NCBI GenBank assembly: GCA_018660505.1
Contig: JABJKE010000028.1
Location: 45,067 to 109,066 of the forward strand
Reading direction: 5' to 3'
From: Rhodobiaceae bacterium
GTDB taxonomy: Bacteria; Pseudomonadota; Alphaproteobacteria; RS24
Length of the DNA: 64,000 nucleotides
The notes under the pieces are model-generated. The model ran no database searches, was not told the origin of the DNA, and saw nothing but the letters and a program-made list of their open reading frames with translations. Of the stretch, positions 1 to 64,000 are shown one piece after another. Positions within the stretch are counted from its first letter, which is position 1, and every line of letters begins with the position of its first letter. The translations under genes were made by a program, and so were the position numbers.

Positions 1-1523
1 GGATATTCTAGCGCAAACCCATTGCCGCCATGAATTTGCAAACCATTGTCCGCGCCCGCCCAAGCGACGCGTGCGGCCAGTAATTTAGCCATGCCCGCTT
101 CTAGGTCGCAGCGTTCGCCTTGGTCTTTTTTGCGCGCGGCGAAATAAGTCAATTGGCGCGCGGCCAAAATTTCTGCCGCCATCATCACCAATTTGCCAGA
201 TACCCGCTCGAAATTATAAATCGCTTTGCCAAATTGTTTTCTATCGGTCGCATAGGTAAAGGCCAGCTCCAGCGCGTTTTGCGCCACGCCAATGGCGCGC
301 GCCGCGGTTTGAATGCGGGCGCTCTCGAACGTTTCCATCAATTGTTTAAAGCCCTTGCCAGTCTCGCCTCCCAGCACGGCGTCTTCTGGCACAGCAAAAC
401 CATCAAAGGCGATGTCATATTCTTTCATGCCGCGATAGCCCAAAACCTCAATCTCGCCGCCTTGCATGCCTTCCGCTGGAAACGGCGTTTGGTCATCGCC
501 GCGTGGCTTTTCGGCCAAAAACATGCTCAGGCCGCGGTGGCCTTTCACATCGGCTTCGCTGCGCACCAAAAGCGTCATCACATCGGCGCGCGCGCCGTGG
601 GTAATCCAGGTTTTGGCGCCGATAATCTCATAGCCGGTGGCGGTTTTTTTGGCCCGTGTGGCTAGGCTGGCCAAATCCGAGCCCGTATTGGGTTCGGTAA
701 ACACGGCGGTCGGCAATAAGGAGCCATTGGCAATGCGCGGGAGATAATTTTGTTTTTGCTCGGGCGTGCCATTTTGCAAAATCAATTCGGCCGCAATATC
801 CGTGCGCGTGCCCAGCGAACCGACGCCGATATAGCCGCGCGATAATTCTTCCGACACCACACACATGGCTTGTTTACCTAACCCCATGCCGCCAAATTCT
901 TCTGGCACGGTGAGCCCAAAGACGCCCAATTGGCCAAGCTCTTCAATCAGCGGAAGCGGGATTAGCTCGTCGCGCAAATGCCACCCATGCGCATGGGGAA
1001 TAACTTTTTCATCGGCAAAACGGCGAAACTGATCGCGAATCATCGTGTGGGTTTCATCGAGCCCGGCATCGGCTTCGATTTGCCCTTGGGCCAGCATAAG
1101 CTGCGCCATGCTGGCGCGGCGTTGGGCGGTATTGGCATGGGCGCGCAAATGCTCCACATCGCCATCGTCAAAACCGGGCAAGCCATCGGCAAAACCCAAA
1201 TCGCTGGGACGCACGATTTCGCCTTGGCTCATCGGCAGACCGCCAACCAATTGATTGAGATATTCGCCGAAAATAATCAGCGTGAGGTTCTGCTCCAGCT
1301 CGCCCAGCCGCTGGTTCATCTGGCTGGCATAGGCGCTCATTTGTGCCAGCGTCTCGAGATAAGTGGCGGCCCACGCGCGGCCATGACGGCCAAATTGGTC
1401 CATGCCTTCGGGCGCGGGCGCGCGCAAAGCGGCGCGCAAAGGGTCGAGCGCGGCATTGGCTTTGGGCAGCCGTGCCAAGAGGTCGAGGGTTTCTTGCGGG
1501 GTGATTTTCTCTACAGCAGTCAT
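1..1523 (-). CDS. mcd: Acyl-CoA dehydrogenase with N-terminal extension, probably (2S)-methylsuccinyl-CoA dehydrogenase; 3' end cut by window edge; absent from ORF track
   Basis: Manual reverse-strand translation from ATG at 1523: MTAVEKITPQETLDLLARLPKANAALDPL...FGRHGRAWAATYLETLAQMSAYASQMNQRLGELEQNLTLIIFGEYLNQLVGGLPMSQGEIVRPSDLG...VPEEFGGMG...FTEPNTGSDLAS...ATDRKQFGKAIYNFERVSGKL...QIHGGNGFALEYP, open to window start. The GEY..Q..GG.PM.QGEI..DLG N-terminal block is as remembered for Mcd. Confidence 0.8.
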   Translation of the reverse strand, partial: MTAVEKITPQETLDLLARLPKANAALDPLRAALRAPAPEGMDQFGRHGRAWAATYLETLAQMSAYASQMNQRLGELEQNLTLIIFGEYLNQLVGGLPMSQGEIVRPSDLGFADGLPGFDDGDVEHLRAHANTAQRRASMAQLMLAQGQIEADAGLDETHTMIRDQFRRFADEKVIPHAHGWHLRDELIPLPLIEELGQLGVFGLTVPEEFGGMGLGKQAMCVVSEELSRGYIGVGSLGTRTDIAAELILQNGTPEQKQNYLPRIANGSLLPTAVFTEPNTGSDLASLATRAKKTATGYEIIGAKTWITHGARADVMTLLVRSEADVKGHRGLSMFLAEKPRGDDQTPFPAEGMQGGEIEVLGYRGMKEYDIAFDGFAVPEDAVLGGETGKGFKQLMETFESARIQTAARAIGVAQNALELAFTYATDRKQFGKAIYNFERVSGKLVMMAAEILAARQLTYFAARKKDQGERCDLEAGMAKLLAARVAWAGADNGLQIHGGNGFALEY

Positions 1524-1608
1524 GCCGACAGACTATCGGTTTTTAACACGAAGGCAAGGCTCGCCAGCCCGCTTTGGCCCGGTTTGCGATGGGCGAAAGG
1601 TCGCGGCT

Positions 1609-2538
1609 TTACACTTGTGGGATTAAAAATTCGCCCTCGCCGAGCGGTGGCGGCAGCAGGGCGACAACCGCCTCGCGGCTCATGCCTTGCTGGCGCAAAT
1701 CGCGAAACCCGCTGTCGCCCGCCTGTTTGGAAAGACGTCTGCCTTGCGGGTCGCGCATCAGGGCGTGATGAAAATAATCGGGCGTTGGCAGGCCGAGCAA
1801 GGCTTGCAGCAAGCGATGAATATGCGTTGCCGGGCTGAGGTCGCGCCCGCGCGTCACTTGGGTGATGTTTTGAAACGCATCATCCACCACCACCGCAAGA
1901 TGATAAGACGTCGGCACTTCTTTGCGGGCCAGCACCACATCCCCATAGGCGGCGGGCGTGGCCAGCACGGTTTGCGGGCCATCGCCGTCTTGCGGGTTCA
2001 GCTCTTGATAGGTGAGCGGCTGGGGCGTGTTTTTTTGCACCCATTGTACGGCCTTTTTCATGTCGAGACGCCACGCATAATCACTGCCTTCCCACATCCG
2101 CCGTTTTCGCTCGCTGTCGGGCAAATCGCGATACAGGCCGGGGTAAAGCGGTGCGCCATCGGGGTCGCGCGGCCAGGTGGCGGGGTCGGCAATGGCCGCC
2201 AAAATTTCGCGCCGCGTTGCCCAGCACGGATAGACCAGCTCCCGCTCGCGCAAGATTTTCAGAGCCTGCGCATAGGCTTCAAAACGTGTCGATTGCAATA
2301 ACACAGGCCGTTGCCAGTCGAGCCCCAGCCAGTCGAGGTCTTGGTAAATACCGTCGATAAAATGAGGCCGCGCCCGGCCGATGTCGATGTCTTCTATGCG
2401 CAATAAAAATTGCCCGCCGGCTTGGCTGGCTTTTTGCGCGCCGAGCATGGCCGAATAGGCGTGGCCCAAATGCAACCAGCCATTGGGGCTCGGCGCGAAG
2501 CGGGTCAGAAACGGAGAAGGCTCTTTCATTGCCATCAT
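1609..2538 (-). CDS. gluQ: Glutamyl-Q tRNA(Asp) synthetase / truncated GluRS-like
   Basis: FAPSPNGWLHLGHAYSAMLG, RIEDID, YHLAVVVDDA, RRLSKQAGD; about 300 aa without anticodon-binding domain; ATGATG start at 2538 preceded by GGAG. Confidence 0.85.
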   Translation of the reverse strand: MMAMKEPSPFLTRFAPSPNGWLHLGHAYSAMLGAQKASQAGGQFLLRIEDIDIGRARPHFIDGIYQDLDWLGLDWQRPVLLQSTRFEAYAQALKILRERELVYPCWATRREILAAIADPATWPRDPDGAPLYPGLYRDLPDSERKRRMWEGSDYAWRLDMKKAVQWVQKNTPQPLTYQELNPQDGDGPQTVLATPAAYGDVVLARKEVPTSYHLAVVVDDAFQNITQVTRGRDLSPATHIHRLLQALLGLPTPDYFHHALMRDPQGRRLSKQAGDSGFRDLRQQGMSREAVVALLPPPLGEGEFLIPQV

Positions 2539-2560
2539 CAATGCTCCATAATCTTTGACT

Positions 2561-3205
2561 ATGCAAATATATAAGACAAAAAAACAAATCACTGCAGCCC
2601 TCACGCATTTATGCGAGCGCGATAAAAAGCTGGCCAGCGCCTTTGAAAAATATGGCACACCGCCGATGCGCGAAAGCCCCGATGGGTTTCATGGTCTGGT
2701 GCGCCTGCTCATCAGCCAGCAAGTTTCCACCGCAGCGGCGACTTCTATTCAAGCCAAATTCGACGCCGCTATGGGCGGTATGGAGCCAGAAAACCTGCTG
2801 GCTTTGAGCGAGGCAGAGGTTACGGCTTGCGGCATTTCCCGCCCCAAGCAGCGGTATTTGCGCAACCTTGCCGAAGCCATCGTCAGCGATGGGCTCGACT
2901 TAAAGGCGCTGCGCAAAGCCGATAATCAGACGGTCTACGAGACGCTGGTTGCGCTTTTGGGCATTGGCCCGTGGACGGCACAATGTTATTTGCTGTTTTG
3001 TTTGCGCCGCGCCGATATGTTTCCGGCTGGCGATTTGGCGCTGCAAGAAAGCGTGCGGATGCTCTATGGCCTCGATGCCAGACCCGACGCGCCAGCTCTG
3101 GAAACTTTTGCCCAGCGCTGGCAACCGCATCGCGGGGCGGTGGCACGGCTTTTGTGGACTTATTATAATGGCGAGCAGGCCGAGGCCAAAGCGGCGCGCA
3201 AGTAA
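2561..3205 (+). CDS. DNA-3-methyladenine glycosylase II family (AlkA-like, HhH-GPD)
   Basis: LVRLLISQQVSTAAATSI, LLGIGPWTAQCYLLFCLRRADMFPAGDLALQ (HhH-GPD with catalytic Asp). Confidence 0.85.
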   Translation: MQIYKTKKQITAALTHLCERDKKLASAFEKYGTPPMRESPDGFHGLVRLLISQQVSTAAATSIQAKFDAAMGGMEPENLLALSEAEVTACGISRPKQRYLRNLAEAIVSDGLDLKALRKADNQTVYETLVALLGIGPWTAQCYLLFCLRRADMFPAGDLALQESVRMLYGLDARPDAPALETFAQRWQPHRGAVARLLWTYYNGEQAEAKAARK

Positions 3206-3296
3206 CTAGAGTTAACATGTCCTATTGGGCATACTGGGGGTACCCGCTATGATTCGTAGGCCAAGGGCACGGATGAGAGGATAAAGAGACCAAACT

Positions 3297-3899
3297 ATGC
3301 ACCGATCTGCTAGCGACGCGATTGAGTTTGTGAAGGCCGCCCCGCCGGATTTTAAAAATCCTGCGAGCTGTCCGGCTTTGGTTTTAAACGCTGATTTTCG
3401 ACCTTTGAGTTATTACCCGCTCTCGCTTTGGTCTTGGCAAGATACGCTAAAGGCGGTGGTGTTGGACCGGGTCAATATTGTGTCGCATTATGATACGATT
3501 GTGCATTCGCCCTCGACCGAGTTTTTACTGCCCAGCGTGGTCAGTTTAAAAACCTATGTGAAACCGCCGCGCTATCCTGCTTTTACCCGGTTCAATGTGT
3601 TTTTGCGCGATGGGTTCTCGTGCCAATATTGTGGCGTCCCCAAAGACCTAACCTTTGACCATGTTATCCCGCGCCGCGCCGGTGGGCGCACGACGTGGGA
3701 AAATGTGGTGGCGGCGTGTAGCCCGTGTAATTTGCGAAAAGGCGGTCGCTTGCCCAAACAAGCCGGCATGGTGCCAAGGCAAAAACCGCATCAGCCGACG
3801 GTTTATGAATTGCATGAAAATGGCCGACGGTTTCCGCCCAACTATTGCCATGATAGTTGGCAAGATTACCTGTATTGGGATACGGAGCTGGAGCCGTAA
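3297..3899 (+). CDS. HNH endonuclease family protein (conserved alphaproteobacterial type)
   Basis: FLRDGFSCQYCGVPKDLTFDHVIPRRAGGRTTWENVVAACSPCNLRKG = CxxC...HNH zinc motif. Confidence 0.85.
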   Translation: MHRSASDAIEFVKAAPPDFKNPASCPALVLNADFRPLSYYPLSLWSWQDTLKAVVLDRVNIVSHYDTIVHSPSTEFLLPSVVSLKTYVKPPRYPAFTRFNVFLRDGFSCQYCGVPKDLTFDHVIPRRAGGRTTWENVVAACSPCNLRKGGRLPKQAGMVPRQKPHQPTVYELHENGRRFPPNYCHDSWQDYLYWDTELEP

Positions 3900-3905
3900 G
3901 CGCGG

Positions 3906-4442
3906 CTAGATTTTTTCCGACGCGCGAATGGCCACCCGACAGCCAAAACGGATAATTTGGCTCATCACCTCATAACCCGGCGCTTGTTCGGCGCCGTGCT
4001 CGAAAGCGGTGGCTTTATGTTCGGCTTCATCGGCACGAAATTTTTCAATCGCGGCGCGTAAAGCCTCGTCCTCGCCAGCTGTGCCGTCGGCCAGCTCGTC
4101 TAATTGGGCGGCGTAATGGGCGTCAATTTCTGTTTCCACGGCGGCGGTGCAGGCCATGGCGGCTTTTTCGCCCATCAGCGCGGTTACCGCGCCCAGCGCA
4201 AAACCAGCGGCATTCCATAGGGGGCCAAAAGCGGTTGGGCGGATGTTGCGGGCGACGATGAGGCCATCGAAATGGTCGAGATGTTCCTGCTCTTGCTCGG
4301 CCATGTGATGCACCAGCTCGGCGGTTTTTTCGAGGCCCGGAATTTTATCGAAGACCGCCAATTGGCCCTCATAAATACGCACCGCGCCATGCTCTCCAGC
4401 ATGGTCGACACGGATCATTTCTTCTAGGCGTGTATGGCTCAT
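3906..4442 (-). CDS. coq7: Demethoxyubiquinone hydroxylase, COQ7 family
   Basis: MIRVDHAGEHGAVRIYEGQ, EQEQEHLDHF, E...DEAEHKATA di-iron motifs. Confidence 0.9.
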   Translation of the reverse strand: MSHTRLEEMIRVDHAGEHGAVRIYEGQLAVFDKIPGLEKTAELVHHMAEQEQEHLDHFDGLIVARNIRPTAFGPLWNAAGFALGAVTALMGEKAAMACTAAVETEIDAHYAAQLDELADGTAGEDEALRAAIEKFRADEAEHKATAFEHGAEQAPGYEVMSQIIRFGCRVAIRASEKI

Positions 4443-4951
4443 TTTTCTTCCTCAGGATGGCGCAAGGCGCCCAAGCAAAGGGCGGCCAAGGCGAGACTTG
4501 CCAAAGCATTATAGCCTGCCAAAGAGATACCGAAAAGGGTCCAGGCTGGGGCATCACAGCGCACGATAGATTGGTTTTCGAGCGCCGCTAAAAGCGCCTC
4601 TGGCGAGCTGGCCATGGCGCCGCCGCCGCCACAAGTGGCGGGTCCGGCCCAAAATCCATATTCGATGCCCGCATGGTAGATGCCAAGTCCGGCGCTGGCC
4701 AAGAACACCACGCCCACCGTCACCAGCAAGCCGCGCGAGGCCAGTTTTGCGTAAGGCGCATAGAAATAGGCAAGGGCTAAAAGGGGCAGGGACAAATAAT
4801 AAGGCGCGCGTTGTTTGAGGCACAAGGCGCAAGGGGTGAGGCCGGCAAATATTTCGCTGGCCAAAGCCGCGCCAATGACCAGCGTCGCCAGTGCCAACAC
4901 CAAGCCAATGCGAGGCCTCAAAGAGAGGGGCAAAGAGAGGCGCGCCATCAT
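4439..4951 (-). CDS. dsbB: Disulfide bond formation protein B family
   Basis: Four TM segments, TPCALCLKQRAPYY motif; 4-nt overlaps with both neighbours. Confidence 0.8.
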   Translation of the reverse strand: MMARLSLPLSLRPRIGLVLALATLVIGAALASEIFAGLTPCALCLKQRAPYYLSLPLLALAYFYAPYAKLASRGLLVTVGVVFLASAGLGIYHAGIEYGFWAGPATCGGGGAMASSPEALLAALENQSIVRCDAPAWTLFGISLAGYNALASLALAALCLGALRHPEEEK

Positions 4952-5559
4952 CTTATCGCCCCCAGTAAAACCATGCCCAAAAGCAGCAAGGCGACGAAGA
5001 GGAAGGACAAAAGATTGAAATATTTATCAATCAGCTGGCGTATCTGCGGCCCGAAATAATAAATCAAGGCAGCCACGCCGAAGAAGCGCAGGCCGCGGCC
5101 CAAAACACTGGCCAAGATAAAAGGCCCCAAAGCCAGTCCGGCAACGCCGCTGGCAAGCGTGGCAACCTTAAAGGGTAAAAAGCTGATGGCCGCCGCCAAG
5201 ACCACCCAAACGCCCCATAGGTCATAAAAACTTATGAATTTAGCAAAAGCCGCTTCGCCATTATAAAAGGCGATAATCGGTTGGCCGATGGTTTCCCATA
5301 GTAGAAAGCCGATGGCATAGCCCAAAAGCGCCCCCAAAACCGACGCCAAGGTGCAGATACTGGCCAGAAACCAGGCTTTCGTCCGATTGGCCAACACCAT
5401 GGGCAGCAAAATAACATCTGGGGGAATGGGAAACACCGAGCTTTCCAAAAACGACACGCCCGCCAATCCCCATGCCGCGTGGCGGTGGGCAGATAAAGCG
5501 AGGGTTCGGTCGTATAGGGCGTGTAACATGGAGGCGAGACTAACGGCGTAAATGGGCAA
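4948..5559 (-). CDS. YqaA/DedA-family membrane protein
   Basis: FLESSVFPIPPDVILLPMVLANRTKAWFLASICTLASVLGALLGYAIG. Confidence 0.8.
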   Translation of the reverse strand: MPIYAVSLASMLHALYDRTLALSAHRHAAWGLAGVSFLESSVFPIPPDVILLPMVLANRTKAWFLASICTLASVLGALLGYAIGFLLWETIGQPIIAFYNGEAAFAKFISFYDLWGVWVVLAAAISFLPFKVATLASGVAGLALGPFILASVLGRGLRFFGVAALIYYFGPQIRQLIDKYFNLLSFLFVALLLLGMVLLGAIR

Positions 5560-5604
5560 TGAAAAGAGTTTTGTGGCCCTCGCGAATCCTCGATAGATTT
5601 ATTT

Positions 5605-7374
5605 ATGAACAATCCTTTGGACCCAAATGCCAACTCAGGCTTTGCCAGCTCGCTGGCCGATATGATTGCGCGGCTGCGCCATGGGCTGGGCATTACCGCC
5701 ATTGGTTTGGTGTTGGGCGTTGTGGTGGCCTATGCGGCTCTGGCGTCTTTTGGGGCGGTGGAAGTTTTATTGTCGCTTTGGCAACCCGCCCATGCGCCGG
5801 GCCAAATTGGCTGGCACGGGTTTAATCCTATTTTGCTTCTGGTGCCCACGGTTTCGGGTTTGCTCATTGGGGGGCTCTTGGTATGGCTGACGCCGCGCCG
5901 TCCGGTCGAGCTGGCCGATGTGATACACGCCGCGCATGAACCCGACCCCGTGGTGTCGCGCACCGGCGGTTATGTCTCTTTGGTAAAATCTGTTCTGGCC
6001 ATTGGCGCGGGCTCGACGACGGGCCTTTATGGCCCCTTGGTGGTGTTGGGCGCCAGCCTGGCCGCCAGCACCAAACGCTTGCTCAACCTGTCGCCGCAAT
6101 ATGCCGAAATGGCTTTGGGGGCGGGCGTAGCAGCGGCGATTTCCGCTGCCTTTAGCGCGCCTTTGGCGGGTATTCTTTTCGCCCATGAAGTGGTGTTGCG
6201 CCATTATAATTTGAGGTTTTTTGCGCCTGTGAGCCTCGCTTCGGCGACGGCCTATGTGTTTTCGGGCGAAGTGCTGAACCAGCATATTTCTATTTTGCCG
6301 ATATTTGAAACCCGCATGGCGGGGCCGCTGGATATTCTCTGGCTGATGGCGCTGGGGGTGATTGCGGGTCTGGTGGCGGTGGGGGTTATGCGGTTTGTGG
6401 CGCGCTTGCGGTTGCGCCTTGTTGGGGCCGCTTTGCCGGTTTGGCTGCAGCCTGCTTTGGCCGGGCTTGGTGTGGGTGTTTTGGCGCATTTCGCCCCGGC
6501 TATTTTGGGGCCCGGCTTGGACACGATATCGGCGATGATGCAGGGCGAGATTGCGCCGAGCGCTTTATTGATTTTGCTCGTGGTCAAAATTATCGCGGCG
6601 GGGCTTTGCCTGACGCTGTTTTTCCATGGCGGCATTGTGGCGCCGGCGCTTTTCATCGGCGCGGCGCTGGGCGGTGTGATGGCCGGATTTTTAACGCTCT
6701 TGGCACCGCTGACGGGCTATGCGCCCGATACCGCTTTATTTGTTCTGGCAGGCATGTCGGCGATGGCCAGCTCTATGTTGGGCGCGCCTTTGGCGGTTAT
6801 TTTGCTGTGCTTTGAATTATCGCAAAATTATGCCGCCACCACGGCCATTGTGGTGACCATTGTGATTGCCAATCTGCTCTCGTCGCGGCTCTCGACGCGG
6901 TCGGTTTTTGAGCCGCAATTGCTGGCCAAAGGGGTCGATTTATCGCTCGGGCGCGAGAGCTTGGCCTTGCAGCAAACCCCTGTGACGGAGCTCATGTCGG
7001 CCGATTATCTTACGCTGCCGGCCAATGTGAGCGTGCGCCAGGCGACGCAAGAAATGGCGGAGGCGCATTGCTCTGAGGCGCATTTATTGGATGACGAGAG
7101 GAAATGGGTTGGCAAAATTTGCCTTTATGATTTGGTGCGCCAGCCCGAAGACGCCATGTGTTTGGCGTTGCAAGAACGCACGCCGCTTATTTTGCAGGCG
7201 CATGATAATGCGCTTTATGCCCAAACCGCGATGCGCGACTTTTTGGGCGAGGGCGTGCCAGTTTTAAAATCGGGCGTGCTGGTTGGCATTATCCATGAAG
7301 CCGATTTATTTGCCCACGCCCGAATGGTCACCCGAAGCGCTTGGCAGCATGACCATGATGATGCGGTGCATTAA
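5605..7374 (+). CDS. ClC-family chloride channel/transporter-like protein with C-terminal CBS domains
   Basis: Helix N-like GGIVAPALFIGAALGG; multiple TM; GSTTGLYGPLVVLGA; C-terminal PVTELMSADYLTLPANVSVRQATQEM (CBS). Confidence 0.85.
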   Translation: MNNPLDPNANSGFASSLADMIARLRHGLGITAIGLVLGVVVAYAALASFGAVEVLLSLWQPAHAPGQIGWHGFNPILLLVPTVSGLLIGGLLVWLTPRRPVELADVIHAAHEPDPVVSRTGGYVSLVKSVLAIGAGSTTGLYGPLVVLGASLAASTKRLLNLSPQYAEMALGAGVAAAISAAFSAPLAGILFAHEVVLRHYNLRFFAPVSLASATAYVFSGEVLNQHISILPIFETRMAGPLDILWLMALGVIAGLVAVGVMRFVARLRLRLVGAALPVWLQPALAGLGVGVLAHFAPAILGPGLDTISAMMQGEIAPSALLILLVVKIIAAGLCLTLFFHGGIVAPALFIGAALGGVMAGFLTLLAPLTGYAPDTALFVLAGMSAMASSMLGAPLAVILLCFELSQNYAATTAIVVTIVIANLLSSRLSTRSVFEPQLLAKGVDLSLGRESLALQQTPVTELMSADYLTLPANVSVRQATQEMAEAHCSEAHLLDDERKWVGKICLYDLVRQPEDAMCLALQERTPLILQAHDNALYAQTAMRDFLGEGVPVLKSGVLVGIIHEADLFAHARMVTRSAWQHDHDDAVH

Positions 7375-7478
7375 TGGGCTTGAAAACGGGGCTCTATTTT
7401 TACCCAATTTTCTGAGAGAAGATGCGTTCGAAGCATTGACGCCAAGCCAATAATCGGGCAAATGAGGGGGGCTGGTCG

Positions 7479-7565
7479 GCCCTTGTGGTGGAATTGGTAG
7501 ACGCGACGGATTCAAAATCCGTTTCCTTAACGGGAGTGGCGGTTCGAGTCCGCCCAAGGGCACCA
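7479..7565 (+). tRNA. tRNA-Leu(CAA)
   Basis: GCCCTTG acceptor pairs with CAAGGGC; anticodon loop TTCAAAA in stem ACGGA/TCCGT; GGTTCGAGTCC T-arm; CCA encoded. Confidence 0.95.
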
Positions 7566-7733
7566 GCTGACTTTTTCTAAAATTTGCGATTTTATTTTCG
7601 ATTGACGAATGTCTGCAAAGCAATCGACACACCGTCGTTTGCTTATGGTCTTCATCTTATGCTTGAGTAACTTTGTATCCATTGGGGGTTCAAAAAAAAC
7701 AATAATTTTCACTCAAGCAGGAGACAGAGATAG

Positions 7734-8501
7734 ATGATTGAGACCTTTCCAAAGGAGGTGGCCAAGCAGCTTGGCTACTATGTTTACAAACTTATCGACC
7801 CAAGAGACGGAGCTGTGTTTTATGTTGGCAAAGGCAAGGGGGATAGAGTTTTCGCCCAATGTAAAAATGCGATCGAGCAATCTGCTATCGAGGCGGAAGA
7901 AGACGAAGAAGATGAGGTGTCGTTAAAATTAGGGACCATACGCGAGATACTGAGAGAAGACCTTTTTCCTCTGCATATTATCGCAAGACATGGAATGACC
8001 GAGGATGAGGCTTTCTTGGTCGAAGCTGCGCTGATTGATAACACGCCTGGTCTGACCAATATAGCGGGTGGACATGGCTCCTCCGAGCGCGGTCCAGCTT
8101 CTGCCCAACAGCTTAACCAACGCTATTGTGCGGAACAGATTGTTCTGGAGCCGGGAATGAAGGTGATGGCTATCAATGTGCGAAAGTCGGAGGATGAACG
8201 GGATTATTATGATGCGGTTCGATTTGCTTGGCGCGTTTCGAAAACAAGAGCGGAGAGGGCAGAGCTTGTTTTTGCCGTGTCGGATGGCATTTGCAGGGGT
8301 GTTTTCATTCCCGAGGAATGGTTGGAAGCAACGCCTAAAAATTTCCCTAATCTGACGGAAAAGAGACTTAAAGGTAGGCATGGGTTTGTCGGCAAGGAAG
8401 CTCCCGATGAGATTGTGAAAAAATATAGGATGAAGCGCATGCCTGATGAATTTAAACGGCGCAAGGGCATGGCGTCTCCTATCCTCTATTTCTATGAGTA
8501 A
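7734..8501 (+). CDS. LEM-3-like GIY-YIG endonuclease domain protein with uncharacterised C-terminal domain
   Basis: YYVYKLIDPRDGAVFYVGKGKGDRVF (GIY-YIG core), EDEAFLVEAALID, GLTNIAGGHG; C-terminal LVFAVSDGICRGVFIPEEWLEAT...KYRMKRMPDEFKRRKGMASPILYF. Confidence 0.75.
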   Translation: MIETFPKEVAKQLGYYVYKLIDPRDGAVFYVGKGKGDRVFAQCKNAIEQSAIEAEEDEEDEVSLKLGTIREILREDLFPLHIIARHGMTEDEAFLVEAALIDNTPGLTNIAGGHGSSERGPASAQQLNQRYCAEQIVLEPGMKVMAINVRKSEDERDYYDAVRFAWRVSKTRAERAELVFAVSDGICRGVFIPEEWLEATPKNFPNLTEKRLKGRHGFVGKEAPDEIVKKYRMKRMPDEFKRRKGMASPILYFYE

Positions 8502-8595
8502 GCAGAGAGGCGAATAACCCTGTTTTTGTTCACATTCCATGACTGGCCATCGAGCCCTCATATGTGTATATTGCCGAAAAGGAAACAGGAGCTTG

Positions 8596-9333
8596 ATGAT
8601 GTCCGGGGAAAGCAAATTAAAACGTATTTCTGGCGCGGTGAAAAAACTCATCGCCGATAAAGAAGATACCAAACAAGTGTTTGTGATTTTGGAAGCCTTG
8701 TCGGGCAACTCTGGGGCGCGGGCTTTTGCACGCTTCATGAAAACCGAACAGGGCCCTCGCCTTATCGAGGCCAAAAAACCTCTGTTGGACTATTTAAAAG
8801 ACCGCGATTGGTTGGCCAGCCTGCCGCAAGGCTCGCTCGGCGCGCGCTATTATAATTTTACCAAAGTTGAGCAAATCAGTGCCGATGGCCTCACCGAAGC
8901 CAGCGTCGAAGGTCGCCCCGAAGAGGCGCGCGAAATAAGCGCGGCGCAGGTTCGCTATCACGAACGGATGCGCGACGCCCATGACCTGTGGCATGTCACC
9001 ACTGGCTATGGCCGCGACCCATTGGGCGAATTATGCCTTTTGGCCGTCACCTATCGCCAGCTCGGCAATCTCGGTATTTTGGTTATTATCGGTGCCGGCG
9101 TTTTGGTGACCCGCAAAGAAGCACCCGAGCTGGGCATCGGCAAAGCCTTGCGCGAAGCCTTTCGTTTGGGCAAAGCCGCCAAGGGCTTACCGGCCGCCGA
9201 TTGGGAATATTTACTGACCCAACCGCTCGACGAGGTGCGCCGTCAATTGGGCGTCGACACCCCCAAGGCATATCGCAAAATCGTCGATGCGACGCCTGAT
9301 TTGCAAACCGCAGGATATCTGGCAGCCGAGTAA
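8596..9333 (+). CDS. coq4: Ubiquinone biosynthesis protein COQ4 family
   Basis: Coq4-like MRDAHDLWHVTTGYGRDPLGE (HDxxH); ATG at 8596 preferred over ORF start 8539. Confidence 0.8.
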   Translation: MMSGESKLKRISGAVKKLIADKEDTKQVFVILEALSGNSGARAFARFMKTEQGPRLIEAKKPLLDYLKDRDWLASLPQGSLGARYYNFTKVEQISADGLTEASVEGRPEEAREISAAQVRYHERMRDAHDLWHVTTGYGRDPLGELCLLAVTYRQLGNLGILVIIGAGVLVTRKEAPELGIGKALREAFRLGKAAKGLPAADWEYLLTQPLDEVRRQLGVDTPKAYRKIVDATPDLQTAGYLAAE

Positions 9334-9680
9334 TGGCCATTCGCGTGTACGGCATCCCCAATTGCGACACGGTGAAAAAAGCCCGGGTGTTTTTGGCCGA
9401 GCAGGGGCATGCGTTCGATTTCCATGACTTTCGAAAAGATGGCTTAGAGCGCGAGAAACTGGAAAGCTGGCTCACCCAGCAGCCGATGGACGTGCTGCTG
9501 AATAAACGCGGCACCAGTTGGCGCAAACTCAGCGACGCCGATAAAGACAATCAAGATAGCCAGCATTTGGTGGCGCTGATGCTGGCCAATCCGACTTTGA
9601 TAAAACGCCCCGTCATCGAGCGCGATGGCGTCGTCAGCGTTGGCTTTTCCAAAGACGTGCAAGCCAGCTTTTGCGCTTAA
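9333..9680 (+). CDS. ArsC/Spx/YffB-family thioredoxin-fold reductase-like protein
   Basis: YGIPNCDTVKKARVFLAEQ...FHDFRKDGL...NKRGTSWRKL...RPVIERDG. Confidence 0.85.
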   Translation: MAIRVYGIPNCDTVKKARVFLAEQGHAFDFHDFRKDGLEREKLESWLTQQPMDVLLNKRGTSWRKLSDADKDNQDSQHLVALMLANPTLIKRPVIERDGVVSVGFSKDVQASFCA

Positions 9681-9916
9681 GCTTTTTCAATCTCAAAAAT
9701 CAGTAAGTCCAACCCGCCTGGGGCCGCTTTGGCTTGCGTGGTTTGGCCAATCAATCGGTGGCCGTTTTCTGACGCGAAATGCACCACATCGACTTTGGCC
9801 ATAGGGTCGGTGGCCAGCAAAGTGACGCGGGTTTTCGGCGCACTGTCGCGCAAAATCTTTTGCAGCCGTAAAACCGGCATGGGGCAGCTCAGCCCAATCG
9901 CGTCTATTTCAACCAC
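9677..9916 (-). CDS. tusA: Sulfurtransferase TusA family protein
   Basis: DAIGLSCPMPVLRLQKIL motif, 79 aa. Confidence 0.85.
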   Translation of the reverse strand: MVEIDAIGLSCPMPVLRLQKILRDSAPKTRVTLLATDPMAKVDVVHFASENGHRLIGQTTQAKAAPGGLDLLIFEIEKA

Positions 9917-9925
9917 GCGCGCGGC

Positions 9926-10897
9926 CTAGTCTTTTTGCGGAAAGGCCGCCGCATATTCGGCCATGGCGGTAAACAGCTCGGTAATCTCGGGTTTTCCTTG
10001 CGCGCCAAATTCATGGAACATGGTGGCGCAATTAATGACAATGCGTTCTCTGTCGCCCCAATCATCGAACACGCCGAGCGCGATATCAAAAGCGGCTTCT
10101 TTATAATTCATGCCCGCTTCATAGCGCGCGCGCGCCTCATTGCGCATGGTCACCATATAGTGGCGCACTTCTTCCACGCCCGCTTTGGTGGTAATCGGGC
10201 CATGGCCAGGCACAATGGTTTCGACATCCATATCGATAATCCGGTCGCAGGCGTTGATCCAATTTTGCACCGGCCCTTCCCAAATAATCGGATGGCCGCC
10301 AATGAACAAAATATCGCCTGTATAGACAGTGCGGTCGGCGGGCACATAGGCCAGCGTATCGCCCGGCGTATGCGCGGGGCCGACGGGGATGAGATGAACG
10401 TCCTTGTCGCCCACTTTAATGGTGGTCTCGTCGTCGATGAGCGTGTCGGGCAGTTTTTGCGTTACCGATTTGAAATCAAACGGGCCGAAGCAGCTGGTGA
10501 AATATTTGCCCATTTCGCCCAACTCGGGGGCGGCATCTAAAAAGCTTTGCATCATTTCGGGGGGTTCGGCTTGCATATGTTCGGCCGTTGCGCGATGGGC
10601 GATGATTTGCGCATCTGGGCAGCAGCAATTGCCGTTACAATGGTCGCCATTATGATGCGTGTTGACGACGGTATTTATGCTTTGGGCGGCGCTTTCGGCG
10701 TCTTGATAAGCGGCCAACATATCCAGGGTGAGCGGCACATCGAACAAAGTGTCGACCAGCAGCGATTGATCGCCATCGACGACCAGCCCGGCGTTTGACC
10801 AGCCCCAACCGCCATCGGGTTGCAGCCACGCATAGGCACCATTGCCGATTTGGTGCAGGCCTTTTTCATAAGCAAATTTTGGATGCCCCAGTTGCAT
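9926..10897 (-). CDS. MBL-fold metallo-hydrolase
   Basis: NTHHNGDHCNGN (HxxxDH-type), GPAHTPGDT, YTGDILFIGGHPI, VPGHGPI. Confidence 0.85.
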   Translation of the reverse strand: MQLGHPKFAYEKGLHQIGNGAYAWLQPDGGWGWSNAGLVVDGDQSLLVDTLFDVPLTLDMLAAYQDAESAAQSINTVVNTHHNGDHCNGNCCCPDAQIIAHRATAEHMQAEPPEMMQSFLDAAPELGEMGKYFTSCFGPFDFKSVTQKLPDTLIDDETTIKVGDKDVHLIPVGPAHTPGDTLAYVPADRTVYTGDILFIGGHPIIWEGPVQNWINACDRIIDMDVETIVPGHGPITTKAGVEEVRHYMVTMRNEARARYEAGMNYKEAAFDIALGVFDDWGDRERIVINCATMFHEFGAQGKPEITELFTAMAEYAAAFPQKD

Positions 10898-11005
10898 ATC
10901 GATTCTCCCCCGCTAAACTTCCTAGAGAAAAGGGTAACGCAAAATAGAGCTCTTTACATCGTCTTTTTGCGGCGTAATCTAGGAACAAACCAAAGGAGAA
11001 AAACC

Positions 11006-12556
11006 ATGGATGAGTTTATCTTTATCGACGCTTTCGAAGCGCAAGCCGCCAAACAAGGCGATGCCACGGCGCTGGTCTGTGCGGGCCGCGAAACCAGTTA
11101 TCGCGAGCTCAGCGATTTGAGCCACCAAGTGGGCCAAAAGCTGGTTGCGGAGGGTATTTCCCCGCAGGCGCGTGTCGGCTATTTGGGCGGCAATTCAGAC
11201 CTTTATTTCCAAATGCTCTTGGGCGCGCAAAAAGCCCGGGCGGTGGTGGTTGGGGTGAACTCGCGCCTCGCCCCGCCCGAAGTCGCTTATGTGCTCAATG
11301 ATGCGAAGGCGGAAATCATTTTTGTTTCCAAAGCCTTTGTGCCGCTGATTGAAGGCATTTTGCCAGATTGTCCGGAGGTTCAAAAAGTCATCGCCATGGA
11401 TGGCGGTCATAGTGAATGGGAGGCTTTCTCGGACTGGCGCGATGGGGCCAAGGCCGAGCCTTTGGGTTTGGCTTATAAAACCGATGATGACTTCATTCAG
11501 CTTTACACATCCGGCACCACGGGCCATCCCAAAGGCGTGCAATTGACCAATGAAAACATGGGCAGCGCGCTAGAGCAGGCGGGCTATTGGGCCAATTGGG
11601 AGCCCCAAGACCATGTTCTATTATGCATGCCTTTGTTCCATATCGCGGGGGTTAATGTTGGGCTCATCGGCTTGTTCGAGGGCACTAAAGTCACCGTGCT
11701 GGAAGAGGTAGACCCAGTGGAGATTTTGCGCCTTATAGAGGAAGAGCAAGTCTCTATTTTATTTATGGTGCCAGCGGTGATTTTATTCTTGATGCAATTG
11801 CCGCGCATTCGCGAGGCCGATGTATCGAGCGTGCGGCAAGTGATTTATGGCGCCTCGCCGATTGCCGAAGAATTATTGCTGCAAGCCAGCCAAGTGTTTA
11901 CTGGTGATTTTGTGCAAGTCTATGGGCTTACCGAAACGACCGGTTGTGGCACTAGTTTAATGCCCGAAGACCATGACCCCGCGCGCAATAAATTGCGCAG
12001 CTGCGGCAAGCCAAATGTCGGGGTCGAAATTCGCATCGTCGATGAAAACGGCAAATCTGTGCCGCAAGGCGAAGTGGGCGAAATTACCATGCGCGCGAAA
12101 TCCAACATGAAGGGCTATTGGGCCAAGCCTGACGCCACGAAAGATGCCGTGCGCGATGGCTGGTTCTACACAGGTGATGCTGGCTTTTTCGACGACGAAG
12201 GCTATGTGTTCATCCACGATCGGGTGAAAGACATGATTGTGTCCGGCGGTGAGAACGTCTATCCGGCGGAAGTGGAAAACGCGCTTTTTGCCCATCCAGA
12301 CATTGCCGATGTGGCGGTGATTGGCGTGCCCGATGAAAAATGGGGCGAGGCGGTGAAAGCGTGCGTGGTTTTAAACAGCGGCGCCAGCTTGAGCGAAGAA
12401 GAGATTATCGCTTTCGCACGCGAGCGCATTGCGGGCTATAAATTGCCCAAATCGGTCGATTATGTTGAGGCTTTGCCCCGCAATCCTTCGGGCAAAATAT
12501 TGCGTCGCGAATTGCGCGACCCGTATTGGGAAGGCCATGATCGCCGCGTTGGCTAA
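11006..12556 (+). CDS. AMP-binding acyl-CoA synthetase / ligase
   Basis: LYTSGTTGHPKGVQLTNEN, YGLTETTG, GWFYTGDAGFFDDEGYVFIHDRVKDMIVSGGENVYPAEVE, NPSGKILRRELR; AAGGAG upstream of ATG at 11006. Confidence 0.92.
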   Translation: MDEFIFIDAFEAQAAKQGDATALVCAGRETSYRELSDLSHQVGQKLVAEGISPQARVGYLGGNSDLYFQMLLGAQKARAVVVGVNSRLAPPEVAYVLNDAKAEIIFVSKAFVPLIEGILPDCPEVQKVIAMDGGHSEWEAFSDWRDGAKAEPLGLAYKTDDDFIQLYTSGTTGHPKGVQLTNENMGSALEQAGYWANWEPQDHVLLCMPLFHIAGVNVGLIGLFEGTKVTVLEEVDPVEILRLIEEEQVSILFMVPAVILFLMQLPRIREADVSSVRQVIYGASPIAEELLLQASQVFTGDFVQVYGLTETTGCGTSLMPEDHDPARNKLRSCGKPNVGVEIRIVDENGKSVPQGEVGEITMRAKSNMKGYWAKPDATKDAVRDGWFYTGDAGFFDDEGYVFIHDRVKDMIVSGGENVYPAEVENALFAHPDIADVAVIGVPDEKWGEAVKACVVLNSGASLSEEEIIAFARERIAGYKLPKSVDYVEALPRNPSGKILRRELRDPYWEGHDRRVG

Positions 12557-12563
12557 GGCCAAA

Positions 12564-14270
12564 TTAGGCGGATTTCGTTCTCGGCTTTTTGGCCGCAGGT
12601 TTTTTCTTGCGGGCGGGCTTCGGCTTGGGCAGTCCGGTGAGCTTGGCCAAATCAGCTTTTTGTTTTTTCAGCTCGGCCTCTGACCAAGCGTATTTTTTGG
12701 CCATAAAGGCAGCGATGACATTTATTTGGGCGCTCGACAGGGCGCCTGTCTGGCCTTCGATGAGGCGGCGCATCACCACGTCGCTCAGCTGCATGGCCAT
12801 TTCTTGATGCACGGCGAAACTGACGCGCGCGGCCAAAATGGGGTCTTTGAGTTTTGCCAGCCCTTGGGTGTTGCTGTCTAGCATTTGCGGCAGCAAGGCG
12901 CCGTAAAGGCGCGATAATAAATCGATTTGGGCGGTTTCTATTTTGGGATATTGCGTCCGCATGGCATCCATAAAATCGCCCAAGTCGTCGCGTGGCGCAC
13001 AAGCCAATATCGTATTGGCACTGCGCTGGCGTTTGGCGGGTTGGCCCAATTTGGCAAAGGCCGTATCGACTATTTTTTCGCCAAGCCGTCGCGAGGTCGT
13101 CCATTTGCCGCCCAAAGCGGACAGCAGACCCTCTGGGCCCCCATGTTCGCTATGGTCATAAATTTCACTGCCGCGCGACAAGCCATAGGTGGTCTCGGCA
13201 CGGTCGTCTATGTCGGCCACCAAGGGCCGCAAGCCCACATAGGCATGCACCACATCGTCTCGGGTGAGCTGCGCCTCGGGCAAAACCGCATTGGTTTTAT
13301 TCAGCAGCAAATGGATATCCGCCTCGGTCACACAAGCGGCATCCGGGTCTTCGTCGAATTTCGTGTCGGTGGTGGCCAGCAAGCTCATGCCCATCCAGGG
13401 CAGTATAAACACATGTTCGTCCGCCACCGGAACCGTCAGGGCAATGCCGCGGGTCAGCGAGCGGGTTACCAGATGAATGCCTTTGGAGCGGATGAGTTTT
13501 TTGGTTTGTTTTTGATTACCCGCCAGTTTCATTACGTCGTCGGCCCAAGGCCCCGCCGCATTGACCACCAATTTGGCCGATAGCGCGGCCCGCGCTTGAG
13601 ACAGATTATCTTTGATGTTTACGCCGCTAATGCGCTTGCCGGATTTTATCAAATCCGTGGCTTCGCAATGATTCACCACCACGGCACCCGCTTGCACGGC
13701 GGTGCGTAATATAGCCAGCACCAAGCGTTCGGGCGAGAGCATTTGTCCATCTTGATACATCAGCCCGCCCGTCAGCGTGCCTTGCGGCCCAACGTGGGGC
13801 GTGTCGGGGCTTAAGCCCAAAACTTGCGCCGCCGTGACCGAGCGATGACCGGCGATTTTTTGCATCGGGTCAACCGATCGATTGCGGTCGAAAGCCAGAA
13901 GGTCATAAAGGTAAAGGCCGATTTTTAACAGGCTGCGTCTGGGCTTGCTGTCTTCATAGGTCGGAATGATAAAGCCCAGCGGATGCACTAAATGTTTGGC
14001 GATACGGCTCCAATGACGGCGCTCGCGCAGGCCTTCGCGCACTTGGCGAATATCGCCATTGGCCAAATATCGCAATCCCCCGTGCATGAGTTTAGAAGAG
14101 CCAGCCGAGGTGGCGGCCGCAAAATCGCCCTTATCGATAAGCGCCACGCGCAAGCCCCTTAGGCTGGCATCGAGCGCAATGGCCGCGCCAGTTGCGCCGC
14201 CGCCAATGATGGCGAGGTCAAACGGGGATTTCGATAAGGCTGAAAAATCTCTTTGCATGAAAGCTTCCAT
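12564..14270 (-). CDS. glpD: Glycerol-3-phosphate dehydrogenase (FAD), with Lys/Pro-rich C-terminal tail
   Basis: FDLAIIGGGATGAAIALDASLRGLRVALIDKGDFAAATSAGSSKLMHGGLRYL; start at 14270 or 14258. The ORF-track start at 15161 would overlap the facing hydrolase. Confidence 0.88.
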   Translation of the reverse strand: MEAFMQRDFSALSKSPFDLAIIGGGATGAAIALDASLRGLRVALIDKGDFAAATSAGSSKLMHGGLRYLANGDIRQVREGLRERRHWSRIAKHLVHPLGFIIPTYEDSKPRRSLLKIGLYLYDLLAFDRNRSVDPMQKIAGHRSVTAAQVLGLSPDTPHVGPQGTLTGGLMYQDGQMLSPERLVLAILRTAVQAGAVVVNHCEATDLIKSGKRISGVNIKDNLSQARAALSAKLVVNAAGPWADDVMKLAGNQKQTKKLIRSKGIHLVTRSLTRGIALTVPVADEHVFILPWMGMSLLATTDTKFDEDPDAACVTEADIHLLLNKTNAVLPEAQLTRDDVVHAYVGLRPLVADIDDRAETTYGLSRGSEIYDHSEHGGPEGLLSALGGKWTTSRRLGEKIVDTAFAKLGQPAKRQRSANTILACAPRDDLGDFMDAMRTQYPKIETAQIDLLSRLYGALLPQMLDSNTQGLAKLKDPILAARVSFAVHQEMAMQLSDVVMRRLIEGQTGALSSAQINVIAAFMAKKYAWSEAELKKQKADLAKLTGLPKPKPARKKKPAAKKPRTKSA

Positions 14271-14327
14271 TTGCTTGGCAGGTGGCGGCGAGTATAGACT
14301 AAAAACGGATGAAACGGGAGATGCATC

Positions 14328-15242
14328 ATGGCGACAAATAACCCCTCTATCGTGCAAGCCAATGGGCTTAGCCTGTGTATGCAGCGGTTTACGCCCGAGA
14401 CCAAAACCCACGCCGTGCCGCTTATTCTCATTCGCGGCTTGGGCACGCAAATGATTCAATGGCCAGCAGCCTTTATCGATTATTTTACGCAAGCGGGCCT
14501 TGAGGTGATTATCTTCGACAATCGGGATGTCGGCGAAAGCCAAAAGCTCGATGCCGCGGGCATTCCCGATATTATGGGCCTGTTGGAAGACCAGAAATCG
14601 GGCGCCACCTTTCCCGTGCCCTATGGCATTGGCGATATGGCCGAGGATGTGATTGGTTTGATGGACGCTTTGGCAATAGACAAAGCGCATGTTTTTGGCA
14701 TGTCTTTGGGCGGCATGGTGGCGCAACATTTGGCTTTTGCCCATGGCGAGCGGATGGAAAAAGTCATCTGTGTGATGTCCACCTCGGGCGACCCAGATTT
14801 GCCAATGCCCGCGGTCTCTGACTTGGCCCCACCAGATGACGTTGAGGATGAAGCGGCCTTGGTGGATTATTTGACCCAAAGCCTGGCCGAGCATGCGAGC
14901 CCAGATTTTCCAACCCCAGAACCCGAACGCCGCGCTTTGGCGGAGAAGATTATTGCGCGCTGTTATCATCCCGCAGGCGTGGTTCGTCAAATGGCGGCGG
15001 CCATTATCGATGGCAGTCGGGTGGCGCGGTTGAAAACCATAGAGAGGCCGTTTCTGGTTATTCATGGGCTGGCCGATACGCTGATTGACCCGATATGTGG
15101 CGAGAGCATCGCGGCCCATGTGCCGGGTGCCATATGGCGTCCGGTGGCGGGCATGGGGCACGATATTGGGCCGCAGCTAGAGCAGGAAATTGGCCCCGAT
15201 ATTTTGGCCTTTCTGGGCGTTGAGCCAAGGCGCAATGCTTGA
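14328..15242 (+). CDS. Alpha/beta hydrolase
   Basis: LILIRGLGTQMIQW, FDNRDVGES, HVFGMSLGGMVAQHLA (GxSxGG), HGLADTLIDP, GMGHDI. Confidence 0.88.
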   Translation: MATNNPSIVQANGLSLCMQRFTPETKTHAVPLILIRGLGTQMIQWPAAFIDYFTQAGLEVIIFDNRDVGESQKLDAAGIPDIMGLLEDQKSGATFPVPYGIGDMAEDVIGLMDALAIDKAHVFGMSLGGMVAQHLAFAHGERMEKVICVMSTSGDPDLPMPAVSDLAPPDDVEDEAALVDYLTQSLAEHASPDFPTPEPERRALAEKIIARCYHPAGVVRQMAAAIIDGSRVARLKTIERPFLVIHGLADTLIDPICGESIAAHVPGAIWRPVAGMGHDIGPQLEQEIGPDILAFLGVEPRRNA

Positions 15243-15295
15243 CAAATGGGCCATGTATCGGCCAATTTGCAACAACTTAATTTGAGGAGAAACAC

Positions 15296-16462
15296 ATGTC
15301 TGTATGCATCGTCGGCTGGGGCCACACGAAATTCGGAAAATTAGAAGACCAAGGTTTGGAAGACTTACTCGTCGCGGCCGCCAATGAGGCCATGGCGGAT
15401 GCGGGCGTGGGGGCCGAAGATATTGATGCGATTTATGTCGCCACGTTTAACGCGGGCATGTCGGAGCAAGATTTTATTTCTTCGCTGGCTTTGCAAGTTT
15501 CAGATGCGTTTCGTTTCACCCCTTCCACGCGGGTAGAAAATGCCTGTGGCTCGGGTTCGGCGGCTGTGTTTCAGGCAGCCAATGCCATTGAAGCGGGGCG
15601 CGCGCGCCGCGTGCTGGCCATCGGGGTGGAGAAAATGACCCATCTATCGAGCGGCGACGTGGGGCGTTGCCTATCGCGGGCCAGCTATATGCCAGAAGAG
15701 GGCGACCAAGGGCTCACTTTCCCGGGTATTTTTGGCGTCGTGGCAGGAAAATATTTCCAAAAATATGGCGACCAAAGCGATGCTTTGGCGCAAATCGCGG
15801 CCAAAAACCATAAAAATGGTTCGGTAAATCCGTTGGCGCATATGCAAAAAGATTTCGGTTTCGATTTCTGCCGCGCGGAGAGCGAGAAAAACCCAATCGT
15901 GGCCGGCCCTTTAAAGCGCACCGATTGCTCGATGATTTCTGACGGCGCGGCGGCCATTATTTTGACCGATGAAGACACCGCCCAAAGCCATGACAAAGCC
16001 ATCGCCTTTCGCGCCCGCACGCAAGCCAATGATTTCTTGCCGATGAGCAAACGCGATGTCACCGCCTTTGACGGTCCCAAAACAGCTTGGGCCAAAGGGC
16101 TCGAAGAAGCGGGCGTGGCGTTGACCGATTTGTCTTTGGTGGAGACGCATGATTGCTTCACCATTGCCGAGCTCATTCAATATGAAGCCATGGGTCTGGC
16201 CGCGCCAGGCAAAGGGGCCGAGGTTCTGGCCGATGGCACGGTTTATAAAGACGGCAAATTGCCGGTTAACCCATCGGGGGGACTGAAAGCCAAAGGCCAT
16301 CCAGTGGGGGCCACGGGCGTCTCTATGCATGTGATGGCGGCGCGTCAATTGATGAATGAGGCCGATGAAATGCAAGTCAAAGACGCCAAATTGGCGGGCA
16401 TTTTTAATATGGGCGGTGCGGCCGTTGCCAATTATCTGTCTATTCTTGAGCGGGTAAAATAA
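15296..16462 (+). CDS. Thiolase-family acetyl-CoA acetyltransferase
   Basis: VENACGSGSAAVFQAANAI (active Cys), VETHDCFTIAEL, NPSGGLKAKGHPVGATG. Confidence 0.9.
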   Translation: MSVCIVGWGHTKFGKLEDQGLEDLLVAAANEAMADAGVGAEDIDAIYVATFNAGMSEQDFISSLALQVSDAFRFTPSTRVENACGSGSAAVFQAANAIEAGRARRVLAIGVEKMTHLSSGDVGRCLSRASYMPEEGDQGLTFPGIFGVVAGKYFQKYGDQSDALAQIAAKNHKNGSVNPLAHMQKDFGFDFCRAESEKNPIVAGPLKRTDCSMISDGAAAIILTDEDTAQSHDKAIAFRARTQANDFLPMSKRDVTAFDGPKTAWAKGLEEAGVALTDLSLVETHDCFTIAELIQYEAMGLAAPGKGAEVLADGTVYKDGKLPVNPSGGLKAKGHPVGATGVSMHVMAARQLMNEADEMQVKDAKLAGIFNMGGAAVANYLSILERVK

Positions 16463-16499
16463 GCCGCGCGATATAGAGAAAATATAACGGGCAAAATAA

Positions 16500-16527
16500 A
16501 AGGGCCGCTTCGAAAGAAGCGGCCCTT
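16500..16527. terminator. Bidirectional intrinsic terminator
   Basis: Perfect 12-bp stem AAGGGCCGCTTC-GAAA-GAAGCGGCCCTT between convergent thiolase and cytochrome c genes, flanked by A-rich and T-rich sequence. Confidence 0.85.
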
Positions 16528-16559
16528 ATTCATTCCACATTTATCCCACAACGCGCGGG

Positions 16560-16937
16560 TTACTGGCTGGCTTGTTTTAAATAGGCGATGACATTATCGC
16601 GGTCGGTTTCTTTGCGTAGGCCGGCAAAAGACATCCGTGTGCCTTTCACCACTTTGCGGGGCGCGGCGAGATAGGCGGCTAGGTTTTCTTCCGTCCAGAC
16701 TTTCTGCTCGCCCGCATAGGCAATCATGCCTTTGGAATATTTATAGCCGTCGATAGAGGCAATCTCGCGCCCGATAATGGCGTTCAATTGGGGGCCAACG
16801 CGGTTTTTCGCTTTTGGGCCCACCATGTGGCAAGAGACACATTTTCGATAGGTTTTGGCGCCTTTTTCCGCATCGCCTGCTTGGGCCGCAGGGCTGAAAA
16901 AAATCACTGTCATAAGGGTTAGCAAGAGGGCACGCAT
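16560..16937 (-). CDS. Cytochrome c family protein (cytochrome c2-like, exported)
   Basis: Signal peptide MRALLLTLMTVIFFSPAAQAGDA; heme motif CVSCH; GTRMSFAGL. Confidence 0.88.
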   Translation of the reverse strand: MRALLLTLMTVIFFSPAAQAGDAEKGAKTYRKCVSCHMVGPKAKNRVGPQLNAIIGREIASIDGYKYSKGMIAYAGEQKVWTEENLAAYLAAPRKVVKGTRMSFAGLRKETDRDNVIAYLKQASQ

Positions 16938-17020
16938 TTGATATCTCCTTTGAACGTTATGGCAAGGATATAGGGCGTTTAGGGGCGCGTGCCAAGCGCC
17001 ATGCTGTCGCAAGCAAAACC

Positions 17021-17650
17021 TTATGGCACCAGCCAAGACTGCGTGTCTTGGGTGAAATCAAACAAAGCGCGGCGATGGCCACGCGCCGCTAAATATAGCC
17101 ATTCCATGGTTTCGACATGGGCCCGAACTGGCACGAAATGGGCTTCGCCGTCCTGCGTTGTGGCGGCGTCAAAACGGACCTCTTGCGGCGTATCAATGGG
17201 GCTGCCCGGCCCTTGGGTCACTTGATAGCACTCGCGGCTCATTGGCCGCGTGGCCTGCCAAGCGGCGTCATAGTCGGGGCCGCGAAGCATCTCGAAGCGC
17301 ACGCCCAAGCGCAATTGAATTTTCGTGCCCGCGTCATAAAAATGTATGGCGCCTTTTGGGTTGGCTTGTAATTCGGCTATTTTTCCTGACCGCGTATCGG
17401 TGTGAAAGCGCAAATGGCGGGCTTTTGTATCGCAGCCGCGCAAGACCAGGGTGCGAATCGTGGGGCTGCCACTGGCGGTTATCGTCGCGACACTGGGGGT
17501 ATGAAAAGCGGCTTTTCTATCTTTGACACCACGTTCCAACATCGACCAGCCATAGGCGCAAGAGGCCGCTAAATCGTCATAGCAAGACAAGATGGGCGGG
17601 CCGCCGCTTTTTGATTTTTGGGGCTTTTGGTCAAATTCAATATCACTCAT
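17021..17650 (-). CDS. Pyridoxamine 5'-phosphate oxidase-family protein
   Basis: TIRTLVLRGCD..ARHLRFHTDTRSGKIAELQANPKGAIHFYDAGTKIQLRLGV; ATG at 17650. Confidence 0.75.
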   Translation of the reverse strand: MSDIEFDQKPQKSKSGGPPILSCYDDLAASCAYGWSMLERGVKDRKAAFHTPSVATITASGSPTIRTLVLRGCDTKARHLRFHTDTRSGKIAELQANPKGAIHFYDAGTKIQLRLGVRFEMLRGPDYDAAWQATRPMSRECYQVTQGPGSPIDTPQEVRFDAATTQDGEAHFVPVRAHVETMEWLYLAARGHRRALFDFTQDTQSWLVP

Positions 17651-17808
17651 GGAGCCCAATATAGAGCAGTCTTTGCTGGTGTCCAATGGCAATGAAACGG
17701 GCGGGCAGGGTTTGAAATTGTCATAAATTCGCGATAAATTGATGGTGGCTTTTTCACCCGCATCAGCGCACCATGCGGAAATAAATCAAATAAGTTGAGG
17801 AGAGTCTA

Positions 17809-18312
17809 ATGAACAAGCTTTTGGTGGCCACCGCATTTGTTGCCTTTGTCGCATTTTCGAGCGCGCCCGCCTTGGCGCAAAACTATGTCGGCGTGAGCAC
17901 AGGGTTCACGTCTTACGAAGACACAGGCGCCGATATCGATAGCCAAGGCTTATCGTTTTTTGCGGGCGGCCAATTTGACCCTCTGGTGGCAGTTGAATTT
18001 AGCTACACGTCGCTTGCCGACGTCGATACCAATGGACGCAAAACGCAAGCCTCTGTCTTGGCGCTTTCGGGCGTTTTACGCTCTCCGGGCGAGGGCTTCG
18101 AGCCGTTTTTACGCCTCGGTGTAGCCCGCGCAGATGGCAAAGTAACCGGTGATAATGATGCTTATGACGAAGAAAAAAGTGGCGTCATTTTTGGTTTTGG
18201 TGCGGATTTTACGCTGAATTATAATTCATCCTTGCGCTTTGAATATGTCGAGACCGATCTCGACGGCGCGAAAACCGACCAATTGAGCTTTGGCACGATT
18301 TACCGCTTTTAG
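17809..18312 (+). CDS. Outer membrane beta-barrel protein
   Basis: Signal peptide MNKLLVATAFVAFVAFSSAPALAQN; alternating amphipathic strands; C-terminal LSFGTIYRF ending in Phe. Confidence 0.75.
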   Translation: MNKLLVATAFVAFVAFSSAPALAQNYVGVSTGFTSYEDTGADIDSQGLSFFAGGQFDPLVAVEFSYTSLADVDTNGRKTQASVLALSGVLRSPGEGFEPFLRLGVARADGKVTGDNDAYDEEKSGVIFGFGADFTLNYNSSLRFEYVETDLDGAKTDQLSFGTIYRF

Positions 18313-18326
18313 GCCAGCGGCTTGGG

Positions 18327-18403
18327 TGGTGATCCCGGGTAGATTCGAACTACCGGCCCCCAGATTAGGAATCTGGTGCTCTATCCGACTGAGCTACGGG
18401 ACC
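18327..18403 (-). tRNA. tRNA-Arg(CCT)
   Basis: Minus strand GGTCCCGTAGCTCAGTCGGATAGAGCACCAGATTCCTAATCTGGGGGCCGGTAGTTCGAATCTACCCGGGATCACCA; loop TTCCTAA. Confidence 0.95.
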
Positions 18404-18458
18404 ACTTTTTCAAAATAGCCCCGCCAGCGCGCTTCCACAAGCCTTGCGATGGTTTGCC

Positions 18459-19352
18459 CTAAATCAAGCCCGCCTGATGCGGGTCGCCATTGGTTTTGGC
18501 AATCAGCGAGCCGCGCAGTTTTTGCAAGGCCTCATGTTCAATCTGGCGCACGCGCTCTTTCGAAATGCCCAGTTTTTTACCCAAGCTTTCCAGCGTTACC
18601 GTGGTTTCGCTCAACCGGCGCGACCGGATGATAATCACTTCGCGCTCGTTTAAATCTTCCATCGCCTCGCCAATCCAAGTGGCGCGCTGTTGGCTATCCA
18701 GCTTGTCTGAGACTTCCGTGTCTGGCAGGTCGCGCTCGCACACCAGCAGCTCTTGCCATTCGGTCGCGCCGCCATCGTCGGAGCGGTCGGAAATAGTGGC
18801 GTTCAACGAACGGTCGCTGCCTTCCATGCGGCCTTCCATGTTCAGCACATCTTCCATCCGCACGCCCAATTCATTGGCCACATAGGTGCGGCTTTCATGG
18901 GTCATATTGGCGCCAATATCGTTAATGCGCGCGCGCAAGCGACGCATATTAAAGAATAAAGATTTTTGCGCCGCCGTGGTGCCCGTGCGCACAATCGACC
19001 AATTGCGTAACACATAATCTTGTATGGACGAGCGGATCCACCAGCCGGCATAGGTGGAAAAACGCACTTCGCGGTCTGGGTCAAAACGATTGGCTGCTTG
19101 CATCAGGCCGATATTGCCTTCTTGCACCAGATCGCCCATCGGCAGACCGTAATTGCGAAACTTTGCAGCAATTGCCACCACCAAACGCACATGCGCGGCG
19201 GTTAGCTCGTGCAGCGCGTTCTCATCGCTTTTGTCGCGCCAACTGCGGGCCAAATACTGTTCATGCTCCAGCTCGAGCATAGGCAGTTTCATGGCCTTTT
19301 TGATGAATTTGCGTCCAGCCTGAACGGTTTCTTGTGTGTCTAAATGCGCCAT
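18459..19352 (-). CDS. rpoH: RNA polymerase sigma-32 (heat shock) factor
   Basis: GLPMGDLVQEGNIGLMQAANRFDPDREVRFSTYAGWWIRSSIQDYVLRNWSIVR; ISKERVRQIEHEALQKLR. Confidence 0.93.
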   Translation of the reverse strand: MAHLDTQETVQAGRKFIKKAMKLPMLELEHEQYLARSWRDKSDENALHELTAAHVRLVVAIAAKFRNYGLPMGDLVQEGNIGLMQAANRFDPDREVRFSTYAGWWIRSSIQDYVLRNWSIVRTGTTAAQKSLFFNMRRLRARINDIGANMTHESRTYVANELGVRMEDVLNMEGRMEGSDRSLNATISDRSDDGGATEWQELLVCERDLPDTEVSDKLDSQQRATWIGEAMEDLNEREVIIIRSRRLSETTVTLESLGKKLGISKERVRQIEHEALQKLRGSLIAKTNGDPHQAGLI

Positions 19353-19429
19353 AATATGTATCTCCTATTAAAGATACGCAAAGGCGGCTCATTTGGTTCA
19401 CTGAAAACGTAATTTTTAAAAAAGCGCCT

Positions 19430-20230
19430 TTAAGCTGGGTCGACCCCGGGCTGGCGCCTGGCGCCGCCGGTGGTTTTCGCCAAAATACCTTCGAGCTTAA
19501 TAATCGCCTCATCATCGGTGGTTTTTTCTACCGTGGCCACTTCGCGCGCCATACGCTCAATGGCTTTTTCGTAAAGCTGACGCTCTGAATAAGACTGCTC
19601 TGGCTGGTTTTCATTGCGGAATAAATCGCGCACCACTTCGGTGATGGCCACTAAATCGCCCGAATTAATTTTCGCTTCATATTCTTGGGCCCGTCGGCTC
19701 CACATGGTGCGTTTCACGCGGGCGCGCCCTTTCAAGGTTTTGATGGCGCTGTCCATTATTTTGGCATCGGCCAATTTGCGCATACCAATTTCTTTGGCTT
19801 TGGCCAGCGGCACGCGCAGAACCATTTTTTCTTTGTCGAAGCTTACGACAAACAGGTCGAGGCTCATGCCAGCGATTTCTTGCACGGCAATCTCGGTAAT
19901 TTGCCCGACGCCATGGGCTGGATAGACCACAAATTCGTTTACTTTAAACCCTAGCGCCGAGTGACGCGGCGCTTCTGGCTTGCTTGGTTTCTTTTTCGCA
20001 GCCGTTTTGGGGGGCGATTTTTTGACGGCGGCTTTTGCGGCCGGCTTCTTAGTGGTTTTGGGAGCCGCTTTTGCAGCCGCCTTTGGGGCGGCTTTTTTCG
20101 CGGCGGGCTTTTTAGCGGCGGTTTTCTTCGCTGGCGCTTTTTTGGCTGCAGGTTTTGCGGCCGCAGGCTTTTTCGCTTGTGATTTCTTCGCCGTAGGTTT
20201 TTTCGTCGCCGTTTTTTTCGCAGTGGCCAT
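19430..20230 (-). CDS. carD: CarD/CdnL-family transcription regulator with N-terminal histone H1-like Ala/Lys/Pro tail
   Basis: FKVNEFVVYPAHGVGQITEI..EIAGMSLDLFVVSFDKEKMVLRVPLAKAKEIGMRKL = CarD N-domain; preceded by about 85 aa of ATKKPTAKKSQAKKPAAAKPAAKK-type sequence; ATG at 20230. Confidence 0.9.
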   Translation of the reverse strand: MATAKKTATKKPTAKKSQAKKPAAAKPAAKKAPAKKTAAKKPAAKKAAPKAAAKAAPKTTKKPAAKAAVKKSPPKTAAKKKPSKPEAPRHSALGFKVNEFVVYPAHGVGQITEIAVQEIAGMSLDLFVVSFDKEKMVLRVPLAKAKEIGMRKLADAKIMDSAIKTLKGRARVKRTMWSRRAQEYEAKINSGDLVAITEVVRDLFRNENQPEQSYSERQLYEKAIERMAREVATVEKTTDDEAIIKLEGILAKTTGGARRQPGVDPA

Positions 20231-20246
20231 GAAGGTCTCCAAATGC

Positions 20247-20273
20247 AAAAAGGCCCCGAAACGGTGCCTTTTG
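20247..20273 (-). terminator. Terminator-like hairpin between fdxA and carD (possible carD attenuator)
   Basis: Minus strand AAAAGGC-A-CCG-TTT-CGG-G-GCCTTTTT, ends 17 nt or more before carD ATG. Confidence 0.6.
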
Positions 20274-20295
20274 TGGGATTAAATGTCTGACGAGG

Positions 20296-20324
20296 AGTAT
20301 ATCACAAAACCGCATGATTTCCAA
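20296..20324 (-). promoter_or_regulatory. Putative sigma70-type promoter for carD
   Basis: Minus strand TTGGAA-17 nt-TATACT. Confidence 0.5.
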
Positions 20325-20357
20325 GGGCTTGGCTGATTTCGACCGATTTACACCGGG

Positions 20358-20696
20358 TTAATCGCCCGCCCCTGGGGCTTCGCTGAAATCGGTAGCGAAT
20401 TTATTGGGTTTGTTCAACCAATCATCGGCATCGCTTGGCGCGTCTTTGCGCAGGGTGATATTGGGCCAAATATCGGCGTATTTCGTATTCACTTCGAGCC
20501 ATTTCTCCAAGCCCGATTCGGTGTCGGCCTTAATGGCGTCGGCCGGGCATTCGGGTTCGCATACGCCGCAATCAATGCATTCGTCGGGGTGGATGACGAG
20601 CATATTCTCGCCTTCATAAAAGCAATCGACCGGGCAGACTTCCACGCAGTCGGTATATTTACATTTAATGCAATCTTCCGTGACGATATAGGTCAT
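20358..20696 (-). CDS. fdxA: Ferredoxin family protein (7Fe type)
   Basis: [47 protein letters not shown]. Confidence 0.93.
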
Positions 20697-20709
20697 GTCA
20701 TTTCCTATG

Positions 20710-20757
20710 AAAAACGGGTCCTGATAAAAACGGGTCCTAATAAAAACGGGTCTTAAG
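20710..20757. repeat. Three tandem 16-bp repeats
   Basis: AAAAACGGGTCCTGAT / AAAAACGGGTCCTAAT / AAAAACGGGTCTTAAG read directly; last unit covers the stop of the TerB-like gene. Confidence 0.9.
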
Positions 20758-21205
20758 ACCGCAACTGACTTTGCGCATTTTTGCGCGCTTGGCCAGCTTG
20801 TTGGTCGGTGATGTGTATAAGCCCTGCGACGCGACGAAGCAAGTTCGCTTCAAAATCATCTACCACGCCATCGCTTAAGACGATTTGCCACAAAAGCTCG
20901 AGCAACATAATTTTATGCGCTTCGCCAAAATGTTTGTTGATGCGCACGGTAAATTGAAATAAATCGCTGGCTTCATCGGCGGCCGCCTTGGCTTCTTCGA
21001 TCAACGTGGCGGCGGCTGCCTCGTCGAGGCCGAAATGAGGCCCGACGAGCCGGGCGATGAGTTTTTCTTCGCCGTCATCCATATGGCCATCGATTTGCGC
21101 GGCGCGCACCAAAAGGGCAGCGGCGGCAATGTGCAAAGCATCCGAACGCGGCGGCGCACTGGTGGCGACGGGTTCCGCAAACATGGTTTTCAATTTATCT
21201 AACAT
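20753..21205 (-). CDS. TerB-family tellurite resistance protein-like
   Basis: [32 protein letters not shown]...[33 protein letters not shown]-like TerB fold. Confidence 0.8.
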
Positions 21206-21294
21206 GGCGCCCTCTTCTCTAAACTCTCACGAAGGTGTTACCTAACGCGGCACGCACGGCTATGCAATGTCTGTTTTGGTCGCATGGGGGCGGC

Positions 21295-21696
21295 TTACCC
21301 CAGCTCGTCGCGGTTGGTAAAAGCATCTAATTCGCGGCGTTGTTTCTTGGTGGGTCGGCCCGCGCCATAGTCGCGCGACGCCACTTTCTCTTCCTTGGGT
21401 TTGGGTTGGGGCGGGTCGCGGTCGATATAGAGCGCTTGCGCTTCCACCGCAGGCCCGCGGCGCACGCTTAACGTCACCACCTCGATGAGGCGAACATGGT
21501 TATGGAGCGGAAACGTAAGCACATCGCCAACTTTCACATTGGCGGAAGCGCGGGTTTGTTTGACGCCATTGACGCGCACATTGCCCGCGGCGGCTAATTT
21601 GGTGGCTAGCGTTCGGGTTTTGAAAAACCGCGCATGCCAGAGCCATTTATCGACCCGCATGGCCTTGGGCGGCGGCTTGTTCGCCAGGCTATTCAT
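21295..21696 (-). CDS. RNA-binding S4 domain protein (Hsp15-like)
   Basis: MRVDKWLWHARFFKTRTLATKLAAAGNVRVNGVKQTRASANVKVGDVLTF. Confidence 0.88.
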   Translation of the reverse strand: MNSLANKPPPKAMRVDKWLWHARFFKTRTLATKLAAAGNVRVNGVKQTRASANVKVGDVLTFPLHNHVRLIEVVTLSVRRGPAVEAQALYIDRDPPQPKPKEEKVASRDYGAGRPTKKQRRELDAFTNRDELG

Positions 21697-24589
21697 TGCC
21701 ACCCGATTGCAAAGATTTTAACACGGCGAAAGGTGAATTTGGGTCGGCCTGTTTTTCGGCGCGGCGCGGCTTATGGCTGGCGCGCGCCTTAGGGGCGGCG
21801 GCAGGTGATTTGCGTTTGGCATTGTTTTTACGCCCGCCCTCAGCGCCCGTTTTGCTTTGCGGGTTGTGTTTTGCCCGAGCGGGTCGCCACAGGGTTACAA
21901 GTTTTGCGGCCTCTGGTTCGCTTGCTTTGGCACTTTCTTCTGCTTCTTCCGATGCGGTTTCTGCTGGGGCGACAGTTTCTGGAGCCGCACCTTCTGGAGC
22001 TGCTCCTTCTGGAGAGACATCTTCTGAAGAGATTGAGGCAGGTTTTTCTTCCCCCGCTTCAGCGGCCTCTGGCGCGATGGGCGCGGCTTCTGCCTCTAGC
22101 GATTGATAGCCGAGCGCGGTCAAAATTTCCGCCAAATCTTCGGCGCCACAGCCCATGATAGACATCATGGCTTCATTGGCTTCAAAGCCTTTGGTTTTTT
22201 GCGCTTTGCTTTGTTCCAGCGCAGGGCGGATGAGGTCGGCCAATCGCTCGAGCATATCGAGGCGAATGGCGCGGTTCTTGGTGGTGTAAAACCCAGCTGC
22301 GCGATACAGATGGAACGGCAATTTTTCGCGCGCGCAAGAGGTCAGCCCGGCGGCGGGAAGCAAGGCCAAGTCTTTGGCAATATCTCGCGGTGGTGTTTCC
22401 GATGCCTCTGGCGGCGTTGCGGCCTCACTGGATTGGCGCTCTAAAAGGCTCATCAAGGCCAAGAGGCGGGCCGGTGCGGGTTTTAGCAAAGCGGGCACAA
22501 ACACCGTGTAAAAGCCGAAGCGCACGCCTAATTTTCGCAAGCTGGCGCGCAAGGGCTGGTCTAATTTGGCCAAAATATCGGCCACATCGCGGCGCGGCAA
22601 ACTGCCTTTATGTTCCAGCAGTTGAAACGCGAGCCCGCGGGCTAGACCATCTAAGTCTTTCGCGGTTTCGAGTTTTTTCAAAGGCTCTAGGTCTTGCGCT
22701 ATTTTGGCGCGCACCCAATCGGTGAGGCGGGTCTCGGCGCGTTGGCGCGCCTCGCCCGTCAGCGCTTCATCGGCCAATAATTGCGCCGATGGGGTGAGAT
22801 AAGCCAGTTTATCGCTATCGCGCCCGAGATTAATTTGCAAGTGCCCGACGCATGCCGTCTGCCAAATAATCTCGCCGGTTTGCGTCAATGAAAACGCCGT
22901 GTCTTCGGCTTGGCCAATTTCTTGGGCGCGCGCGCGCAGCGCATCGCCCACGGCTTTTTCCACCGCGGCGCGTGCCGTGCCCGCTGGCACGCCTTTGAGG
23001 CGCGGGTCGCGCTCGACGTGCAGGCCGTTGAGCCGACCCATATATTCTTCGGCCACTAGAATGTCGCCATTGTCTTCAATATTCGCCACGATAACCTCTC
23101 GTCCGGCAAGCCGCCGCATTAGGGCAGATGTTTTGCGATCCACAAATTGCCCCATTAACTTATTATGCAGCGCATCCGATAGACGGTCTTCTACACTACG
23201 GCTGACCCCCTGCCAATGGGCAGGGTCGGCCAACCAATCATTGCGCTGAGCAATATAAGTCCAAGTGCGAATATGCGCCAGCCGCATCGATAGGGTTCCC
23301 AAGTCGCCATCCAAGCGGTCGCAACGCTCAATGCGCTCGCCCATCCAGCTTTCCGGAATAAGCCCATCGTCGCCACTTAAAAATCCAAACACTTCGCCGA
23401 TGAGCGCGCTATGTTCGCCGACCGTGGTTTTTCGAAAATCGGGGGTTTGCGCCACTTGCCACAAAAGCTCTAAAGCCGGATTGGCGCCAGAGCTATGCAA
23501 GCTGCCATCGCCCAATAAATCGAGCGTATCGGGGTCGCGGCTTAATAGTTTCATCGCTTGTTGGTCGTCGGCCGCGGGCGCGCGCATGAGGCCGGCCCGT
23601 GGCGCGGTTTTTTCTAGGCTTAACAAAAGCGCTTCGAGGCTCGAGAAATCGAGATTGGGATTGCGCCAGAACAGGCTTTTGACCGGCTCAAATTCATGGG
23701 TTTCGATTTGCTCAATTAAAGCCTCGTCAAAGGCTTCCATATCGCCGGTCACGCCAAAGCTTCCGTCTTGCGTATGGCGACCGGCGCGGCCCGCGATTTG
23801 AGCCAATTCGGCGGCGCTTAATTGGCGATGGCGACGGCCATCAAATTTGCGTCTCTGGGCAAAGGCCACATGGTCGACATCCATATTGAGCCCCATGCCA
23901 ATGGCATCTGTGGCGACCAGAAAATCGACCTCGCCCGATTGATACATTTCTACTTGCGCGTTTCTTGTGCGCGGGCTTAAGCCGCCCATCACCACGGCGG
24001 CGCCGCCGCGTTGTTGGCGAATAACCTCGGCGATTGCATATACATTATCGGCCGAAAAAGCCGCTACTGCGCTGCGTCTGGGCAGGCGCGATAATTTATG
24101 GCTGCCGCCCCAGCTAAGGCGCGAAAAGCGGCCGCGGCTTTCTATTTCGACTTTGCCGAGCAATTGGCGCAAAATCGGCGCCATGGTTTCGGCGCCCAAT
24201 AAAATCGTCTCGGCGGTGCCGCGCGCATGCAAAATGCGGTCGGTGAACACGTGGCCGCGCTCGGGGTCCGCCGCCAATTGGCATTCGTCGATGGCGATAA
24301 ATTCAACCTCGCGGCTAATCGGCATGGCTTCTGTGGTGCAAATGAAATAGCGCGCTTTGGGCGGAAGAATTTTCTCTTCGCCCGTGATTAAGGCCAAATC
24401 GGCTTTATGGACGTGGCCGAAGTCGCCGCGCAGGCAGCGGTCATAGACTTCGCGCGCCAAAAGCCGCAGCGGCAAGCCAATCATGCCGCTGCCATGGGCC
24501 AAGAGGCGTTCCATCGCAAGGTGGGTTTTACCAGTGTTGGTGGGCCCTAAAACAATACGCAAGTGGGGCTGAAAAGACAGGTTCGACAT
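21689..24589 (-). CDS. SUV3-like DEAD/DEAH helicase with Ala/Glu-rich C-terminus
   Basis: VLGPTNTGKTHLAMERLLAHGSGMIGLPLRLLAREVYDR, AIDECQLAADPERGHVFTDR, ATDAIGMGLNMDVDHVAFAQRRKFDG, QIAGRAGR; start MSNLSFQPHLR at 24589. Confidence 0.88.
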   Translation of the reverse strand: MSNLSFQPHLRIVLGPTNTGKTHLAMERLLAHGSGMIGLPLRLLAREVYDRCLRGDFGHVHKADLALITGEEKILPPKARYFICTTEAMPISREVEFIAIDECQLAADPERGHVFTDRILHARGTAETILLGAETMAPILRQLLGKVEIESRGRFSRLSWGGSHKLSRLPRRSAVAAFSADNVYAIAEVIRQQRGGAAVVMGGLSPRTRNAQVEMYQSGEVDFLVATDAIGMGLNMDVDHVAFAQRRKFDGRRHRQLSAAELAQIAGRAGRHTQDGSFGVTGDMEAFDEALIEQIETHEFEPVKSLFWRNPNLDFSSLEALLLSLEKTAPRAGLMRAPAADDQQAMKLLSRDPDTLDLLGDGSLHSSGANPALELLWQVAQTPDFRKTTVGEHSALIGEVFGFLSGDDGLIPESWMGERIERCDRLDGDLGTLSMRLAHIRTWTYIAQRNDWLADPAHWQGVSRSVEDRLSDALHNKLMGQFVDRKTSALMRRLAGREVIVANIEDNGDILVAEEYMGRLNGLHVERDPRLKGVPAGTARAAVEKAVGDALRARAQEIGQAEDTAFSLTQTGEIIWQTACVGHLQINLGRDSDKLAYLTPSAQLLADEALTGEARQRAETRLTDWVRAKIAQDLEPLKKLETAKDLDGLARGLAFQLLEHKGSLPRRDVADILAKLDQPLRASLRKLGVRFGFYTVFVPALLKPAPARLLALMSLLERQSSEAATPPEASETPPRDIAKDLALLPAAGLTSCAREKLPFHLYRAAGFYTTKNRAIRLDMLERLADLIRPALEQSKAQKTKGFEANEAMMSIMGCGAEDLAEILTALGYQSLEAEAAPIAPEAAEAGEEKPASISSEDVSPEGAAPEGAAPETVAPAETASEEAEESAKASEPEAAKLVTLWRPARAKHNPQSKTGAEGGRKNNAKRKSPAAAPKARASHKPRRAEKQADPNSPFAVLKSLQSGGNE

Positions 24590-24904
24590 GAGGTCAACCA
24601 TGACCAAGCGCGCCCGTTTTTGCAAGCGCGGCGCCTCAAATTCTCGTGATTCGCTATTTAGGGCTGTGGACGAATCGGTTTTGGCCAAACCGCATGAACA
24701 GGGGGCGAACATAGCGTGTCCGAATCACTACCATAGTAGCTTCCCCCTATCTGTTCACGCCTATATCTAGTGGGTACGCCTATCTCACCCTCGCAAAAGC
24801 GACAAAAGGGCGCGTTGGCCGCCAAGCGCCGATAAGAGGCTTGCCAGTTTGGGTTGGCTCAAGCATGATTTGGGCTTGTATTTCAGCCGCAGGGGAGACG
24901 CGCT

Positions 24905-26191
24905 ATGGATTATGAAATTCCGGAGGATATCCGCACCTATTTGGCGGCGCTCGATAAATTTATTGAAGCTGAGATTATGCCGCTGCAAATGCAGGACGAT
25001 AACAATCGGTTTTTTGACCATCGGCGCGAACACGCGCGCACCGATTGGGACAATAACGGTCTGCCGCGCCCCGAATGGGAAGAGCTGTTGCGCGAGATGC
25101 GCCGCCGGGCCGATAAGGCGGGGCATTTGCGCTTCGCCTTGCCGAAAGAATATGGCGGCGCCGATGGTTCTAATTTGGCCATGGCGGTTATTCGCGAGCA
25201 TTTGGCGGCCAAAGGGCTGGGACTGCATAATGATTTGCAGAACGAAAGTTCGATTGTCGGCAATATGCCGCAAGTTCTCATGTTTCGAGATTTTGGCACG
25301 CCCGAGCAGGCCGACACATTTATCAATGGCATGTTGGCGGGCACGCATCGCATCTGCTTTGGCCTGACCGAAGCGGCGCACGGCTCTGACGCCACATGGA
25401 TGGAAACCCGCGGCGTGCGCGAAACCCGCGATGGCGTCGATGGCTGGCTCATCAATGGTGAAAAAATGTGGACCACGGGCATGCATGTGGCCAGCCATGT
25501 GATGGTGTTTGCCCGCACCTCTGGCGAGGATGGCGCGGCGCGCGGCATCACCTGCTTTTTGGTGCCCGCCGATGACCCGGGCGTGAAAATCGAAGAATAT
25601 ATGTGGACTTTCAACATGCCGACCGACCATCCGCGGGTCTCGTTTACCAATATTTGGGTGCCCGAAAGCGCGATATTTGGCGCCCCCGATAATGGCTTGG
25701 CTTTGGCGCAGCATTTTGTCCATGAAAACCGCATTCGCCAGGCCGCCAGCGGCGTCGGCGCGGCGCAATATTGCATTAATGAAAGCGTGGCTTACGCCAA
25801 AAAACGCGCGCCCTTTGGCAAGCCCCTGGCGACCAATCAAGCCATCCAGTTTCCGCTGACCGAGCTGCATACGGAAAATGAAATGATCCGTAATTTGGTT
25901 TATAAAACGGCGGCGCAAATGGATACGATGAGCAAGCCTGAAGTGGCCATCCATTTGTCTGATAAAGTGTCGATGTGTAATTATCGCGCCAATCGCTTGG
26001 TCTGCGAGGCCGCCGATCAAGCCATTCAAACCCATGGCGGACTTGGCTATTCGCGCCATATGCCGTTTGAGCATATTTACCGCCATCACCGGCGCTATCG
26101 CATTACCGAGGGCTCGGAAGAGATACAAATCCGCAAAGTGGCGGCGCATTTATTTGGCTTTATTCAGCCGGGTAAGGAAAAAAAATCATGA
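24905..26191 (+). CDS. Acyl-CoA dehydrogenase
   Basis: ICFGLTEAAHGSDATWMETRGV, GWLINGEKMWTTGMHVASHVMVFART, IQTHGGLGYSRHMPFEHIYRHHRRYRITEGSEEIQ. Confidence 0.92.
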   Translation: MDYEIPEDIRTYLAALDKFIEAEIMPLQMQDDNNRFFDHRREHARTDWDNNGLPRPEWEELLREMRRRADKAGHLRFALPKEYGGADGSNLAMAVIREHLAAKGLGLHNDLQNESSIVGNMPQVLMFRDFGTPEQADTFINGMLAGTHRICFGLTEAAHGSDATWMETRGVRETRDGVDGWLINGEKMWTTGMHVASHVMVFARTSGEDGAARGITCFLVPADDPGVKIEEYMWTFNMPTDHPRVSFTNIWVPESAIFGAPDNGLALAQHFVHENRIRQAASGVGAAQYCINESVAYAKKRAPFGKPLATNQAIQFPLTELHTENEMIRNLVYKTAAQMDTMSKPEVAIHLSDKVSMCNYRANRLVCEAADQAIQTHGGLGYSRHMPFEHIYRHHRRYRITEGSEEIQIRKVAAHLFGFIQPGKEKKS

Positions 26192-26664
26192 GCCGTCCCG
26201 ATGGCTGGCACGAGCTAGACTTCGATGGCATGTTTGACCATTTAGACACGCATTTTACGCAACATATCGGGCCGATTTATATTCGCGACTTGCCAGAGCA
26301 GGGCGGGCGCCAGCTTGGCTTTGAGGTGCAGCCGCATATGTGTAATCCGGTTGGCATCTGCCATGGCGGCATGTTGATGAGCGTGATGGATGTGGGATTG
26401 GCGTTTATTTTGCACAATCATCTCGGCCAGCATTCTTTCACGCCCTCGGTTAGCTTTAATTTCGATTTTCTGGCGCCGGGTCAATTGGGCGATTTTTTAA
26501 TCTGCGAAGGCACTTGCACGCGGGCCACCAAAAGCACGGGGTTTGTTAACGGTCACTTGCTGGGCAAAGACGGGCCGGTGATAACGGGAAGCGGAATTTT
26601 TAAAATCACCCAAACGGTCTTGGGTAAAAACCACACGGCCAAAGCGGGCGCGGGGAAAGTTTAA
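26188..26664 (+). CDS. PaaI-family thioesterase (hotdog fold)
   Basis: MCNPVGICHGGMLMSVMDVGLAF; 4-nt overlap with upstream acyl-CoA dehydrogenase. Confidence 0.85.
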   Translation: MSRPDGWHELDFDGMFDHLDTHFTQHIGPIYIRDLPEQGGRQLGFEVQPHMCNPVGICHGGMLMSVMDVGLAFILHNHLGQHSFTPSVSFNFDFLAPGQLGDFLICEGTCTRATKSTGFVNGHLLGKDGPVITGSGIFKITQTVLGKNHTAKAGAGKV

Positions 26665-26674
26665 GCGTCGGGTG

Positions 26675-26704
26675 AAAACCGCTTGACGCAAAGCGGCGGT
26701 TTTT
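26675..26704 (+). terminator. Intrinsic terminator overlapping putative rpmB promoter
   Basis: AAAACCGC...GCGGTTTT followed by T. Confidence 0.6.
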
Positions 26705-26711
26705 CTATATC
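26683..26711 (+). promoter_or_regulatory. Putative rpmB promoter
   Basis: TTGACG-17 nt-TATATC. Confidence 0.6.
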
Positions 26712-26787
26712 TTCATCACCTTAATGACAGAAAACAAAGAAAACAGAGCCTAGCTCTCGTTTGAACCGAAATAAATAGGAGTGACCG

Positions 26788-27069
26788 ATGTCACGTGTAT
26801 GCGAATTGACTGGCAAATCTGTAATGAGTGGCAACAATGTGAGCCATGCTATGAACCGTACGCGTCGTCGTTTTCTGCCGAACCTGCAGCAATGCAGCCT
26901 GCCAAGTGAAACGCTTGGCCGCGCGTTGAAACTTCGTATCTCGGCCAGAGCTTTGCGCTCGGTAGAGCATATCGGCGGTATCGATGCGTTTTTGCTGAAA
27001 GCCAAAGACGCGCAATTGTCGTCGCGCGCTTTGAAGCTGAAAAAGCTGGTAAACGCTAAATCAGCCTAA
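26788..27069 (+). CDS. rpmB: 50S ribosomal protein L28
   Basis: [34 protein letters not shown]. Confidence 0.95.
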
Positions 27070-27085
27070 ATCCGCTTTCGGATTT
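27068..27085 (+). terminator. Small intrinsic terminator after rpmB
   Basis: AAATCCG-CTTT-CGGATTT immediately at the stop codon. Confidence 0.55.
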
Positions 27086-27102
27086 TATCTATCCTTTGTC
27101 TT

Positions 27103-29070
27103 TTAACTGGTGCTGGCGCCCCGCACAGGCACGGCGCTTGTGCGCACGCCAGCGCGCCGATGGCTCGCCCCGCCGCCGCCACCGCCCGATGGCGTGGGTT
27201 TGGAACCGGCTTTGAGCGCGCCCGTGTTCATACCTTTTTCGCGCTTTGCCTCGCCATCATTCTCATCGAATAATTCCGCCAATTTATCGGTCATCGCACC
27301 GCCCAATTGCTCGGCATCCACAATGGTGACCGCGCGGCGATAATAGCGCGTGACTTCATGGCCAATGCCAATGGCGATAAGCTCAACCGGCGATTGGGTT
27401 TCAATGTCTTCGATGACATTGCGCAAATGTTTCTCTAGATAATTGCCTGCGTTGACGCTCAAGGTGGAATCATCGACCGGCGCGCCATCGGAGATGACCA
27501 TTAAAATGCGGCGTTGTTCGGGCCGTGCCAACAGGCGGTTGTGCGCCCAAATCAGCGCTTCGCCATCAATGTTTTCTTTCAGCAGACCTTCGCGCATCAT
27601 CAGCCCAAGGTTTTTGCGGGCGCGACGCCACGGCGCATCGGCGCCTTTGTAGATAATATGGCGTAAATCGTTCAACCGACCCGGATGGCTCGGCTTGCCT
27701 TGGCTCATCCAAACTTCGCGCGATTGGCCGCCTTTCCAGGCGCGTGTGGTAAAGCCCAAAATCTCGGTCTTCACATTGCAGCGCTCTAGCGTGCGCGCCA
27801 GAATATCGGCGCACATGGCAGCCACGGTGATGGGCCGTCCGCGCATCGAGCCAGAATTGTCGATAAGCAGCGTCACCACAGTGTCGCGAAACTTTGTGTC
27901 GCTTTCCATTTTAAAAGACAAAGGCTGCATCGGGTCCATGATAATGCGCGAGAGCCGCGCCGGATCGAGATAGCCTTCCTCTAGGTCAAATTCCCAGGTG
28001 CGGTTTTGCTTGGCCTGCAAACGGCGTTGCAGCCGATTGGCGAGGCGAGCAACGACGCCCTGCATTTGTTGCAATTGCTGGTCGAGATAGGCGCGCAAGC
28101 GGTCGAGCTCTTCTTGGTCGCATAGCTCTTCGGCCTCAATGGTCTCATCGAACTTGCTGGTATAAATCGTATAGGCAGATTTTTCTGGGTTCAGCTCGCC
28201 GTCGGGCGCATAGGGGTCAGCCGCTTCGCCAGCTTCCTCGCCTTCGCCATCGCCTTCGACTTCCTCGCCTTCCATCTGGACGGTTTGTTCGTCGCCTTCT
28301 TCCATGGCTTCATCGCCGATTTCCATATCGTCGGCCGACATGCCTTCTTGGCCTTCGGCTTGACCGCCTTCGCCGTCTTGCTCGCCGTCCTCGCCGTCTT
28401 CGCCATCGCCGTCTTCGCCGTCGCCTTCTTCGTTTTCGCCCGTGGCTTGCATCAGCTCTAGGTCGACGAGAATATCTCGGGTCAATTCGCCAAAGGCGCG
28501 TTGGTCTTCGATAACCGCTTCTAGCCCATCAATTTTATCGCCGACGCGGCTCTCCACCCAATCGCGCCAAGCGGACACCATGCCGGTGGCGGAAGGCGGG
28601 GGCGCGAGACCGGTTAATTGCTCGCGCACCATAAAGCCCAGCGCTTCTTCGAGCGGGGCGGTTTCGCGCGTATTGGCTTCTTGCAAACCCAGTTTTTGGC
28701 ACCGCTGCTCGTGCATCGCATCGATATTTTGCCCGATGCCAGCCATGGCGCGCGCGCCGATAGCCTCGCACCGCGCCGTTTCGGCGGCATCAAACACGGC
28801 TCTGGCATCGGTTTCACTAGGCGCCATATCGAGCGATAAAGCGGCATCATTATGGGCTAAGTGCAGGGCAAAACTATCCGATTGGCCGCGCACATTTTGC
28901 ACGTCTTCCGGGTCTAAATCCCGCGTCGGTTGCGGCAAGCGCGCTTTCAAACCAGCCAAAACGGGTTTTTCCGAGCCGAAGCTGACCGATAGCTCTGCCT
29001 CTTCGGCAATCGAGCGCATGGTCTGCGTCAGGGCGCGTTTAAATTCTTCAACCGGTGATTTTTCGCTCAT
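27103..29070 (-). CDS. cobT: Cobaltochelatase subunit CobT
   Basis: [54 protein letters not shown] (VWA MIDAS); acidic linker. Confidence 0.92.
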
Positions 29071-29090
29071 CGCGTTTTCCCCAGGCGGGC

Positions 29091-30104
29091 CTAATTGCCG
29101 GCCAGAACTGAAATCGCCTCTTGCGGCAAGTCATCACCAAAGCAACGCTGATAAAATTCCGCAACCGTCGGGCGTTCCAATTCATCGCATTTGTTCAAAA
29201 ACGTCAGCTGGAAAGCCAGTGCGATATCTTGGCCGAGAATATTGGCGTTTTCAGCCCATGTCAGCACTGTGCGGGGGCTCATCAAAGTCGAGATATCGCC
29301 GTTGACGAAAGACGCGCGGGTTAAATCCGCCACGCGCACCATCGCCGCGATTTTCTCGCGCCCTTCCGCCCCGTCAAAGCCGGGCGCTTTGGCGTGCACA
29401 ATATCGGTTTCGCGCTCATGCGGCAGATAGTTAAGCGTGGTGACAATATTCCAACGGTCCATTTGGCCTTGGTTAATTTGTTGCGTGCCATGATACAGAC
29501 CCGAGGTATCGCCCAAACCAATGGTATTGGTGGTGGCGAACAGACGGAAATTTGGGTTCGGGCGAATGACTTTATTTTGGTCGAGCAAGGTTAATTTACC
29601 AGCCACTTCCAAAACGCGCTGGATGACAAACATCACGTCGGGACGCCCTGCATCATATTCGTCAAACACCAAAGCGACGGGGTTTTGCAAAGCCCAAGGC
29701 AAGATGCCTTGTTGAAATTCGGTCACTTGCTTGCCGTCTTTTAAAACAATCGCGTCTTTGCCGACAAGGTCGATGCGGCTGACGTGGCTGTCGAGGTTGA
29801 CCCGCACGCATGGCCAGTTCAGCCTTGCGGCCACTTGTTCGATATGGGTCGATTTGCCCGTGCCGTGATAGCCTTGCACCATGACCCGGCGATTATGGGC
29901 AAAACCTGCCAGCAAAGCCAAAGTGGTTTGTTTGTCGAAGAGATAATTTTCATCGTTCTCGGGCACATGTTCGCTGCGCTCTTGGAAAGCCGGCACTTGC
30001 ATGTCTAGGTCAATGCCGAACACGTCGCGCGCGTTGACCGTCGTGTCTGGCGCGTCTGGCATAGACGCGTTAGGGGCGATATTATCTTGTGCCGAATTAC
30101 TCAT
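29091..30104 (-). CDS. cobS: Cobaltochelatase subunit CobS (AAA+)
   Basis: [67 protein letters not shown]. Confidence 0.93.
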
Positions 30105-30165
30105 GGAAATCTCCGAAAATTCTTAGTCTCAACAATGTGGGATTAGGGGTAGCAGATAGGGTCGA

Positions 30166-30768
30166 TTAGCAAAAGCCTGACGCTTTTAAATAATCATGCG
30201 CTTGAATGACGCTTTGCAATTGCTCTTCATGGGTGCGCTGGCCGCCATTGGCGTCTGGGTGATATTGTTTCACCAGAGCTTTATAGCGTTTGCGCACATC
30301 TTCTGGCTTGGCATGGGTTGGCAGTTCCAACACGCTTAGGGCGCGCTCTTGGCCAGAGGTGACTTTCGAGGCGCGTTTTTTCTCTTTGGCGCCATTGCCT
30401 TCATGCGACATCAGCTCGAGCGGGTCATGGAATTGCCAATCTTCGGCCTTTGTGCCGCGCGCGCGCCTTGTGCCCATCGACCATGTGGGGCGATGACCGG
30501 TTCGGGCGGCGCGGCGGAAGCTTTCCGAATCTTCTTCCGACATGCCTTCGAAATAATTGAAGCTGCGATTATATTGCTTCACATGCGCGAAGCAAAAATT
30601 ACGATGTTTGGCCTCGCCATCGCTTTCGCGCGCGCCGACGGGGGCCGGATAGCCAGCCTCTTCTTTGCAATCGGGCCAATCGCAAGCGATTTTTTTAGAC
30701 ACTTGCACGCGCTTGTCATTCTTGCGCGAGGCGCGGATACTATCAAAATATTTCGAGTTCAAGTTCAT
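30166..30768 (-). CDS. J-domain (DnaJ-like) protein
   Basis: C-terminal ALSVLELPTHAKPEDVRKRYKALVKQYHPDANGG (HPD). Confidence 0.88.
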   Translation of the reverse strand: MNLNSKYFDSIRASRKNDKRVQVSKKIACDWPDCKEEAGYPAPVGARESDGEAKHRNFCFAHVKQYNRSFNYFEGMSEEDSESFRRAARTGHRPTWSMGTRRARGTKAEDWQFHDPLELMSHEGNGAKEKKRASKVTSGQERALSVLELPTHAKPEDVRKRYKALVKQYHPDANGGQRTHEEQLQSVIQAHDYLKASGFC

Positions 30769-30937
30769 GAACAGTCCAACTATGGTTTGTTACGACGCCA
30801 AGACTATAGCAAAATTTGTCGCTAGACTCGCCCCGTTTGTGAAAACGCGATAAAAAGTGGTAAGACGCCATATATGTCGACCCATCTAAAAGCCAAACAA
30901 CGCCTGTTTCGTAGCCCCCATATTTAGAGACCTGACG

Positions 30938-31240
30938 ATGATACGCAAGACTATAGAAGAAAAATTAACCAAAGCCTATGCCCCAAACCATTTGGAGGTT
31001 CTTGACGAGTCGCATTTGCATGCCGGTCATGCGGGCGTGGCGCCAACCGCTGACGGGCAATCGGGCGAGACGCATTTTCGGGTGCGTATGGTCAGCGAAA
31101 AATTCGCCGGCATGGCCCGCCTGCAACGCCAACGCGGTGTTATGGAGGTGTTAAAGGCCGAGCTAGACAGCCAAGTGCATGCGCTGGCGCTGAAATTGAA
31201 ATCCCCCGAGGAAGCCGCGCGCGCACGCCAAGAGGGTTAA
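30938..31240 (+). CDS. BolA family transcriptional regulator
   Basis: EKLTKAYAPNHLEVLDESHLHAGHAG...THFRVRMVSEKFAGMARLQRQRGVMEVL. Confidence 0.9.
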   Translation: MIRKTIEEKLTKAYAPNHLEVLDESHLHAGHAGVAPTADGQSGETHFRVRMVSEKFAGMARLQRQRGVMEVLKAELDSQVHALALKLKSPEEAARARQEG

Positions 31241-32511
31241 TCGGCTTTGGTAATGCGGACTTGCAAAATTCTGTTTTGCTGACGGCTCATAATGCGGAAG
31301 CGCGCGCCGTGAAATTCAAACACTTGGCCAATTTCTGGGATGACCCGCGCCTCATGGATAATCAGCCCCGCCACCGAGCTGGCCTCGCTATCGGGCAGGC
31401 TCCAGCCCATCTCGCGGTTTAAATCGCGTATCGATAGGGCGCCCGCCACTTCTAGCGTGCCATCGGGTTTGCGCCGCAACATTGTGTCGGGGCGGTCGTG
31501 CTCATCGTCGATGGAGCCGACGATTTCTTCGAGAATATCTTCCATGGTGACGATGCCCATAATGGCGCCATATTCATCGACCACTAGGGCGAAATGCGCT
31601 TTGCGGGTGCGAAAGGCGTTTAATTGTTCGCTCAAAGAAGTGGTTTCCGGCACAAACCAAGGCGCAATGGCAATATTGGCAATATCGATGCCCGCCGGGC
31701 CCACCGGATTGGTGGCCAGCGCCCGCAGCAAATCTTTGGCATGTAAGACGCCGATAATATTTTCTGGCTCGTCGCGCCAGAGCGGAATGCGCGTATAGGG
31801 GCTGGCCAGAACTTGCTTCACAATTTCGTCGCTCGGCAGGCTGACATCAATGGTTTCCATCGCGTTGCGGTGGATCATAATTTCTTCCACTTGCGTATCG
31901 ACCAGGTCGAGAATACCGCCCAGCATATCGCGGTCGCCTTTATGCACGGCGCCTTCTTGGTGGTGCAAATCAATGGCGCCGCGAATTTCGTCATGGGCCG
32001 GCACAAGGCTCAGGCTGGCACTTTTGGCCAGACCCGTGACCCGCAAAATCGTCCGCGAAATAAACGCCAAAGCAATGGTGATGGGAGCCAGAACAAACAG
32101 CAAAACCCGCAAAGGCCCAGAGGCGCGCAAGGCCGTCGCATCGGGGGCTAATATGGCATAGGTTTTGGGCAAGACTTCGGCGAAGATAACCACCAGAGCG
32201 GTCATCATTAACGTGGCATAGACCACGCCTGTCTCGCCAAACATTTCAAGAAATACGCGGGTTGCCAGAGCCGAGGCCAGAATATTCACCAGATTATTGC
32301 CGAGCAGAATGGCGCCCAACAGGCGTTCTTTTTGTTCCAGCAGAACAATCACCCAACTGGCCCGGCGTTTGCCTTCTTGCTGCAAATGCAACATCCGCGC
32401 CTTGCTGGTGGCCGTCAGCGCGGTTTCCGAGCCCGACAGAAAAGCCGAAAGCACCAGAAGAAAGAAAATCAGCCCAGCGGTCCAAATCAGTCCGGCGGAA
32501 AAACCATCCAT
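31237..32511 (-). CDS. CNNM/HlyC-CorC family transporter (hemolysin-like, CBS domains)
   Basis: LSAFLSGSETALTATSKARM, ATRVFLEMFGETGVVYATLMMTALVVIFAEVLPKTYAI, VDEYGAIMGIVTMEDILEEIVGSI. Confidence 0.9.
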   Translation of the reverse strand: MDGFSAGLIWTAGLIFFLLVLSAFLSGSETALTATSKARMLHLQQEGKRRASWVIVLLEQKERLLGAILLGNNLVNILASALATRVFLEMFGETGVVYATLMMTALVVIFAEVLPKTYAILAPDATALRASGPLRVLLFVLAPITIALAFISRTILRVTGLAKSASLSLVPAHDEIRGAIDLHHQEGAVHKGDRDMLGGILDLVDTQVEEIMIHRNAMETIDVSLPSDEIVKQVLASPYTRIPLWRDEPENIIGVLHAKDLLRALATNPVGPAGIDIANIAIAPWFVPETTSLSEQLNAFRTRKAHFALVVDEYGAIMGIVTMEDILEEIVGSIDDEHDRPDTMLRRKPDGTLEVAGALSIRDLNREMGWSLPDSEASSVAGLIIHEARVIPEIGQVFEFHGARFRIMSRQQNRILQVRITKAD

Positions 32512-33671
32512 TAGGCGCGCGCTCCTTGCGCTATTAAAAACGGCAATAAGGCCTCGGGCGTTACATCCTCAGCGATATAAGTATCGCCCAGGCCCCGCGC
32601 CAAGATGAACCGCATTTTACCCGCTTTGACTTTTTTGTCTTGTCCCATGGCTTCGATGAGGGCTTGCGCGTCAAACGCCCCATTGCCGACTTGCGCCATG
32701 CTGGCGGGCAGGCCGCAGGCGGCTAAATGCGCCTGTAAACGGGTCGCGTCTTGCGGGTCACACTCGCCGCGATGGGCGGAGAAAGCAAAAGCCAAAACCA
32801 TGCCATAGGCCACGGCTTCGCCGTGCAGCAAAGCCTCGCCATAGCCGGTTAATTTTTCAAATGCATGGCCGAACGTATGGCCGAGGTTCAGCAAAGCGCG
32901 CTCGCCCGCTTCGCGTTCATCGCGCGCCACAATGGCCGCTTTGGCGCGGCAGCTTTGTGCCACCGCATGGGCCACGCTTTTTGTGTCGAGCGCCATTACT
33001 TTCTGGCCATTGGTTTCCAGCCAGTCGAAAAACGCTCTATCGCCGAGGGCGCCATATTTTACAATTTCGGCATAGCCCGCGCGCAGCTCGCGCGGCGGCA
33101 GCGTTTTCAGCACATCCATATCGGCCAGCACGAAATCAGGCTGATGAAAGGCGCCGATGAGGTTTTTGCCCAGCGAAGCATTGACCGCCGTTTTGCCCCC
33201 AATGGAGCTATCGACTTGGGCCAAAAGCGTGGTGGGAATTTGAAGGAACCGCGTGCCACGACGCAAAATAGCGGCGGCAAATCCGGTCAAATCGCCGATG
33301 ACGCCGCCGCCAAGGGCGATGATGCAATCCTCGCGCTCGATTTTTTGTTCCAGCAACCAGTCACAAATTTTTTCGAGCTGCGCAAAGTTTTTCGACGCCT
33401 CGCCGGCCGGCACCAACAGGCTGGCGTGCTCTATGCCTGCGCCGTCGAGTGCTGTTTGCAGGGTTTTTAAATGGGTTTCACCGACGTTTGTGTCGGTGAT
33501 AATCACGGTTTTGGGACGCGGCAAAAGCGGGGCGATATAATGGCCCGCTTGCGCCAATAAATCGGCGCCAATGACGATGTCATAGCTGCGGGTTCCAAGC
33601 GCCACGCGCACGATTTCACTGGCTGGGGAGCCAGCGGGTTGGGCCGGTGACGTGTTGATTGTCTGTGTCAT
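32511..33671 (-). CDS. aroB: 3-dehydroquinate synthase
   Basis: IALGGGVIGDLTGFAAAILRRGTRFLQIPTTLLAQVDSSIGGKTAVNASLGKNLIGAFHQP. Confidence 0.95.
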   Translation of the reverse strand: MTQTINTSPAQPAGSPASEIVRVALGTRSYDIVIGADLLAQAGHYIAPLLPRPKTVIITDTNVGETHLKTLQTALDGAGIEHASLLVPAGEASKNFAQLEKICDWLLEQKIEREDCIIALGGGVIGDLTGFAAAILRRGTRFLQIPTTLLAQVDSSIGGKTAVNASLGKNLIGAFHQPDFVLADMDVLKTLPPRELRAGYAEIVKYGALGDRAFFDWLETNGQKVMALDTKSVAHAVAQSCRAKAAIVARDEREAGERALLNLGHTFGHAFEKLTGYGEALLHGEAVAYGMVLAFAFSAHRGECDPQDATRLQAHLAACGLPASMAQVGNGAFDAQALIEAMGQDKKVKAGKMRFILARGLGDTYIAEDVTPEALLPFLIAQGARA

Positions 33672-33713
33672 GATTTTGGCTTTAGAGAAAGCAAGGGCAT
33701 TTGTCCAGCATCC

Positions 33714-34271
33714 TCACGCTTTTTCCGAGGGGGTGAGACGGGTTTCGAGCGCCTTTATCAGCCGCGCAACCGCGTCTTCATGGGTGCCGCCGCCGACATC
33801 GACTTTCAAATCGGCTTCGGCGTAGAAGGTTTGGCGCGCGTCTAACAGCTCGCTCAATTTGGCGCGCACATCTTGCCCGACCAGCAGCGGGCGTTTGCCG
33901 GGTTTCTTTTGCACGCGGCGCACCAATTCATCGAGCGGCACATCGAGCCAGATGGAATGGGCTTGGGCGAGAATTTGCGCCCGCGTCGTATCGTTGGCAA
34001 AAGCCCCGCCGCCGAGCGCCAAGACTTGCGGCCCCTCGGTTAACAGGCGTTGAATGACCCGGCGTTCGCCATCGCGAAAGGCCGCCTCGCCATGTTTTTC
34101 GAAAATCTCGGGGATGCTCATTTGCGCGGCTTTTTCAATCTCGGCGTCGGCATCGCGAAAAGCCAGCCCCAGGGCCTCACCAAGCCTTAGGCCCAAGCTC
34201 GATTTGCCAGCTCCCATCATGCCCAGCAGCACAATCGGTTTTTCAACTTGGATCAGGGCCCCATCGGCCAT
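33714..34271 (-). CDS. aroK: Shikimate kinase
   Basis: PIVLLGMMGAGKSSLGLRLGEALGLAFRDADAEIEKAAQMSIPEIFEKHGEAAFRDGE, ALGGGAF; likely start MADGALIQ near 34271. Confidence 0.93.
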   Translation of the reverse strand: MADGALIQVEKPIVLLGMMGAGKSSLGLRLGEALGLAFRDADAEIEKAAQMSIPEIFEKHGEAAFRDGERRVIQRLLTEGPQVLALGGGAFANDTTRAQILAQAHSIWLDVPLDELVRRVQKKPGKRPLLVGQDVRAKLSELLDARQTFYAEADLKVDVGGGTHEDAVARLIKALETRLTPSEKA

Positions 34272-34421
34272 GCAGGTCTCCATCGAAACGGGTCTGAGAT
34301 TAGACGCGCTAAGGTAGAGTAAGCGCATTCACCAAAGGCGTCTAGAGTTTCGCGAAAATCTGCCCCGATTGTGCCTTATTGCTGATATAGTCCTCAAGAA
34401 TCGAAACGAAGGAGTCGCCGC

Positions 34422-34559
34422 ATGGCATCGAAACAAACTGCTATTATTATATTGAGCTTAGCCGTGTTGGTGGGTGGCGTGTTGTTTTTGTCGCGGGCGG
34501 TAGAGCCGCCGCGCGAAACCGCCGTGGATGTGCTCGAGAATGAACGGTTTAATCAGTAG
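34422..34559 (+). CDS. Small (45 aa) single-TM/lipoprotein-sized hypothetical protein; absent from ORF track
   Basis: MASKQTAIIILSLAVLVGGVLFLSRAVEPPRETAVDVLENERFNQ*; GAAGGAG about 8 nt upstream; in line with the next CDS. Confidence 0.6.
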   Translation: MASKQTAIIILSLAVLVGGVLFLSRAVEPPRETAVDVLENERFNQ

Positions 34560-34582
34560 AGTATCAGGATAATTTAGGTCGC

Positions 34583-37066
34583 ATGGCTTTGGGGAAATTA
34601 GTTCAAGCCGGTTTATTGACCGGGCTTTTGGTTTCGGGTGCCGCGCACGCGCAAAATGCTTTGCGCGCGCCGCTGAATATTGTGCCGCCGATTATGCAAT
34701 CGGCCATTGGCACGCCAGAGCTTGACGACCGCAAAAGTGAAAAATTAGCCCCGCGCACACGCGCGCGCCAAATGAAGCGCGCGGTTCGGGCCGTGGCTGC
34801 CGCACCGGGCTCGGCGTCAGGCATTGTTCAAGTCGGCCAATTGGGCACCCTGCAAGATGCGCCAGTGGGGCTTGAAGTCGGCTTTGGGAAAACCGGTCAG
34901 CAAGACCTATGGCACGGCGCGCGATTGGCTTTCATTGCCGACCAAATGGCGCGTTTGCCGACCCGGTTTACCACCTCGGTTTTGCGCGACACGGAATTGA
35001 CCTTGCACCGCAGCACGGCCGCCGCGCCGATTGGCACGGTCGATGGCATTAGCTGGTTTGGCGCCCGGTTAAATCGGTTTTTGGCACTTGGAGACACGCA
35101 AGCCGTTTTGACCTTAGAGGCGCTGACAGGGGCGGCCGCCAGTGATGCTTATGCGGCACGCGCCAGTGTTTTGGCGCATTTGGGAGATGGCAACCCCGAG
35201 GCGGCATGCGAGGTGACACGTCCGCAACGCGCCACTTTGGGACGCCGCGATACGATACGGTTTTTCTTGCAGCTCGGCATTTATTGCCAATTGCGCGAGA
35301 AAGAATTTGAAAAAGTCAGCCTGACCATGGACCTCAATCAGAAAACAATGGGCAGTGATAAATTATTCCGCGATATGGCTTTTCTTATGGCGGCGCAAGA
35401 GCCTTTGACCTTTGGCACCAGCGAGCAAGCGGCGGCGGCCAAACAGGCCAAACAAGAACCACCCTTGGTGTTGCCAAGCGAGCTGACCCCGCTGCAAATC
35501 GCTTTGCTGCAATTGGCTGGCCAGCCGTTGCCCGAGGCTTTGGCGTCGGTGCCGCTTTATTATGCGCGGGCTTTGGCTAGTGATTATAGCCAATTGGCAA
35601 GACTGCAATTATCGGTGGCCCATGCGGCGGTGCTGGGCGGACATTTACCCGCCGAACAATTCTCGCAAATTGCGCAATTGGCCGACCTCAGTCCTTTTCC
35701 CGCTTTGACGCCCGAGGAAGACACGGCAGAACCAGAGCTGGAGCCAGAGCTGGAGCCAGAGTTAGACACAGAGTTGGAAACCGAGGGAGAGGAAACGGTA
35801 GAGGCAATCGTGGCGCCCGCGCCAGATGCGGTTTATTTGGCGCAAGTCTTGCTGAAAATAGATGCCACGCCGACGCCAAACCAAGCGCAAACCCTAGCCG
35901 ATGCTTTGCGCCATGCGGCCAGCCGAGGCCTATGGCGCGACTTGGTCTTATTGCTGGATGACCGATTGCGCGATCTCTCGATACCGTTGAACGACGCAGA
36001 AGAAGCGGAGAGCGATGTGTTTCCAAGCGCGCTCGATTTGCCGCCCCAGCTATTGCCCGAAGAGCCATTACCGGAACAGGCATTAGCTGAAGAGGTGTTG
36101 CTCGAAGAGGTGTCGCCCGAAGAACTATTGCCAGACGAGCCAGTCGACGCGGCGCCGCAATTCGTGACCGATGAGGATATCGCCGTTTTATTGCCAGCTT
36201 TGCGCTATGTCGGACTGTTTGCGAAAGCTGAGCAATTGGCTGGAGAGCAAGTCAATGGCGCGCTGGTGCAGCGTTTGCTGTCTTTTCAACGCCCGCCCGC
36301 CGCCGCCATAACAGCCGTTGCCACAAACTCGCAAGCGGCCCCCCAAGAAGCGCCCGAAGATTTGGCGGAGACCGAAGCGCTTTTGGCCGAGCCATTGAGT
36401 TTTGCGGAAGCCGTGCCAAATGCGTCGGCTGAAGAGGCCTCGGTGGCGCAATTGCTGGCCGCTATGCAGCCTTTGGATATGCCGCTTCAAACGCAACTGC
36501 CAGAGCTAGCCCCACAGCTAGCCCCAGAGCCAGCCCCTGAGTTAGACTCTGAGTTAGACTCTGAGTTTGCTCCAGAGCCGCGCTTGCCACCGGTTGTCGA
36601 TTGGGCCGCCTTAGAACTGCAATTGGCCACGGCGGCGCCGCCTTTGCGCGCGTTTTTGCAGCGCGAGCTGGCGATTTATCACGGCCTCGGCGCCGAGCTG
36701 CCACCAGTTTTGCTGGCGGTCTTGGCTTTGCCAGAGCTGGACAGCGAACAAATACGCTTGAAAAAACTGGCCGATAATAATTGGGTTGGTGATTTCCTGC
36801 TCGCCGTCATGGCGCGTTATGCAGAGGTTCGGCCGAATGATATGCGCGCGAACGAGCTGGTTCTCTTGTTGCAAAGCTTGCGCCATATCGGCCTTGATGG
36901 CGTGGCTGAGGATTTGGCCAGCGAGCTATGGACGCATGCGGCGGCGCGCCTCAGCGTCTCGGCCCCCAATGCCTTTAGCCATGCGACGCCGCGTCCGGTG
37001 CTCTTTACCCCCGAAGAAGAAAGCCCGTTCTTCGTGGCGCCCGAAGAAAGCGCCCCGAATGGATAG
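34583..37066 (+). CDS. Large secreted/periplasmic hypothetical protein with acidic Glu/Leu/Pro repeats
   Basis: Signal peptide MALGKLVQAGLLTGLLVSGAAHAQ; segments EPELEPELEPELDTELETE, EEPLPEQALAEEVLLEEVSPEELLPDEP, APQLAPEPAPELDSELDSEFAPEP. Confidence 0.75.
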   Translation: MALGKLVQAGLLTGLLVSGAAHAQNALRAPLNIVPPIMQSAIGTPELDDRKSEKLAPRTRARQMKRAVRAVAAAPGSASGIVQVGQLGTLQDAPVGLEVGFGKTGQQDLWHGARLAFIADQMARLPTRFTTSVLRDTELTLHRSTAAAPIGTVDGISWFGARLNRFLALGDTQAVLTLEALTGAAASDAYAARASVLAHLGDGNPEAACEVTRPQRATLGRRDTIRFFLQLGIYCQLREKEFEKVSLTMDLNQKTMGSDKLFRDMAFLMAAQEPLTFGTSEQAAAAKQAKQEPPLVLPSELTPLQIALLQLAGQPLPEALASVPLYYARALASDYSQLARLQLSVAHAAVLGGHLPAEQFSQIAQLADLSPFPALTPEEDTAEPELEPELEPELDTELETEGEETVEAIVAPAPDAVYLAQVLLKIDATPTPNQAQTLADALRHAASRGLWRDLVLLLDDRLRDLSIPLNDAEEAESDVFPSALDLPPQLLPEEPLPEQALAEEVLLEEVSPEELLPDEPVDAAPQFVTDEDIAVLLPALRYVGLFAKAEQLAGEQVNGALVQRLLSFQRPPAAAITAVATNSQAAPQEAPEDLAETEALLAEPLSFAEAVPNASAEEASVAQLLAAMQPLDMPLQTQLPELAPQLAPEPAPELDSELDSEFAPEPRLPPVVDWAALELQLATAAPPLRAFLQRELAIYHGLGAELPPVLLAVLALPELDSEQIRLKKLADNNWVGDFLLAVMARYAEVRPNDMRANELVLLLQSLRHIGLDGVAEDLASELWTHAAARLSVSAPNAFSHATPRPVLFTPEEESPFFVAPEESAPNG

Positions 37067-37991
37067 GGCCATTGCCCTGTTTCTCGATATGATGAGCGCC
37101 GAGCGCGGCGCCAGTCCGCATACGCGCGCCGCCTATGGGCGCGATTTAAATAATCTGGCGGGGTTTTTAAACCGCCGCAAAATTGATTTGCAACAAGCCA
37201 GCGAAGCAGATTTAAGCGATTATATGAGCTGGCTGAACCAGCAAGGCATGGCGGCCTCTACCGTGGCGCGGCATTTGTCGAGCTTGCGCCATTTTTATAA
37301 ATTCCTCCTGCTGGAAGAAAGCCGTGCCGATAATCCGACCGAAGCCTTAAAGCGCCCGCAAACCCAAAGGCCTTTGCCGAAACTATTATCCTTGGCGGAA
37401 ACCGAAGCGCTGATTCACGCGGCGCAATCTTTGCCGCAGGAAAGCCAAGCGGAAAAGGCCAAACGCGCGCGCGCCATTTGTCTTATCGAAGTTTTATATG
37501 CCACGGGCTTGCGGGTCAGCGAATTGGTCAGCCTGCCACGCGCCGCCATGGATGGGCCTTTGTTGATTGTGCGCGGCAAAGGCGGGCGCGATCGCTTGGT
37601 GCCTTTGTCCGAGCCCGCTCGCGTGGCAATCGCGGATTGGCAGGCGCAGCAAAGCGCGCGGGAAAAAGCCTCGACCTATTTATTTCCTGCGGGCGGCAAA
37701 GCAGGGCATTTGACGCGCCAAAGGTTTAGCCAAATTTTAGACGATTTGGCCAGACGCGCCGGGCTGGATGGAAAGCGCGTCAGCCCGCATGTCTTGCGCC
37801 ATGCATTTGCCACCCATTTGGTGGAGCGCGGCGCTGATTTGCGCGCTGTGCAACAAATGCTCGGCCATGCTGATATTTCGACGACGCAGATTTACGCCCA
37901 TGTTTTGGATGAGCGCAAAAAGCAACTTGTGGCCAAAGGGCATCCTTTGGCCAAAATCGAGAGCTTGCCAAACACCTTGGAAACAGAATAA
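37059..37991 (+). CDS. xerD: Tyrosine recombinase XerC/XerD
   Basis: ERGASPHTRAAYGRDL; ATGLRVSELVSL; HVLRHAFATHLVERGADLRAVQQMLGHADISTTQIYAHV; ATGGATAG overlap with upstream stop. Confidence 0.9.
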   Translation: MDRAIALFLDMMSAERGASPHTRAAYGRDLNNLAGFLNRRKIDLQQASEADLSDYMSWLNQQGMAASTVARHLSSLRHFYKFLLLEESRADNPTEALKRPQTQRPLPKLLSLAETEALIHAAQSLPQESQAEKAKRARAICLIEVLYATGLRVSELVSLPRAAMDGPLLIVRGKGGRDRLVPLSEPARVAIADWQAQQSAREKASTYLFPAGGKAGHLTRQRFSQILDDLARRAGLDGKRVSPHVLRHAFATHLVERGADLRAVQQMLGHADISTTQIYAHVLDERKKQLVAKGHPLAKIESLPNTLETE

Positions 37992-38015
37992 TTTATCTCT
38001 CAAAGGGGATACCCA

Positions 38016-38987
38016 ATGGCCCATAGCTATCTAGAGTTTGAAAAACCCATCGCCGCCCTCGAAGGGCAAATTCGCGAATTGCGCGATGTCGACCGCGGCA
38101 GCGGAAACGACGACGGCATTGATTTGGTGGCCGAGATAAATCGTCTCGAGGGCAAAGTGCATGAGCAGATTGTCAAACTCTATAAAGACCTCGACCCCTG
38201 GCAAAAAACCCAAGTGGCGCGCCATCCCGCTCGTCCGCATTGCAAAGATTATATTGGCGATTTGGTCGAAGATTTCGTGCCACTGGCGGGCGATCGATTA
38301 TATTCGGAAGACCATGCGGTCATTGCCGGATTGGGCCGTTGGCAAGGCCAGCGCGTGGCCATATTGGGCCATGAAAAAGGCTCGACCACAGAGGCGCGCC
38401 TGAAACATAATTTTGGCATGGCCCGCCCCGAAGGCTACCGCAAAGCCATTCGGGTGATGGATTTGGCCGAGCGCTTTGACCTGCCCGTTGTCACGCTTGT
38501 CGACACGGCGGGCGCTTACCCCGGCATTGGCGCCGAGGAGCGCGGCCAGTCGGAAGCCATCGCGCGGTGCACCGATAAATGCCTGCAATTGGGCGTGCCC
38601 TTTGTGTCGCTGATTATTGGCGAAGGCGGTTCGGGCGGGGCTTTGGCTCTGGCCACGGGCAATCGGATTTTAATGCTCGAGCATTCGATTTATACGGTCG
38701 CCTCGCCAGAAGCCTGTGCGTCGATTTTATGGCGTTCTTCGGCGCAAGCCAATTTGGCCGCCGACGCCTTGAAAGTGACGGCGCAAAATTTGCAGCAGCT
38801 GGGCGTTATCGATCGTATTTTGCCCGAGCCAGTGGGCGGGGCGCATCGTGACCGCAAGCAGACCATCCGCGATGTGGGCATGGCCGTGTCGGAAGAATTG
38901 GCGCAAATGGCGGGTCAATCGCCCAAGCAATTGCGCGACGCGCGGCGGCAAAAATTCCTCGACATGGGTCGCACCGGCATTATCTAG
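38016..38987 (+). CDS. accA: Acetyl-CoA carboxylase carboxyltransferase subunit alpha
   Basis: LEFEKPIAALEGQIREL; RHPARPHCKDYI; TLVDTAGAYPGIGAEERGQSEAIA; GEGGSGGALAL. Confidence 0.95.
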   Translation: MAHSYLEFEKPIAALEGQIRELRDVDRGSGNDDGIDLVAEINRLEGKVHEQIVKLYKDLDPWQKTQVARHPARPHCKDYIGDLVEDFVPLAGDRLYSEDHAVIAGLGRWQGQRVAILGHEKGSTTEARLKHNFGMARPEGYRKAIRVMDLAERFDLPVVTLVDTAGAYPGIGAEERGQSEAIARCTDKCLQLGVPFVSLIIGEGGSGGALALATGNRILMLEHSIYTVASPEACASILWRSSAQANLAADALKVTAQNLQQLGVIDRILPEPVGGAHRDRKQTIRDVGMAVSEELAQMAGQSPKQLRDARRQKFLDMGRTGII

Positions 38988-40153
38988 AGTTTTTTCAAAA
39001 AGCTTTGCACTTCGGTGGCAAAGGTTGCGCTGTCTTCCATGGCCGCGAAATGTCCAATCTCGTCAAAGCTTGTCCAATGGACGATGTTATAGCTGTTTTC
39101 CATCAAGGAGCGCGGCGGGAAAGTAATATAGGGTTCGGCAAATTGGCCGATGCCGCATGGCACTTCGATTTTCTGGCCAGGCGCGATATGCGGCATTTCT
39201 TCGAAATACCCCCGATAGAACCAAATGGACGTCGCGAAACTATCGGTCATCAGATAAATCATAATGTTCGAGAGCAATTGATGCTTTGTATAGCGCTTGC
39301 TTATATCGCGGCCTGTGGGGGTGAAAATATCGCTCCAGCCGTGAAATTTTTCCACCAGCCAAGCGGCGACTCCAAGCGGGCTATCGGCCATGGCCAAGGC
39401 CAAAGATTGCGGTTTGGTGGCTTGTAATTGCAAATAGGCGCCCTCGGCCTGCATGGTGGCGGCGAAGCCTTCGGCCCATTTTTGCTCTTCGGGCGTGCTG
39501 GGCGCCTGGGCGCTTTGCAGGCCATACATATTGATGTGAATGGCGCTACAACCGCCGCCTTGGTTGGTGCCATGGTGGAGCCCCAAAAGCGCGGTGACGA
39601 CGGAGCCCCAATCGCCGCCCTGAGCGACATAGGTTTCATACCCCAAAACCTCGACCATTAATTTATTCCATAGGGCGGCCGTGGTGACTTGGCCAATGGG
39701 GCGTTTGGGGGCGTCGGAAAATCCGTAGCCCGGCAGGCTGGGGCAGATGACGGTGACGCCGTCTTGCGCGTCGCCGCCATAATTTTCAGGATGCGCCAAA
39801 CGGTCGATAACATCGATAAATTCATAAATAGAGCCGGGCCAGCCATGCGTCATCAACAGCGCTTTGGGATTATCGCCAGAGCCGACCTCATGGATGAAGT
39901 GAATGTTGAGCCCGTCCACTTCGGCGGTGAAATGTGAAAAGCGGTTCAGCTCATTCAGCGTGTCTTGCCAGCTATAGTCGTTCAGCCAATAGGTGCAAAG
40001 CGCGCGCATATAATCGACATCGCTGCCATAAGCCCAAATGTCTTCGTCTGCGCCTATTTCCATTTGCGGTGGAAAAACCGCCTGCTCAATGCGTTGGCGA
40101 ATAAACGCCAAACGGTTTTCATCCGATGGCAGGGTAAAGGGTTGAACGCTCAT
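38984..40153 (-). CDS. Epoxide hydrolase family protein (EHN domain)
   Basis: YWLNDYSWQDTLNELNRFSHFTAEVDGLNIHFIHE, LMTHGWPGSIYEFIDVI, GGDWGS; likely start MSVQPFTLP at 40153. Confidence 0.88.
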   Translation of the reverse strand: MSVQPFTLPSDENRLAFIRQRIEQAVFPPQMEIGADEDIWAYGSDVDYMRALCTYWLNDYSWQDTLNELNRFSHFTAEVDGLNIHFIHEVGSGDNPKALLMTHGWPGSIYEFIDVIDRLAHPENYGGDAQDGVTVICPSLPGYGFSDAPKRPIGQVTTAALWNKLMVEVLGYETYVAQGGDWGSVVTALLGLHHGTNQGGGCSAIHINMYGLQSAQAPSTPEEQKWAEGFAATMQAEGAYLQLQATKPQSLALAMADSPLGVAAWLVEKFHGWSDIFTPTGRDISKRYTKHQLLSNIMIYLMTDSFATSIWFYRGYFEEMPHIAPGQKIEVPCGIGQFAEPYITFPPRSLMENSYNIVHWTSFDEIGHFAAMEDSATFATEVQSFLKKL

Positions 40154-40318
40154 AGGGCTCTCCATCACGAGGGGGGTATCAGGCCCTCTAGTGAAAATCA
40201 GTGGCTGGCAAAAGGCAAGCCTAATTGGCGCTATCGCTTGCAATCGCGCGTGCCTTTTTTATGATTTCTCGCCCAATTTCGGTTAATCTTCTCTCTAATA
40301 AAAATAAGGAAAACCAGA

Positions 40319-41209
40319 ATGAGTCGGTTTAATTTCGCAGATAGATTGCTCACGCAGACTAAAAAAAGGGGCAATCCGCTTTGCCTAGGGCTCGACCCCC
40401 ATGTTTCTTTGCTGCCTCAGTTCGTCATGGGAAAAACCGATGAAAAAACCAATAGAGTGAAATCTATCGAAGCCTTTATCATTTCCTATATCGATTTAAT
40501 TGCTGACAAAGTGCCGGCCGTGAAAACCCAAGCTGCGTTTTTTGAGCAGTATGGGTCGGCGGGTATGCAGATGTTATTTGACGTTTCCTCTTATGCTCAG
40601 GAAAAAGGGCTGCTGGTTATTTTAGACGCCAAAAGAAGCGATATAGGCTCCACGGCGAAAGCTTATGCCGAAGCTTATTTGTCGAAACAGGCTCCCTTTG
40701 ATGCCATAACCCTCAATCCTTATTTGGGCATGGATAGCCTTGTGCCCTTTATCGATGCCTGCCAGTCCAATGGCAAAGGGGTTTTCGTCTTGGCTAAAAC
40801 AAGCAACCCGGGTGCCAAAGATTACCAAGATTTGGTTTTGCAAGAAGGCGGACACTTATATGAGGCCATCGCCAAAAGCCTTCAAAGTCACAGCAAAGCT
40901 TTGGTCGGAAAATCTGGCTGGTCATCGCTCGGCGTTGTCGTGGGTGCGACCTATCCAGAGGAGGCGGTCAAAATAAGACAGCTTCTTCCCAAGGCTGTTT
41001 TTCTGGTTCCGGGATTTGGCGCTCAAGGGGCTTCTGCGGAACAGGCGCTTACCGCATTCGAGAAAACCGAAACCGCTTATGTTGGCGGCGTTATCAGCTC
41101 TTCGAGAGCCATTATGTTTCCGACGTCGCCAGAGTGTGATTGTTTTGCCGAATGGGAGACAGGCGTCAAAACCGCTTTGGCGGCGGCCCTCCAAACGCTG
41201 GTGGTATAA
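40319..41209 (+). CDS. pyrF: Orotidine-5'-phosphate decarboxylase, type 2
   Basis: LCLGLDPHVSLLP; LVILDAKRSDIGSTAKAYAEAYL; TLNPYLGMDSLVPF; FLVPGFGAQGAS; 296 aa. Confidence 0.9.
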   Translation: MSRFNFADRLLTQTKKRGNPLCLGLDPHVSLLPQFVMGKTDEKTNRVKSIEAFIISYIDLIADKVPAVKTQAAFFEQYGSAGMQMLFDVSSYAQEKGLLVILDAKRSDIGSTAKAYAEAYLSKQAPFDAITLNPYLGMDSLVPFIDACQSNGKGVFVLAKTSNPGAKDYQDLVLQEGGHLYEAIAKSLQSHSKALVGKSGWSSLGVVVGATYPEEAVKIRQLLPKAVFLVPGFGAQGASAEQALTAFEKTETAYVGGVISSSRAIMFPTSPECDCFAEWETGVKTALAAALQTLVV

Positions 41210-41227
41210 ATCTGAAACGAATTCTGG

Positions 41228-43909
41228 CTACTGAACCGCGCCGTGGCAATGTTTGAACTTTTTGCCAGAGCCGCAAGGGCAGGGTTGGTTGCGCCCGACT
41301 TTGTTGAAATCGACACCCCCTTCAGCTGCTTCGGTTTGCGGGCCTGAGGTTATATCGTCGTCTGACGCCATGGGGTTTTGGCGCGCCAATTCCGGCGTCT
41401 GTAAAACCGGAGGCGGGGTTTCCAATTGCACATGACTTAAAAACCGCACCACATCTTTTCGCAGACCCGAAAGCAGGTCCGAGAACAGCGTGAAGGCTTC
41501 CAGTTTAAATTCCGACAGCGGGTCGCGCTGGCCAAAACCGCGCAAGCCGACGATTTGGCGTAAATGCTCCAGCGTGATGAGATGCTCGCGCCAATGCTGG
41601 TCGAGCGTTTGCAAGACAATCGATTTTTCCACTTGGCGCATGACATCGGGCCCAAAGTCAGCCGCTTTGGTGGCCATCTGGCGACCCGTGGCATCGACGA
41701 GGCGCGCGGTGATTTCTTCGTCGGCAATGCCTTCTTCATCGGCCCATTGTTGCAACGGCAGCTCGAGGCCAAATATTTCGCGCACCGCTTCGTCCAGCCC
41801 CGCAATATCCCATTGCTCGGCATAGGCTTTGGCGGGGATATGGGCTTCGATTAAATCGTCGATGAGCTGCTGGCGCATGTGGCTAATTTCATCGTCGACG
41901 GTTTCGGCCTGCATGAAATCGACGCGCTGTTCGAACACCACTTTGCGTTGGTCGTTCATCACATCATCATATTTCAAAATATTTTTGCGAATGTCGAAAT
42001 TGCGCGCTTCTACTTTTTGCTGCGCCCGCTCCAGCGCTTTATTGATCCACGGATGGACAATCGCTTCGCCGTCTTTCAGGCCCAAACGTTGCAACATGCC
42101 GTCCATTCGGTCGGTGCCGAAAATCCGCATCAGGTCATCATCGAGGCTGAGGAAAAAACACGAGCGACCCGGATCGCCTTGGCGACCCGAGCGGCCGCGC
42201 AGCTGGTTATCAATGCGCCGACTTTCGTGGCGCTCGGTGCCAATGACGCATAGCCCGCCGGCTGCAATGGCTTCGGCTTTCAGCTTGGCAATCTCGGCTT
42301 CAATGGCGGCTTGCTTTTTATCGCGCGCCTCGCCCTCCAGCCCATCCAGCTCGATATCGAGGCGCATTTCGACATTGCCGCCAAGCTGAATATCCGTGCC
42401 ACGACCCGCCATATTGGTGGCAATGGTGACGGCGCCTGGCACGCCCGCCAGCGAGATAATTTGCGCTTCTTGCTCGTGATAGCGCGCGTTCAACACATTG
42501 TGTTTTACCTTGTGTTTTTTTAGCGCCGCCGAGAGCGCTTCCGATTTATCAATCGAGGTGGTGCCCACCAAAACCGGCTGGCCATTTTTCTGGCGTTGCA
42601 TGACCAGGTCTGCCACGGCGGCGAATTTTTCTTCCGCCGTGCGGTAAATCGCATCGTCTTCATCGAGGCGCGCAATGGGGGTGTTGGTTGGAACTTCCAC
42701 CACATCCAGACCATAGATATCCATAAATTCATCGGCCTCGGTCAAAGCCGTGCCGGTCATGCCCGATAGTTTTTCATACAGGCGGAAGAAGTTTTGAAAG
42801 GTAATCGACGCCAGCGTTTGGTTTTCCGGTTGAATGGCCACATGTTCTTTGGCTTCCAAAGCCTGATGCAGGCCATCGGAGAAACGCCGCCCTTCCATCA
42901 TCCGTCCGGTAAATTCGTCGATGATGATAACTTGGCCGGCCTCGCCCGCGCCGCGCACGATATAATCGCGGTCTTTTTGAAACAACACATGGGCTTTCAA
43001 AGCATTGGTGACGTGATGCACGAGGGTGGCATTGTGCAAATCATAAATCGAGCCATCTTCGTCTAGCAGACCCGCCTCGCGCAACAGGCTTTCCATGTGC
43101 TCATTGCCAGTTTCGGAGAGGTTCACTTGGCGCGATTTTTCGTCCAGCTCATAATCTTCTGGCGTCAATTGGGGGGCCAGAGCATCGATGCTGACGTAAA
43201 GGTCGGATTTATCTTCCAGCGGGCCAGAGATAATCAGCGGCGTGCGCGCTTCATCAATGAGAATGCTATCGACCTCATCGACAATCGCGAAGCCATGGCC
43301 GCGTTGCGACATTTCCTCGAGCGAATATTTCATATTGTCGCGCAGATAATCAAAGCCCAGCTCATTATTGGTCGCATAGGTAATGTCGGCGGCATAGGCG
43401 TGTTTGCGCTCGTCATCGTCCATCTCATGGGTGATGCAGCTAACCCGCAGGCCCATGGCTTCATGCACTTGGCGCATCCAATTGGCATCGCGTTGGGCCA
43501 AATAATCATTCACCGTCACCACATGCACCGGCTCGCCAGTGAGCGCGTTTAAATAACACGGCAGAGTGGCCACCAAAGTTTTACCCTCGCCGGTTTTCAT
43601 CTCGGAGATTTTGCCATCGTGCAGGGCCATGCCGCCCACCAGCTGCATATCATAATGGCGCTGGCCGAGGGTGCGCCGCGCCGCTTCGCGAACCGCGGCA
43701 AAGGCTTCTTCTAGCAAATCATCCAGCGTTTCGCCTTGCGCCAGTCGGGCTTTAAATTCGGTGGTTTTGGCTTTGAGGGCATCCTCCTCCAAAGCTTGAA
43801 ATTCGGGTTCCAAAGCGTTGATAGCTTCCAGACGCGCGATATAGCCGCGAAGCTTGCGCTCATTGAGCGAACCAAAGAAACGCTTCGCCAGCGAAGAAAG
43901 ACCGAGCAT
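41228..43909 (-). CDS. secA: Preprotein translocase subunit SecA
   Basis: [48 protein letters not shown]-terminal [20 protein letters not shown]. Confidence 0.97.
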
Positions 43910-44109
43910 GCAAAAACCCCTAACATTATGGCTCCAAGACGAAGCCTCTAGCTGATGTAGGCAACCCAATGCTCAGTGTCAATTGGCCTTAACGTATTTT
44001 GAGCCTATTTGGGGCGCTTAATTTAGCTCTGGCGACGGCGCGAAATCACTTGTTTCTTGACCGCCCGCCAGCCAATATGGCGCTATCTTAAATAGGGAAG
44101 TTCGAATTT

Positions 44110-44943
44110 ATGTTGCCTCGTATTTATTCACGGTCTGTCTTTTGTCTTGTTTTTGCCAGCCTGCTTTGGCTAACCCCCAGCGCGCAGGCGCAAAAATTGC
44201 CCAATGGCACGGTCGCGACCATTAATGGCATTTCCATCACTTATGAAGATTTGGCGATGGCCGAGGGCGAGCTGATGAACGTCATTAGTCAGATGAATGA
44301 GCAGCAGCGTTTCGAAGCTTTGCTGGGCTATGTGATGGATCGGGTTTTGGCTTCCGAGGCCGCTAAAAAAGCCGGTTTGGAAAACGACCCGAGTTTCTTG
44401 CAGCGCAATGCATTTACCAAGCGGCAAGACTTGCATGATATTTTCATCAGTAAAAAGCTGGTCGAGAAAATTACCGACGCCGAAGTGGAAGCCTATTACA
44501 AAGAAAATATCGTCAAAGGAAACCGCCAAGAAGAAGTCCGGGCCCGACATATTTTGCTCGATAGTAAAGACATGGCCGATGCGGTTTTAGTGTCGCTGAA
44601 AGGCGGCGCTGATTTTGCGCAAATTGCCAAAGAGCGGTCGAAAGGCCCCAGCGGTTCCAGCGGTGGCGATTTGGGCTATTTCAGCCGCGAGTCGATGGTC
44701 GCCGAATTTTCCTACGCCGCGTTCAAGCTGAAAAAAGGCGCCATCTCGCAGCCCGTCAAAACGCAATTTGGCTGGCACATTATTAAGCTGGAAGATAAGC
44801 GCAAAAAACCAACGCCGAAACTCGAGCAAGTGCGCGGCCAGATTTATCAGTTGCTGATTGGCGAGGCGCGGCGCGAAATTTATGAAGAAATGCGCGAAAC
44901 GGCAGAAGTGAATTTTGTGAATATCGCGCCCGTCGCGGAATAG
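44110..44943 (+). CDS. Peptidylprolyl isomerase (parvulin-type), exported
   Basis: Signal peptide; VRARHILLDSKDMADAVLVSLKGGADFAQIAKERSKGPSGSSGGDLGYFSRESMV. Confidence 0.9.
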   Translation: MLPRIYSRSVFCLVFASLLWLTPSAQAQKLPNGTVATINGISITYEDLAMAEGELMNVISQMNEQQRFEALLGYVMDRVLASEAAKKAGLENDPSFLQRNAFTKRQDLHDIFISKKLVEKITDAEVEAYYKENIVKGNRQEEVRARHILLDSKDMADAVLVSLKGGADFAQIAKERSKGPSGSSGGDLGYFSRESMVAEFSYAAFKLKKGAISQPVKTQFGWHIIKLEDKRKKPTPKLEQVRGQIYQLLIGEARREIYEEMRETAEVNFVNIAPVAE

Positions 44944-44984
44944 TATTCCCGTCACGGAATTATATAAAAGTTGGAAGGTATCCA

Positions 44985-46268
44985 ATGACCACTAAAAAAA
45001 CCGTCGCCAGTTTGCCAGTCTCGCCTTTGGCGCCGAAGAAGTTTGCCAAGCTGGCGCCTCTGGCTGGCGTCGAATTGCAAGCCATGGCCAGTGGTTCGCG
45101 CTATGTCGGGCGCGATGATTTGCTGTTGGTGCGCTTGGCCGAAACCACGCAAGTGGCAGGGGTTTTTACCCGCTCTAAAATGCCTTCCGCGGCGGTCGAT
45201 TTATCGCGCGCGCATTTGGCGGGTGGCAAAGCGCGCGCCTTGGTGGTCAATGCGGGCAATGCCAATGCCTTTACCGGCAAGGCGGGCGCAAAAGCGGCTT
45301 TGGATATGGCCAAAGGGGCGGCCAAATTAGTCGATTGCCAGCCAGAAGATGTGTTGATTGCCTCGACGGGTGTGATTGGCGAAGACCTAGATCCGGCGCC
45401 TCTCTTGGCAGCCATGCAAGATAGCCAAGCGGGGCCCGCGAAGCGCAGCGACTGGCAAGCGGCGGCGCGCGCCATTATGACCACCGATACATTTGCCAAA
45501 GCGGCGACCCGCACGGCTAAATTTGGCAAGCACCAGATTACCTTAAACGCCATCGCCAAAGGCTCGGGCATGATTGCGCCCGATATGGCGACCTTATTGG
45601 CCTTTGTGTTTACCGATGCGCATGTGCCGGCCCGGCTGCTGCAAAAATTATTATCCGAAGCCAATGGCCAAAGCTTGAACTGCGTCACCGTGGATGGCGA
45701 TACATCGACGTCTGACACCTGTTTGATGTTTGCCAGCGGCGACAAAAAATGTGACGGCGCGCCTTTGCGCTCGCTAGACGATAAACGTCTTGCCCCTTTG
45801 CGCGCCGCTTTGGCCGAGTTAATGCAAGACCTGGCCGTGCAAGTGGCCAGCGACGGCGAGGGTATTTCCAAACTCATGACCATTGAGGTTATGGGTGCCG
45901 AGACCGATGCGGCGGCGCGCAATATCGGCCTCGCCATTGGTAATTCGCCTTTGGTGAAAACCGCCGTTGCGGGCGAGGATGCCAATTGGGGACGCATTGT
46001 GATGGCCATCGGAAAATCGGGCGAGGCGGCGGAGCGCGACCGCTTGTCCATCGATATTGGCGGCGTGCAAGTGGCCCGAAAAGGCCGCGCCGTGGCCGGC
46101 TATGACGAGCGCCCAGTGGCCAAACATATGCGCGGGCGCCACGTGCATATTCGGGTGAATGTCGGCGTGCAGTCGAAGACGAAGAAAAAAGCCACGGGCA
46201 AGGCGCGCATTTGGGCCAGCGATTTAACCCATGGCTATATCGATATTAATGCCGATTATCGGAGCTGA
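44985..46268 (+). CDS. argJ: Bifunctional glutamate N-acetyltransferase/amino-acid acetyltransferase
   Basis: VVNAGNANAFTGKAG; IASTGVIGEDLD; GSGMIAPDMATLLAFVFTDA; NCVTVDGDTSTSDT. Confidence 0.95.
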   Translation: MTTKKTVASLPVSPLAPKKFAKLAPLAGVELQAMASGSRYVGRDDLLLVRLAETTQVAGVFTRSKMPSAAVDLSRAHLAGGKARALVVNAGNANAFTGKAGAKAALDMAKGAAKLVDCQPEDVLIASTGVIGEDLDPAPLLAAMQDSQAGPAKRSDWQAAARAIMTTDTFAKAATRTAKFGKHQITLNAIAKGSGMIAPDMATLLAFVFTDAHVPARLLQKLLSEANGQSLNCVTVDGDTSTSDTCLMFASGDKKCDGAPLRSLDDKRLAPLRAALAELMQDLAVQVASDGEGISKLMTIEVMGAETDAAARNIGLAIGNSPLVKTAVAGEDANWGRIVMAIGKSGEAAERDRLSIDIGGVQVARKGRAVAGYDERPVAKHMRGRHVHIRVNVGVQSKTKKKATGKARIWASDLTHGYIDINADYRS

Positions 46269-46269
46269 T

Positions 46270-46662
46270 ATGTTGCTGGTCGTTGCCTGCGCGCTGGTGG
46301 ATAAAGAGGGCCGCGTGCTGGTGGCGCAACGCCCGGCGGGAAAATCCATGGCCGGCCTGTGGGAGTTTCCGGGCGGCAAAATGGAAGCGGGCGAAACCCC
46401 AGAGGCGGCGCTCATTCGCGAATTGAAAGAAGAGCTATCGATCGATGTAACGGCGGCATGTTTGGCGCCTTTGAGTTTTGCCAGCCATGCCTATGATGGG
46501 TTTCATTTGCTGATGCCGCTCTATGTTTGCCGCAAATGGGAAGGCCAGATTGTGCCGCGCGAGGGGCAGGCCGTGAGCTGGAAAAAACCGCGCGCGCTCT
46601 TCGATATGGCCATGCCGCCGGCCGACATACCTTTGATTGCCGCGCTTCGAGATGCGATTTAA
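46270..46662 (+). CDS. mutT: MutT/NUDIX (8-oxo-dGTP diphosphatase)
   Basis: GLWEFPGGKMEAGETPEAALIRELKEELSID. Confidence 0.92.
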   Translation: MLLVVACALVDKEGRVLVAQRPAGKSMAGLWEFPGGKMEAGETPEAALIRELKEELSIDVTAACLAPLSFASHAYDGFHLLMPLYVCRKWEGQIVPREGQAVSWKKPRALFDMAMPPADIPLIAALRDAI

Positions 46663-47552
46663 ACGCCCGTAATCGGGCTTTCATCAAAGCGGGTAATCGG
46701 CTCGCCGGGCTCTTGTTTTTGTCGGTTTTCCGTGTGCGGCGAGACCCCTGCCAGATAGCATATTTCAAATTCAGCCAAGGCTTTGCCATTGTCTTGCGAG
46801 GCGGCTTGAAAGCGGGCCAGCGCGTCTTGCAAGACATCGCGGCGCAAGGCGGTTTTACTGCGGCGGGTCAAAATATTGCTCTCGCCCATGCCGCGTAAAT
46901 CGTGCAATAGCGAGAGCGGTTGCGCATAGCGCACCCGCAAGACATCGCTATCGGCGACCGGCAAATGAAAGCCCGCGCGTTGCATCAGCCCCGCCAAGTC
47001 GCGCAGGTCTGCGAACGGATGGATATGCGGGCGCACACCGCCCAGAATTTTGGTTTGGCTTTCGAGAAAAGCGGTTTGCAGCCCGCGCAGATTTTCATTG
47101 CCCGGTAGAGCTGCCAGAAACACGCCATCGGGTTTCAACGCCCGACAGATTTGCACCAAAGCGCCGGGTAAATCATTGACGTGGTGCAGCCCCCAAAACG
47201 AAACAATCAGGTCGAGGCTTTGCGGTTTAATCGGCAAGCGTTCTTCGTCGAGCACCACGCCGCCTTGGGGCAACATGGCGGGGGTGATATCGGCCTCCAT
47301 CCAGGTTTTAATTTTGCCCGTGCCGGTCTCGCCAATTAGGTTTTCGGCTTTCAGCTTGCGGCCCAAATAGCCATTGGAGGCACCAAGGCAAAGCGCGCTA
47401 TCGAAGTTACGGTTTTGCACTTTGATGCGGTCGAGCAAATCTTCGGCCGCCCGCTGGAGTAGAAAATCATAGCTATGTAGATTTTTCGCAGCGCGGGTGC
47501 GGTTGCGAGCCAGGGCGGCGCGGTCGAAAATATGTGGGACATTCGGTTTCAT
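46659..47552 (-). CDS. SAM-dependent methyltransferase (BioC/NDUFAF5-like)
   Basis: MKPNVPHIFDRAALARNRTRAAKNLHSYDFLLQRAAEDLLDRI; LIVSFWGLHHVNDLPGALVQICRALKPDGVFLAAL. Confidence 0.85.
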   Translation of the reverse strand: MKPNVPHIFDRAALARNRTRAAKNLHSYDFLLQRAAEDLLDRIKVQNRNFDSALCLGASNGYLGRKLKAENLIGETGTGKIKTWMEADITPAMLPQGGVVLDEERLPIKPQSLDLIVSFWGLHHVNDLPGALVQICRALKPDGVFLAALPGNENLRGLQTAFLESQTKILGGVRPHIHPFADLRDLAGLMQRAGFHLPVADSDVLRVRYAQPLSLLHDLRGMGESNILTRRSKTALRRDVLQDALARFQAASQDNGKALAEFEICYLAGVSPHTENRQKQEPGEPITRFDESPITGV

Positions 47553-47562
47553 TGGAGGCAAT

Positions 47563-48351
47563 ATGGCACTGATGACCCTAAAAACAAAAATAAACTTCGT
47601 GGTCCAACGAACTCTAATGCCAGCCCAGGCATTTCTAGATGTTTTCGTGCCGCCCGCTTGCCCGTTATGCGCGACGGTTTTATCGGGTGATGGCGGCTTA
47701 TGCGCGCCCTGTTGGCAGGCGCTCCATTTCATCCGCGCGCCGATATTCGATATCAGCGGCGCGCCTTTGGACGTTGACCTTGGGCCGCAGACTGTCAGTC
47801 TGGCGATGCAGAAAAACCCGCCGCCTTATGACAAAGCCCGCGCGGCGTTTCACTATAAGGGCAGTGCCGCCGCTTTGGTGAAACGCTTGAAGTTTAGCGA
47901 CCGCCCCGAGCTGGCGCCCTTAGTGGCCCCCTTCATGGTGCAGGCGGGCGCCGATGTGTTGCGCGCCCATGCGATTTTAGTGCCCGTGCCTTTGCATCGG
48001 CGGCGTTTGCTGGAGCGTCGGTTTAATCAGGCGGCCGAGCTGTGCCGCGCCATCGCCCGTACGACGGGCCATGACATTGCTTTTCAGGCGGTGCATCGGG
48101 TGAAGTCAACCCGTCCGCAAATCGGGCTGACCCGACGCAATCGAAAACGCAATTTGAAAGGCGCTTTTGCCGTGCCCGAAGCCCAGAAAGATTATCTGAA
48201 AGGGCGCACATTGGTGCTGGTCGATGATGTGTTAACCACGGGCGCCACGGTGGAGGCGATGAGCGAAACCTTGCGCCGAGCCGGGGCAGGGCGCATATAT
48301 GTTTTAACACTGGCCCGCGTGGTGCGGCCAAATCAGATGCGGGTTCCGTAA
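47563..48351 (+). CDS. comF: ComF family protein (phosphoribosyltransferase-like)
   Basis: VPPACPLCATVLSGDGGLCAPCW; LVPVPLHRRRLLERRFNQAAELCRAIA; VLVDDVLTTGATVEAM. Confidence 0.92.
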   Translation: MALMTLKTKINFVVQRTLMPAQAFLDVFVPPACPLCATVLSGDGGLCAPCWQALHFIRAPIFDISGAPLDVDLGPQTVSLAMQKNPPPYDKARAAFHYKGSAAALVKRLKFSDRPELAPLVAPFMVQAGADVLRAHAILVPVPLHRRRLLERRFNQAAELCRAIARTTGHDIAFQAVHRVKSTRPQIGLTRRNRKRNLKGAFAVPEAQKDYLKGRTLVLVDDVLTTGATVEAMSETLRRAGAGRIYVLTLARVVRPNQMRVP

Positions 48352-48382
48352 AATCCGCGCGATACGCGATAAAGGATTGGCC

Positions 48383-49246
48383 ATGAAAATTGCCTGCATT
48401 CAAATGACCAGCGCTTGCGACCCAGCCGATAATTTGCCCGTCATAGAGGCGCAAATGCGCGACGTCGTGGCAGCTGGCGCCCAATTTGTGGCTTTGCCCG
48501 AAACCTGTATCTCAATGGAGAAAAACCGCCAATCGATGCGCGCGCGCCTGCGCCGCGAGGCTGATAGCGAGCCCCTTCAAAGCCTATCTGCTTTGGCCAA
48601 AGAGCTGAGCGTGAGCCTGCTCATTGGCTCTATGGTGTTGGCCAATGACAGCCAAAAAGGCGATGTTGGAAAGGCGGTCAATCGCTCGCTCTTGCTCAAC
48701 CCGCAAGGCGAGGTGGTGGCGCGCTATGATAAAATTCATATGTTTGATGTCACTTTGGCGAGCGGGGAAACCCATGCCGAAAGCCAGAATTATCAGGCCG
48801 GAGAGCGCGCCGTATTGGCGGATTTGGGGCTTGCGAAACTTGGCTTGAGCATTTGTTATGATGTGCGCTTTGGCGCTTTATATCGACATTTGGCCCAAGC
48901 GGGCGCCGATATTATCGCGGTGCCGTCGGCTTTCACGCGCCCCACGGGGGCGGCGCATTGGGAAGTTTTATTGCGCGCCCGGGCGATCGAAACCGGCTGT
49001 TTTATCGTCGCGCCTGCGCAAGTTGGAAAGCATGAAAACGGTCGGGAGACCTATGGGCATAGTTTGATTATCGACCCTTGGGGCAAGGTTTTGGCGCAAG
49101 CCACCGACACGCAAGGCATTGTATTTGCCGATTTGGATTTATCGCTGGTCGCCAAAGCGCGGTCGCAAATTCCATCGCTGCGCCATGGCCAAGCTTTCAG
49201 CGGCACAGATGGCCGGGCGATATCTGATGAAGGTTTTGAGGGCTAA
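48383..49246 (+). CDS. Carbon-nitrogen hydrolase (Nit2-like omega-amidase)
   Basis: [67 protein letters not shown]. Confidence 0.9.
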
Positions 49247-50007
49247 TCTTGGCTGGCTTTTATCGGCGCGGCGACGGCCATATAATTGACCCCCATATCC
49301 CCGGTCTGTGTCCATTTATCGGTCAGCGGATTGAAACTCACGCCGGTCGAGGTGATAAGCTCTAGCTCCGCTTTGGCCGCCATGATTTCCATCTCTTGCG
49401 GGGTGATGAATTTGTGCCAATCATGGGTGCCGCGCGGCAACCACCGCAGCACATATTCGGCCCCCACAATGGCCAAGGCATAGGCTTTGAGCGTGCGGTT
49501 GAGCGTCGCCAAAAACATAATTCCGTCTGGCTTCAACATGCCAGCACACGCACTCACAAAGGCTTGTGGGTCGGCGACATGTTCGATGACTTCCATGTTT
49601 AAAATCGCGTCAAAAGTCTCGCCCGCCGCATTTAACTGCTCTGCCGTAATGGCGCGATAATCGATTTCCAGACCTTGATTTTGGGCATGCAGGCTGGCGG
49701 TTTTAATATTGGCTTCGGCCGCATCGGCGCCCACAACCGTGGCGCCCAAACGCGCCATCGGCTCGCTCAAGAGGCCCCCGCCGCAGCCGATATCGAGAAG
49801 CCTGAGCCCTTTGAGGGGGTGAGCGGCTTTGGGGTCGCGGTCGAATTGTTTGCACAATTTATCGCGAATATAAGCCAGCCGAACCGGATTGAATTTATGC
49901 AAGGGTTTGAACTTGCCGTGCGGGTTCCACCAGTCTTCGGCCATGGCGGTAAACTTTGCCACTTCGTGTGGGTCGATGGTCACTTGGCCGGTTTGTGTAT
50001 CGCTCAT
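49243..50007 (-). CDS. ubiG: Bifunctional 2-polyprenyl-6-hydroxyphenol methylase/3-demethylubiquinol 3-O-methyltransferase
   Basis: [68 protein letters not shown]-track start 50511 overlaps lysC. Confidence 0.93.
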
Positions 50008-50100
50008 TGTCCGAAACTCATCTCTAAATTTAACTAGGCAGTTACCCCGTAAGGCCTTATATAAGCGCGATTGAGACGAAAGGAAATGCGAAAACCGATT

Positions 50101-51357
50101 ATGGCTCGTATTGTAATGAAATTTGGTGGCACCTCTGTGGGCGACGTCGATCGCATCCGCAATGTGGCCGCGCATGTCAAACGCGAAGTCGATGCGGGTC
50201 ATCAGGTTGCGGTCGTTGTTTCGGCCATGTCTGGGGAGACCAATCGATTGGTCGGGTTGACGCGCGATGTCGCGCGCCTGCATGACGCGCGTGAATATGA
50301 TGTCGTCGTCTCGGCCGGAGAACAAGTGAGCGTCGGGCTTTTGGCCATGGCGTTGCAAGATATCGGTGTTTCGGCGCGCAGTTGGCTCGGTTGGCAAATT
50401 AGCGTCCAGACGTCGGATGTGCATGGCGCGGCGCGCATTGAGGCGATTGAGCCGGAAGCCATGGAAGCACAATTTAGCGAAGGCCGTGTTGCGGTTATTG
50501 CTGGTTTTCAAGGGGTCTCTGGCGCCAATCGGATAACCACTTTGGGGCGCGGCGGATCGGACACCAGCGCGGTGGCGATTGCCGCGGCTCTTAAAGCCGA
50601 CCGATGCGATATTTATACCGACGTCGATGGGGTTTACACCACGGACCCGCGGATGGTGCCCGCGGCCAAAAAAATGGACCGCGTTTCTTACGAAGAAATG
50701 CTTGAAATGGCGTCTTTAGGTGCCAAAGTATTACAGACCCGCTCGGTAGAGCTGGCGATGGCGCATAATGTGCGCCTGCAAGTGCGCTCGAGTTTCGACG
50801 CACCCGAAGCGCGTGCGGGCGACAGCGATATTGTCGGCACTTTGATTTGCGATGAGGATGAAATTATGGAAACCGAAATTGTTAGCGGCATTGCCTATGC
50901 CCGCAATGAAGCCAAAGTAACCCTGCGCGAAGTGGCGGACCGGCCCGGCATTGCCGCCAGCATCTTTGGCCCCCTGGCCGATGCCAGCGTCAACGTCGAT
51001 ATGATTGTGCAAAACATGTCGGCCGATGGCAAAACCACAGATGTGACTTTTACCGTGTCGCAAGATGAATTGGAGCGCGCCTTGGCCGTCCTGAAAGGGG
51101 CGACCGCCGAGCTGACGTTTGCCGATTTGCAGGCCGCCCCCGATATGGCTAAAATTTCCATCGTCGGTGTCGGCATGCGAAGCCATGCAGGTGTGGCGCA
51201 GAAAATGTTCCAAGTGCTGGCCGAAAAGGGCATTAACATTCACGTTATTTCGACGTCTGAGATTAAAGTCTCGGTCTTAATCGATGTCGATTATGTAGAA
51301 TTGGCCGTCCGGGCGCTGCATGCCGCTTATGGCTTAGACGACGAGCTTGCCAGTTAA
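50101..51357 (+). CDS. lysC: Aspartate kinase
   Basis: [53 protein letters not shown]; two ACT domains. Confidence 0.95.
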
Positions 51358-51400
51358 TTAGCCCGCCGCGTTTGGGCGAGTAGAGTGAGAGGGCGACCCT

Positions 51401-53653
51401 ATGCCTCTATCGAGTGAAGGACCCAGATTATTATTGCGACGCTTGCGCCAGCTCATGGCCGACAGCGGCGATGATCAGGCACGTCTCGATAAAATTGTCG
51501 CCCTGATTGCCACCAGTATGAATGCCGCTGTGTGTTCGGTCTATCTCAGCCGCGGTGCCAAGACTTTGGTCTTGGCCGCGACCGAGGGGCTGAACCAAGA
51601 TGCCGTCAATAAAACCATATTGCACGTTGGCGAAGGTCTGGTGGGCGATATCGCGCAGCATAAACGGCCCCTGAATTTGGCCGATGCGACAGCGCATCCG
51701 CGCTTTGCCTATCGGCCAGAGACGGGCGAAGACCCGTATAAATCTTTCGTCGGCGTGCCGATTTTGCGCCGTGGCGATGTGCGCGGCGTTCTGGTGGTGC
51801 AAAACAGCACGCAGCGCGATTTTCAAAATACCGAAGTCGAAGCGCTGCAAACCGTGGCTATGGTTTTGTCGGAGATGTTATCGGCGCTGGGCCAAGCCGA
51901 TGGCGAAGGCGCGGCCGAGCAAGATATCTCTCGGCTTTTTTCGGGCCGCGGGCTAACCGAAGGCTTGGCGATGGGCCATGTGGTATTGCATGAGCCGCGC
52001 GTCGAAGTAGCCAAACTCATCGGCGATGACCCGGAAGAAGAAGCCAAACGATTGGAAGCCGCGGTCTATCAGCTGCGCCGCAATGTCGATGAGATGTTGG
52101 ATAAAGACGATGTGAGCCATGACGGCGAACATATGGCGGTGCTGGAAGCCTATCGGATGTTTGCCAATGACCGTGGCTGGCTGCGCCGCATTCAAACCGC
52201 GGTGCAAACCGGTCTGACGGCAGAAGCGGCGGTGGAGCGGGTCAATAATGGCATGCGCGCACGCCTTGGCGGCCAGCGCGATGCTTATTTGCGCGAGCGC
52301 CTGCATGATTTTGAAGACCTGTCGAACCGCTTGCTGCGCATTTTGTCGGGGCGGGCGCAATTGGCCTCGGAAGATAAATTACCGCGCGATGCTATCCTCT
52401 TGGCGCGCACCATGGGGCCGGCTGAATTGCTCGATTACGACCGCCGTAAATTGCGCGGCCTGGTGCTGGAAGACGGCTCTCTTGGCGCCCATGTATCGAT
52501 TGTGGCGCGCGCGTTAAACATTCCGATGCTGGGCGATGTGCGCGGCATTGTGGATGCCGCCCGCGATGGCCAAGAGATTATTGTCGATGTCGACCAGAAC
52601 GAAGTTCACCTCAATCCTGCCAGTGATATTGTGGAAGCCTATTCCAATCGTGCGCGATTGCGGGCGCGGCGGATGCAGCGCTATGCGCGGATTAAACATT
52701 TGCCCGCAGAAACCAAAGACGGGGTGCAAATTCGGCTCGATAAAAATGCCGGCCTGATGGTCGATGTTGAAAATCTGACCGATAGTGGGGCCGAGAATAT
52801 CGGTCTGTTTCGTACCGAATTGCAGTTTATGGTGTCGGCCACCATGCCGCGCGCCAATGAGCAAGAGGCCATGTATCGCGCGGTGCTAGATAGTGTCGGC
52901 GCGCGCGATGTGGTGTTTCGGACTTTGGATATCGGTGGCGATAAAGTTTTGCCTTATCTGCGCAATAGCGTGGAAGAAAATCCGGCGATGGGCTGGCGCG
53001 CCACTCGTATGGCGCTCGACCGCCCTGGGCTGGTTCGGGTGCAAATGCGCGCGCTTTTGCGTGCGGCGGCGGGTCGAAAACTATCGATTATGTTCCCGCT
53101 TATCACCACGGTGGAAGAGTTTCGCGCGACGCGTCGTTTGCTGGAGCTGGAGAAAAACAGGCTCGAGAGTTTTGGTCATGCGGTGCCCGCCAGCATTGAA
53201 ATCGGCACCATGTTAGAAGTGCCTGCCTTGGTTTGGGAGTTAGACCAATTACTGCCGGAGCTGGATTTCTTGTCGGTTGGCACCAATGATTTAATGCAAT
53301 TCTTTTTTGCCGCCGACCGCGGCAACCCGCAAACAAGCCAGCGTTATGACTTTTTATCGCTGCCGTCTTTGCGCTTGCTGGCGCAGGTGAGAGATTTATG
53401 TGCCCGCCATCAGGTGCCAGTGTCAATGTGCGGCGAGCTGGGCGGGCGTCCGCTCGAAGCGATGGCGCTTTTGGGGTTGGGCTATGAGCGGTTTTCTTTG
53501 CCATCTGCCTCTATCGGTCCGGTGAAACGGATGATACGTTCGGCCAGTCAGGCGAAATTGCAAGCGGCCTTGACGCAAGTGCTAACCGAACCGCCCGCCG
53601 ATATGCGAGCGGCCATGCAGCAAATCGCAGATGCGCAAAGCATTAAGTTGTGA
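51401..53653 (+). CDS. ptsP: Phosphoenolpyruvate-protein phosphotransferase PtsP (GAF domain + EI)
   Basis: N-terminal GAF; LEDGSLGAHVSIVARALNIPML; ENIGLFRTELQFM; FLSVGTNDLMQFFFAADRGN; VSMCGELGGRPLEAMALLGLG. Confidence 0.95.
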   Translation: MPLSSEGPRLLLRRLRQLMADSGDDQARLDKIVALIATSMNAAVCSVYLSRGAKTLVLAATEGLNQDAVNKTILHVGEGLVGDIAQHKRPLNLADATAHPRFAYRPETGEDPYKSFVGVPILRRGDVRGVLVVQNSTQRDFQNTEVEALQTVAMVLSEMLSALGQADGEGAAEQDISRLFSGRGLTEGLAMGHVVLHEPRVEVAKLIGDDPEEEAKRLEAAVYQLRRNVDEMLDKDDVSHDGEHMAVLEAYRMFANDRGWLRRIQTAVQTGLTAEAAVERVNNGMRARLGGQRDAYLRERLHDFEDLSNRLLRILSGRAQLASEDKLPRDAILLARTMGPAELLDYDRRKLRGLVLEDGSLGAHVSIVARALNIPMLGDVRGIVDAARDGQEIIVDVDQNEVHLNPASDIVEAYSNRARLRARRMQRYARIKHLPAETKDGVQIRLDKNAGLMVDVENLTDSGAENIGLFRTELQFMVSATMPRANEQEAMYRAVLDSVGARDVVFRTLDIGGDKVLPYLRNSVEENPAMGWRATRMALDRPGLVRVQMRALLRAAAGRKLSIMFPLITTVEEFRATRRLLELEKNRLESFGHAVPASIEIGTMLEVPALVWELDQLLPELDFLSVGTNDLMQFFFAADRGNPQTSQRYDFLSLPSLRLLAQVRDLCARHQVPVSMCGELGGRPLEAMALLGLGYERFSLPSASIGPVKRMIRSASQAKLQAALTQVLTEPPADMRAAMQQIADAQSIKL

Positions 53654-53686
53654 TACGAATAAAACCACGAAAAGAGGGGTGGGCCG

Positions 53687-54601
53687 ATGGCCGAGACAGA
53701 TCATAAATCAGAAAGCTTTGAGGTTGGGGCGACCCTAAGCCAAGCGCGCGAGGCGCGTGGGGCATCGATAGACGAGATTTCGGCCATTCTGAAAATTCGG
53801 GTTGGGCATTTACAAGCCCTAGAAAATGACGATTTTGAGGCTTTGCCCGCCGATGTTTATGGCATCGGGTTTTTGCGAACCTATGCCACCCATCTGGGGT
53901 TAAATGCGGGCGACTTAATTCAGCAATATAAAGAAATGACCGCCGGCGTTGAAAAAGAAGACCTGCCTTACGACCCCCAAACCGAGCGCCAACAGGTTTC
54001 CATCGCGGCAAAGATTGCCATCGCCGTGGTAGTGGTTTTTGCCGTTTACATTATTTGGCTGATTGCTGGCGGCGCTAGCGCGCCAGATAAAGTGGCCAGC
54101 TCTTCGCCCGCGGCGCCAGGGATAGCCAGCCCAGCAAAACCCGCGCCAGTGAAAGTCGAAACGCCGACGGTAGCCAAAGCGGTGCCGCCGACGGGGGGTA
54201 AAACGGACGCGCCTCAAACCGTCGCCAAGAAGCGGGAGCCAAAAGTTGAGCCCAAATCTGATATCAAGGCTGACCCGCTTCGCACGCCTGCGGTTGTGGA
54301 GGCGGACCCGATTGCCGCTTTGGAGAGCCAAGCGCCGGTGACGAAAATTGAAATTCGCGCAATTCGGCGAACCTGGTTGCGGATTGAAAACGCGCAAGGT
54401 CAAGTTTTGCTCTCTAGTATTGTGACCGATGGCGATCGTTTTGAGCTGGTTCAAGAGGGCCCCTATACTTTGGCCACGCGAGATGCCGGGGCGCTGCAAT
54501 ATGTGGTCGATGGCCAAGCGGTCGGCACGGTGGGGCGGCGGAGCCAAATTTTGACTGCGCGCCAAATTGACCGAAGTTCCATTCAAACCCTGAAACCTTA
54601 G
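53687..54601 (+). CDS. RodZ-like helix-turn-helix protein with TM and DUF4115 C-terminal domain
   Basis: [78 protein letters not shown]. Confidence 0.88.
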
Positions 54602-54611
54602 CGAGGCGGCA

Positions 54612-55736
54612 ATGCTGCGAGCGTGGCGACATATCGAACGGCGCCCTTCGCGCCAGATTATGGTTGGCAATGTGCCCGTCGGTGGCGATGCGCCGATTGC
54701 CGTGCAATCGATGACCAATACGCCGACGTCGGATGCCCAAGCCACCATTGCCCAAATTAAGGCCTTAGAAGAGGCTGGCGCCGATATTGTGCGCGTCTCT
54801 TGCCCTGATGAAGCCTCGACCGCCGCCTTGCGCGAGATTGTCGAGGCGGTGTCTGTGCCGATTGTGGCGGATATTCATTTTCATTATAAGCGCGCCATTG
54901 AGGCGGCGGAAGCGGGCGCTGCGTGTTTGCGCATCAACCCGGGCAATATCGGCGATGCCGCGCGCGTCGGCGAAGTTGTGGCGGCCGCGCGCAAACATAA
55001 TTGCTCTATTCGCATTGGCGTGAATGCCGGCTCCTTGGAAAAACATCTGCTGGATAAATACGGCGAGCCGTGCCCCGAAGCCATGGTCGAAAGCGCGCTA
55101 TATCACGTCGGCCTGCTCGAAGAGCATGGCTTTCGCGAGTATAAAATTAGCGTCAAAGCTTCCGATATTTTTATGTCGGTGGCGGCCTATCAACAACTCG
55201 CCGAGGCGGTCGATTGTCCGTTGCACATTGGCATCACCGAAGCGGGCGGGCTGATATCTGGAACCGTAAAATCTTCCATCGGCTTGGGCGCGCTATTATG
55301 GGCTGGTATTGGCGATACCATCCGCGTGTCGCTATCGTCAGACCCGGTAGATGAGGTGAAAGTGGCGTTTGAAATGCTCAAAGGGCTGGGGCTGCGCCAT
55401 CGGGGGGTGACGATTATTTCTTGCCCATCGTGCGCGCGCCAAGGCTTTAACGTGATTGACACCGTGCGCCAATTGGAAGACCGTTTGGCCCATATTGCCG
55501 AGCCGATTACCCTGTCGATTATTGGCTGTGTGGTCAATGGCCCCGGCGAAGCGCGCGAGACCGATATTGGTTTTACTGGCGGTGGCAATGACGCCGGCAT
55601 GGTTTATTTGGCGGGTCGCCCAGACCATAAAAAACCGCATGGGGAGATGGTCGACCATTTGGTCGATTTGGTAAAAAGCAAGGCCGATGAAATGGCTGCT
55701 TTGCGCGCGCGTAATGAGTTGGGTGAGGAGAAATAA
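54612..55736 (+). CDS. ispG: 4-hydroxy-3-methylbut-2-enyl diphosphate synthase
   Basis: [60 protein letters not shown]. Confidence 0.96.
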
Positions 55737-55739
55737 CCA

Positions 55740-56804
55740 ATGTTGCCTGTCGAACGACTGGACGCCATTCTGGCGCGGGCGCAAGCCTTGCAAGACGAAA
55801 TGAACGGCGAATTACCGCCCGAACGGTTTGTCGAATTATCCAAAGAATATGCCGAAATAGACCCGCTGGCCAACGCCGTTCGGGCCTATCGCGCGGCCTT
55901 AACGGAGAGCGAAGACTTAGCGGCTTTGGCCGAAGGCGAAGACGGCGAAATGGCTGAATTGGCCCGCCTCGAGTTGGATGGGATTCTGGCCAAATTGCCA
56001 GACATGGAAACCGCTTTGGAAGTTTTATTGCTGCCCAAAGATAGCGCCGATGAGCTGAACGTGATTGTGGAAGTGCGCGCCGGCACGGGCGGCGATGAAG
56101 CGGCTTTATTTGCCGGAGATTTATTCCGCATGTACACCCGCTATGCCGATTTGCAAGGCTGGAAATCCGATATTATCACCCAGTCCGAAGGCGAGATGGG
56201 CGGCTATAAAGAAGTGGTTATGGCCATTCGCGGCAAGGGCGTGTTTGCGCGGTTGAAATTTGAAAGCGGTGTGCATCGGGTGCAGCGGGTGCCCGAAACG
56301 GAAAGCAGTGGCCGCATTCATACCTCGGCCGCCACGGTGGCTGTGCTGCCAGAGCCAGAAGATGTCGATATTAAAATCGATGAAAAAGATTTGCGCGTCG
56401 ATGTGTTTCGCGCCTCGGGCCCGGGCGGTCAGTCGGTCAATACCACCGATAGTGCGGTGCGTATCATCCATTTACCGACGGGCATTACCGTGTCGCAACA
56501 AGATGAAAAATCGCAACATAAAAACCGCGCCAAAGCGATGTTGGTGATGCGCGCCCGTCTGTTTGAAGCCGAGCGCCAACGCGTCGATGATGAACGCGCC
56601 GCCGACCGCAAAAGCCAAGTTGGCTCGGGTGATCGCTCGGAGCGCATTCGCACTTATAATTTTCCGCAAGGCCGCGTGACCGACCACCGGATTAATGTGA
56701 CTTTGCACAAGCTCGAAAAAATTCTGGCAGGCGATGGTTTGGATGAAATGCTGGAAGCCCTCATCCGAGAAGACCAAGTGCAACGCCTCGCCGCAGTCGA
56801 CTAA
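55740..56804 (+). CDS. prfA: Peptide chain release factor 1
   Basis: [49 protein letters not shown] (GGQ). Confidence 0.96.
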
Positions 56805-56809
56805 GCAAT

Positions 56810-57685
56810 ATGCTGGCCCCCGACATGACGTTGGAACAAGCACAACGCGCGCTCTCGGCGGCCTTTAAATCGGCCGACATAGAGACCGCCAGCTTAGACG
56901 CGCGCGTGTTGTTGCAAGCCGTGACAGGGTTAACGGCCAGCGATATTGCGCGCGCCCCTGAGCGGCTTTTGGCGGCGCAAGAAATAAGTCTTCTGCTCGA
57001 CTATCAGGCGCAACGCTTGCGTGCCAAGCCAATATCTAAAATTCTCGGTCAGCGCGAGTTTTGGGGACGCGAGTTTCAGGTCAATGAACATGTGCTCGAC
57101 CCGCGCCCCGATAGCGAGACGCTTATCGAAGCCGCTTTGCCGCATTTACCAGAGGGTAAAAATCTCGCGATACTTGATTTAGGAACCGGCTCGGGCTGTC
57201 TATTGCTGACGCTTTTGGCTGAACGCGCGCCGACCCGCGGCGTGGGCGTGGATTTAAGTCTTGAGGCTTTGGCGGTGGCCAAAGCCAATGCGCAAACGCT
57301 TGGATTGAGCGGGCGGGTGCAGTTTTTGCACAGTCATTGGTTCGATGCGGTGGCTGGCAAATTTGATATGATTATTTCCAACCCGCCTTATATCCGCGAT
57401 GCGGAAATGCGCGCGCTCGATAAAAATGTGCTCGACTATGACCCGCATTTGGCGCTGCACGGCGGCGCCGATGGCCTGGATGCCTATCGGGTGATTATCG
57501 AGAAGGCACAAAACCATTTGCAGCCAAATGGTTGGTTGGTGTTGGAAATTGGCCATCGGCAAGGCGACGCCATTGGGGCGATGATGCGCCAATCTGGTTT
57601 TTTAGAGACCTGTGGGAAGCCAGATTTGGCGGGGCGCGACCGGGTGATTATGGGGCGCAAGCCGCGCGCGGTGGATAGAAAATGA
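56810..57685 (+). CDS. prmC: Peptide chain release factor N(5)-glutamine methyltransferase
   Basis: LDLGTGSGCLLLTLLAERAPTRGVGVDLS; FDMIISNPPYIRDAEM (NPPY). Confidence 0.94.
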   Translation: MLAPDMTLEQAQRALSAAFKSADIETASLDARVLLQAVTGLTASDIARAPERLLAAQEISLLLDYQAQRLRAKPISKILGQREFWGREFQVNEHVLDPRPDSETLIEAALPHLPEGKNLAILDLGTGSGCLLLTLLAERAPTRGVGVDLSLEALAVAKANAQTLGLSGRVQFLHSHWFDAVAGKFDMIISNPPYIRDAEMRALDKNVLDYDPHLALHGGADGLDAYRVIIEKAQNHLQPNGWLVLEIGHRQGDAIGAMMRQSGFLETCGKPDLAGRDRVIMGRKPRAVDRK

Positions 57686-57850
57686 AAAAGGGGTTTGCAA
57701 AGCTTGGCCGAGCAGGCTAGGTTCCTTGTGTCTTGGAGGCCTTGAGAGAAGCTACGGTCTTGGACACCACCCTTTGAATTCTGTCAGACTATTTTGAACT
57801 TAGAGAAATCAGTGGTTTTCCGTCTTGGAAATAAAGCAATAGCAACGATG

Positions 57851-57875
57851 GCTCAACGGACGTTGAGCTCTTTTT
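57851..57875 (+). terminator. Terminator-like hairpin upstream of DUF4167 gene
   Basis: GCTCAACG-GA-CGTTGAGC followed by TCTTTTT, 21-28 nt before the ATG. Confidence 0.6.
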
Positions 57876-57895
57876 AAAGTGATATGGAATAAAGT

Positions 57896-58483
57896 ATGAA
57901 ACGGTCTCGAGGGCGCGGACGCCGCCAACAAAATTCGGTTAACCGCAGCTATGACAGTAATGGGCCCGACGTTCGGGTGCGCGGCAATGCCTCGCAAGTT
58001 TACGAAAAATATCAAACCCTAGCCCGCGACGCCATGTCGTCGGGCGACCGCGTGATGGCTGAAAACTATCAACAACACGCCGAGCATTATTACCGCATCT
58101 TAATGAGCATGCAGCCAGCGCCAAGCGAAGCCAATGGCGAGGCCGCTTCCCATGAGACGCAAAATACCAATACCAATGCTGGCGCCGATGGCGTGGCAAA
58201 TGGAAATTCGGATGCGCCAGAAGCCGATGCCTCTGGCGAGCCTTTGGTTTTGGTGCGCGAGGCGTCAACGGATGGCGCGAGTGATGGCAAATCATCGAAA
58301 CCGTCGCGCCGCCGTGGGCCCTTGCGTAAAAAACGCCCCCAAGGTGGTGAGCCCGACGCTTCCCAAGCCAATGGAGGCGTGGTGCAAGCCAATGGAAGTG
58401 TCGAAGCGGTTGAGGTTATCGCCGAGCCCGCACCAGACAGTGCTTTAGAAGCTGGCGAAACCGAAACACTCTCGGCAGAATAG
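57896..58483 (+). CDS. DUF4167 domain protein (Arg-rich N-terminus, disordered C-terminus)
   Basis: MKRSRGRGRRQQNSVNRSYDSNGPDVRVRGNASQVYEKYQTLARDAMSSGDRVMAENYQQHAEHYYRIL. Confidence 0.9.
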   Translation: MKRSRGRGRRQQNSVNRSYDSNGPDVRVRGNASQVYEKYQTLARDAMSSGDRVMAENYQQHAEHYYRILMSMQPAPSEANGEAASHETQNTNTNAGADGVANGNSDAPEADASGEPLVLVREASTDGASDGKSSKPSRRRGPLRKKRPQGGEPDASQANGGVVQANGSVEAVEVIAEPAPDSALEAGETETLSAE

Positions 58484-58505
58484 CCAGCCTTTTGTGCCTG
58501 AATTT

Positions 58506-58536
58506 GACCCGCCCGATATATCGCGGCGGGTCTTTT
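58506..58536. terminator. Intrinsic terminator between convergent DUF4167 and M23 genes
   Basis: GACCCGCC-(CGATATATCGC)-GGCGGGTC followed by TTTT. Confidence 0.8.
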
Positions 58537-58552
58537 CGTTTGGGGTTTCGCG

Positions 58553-60001
58553 CTACTGAGGGGCCAGCGCGCTGCGGCGGCGCGGCAGCGAGCGCAAAGA
58601 ATTATCGCTGGCGGCGAGCCCGCTCACTTTTTCGGCAATATCGATTTTTAACTGCGCTAAGTCGGCCAGTGCCGTGGCATCTAAATTGCGCTGCGGGGGC
58701 ACATTTAGCTCGCGCGGGTTAACCGGCTTTTCGTAATGCAGCACTTCATAATGCAGATGCGGGCCGGTTGCCAATCCGGTGCGGCCCACGGTTCCGATAA
58801 TCTGGCCTTGCTTGACCCGACTGCCTTTTTTTAGGCGCCGCGCAAACCGATTCATATGCGCATAAGCGGTTTCATAGCCGTTGCGATGTTGGATGCGGAT
58901 GTATTTTCCATTATTGCCATAAGTGCCAATGCGTTGAATGACCCCATCGCCCGCCGCATAAATCGGCGTGCCTATGGGGGCGGCAAAATCTAGGCCTCGG
59001 TGCAGCCGCGTATAGCCCAAAATCGGGTGCCGCCGCATGCCAAAGCGCGACGAGAGACGGGCGCCATCAACCGGGGTTTTCATCAGCAAGCGTTGCACGC
59101 TTTGTCCATTGGCATCGAAATAGTTCTCGCTGCCGTCTTCTTGCAGCATCCGCCAATAGGCATAGCGTTTGCCGCGGTTGGTCAGCGAGGCAAAGACGAT
59201 ATCGCCTTCTTGGGCGACTTGATTGTTCTCATCAAAGCGGCGGGTATAGAGCACTTCCAATTGGTCGCCTTCGCGAATATCGCGTTGAAAATCGATGGCG
59301 AAGGAAAATAGTCTTATCAGCTCGACCACGAGATTGGGCGACATGCCGCTGCTGCGGGCCGCCTCATAGACGGAGCTATTGATGAGGCCGTCGGCCAGAA
59401 AATGTCGGTCGCTCAGCGGGCGGTCGCGCTTGATGGCGGTAAAGCTTTGGAAGCCGGTTCGTCGGACGATGATTTTCTGTTCCGGCACGGGAATAAAATC
59501 AAAGCCAGCAAACCGCCCTTCGTGGGTGGTTTTATCTTGGCCAGCCGGCCATTCGCGATGCAGGCGCACGCTTTGCCCTGGTTTCAGTCGGCGCACATCA
59601 TAGACGCTGCGCAATTGGTCAAGCGCGGCATCGGCCTCCACGGCATGGACGTTGGCTCGCGTCAGCAGAGCCGCCAGCGTGTCGCCGTTGCCGAGCGCGT
59701 CAAGCTCATAGTCTCTTTGCATGGGGGGCAGGGCGCGCAGCTCGTCGCTTATCACGGGGGTGGAAGGGGCAGGTTTTGCACTTAAGGTCGCTTTGGCAAT
59801 ATCGGGCACCAATAGATCGGCGGCCATCCAGCTAATCAGGCCGCCCATTAGAAACGCGGTAATGGTGAAGCGCAGGCGGGCCCGCTTGCGCCTTTGTTGG
59901 GCAGCGAGACGGTCTTCTACCGATTTATAAACATTGGCGCTTGGCCGCGAAGCGCCAGCTTGCTCGATTGGGTCTTGGGTTTTATCCGATTGAGATTCCA
60001 T
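58553..60001 (-). CDS. M23-family peptidase (LytM), membrane-anchored
   Basis: HPILGYTRLHRGLDFAAPIGTPIYAAGDGVIQRIGTYGNNGKYIRIQHRNGYETAYAHM...TGLATGPHLHYEVLHYEKPVNP. Confidence 0.93.
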   Translation of the reverse strand: MESQSDKTQDPIEQAGASRPSANVYKSVEDRLAAQQRRKRARLRFTITAFLMGGLISWMAADLLVPDIAKATLSAKPAPSTPVISDELRALPPMQRDYELDALGNGDTLAALLTRANVHAVEADAALDQLRSVYDVRRLKPGQSVRLHREWPAGQDKTTHEGRFAGFDFIPVPEQKIIVRRTGFQSFTAIKRDRPLSDRHFLADGLINSSVYEAARSSGMSPNLVVELIRLFSFAIDFQRDIREGDQLEVLYTRRFDENNQVAQEGDIVFASLTNRGKRYAYWRMLQEDGSENYFDANGQSVQRLLMKTPVDGARLSSRFGMRRHPILGYTRLHRGLDFAAPIGTPIYAAGDGVIQRIGTYGNNGKYIRIQHRNGYETAYAHMNRFARRLKKGSRVKQGQIIGTVGRTGLATGPHLHYEVLHYEKPVNPRELNVPPQRNLDATALADLAQLKIDIAEKVSGLAASDNSLRSLPRRRSALAPQ

Positions 60002-60180
60002 GGCTGCAAAAATGGCTTGCGCCGCCAGTTCTTGTCAAGTTTTTGTCATCTGGGCAAAAAAAGGGTAAATTTATCCACCTGTGTGGCTACTCTATATGGG
60101 GGTTAAGCCCTTCATTTACCTACTAAATTTAGGGAACGGCAAAATAATCGCTTTTTTCGACGTTTTTTTAAAAAAAGCCT

Positions 60181-60209
60181 TTGACAGTTTCGGCTAGCCA
60201 ACCTATACC
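60181..60209 (+). promoter_or_regulatory. Putative rRNA operon promoter
   Basis: TTGACA-17 nt-TATACC, preceded by A/T-tract UP-like sequence CTTTTTTCGACGTTTTTTTAAAAAAAGCC. Confidence 0.7.
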
Positions 60210-60630
60210 CAGCTCACTTCCAACGACGGTTCATCAGTAACCCAATTGGCTTCAGTCTCCGGTTTCGGCCAAGACTTTGGTAAAATACTGATCCTCACAG
60301 AGGTTGGACACACAAGGGCTAGAAATGGTCATGGGTGTCTTTTCGCTTCTCGAGGGCTCGATACGCAAGTAAAGAGCTGCTGTTTGAAATTGTAGATATT
60401 GAAAGAGAAGCGTGGACGGCGGTGTCCTGGCGTGTCTCATCTTTCTTCGGAAAGATGGACAACAGAACAAGTAATCATCTAATGATTGCTAACCGTTACG
60501 TTTACGTTTCTTCCACTCCCGGATGTGTTTTGGTTCGCCAGAGCATATACGGAAGAGTGGGAACTCGTTAATACGCATCATATCATATGATATGGTTTGA
60601 ACGTTTAGTAATGTGATGATTTCAGAATCA

Positions 60631-62124
<1,494 letters not shown>

Positions 62125-62221
62125 TAAGGATATTGATGTTTGTTTAGGCAGACATCCGGATTGTTGTCTATTTATCTCTTTATAATATTAGCTAAGTGCT
62201 AGGTGTTTCCTTAATCAAACT

Positions 62222-62298
62222 GGGCCGGTAGCTCAGTTGGTTAGAGCGCGCGCTTGATAAGCGTGAGGTCGGAAGTTCAAGTCTTCCTCGGCCCACCA
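62222..62298 (+). tRNA. tRNA-Ile(GAT)
   Basis: GGGCCGGTAGCTCAG...CTTGATAAG...GGCCCACCA in 16S-23S spacer. Confidence 0.97.
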
Positions 62299-62307
62299 TT
62301 TATTCAA

Positions 62308-62383
62308 GGGGGATTAGCTCAGCTGGGAGAGCGCCTGATTTGCATTCAGGAGGTCAGCGGTTCGATCCCGCTATCCTCCACCA
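62308..62383 (+). tRNA. tRNA-Ala(TGC)
   Basis: GGGGGATTAGCTCAGCTGGGAGAGCGCCTGATTTGCATTCAGG...ATCCTCCACCA. Confidence 0.97.
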
Positions 62384-62407
62384 AAACTTCTAATATTATA
62401 TCTTATT

Positions 62408-62418
62408 TGTTCTTTAAA
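62408..62418 (+). promoter_or_regulatory. boxA-like antitermination element
   Basis: TGTTCTTTAAA resembles TGCTCTTTAACA, in spacer before 23S. Confidence 0.55.
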
Positions 62419-62503
62419 TTTGTAAATATGAAACTAATAACTGATCAAAATAATTTTATTATTGATTAAAAATACGTACAAAATTTTTCTCTGTACGTAA
62501 TTG

Positions 62504-64000
62504 CAATCAAGCGCAAAAGGGCATTTAGTGGATGTCTTGGCATTAAGAGACGATGAAGGACGTGGCAGGCTGCGATAAGCTAAGGGGAGTTGTCAACAAA
62601 CTTTGATCCTTAGATATCCGAATGGGGAAACCCAACTCTTTAGAGTTATTTATTAATGAATACATAGTTAATAAAAGTTAACCTAGTGAATTGAAATATC
62701 TTAGTAGCTAGAGGAAAAGAAATCTATTCCGTTAGTAGTGACGAGCGAACGCGGACCAGGCCAGTAACAAATTTATAAAAACTAGAACTTTCTGGAAAGT
62801 AAGACCATAGTGGGTGATAGTCCCTTATAGGTAAAAAGTAAATTTGTTCTCGAGTAGGGCGGAACACGTGAAATTTTGTCTGAAAATGGGGAGACCACTT
62901 CCCAAGCCTAAATACTCCTTAATGACCGATAGTGAACCAGTACCGTGAGGGAAAGATGAAAAGCACCCCGATAGGGGGAATGAAATAGTATCTGAAACCG
63001 AATGCCTACAAGCAGTCAGAGCTTCCTTGAGAAGTGATGGCATACCTTTTGTATAATGGGTCAGCGACTTAGTCTGTGCAGCAAGCTTAAGCCGTAAGGT
63101 GTAGGCGTAGGGAAACCAAGTCTTAATAGGGCGTTAGTTGTACGGATTAGACTCGAAGCGGGATGAGCTTAATATGAGCAGGTTGAAGATGCAGTAACAT
63201 GCATCGGAGGACCGAACCAGGAAACGTTGAAATGTTTTTGGATGACTTGTGTTAAGGGGTGAAAGGCCAACCAAATTCCGCTATAGCTAGTTCTCCGCGA
63301 AAACTATTTAGGTAGTGCGTTGTGTGAATGATATCGGGGGTAAAGCACTGGATGGGCTAGGGGGAAGCGATTCCTACCAAACCTAACCAAACTCTGAATA
63401 CCGATACTCTATGCACAGCAGACAGACTATAGGTGCTAAGGTCTATAGTCGAGAGGGAAACAGCCCAGATCACCAGTTAAGGCCCCCAAATAATGGCTAA
63501 GTGGGAAAGTATGTAGAAAGTCCAAGACAGGCAGGAGGTTGGCTTAGAAGCAGCCATCCTTTAAAGATAGCGTAACAGCTCACTGTTCTAATTAAGACTT
63601 TCCGCGACGAAGATGTAACGGGGCTCAAGCCATTTGCCGAAACTGTGACTTTATAAATATTGCGATATTTATAAGGGGTAGCGGAGCGTTCTGTAAGCCG
63701 TCGAAGGTGTTTTGAAAGAAATGCTGGAGGTATCAGAAGTGCGAATGCTGACATGAGTAGCGATAAAGAGTGTGAGAGACACTCTCGCCGAAATCCTAAG
63801 GTTTCCTGCGTAAAGCTAATCTGCGCAGGGTTAGTCGACCCCTAAGGCGAGGCAGAAATGCGTAGTCGATGGGAAACAGGTTAATATTCCTGTACCTTCT
63901 GTGAGTTGACGGATCACGTAAATTGTATTTTCTTATTGGATTGAGAATGCAGTGAAGTGGTTCCTGGAAATAGCCACAGCATATAGATCGTACCAAAACC
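62504..64000 (+). rRNA. 23S ribosomal RNA, 5' part (truncated by window)
   Basis: CAATCAAGCGCAAAAGGGCATTTAGTGGATGTCTTGG...; GTACCGTGAGGGAAAGATGAAAAG; AATATTCCTGTACC; runs off the window end. Confidence 0.97.

Follow-up and report, generated by a model that had tools for sequence, protein, structure and literature searches.

A CMoRE (PD-T4-3) family gene inserted beside tRNA-Leu in a Rhodobiaceae bacterium, and possible relatives of its sensor domain

A short open reading frame lying downstream of a tRNA-Leu(CAA) gene in a Rhodobiaceae bacterium couples a GIY-YIG nuclease core to a second, C-terminal part, and the locus raises the question of what such a protein does and how its gene came to lie there. 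The window, that is, the whole 64,000-nucleotide stretch of DNA that was analyzed, had been read previously from its letters, and the original prediction was an inserted LEM-3-like nuclease that might be modification-dependent or defensive and might carry a PUA/EVE-like reader. The reading frame is open from an ATG start, with AGGAG 10 bases upstream; 168 bp separate it from the upstream tRNA, and it is flanked by a CLC chloride-channel gene and a coq4-like gene (Table 1).

Table 1. Positions of the features at the locus, numbered from the first letter of the window
Feature	Position	Strand	Basis
tRNA-Leu (CAA), left edge of the insertion site	7479..7565	+	ARAGORN; present in seven relatives, with no insert 3' of it
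Inserted segment of ~960 bp, one gene	7578..8539	.	blastn and MAFFT of empty sites
AGGAG, likely ribosome-binding site	7719..7723	+	sequence read
CMoRE/PD-T4-3 family modification-dependent restriction endonuclease, 255 aa	7734..8501	+	PADLOC, PDB, PHROG and Foldseek matches
GIY-YIG nuclease domain	7734..8075	+	Pfam LEM-3_GIY-YIG; mapping onto O157:H7 CMoRE Y17/Y19/Y31 and active-site Arg and Glu
Acidic lid loop, residues 53-61, expected to be autoinhibitory	7890..7916	+	position equivalent to the CMoRE acidic loop
C-terminal modification-sensing domain, residues 128-255	8115..8498	+	CMoRE sensor domain match; model

Family membership and functional residues

The predicted LEM-3-like core is real, and Pfam covers this core only (LEM-3_GIY-YIG, residues 27-145, E = 2.4e-13, score 50.8 bits, cut-off 27); a search of NCBIfam with the protein gave no match. 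Full-length matches were obtained elsewhere. The PADLOC model PD-T4-3 (PDLC04031) matches residues 2-254 (E = 1.5e-83), PHROG 5356 matches over the full length (E = 4.9e-71), and a sequence search of the PDB found entries 9U75 (E = 2.4e-62) and 9U7U (E = 4e-60), which are crystal structures of CMoRE, the new name of PD-T4-3 (PMC12923530). The window protein is ~45% identical to the crystallized O157:H7 and APEC O1 enzymes. The fold is conserved as well: an AlphaFold2 model built from an alignment of 54 homologues (pLDDT 82.8) was placed by Foldseek, over its full length, on 9U75 and 9U7U with E values of ~3e-26 to 6e-26 (2.7e-26 for 9U75). The sequence and structure matches describe a single protein with an N-terminal GIY-YIG domain, a C-terminal sensor domain and no extra domain.

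CMoRE is a single-component type IV modification-dependent restriction enzyme that guards E. coli against T2, T4 and T6; it cleaves DNA containing 5hmC or 5ghmC, not C or 5mC, and cuts between two modified cytosines at CN11/N9G (PMC12923530). The enzyme forms tetramers and is restrained by an acidic loop, and the biochemistry and plaque assays cover homologues from three strains (PMC12923530). PD-T4-3 was active in its native host, as judged by a deletion test (PMC12409345).

Every functional residue tested is kept in the window protein, among them those that the published mutants showed to be required. The alignment places Y17, Y19 and Y31 of the O157:H7 enzyme at Y16, Y18 and Y30, reproducing the GIYxY-YIG motif with its third tyrosine, and the active-site arginine and glutamate at R38 and E97. 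R80 corresponds to R85 and Y127 to Y131, and V92 and L96 of the oligomer interface correspond to V96 and L100; the O157:H7 numbering is correct, because the published residue labels agree with the alignment. Across the 54 homologues, drawn from many phyla, Y16, Y18, Y30, R38 and E97 are invariant, as are W166, G185, W196, R215, F218 and Y231 in the C-terminal part, the conservation of which had been suspected by eye. The loop EAEEDEEDE, in which eight of the nine residues are acidic, aligns with the negatively charged inserted loop of CMoRE, and residues 53-59 within it form the lowest-confidence stretch of the AlphaFold2 model. In CMoRE the main-chain oxygen of Y127 contacts 5hmC (PMC12923530), so the specificity of a homologue is not readable from its sequence.

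By analogy with these enzymes, the C-terminal domain would bind modified cytosine, most likely 5-hydroxymethyl- or glucosyl-hydroxymethyl-cytosine, in invading phage DNA; a dimer would read two modified sites ~21 bp apart, and the N-terminal GIY-YIG domain would make a double-strand break between them. The acidic loop, presumably lying over the active site, would protect unmodified host DNA from cleavage, so that a partner methylase would be unneeded. We infer the substrate, cleavage pattern, tetramer and autoinhibition of the window copy from the E. coli homologues, the tested members of which act on T-even coliphages. With a probability of roughly 0.93, in our estimate, the gene belongs to the CMoRE (PD-T4-3) family, was acquired horizontally and encodes an enzyme that would cut modified-cytosine phage DNA. 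The idea that this is a defence nuclease dependent on modification, with its reader at the C-terminus, was thus right, being supported by the experiments on 45%-identical homologues (PMC12923530) and by the retention of their functional residues; the accompanying description of the family as poorly characterized in bacteria was wrong, since its function was already known and it has been named, assayed and crystallized (PMC12923530).

Single-gene insertion and alternative readings

The predicted insertion beside tRNA-Leu is borne out by empty sites in seven relatives (G010, G001, G004, G002, G005, G016 and G019), namely those with both flanks on one contig, in which CLC, tRNA-Leu(CAA) and coq4 are adjacent. 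The DNA of G010 is 85% identical to the window up to position 7577 and again from 8540, and 44 bp of unrelated sequence replaces the 962 bp in between. The gap between the CLC and coq4 coding regions measures ~250-310 bp in the seven relatives and ~1225 bp in the window. No flanking direct repeats and no att-like duplication of the tRNA 3' end were found at the insert edges, and integrase-type insertion is therefore not claimed.

Base composition sets the gene apart within the 64-kb window, in keeping with the A/T-richness first noted by eye: its GC content (0.480; mean 0.556, sd 0.026) and GC3 (0.488; mean 0.616, sd 0.034) are the lowest among the 37 window genes of at least 200 aa, and its codon usage is more deviant than that of 39 of 43 equal-length chunks. 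Homologues were found in three of the 28 genomes of the order, the window's own included. This sporadic occurrence is not that of a core gene at a shared locus, the finding that would have spoken against the original prediction. One of the other two copies (G024) is ~45% identical to the window copy and lies at a different genome position; the other, from the window's genus (G009), consists of the sensor half alone (L003:1492-1878), between genes named folD and argG from their translations. A tree groups the window copy first with one from Chromatiales (52-53% identical) and then with Nitrospira; when 61 copies are ranked by distance from it, the one from the same family comes 51st. We conclude that the gene arrived by horizontal transfer, as an insertion of one gene.

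Plasmids, one prophage-like plasmid record and 382 viral-contig stretches carry homologues too. Full homologues are present in jumbo phages (Moabite and relatives, OBP, N1M2 and Totoro, including L006:4995-5759 and L007:4977-5738), where the annotation is homing nuclease or hypothetical protein; such copies may serve as weapons against competing phages whose DNA is modified. A second subfamily with GIY-YIG and sensor parts (L071-L074, L235, L238, L239 and L241) has a C-domain signature like YEATRG.W, is common on phage-plasmids and enterobacterial plasmids, and has diverged from the characterized CMoRE. At L247:1498-2189 (G668) there is a broken copy, in which one gene (L247/L250) is spread over two overlapping frames.

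The alternative that survives best is a variant of the CMoRE explanation and not its opposite: the enzyme would be CMoRE-like, but its reader would now recognize some other DNA modification of the host's phages, such as a different sugar on cytosine or a modified form of adenine. The reader domain is just 33-50% identical to its homologues, the host lies outside the enterobacteria, and CMoRE itself has been described as plastic across cytosine modifications, with weaker activity on arabinosylated bases and with recognition of modified adenine cited from another report (PMC12923530). However, the active-site residues, W166, W196, R215, F218 and Y131 are all kept and there is no sign of a rebuilt reader, and we consider such a shift rather unlikely.

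GIY-YIG domains are common among homing enzymes, and a selfish nuclease of this type inserted beside the tRNA would fit both the single-gene insertion and the annotation of the OBP and N1M2 homologues as homing nucleases. We reject this role as very improbable: in the solved homologues the C-terminal domain is a modified-base reader and not a site-specific DNA-binding domain (PMC12923530), the copies in L002, L003, L004 and L010 lie at unrelated loci in different hosts with no common cleavage site, and the insert edges carry no target-site repeat. Finally, a role in DNA repair or in cutting branched DNA, like that of metazoan LEM-3/ANKLE1, as the name of the best Pfam model would suggest, is rejected as scarcely credible, since that match spans the nuclease core only, the whole-length matches are all to CMoRE, a sporadic distribution misfits a housekeeping repair enzyme, and no ankyrin repeats or LEM domain were matched in the protein by Pfam at E values up to 1.

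Fold and possible recurrence of the sensor domain

The sensor domain of CMoRE was reported to have no sequence or structure homologues, and its fold was called distinct (PMC12923530). When the C-terminal domain of the window protein was modelled alone (pLDDT 90, pTM 0.84) and compared with the PDB by Foldseek, four CMoRE chains came out on top (TMq 0.81-0.86, E = 3e-13 to 1e-12), a match to a solved reader domain where the original prediction had named the lack of a reader-like fold as evidence against itself. Beyond these chains, 45 of the 46 further matches listed are EVE, ASCH-like or YTH proteins of the PUA superfamily; all of the non-CMoRE matches are sub-threshold (best E = 0.054, TM <0.5), and many of the YTH entries are redundant. 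They include the EVE-HNH enzyme VcaM4I (PDB 6YEX; probability 0.66, E = 0.054), MJECL36, which we take to be an EVE protein (E = 0.074, probability 0.77), TTHA0113 and 1WK2, both presumably ASCH-like, and many YTH domains, two of them vaguely titled entries that we assume to be YTHDC1. The search with the full-length model also lists YTH and ASCH proteins, and ASCH and DUF3850 proteins are among the weak matches in a viral structure library.

Comparison of profiles gave a different result. An hhalign alignment of the C-domain profile with 30 EVE proteins was negative (probability 2.3%, E = 0.021), and no Pfam match to EVE, ASCH, YTH or SRA was found in the domain. A PADLOC match to PDC-M06A (E = 0.025-0.029), seen in one member of ten, was judged to be chance. 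Because PUA-superfamily proteins dominate the sub-threshold structural matches, the suggestion of a PUA/EVE-like reader is plausible as regards fold, whereas the EVE profiles lent it no support. On the strength of the models, the domain probably has a PUA-like fold, and the published statement that the sensor fold has no homologues may deserve re-examination.

Pfam holds no model of this domain. We used a sensor HMM built from 13 sequences of GIY-YIG proteins only, with none of the candidates included, and with E values calculated for 100,000 sequences. Two candidates are stand-alone sensor genes of 129 aa. One (L070, G308; HMM E = 2e-31) lies 97 bp after a TIR_2 gene, itself a match just above its cut-off, the two genes together occupying L070:571-1869; the other (L236, Synechocystis pSYSA; HMM E = 4e-16) follows a full GmrSD gene (GmrSD_N, E = 2e-39; GmrSD_C, E = 4e-30) after 47 bp, and this pair (L236:3169-5336, positions 22328-24495 of pSYSA) is a possible two-gene type IV restriction system. 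On an Arcobacter plasmid (CP134847, L257:4965-5708) the sensor is fused to HNH (sensor HMM E = 6e-18, HNH E = 8e-8), a parallel to EVE-HNH restriction enzymes, and this protein alone matches the sensor part of 9U75 too (E = 0.0046). A 629-aa protein of a Pimelobacter plasmid (NZ_CP097985, L258:4641-6530; HMM E = 1e-24) has two sensors in tandem, followed by a PD-(D/E)XK-like region whose match falls below its cut-off. A structural match to the sensor model was also obtained with a phage PD-(D/E)XK protein (E = 3.4e-8, TMq 0.69).

Among 14,705 ORFs of 294 sequences, the sensor matches with E <1 were GIY-YIG proteins, the cases named above or remnants, and as all of them are accounted for, the false-positive rate is low. 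R163, W166, W196, R215, F218, G220 and A223 are common to the aligned architectures; the stand-alone proteins show no obvious counterpart of the tyrosine that contacts 5hmC. Each partner (TIR, GmrSD, HNH, PD-(D/E)XK) was seen in one lineage only, and neither stand-alone sensors nor sensor-HNH proteins were found in viral contigs. Several matches were not counted as architectures: the sensor-only proteins of L003 (128 aa) and L243 (116 aa), which may be broken CMoRE remnants, the L247/L250 gene in overlapping frames, and a weak match inside an unrelated-looking ORF (L249, G067). The evidence is about evenly balanced on whether the CMoRE C-terminal domain is a modular reader of modified DNA that recurs with HNH, PD-(D/E)XK, GmrSD and TIR, acting in trans in two-gene systems with the last two.

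Significance and comparison with known systems

The gene extends an experimentally proven phage-defence family to a small-genome lineage, as a cleanly delimited acquisition, and its product would be a diverged 5hmC-type cutter, a candidate for the detection uses proposed for CMoRE. The family is already characterized; the part that a specialist might not know, and the part that is new here, is the candidate recurrence of a sensor domain published as having no homologues, stand-alone or fused with other effectors. Should the sensor prove to be a shared module, the claim that it lacks relatives would have to be revised, and several unannotated genes beside GmrSD, TIR or HNH would become testable modified-DNA sensors; type IV restriction would also gain a new arrangement if GmrSD or TIR were served by a reader acting in trans.

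With CMoRE/PD-T4-3 (PMC12923530; 9U75, 9U7U, 9U7Z and 9U8D) the window protein shares the single-component, type I two-domain layout, the catalytic and interface residues, the acidic loop and the fold; it is only ~45% identical, and differs in a longer acidic loop (8 acidic residues, compared with 4 consecutive in CMoRE), in a shorter loop before R215, and in its setting, a single gene inserted into the chromosome of a bacterium with a small genome. The PHROG 5356 proteins, of unknown function, belong to the same family by their full-length match, but are phage-borne. LEM-3_GIY-YIG proteins (PF22945) share the nuclease core, above the curated cut-off, whereas the window protein has a modified-base reader in place of ankyrin or LEM parts. 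Like EVE-HNH and other PUA-superfamily enzymes such as VcaM4I, the window protein would combine a modified-base reader and a nuclease in one chain, with no methylase; unlike VcaM4I, its nuclease is GIY-YIG and not HNH, its reader is C-terminal, and it has no significant sequence similarity to EVE.
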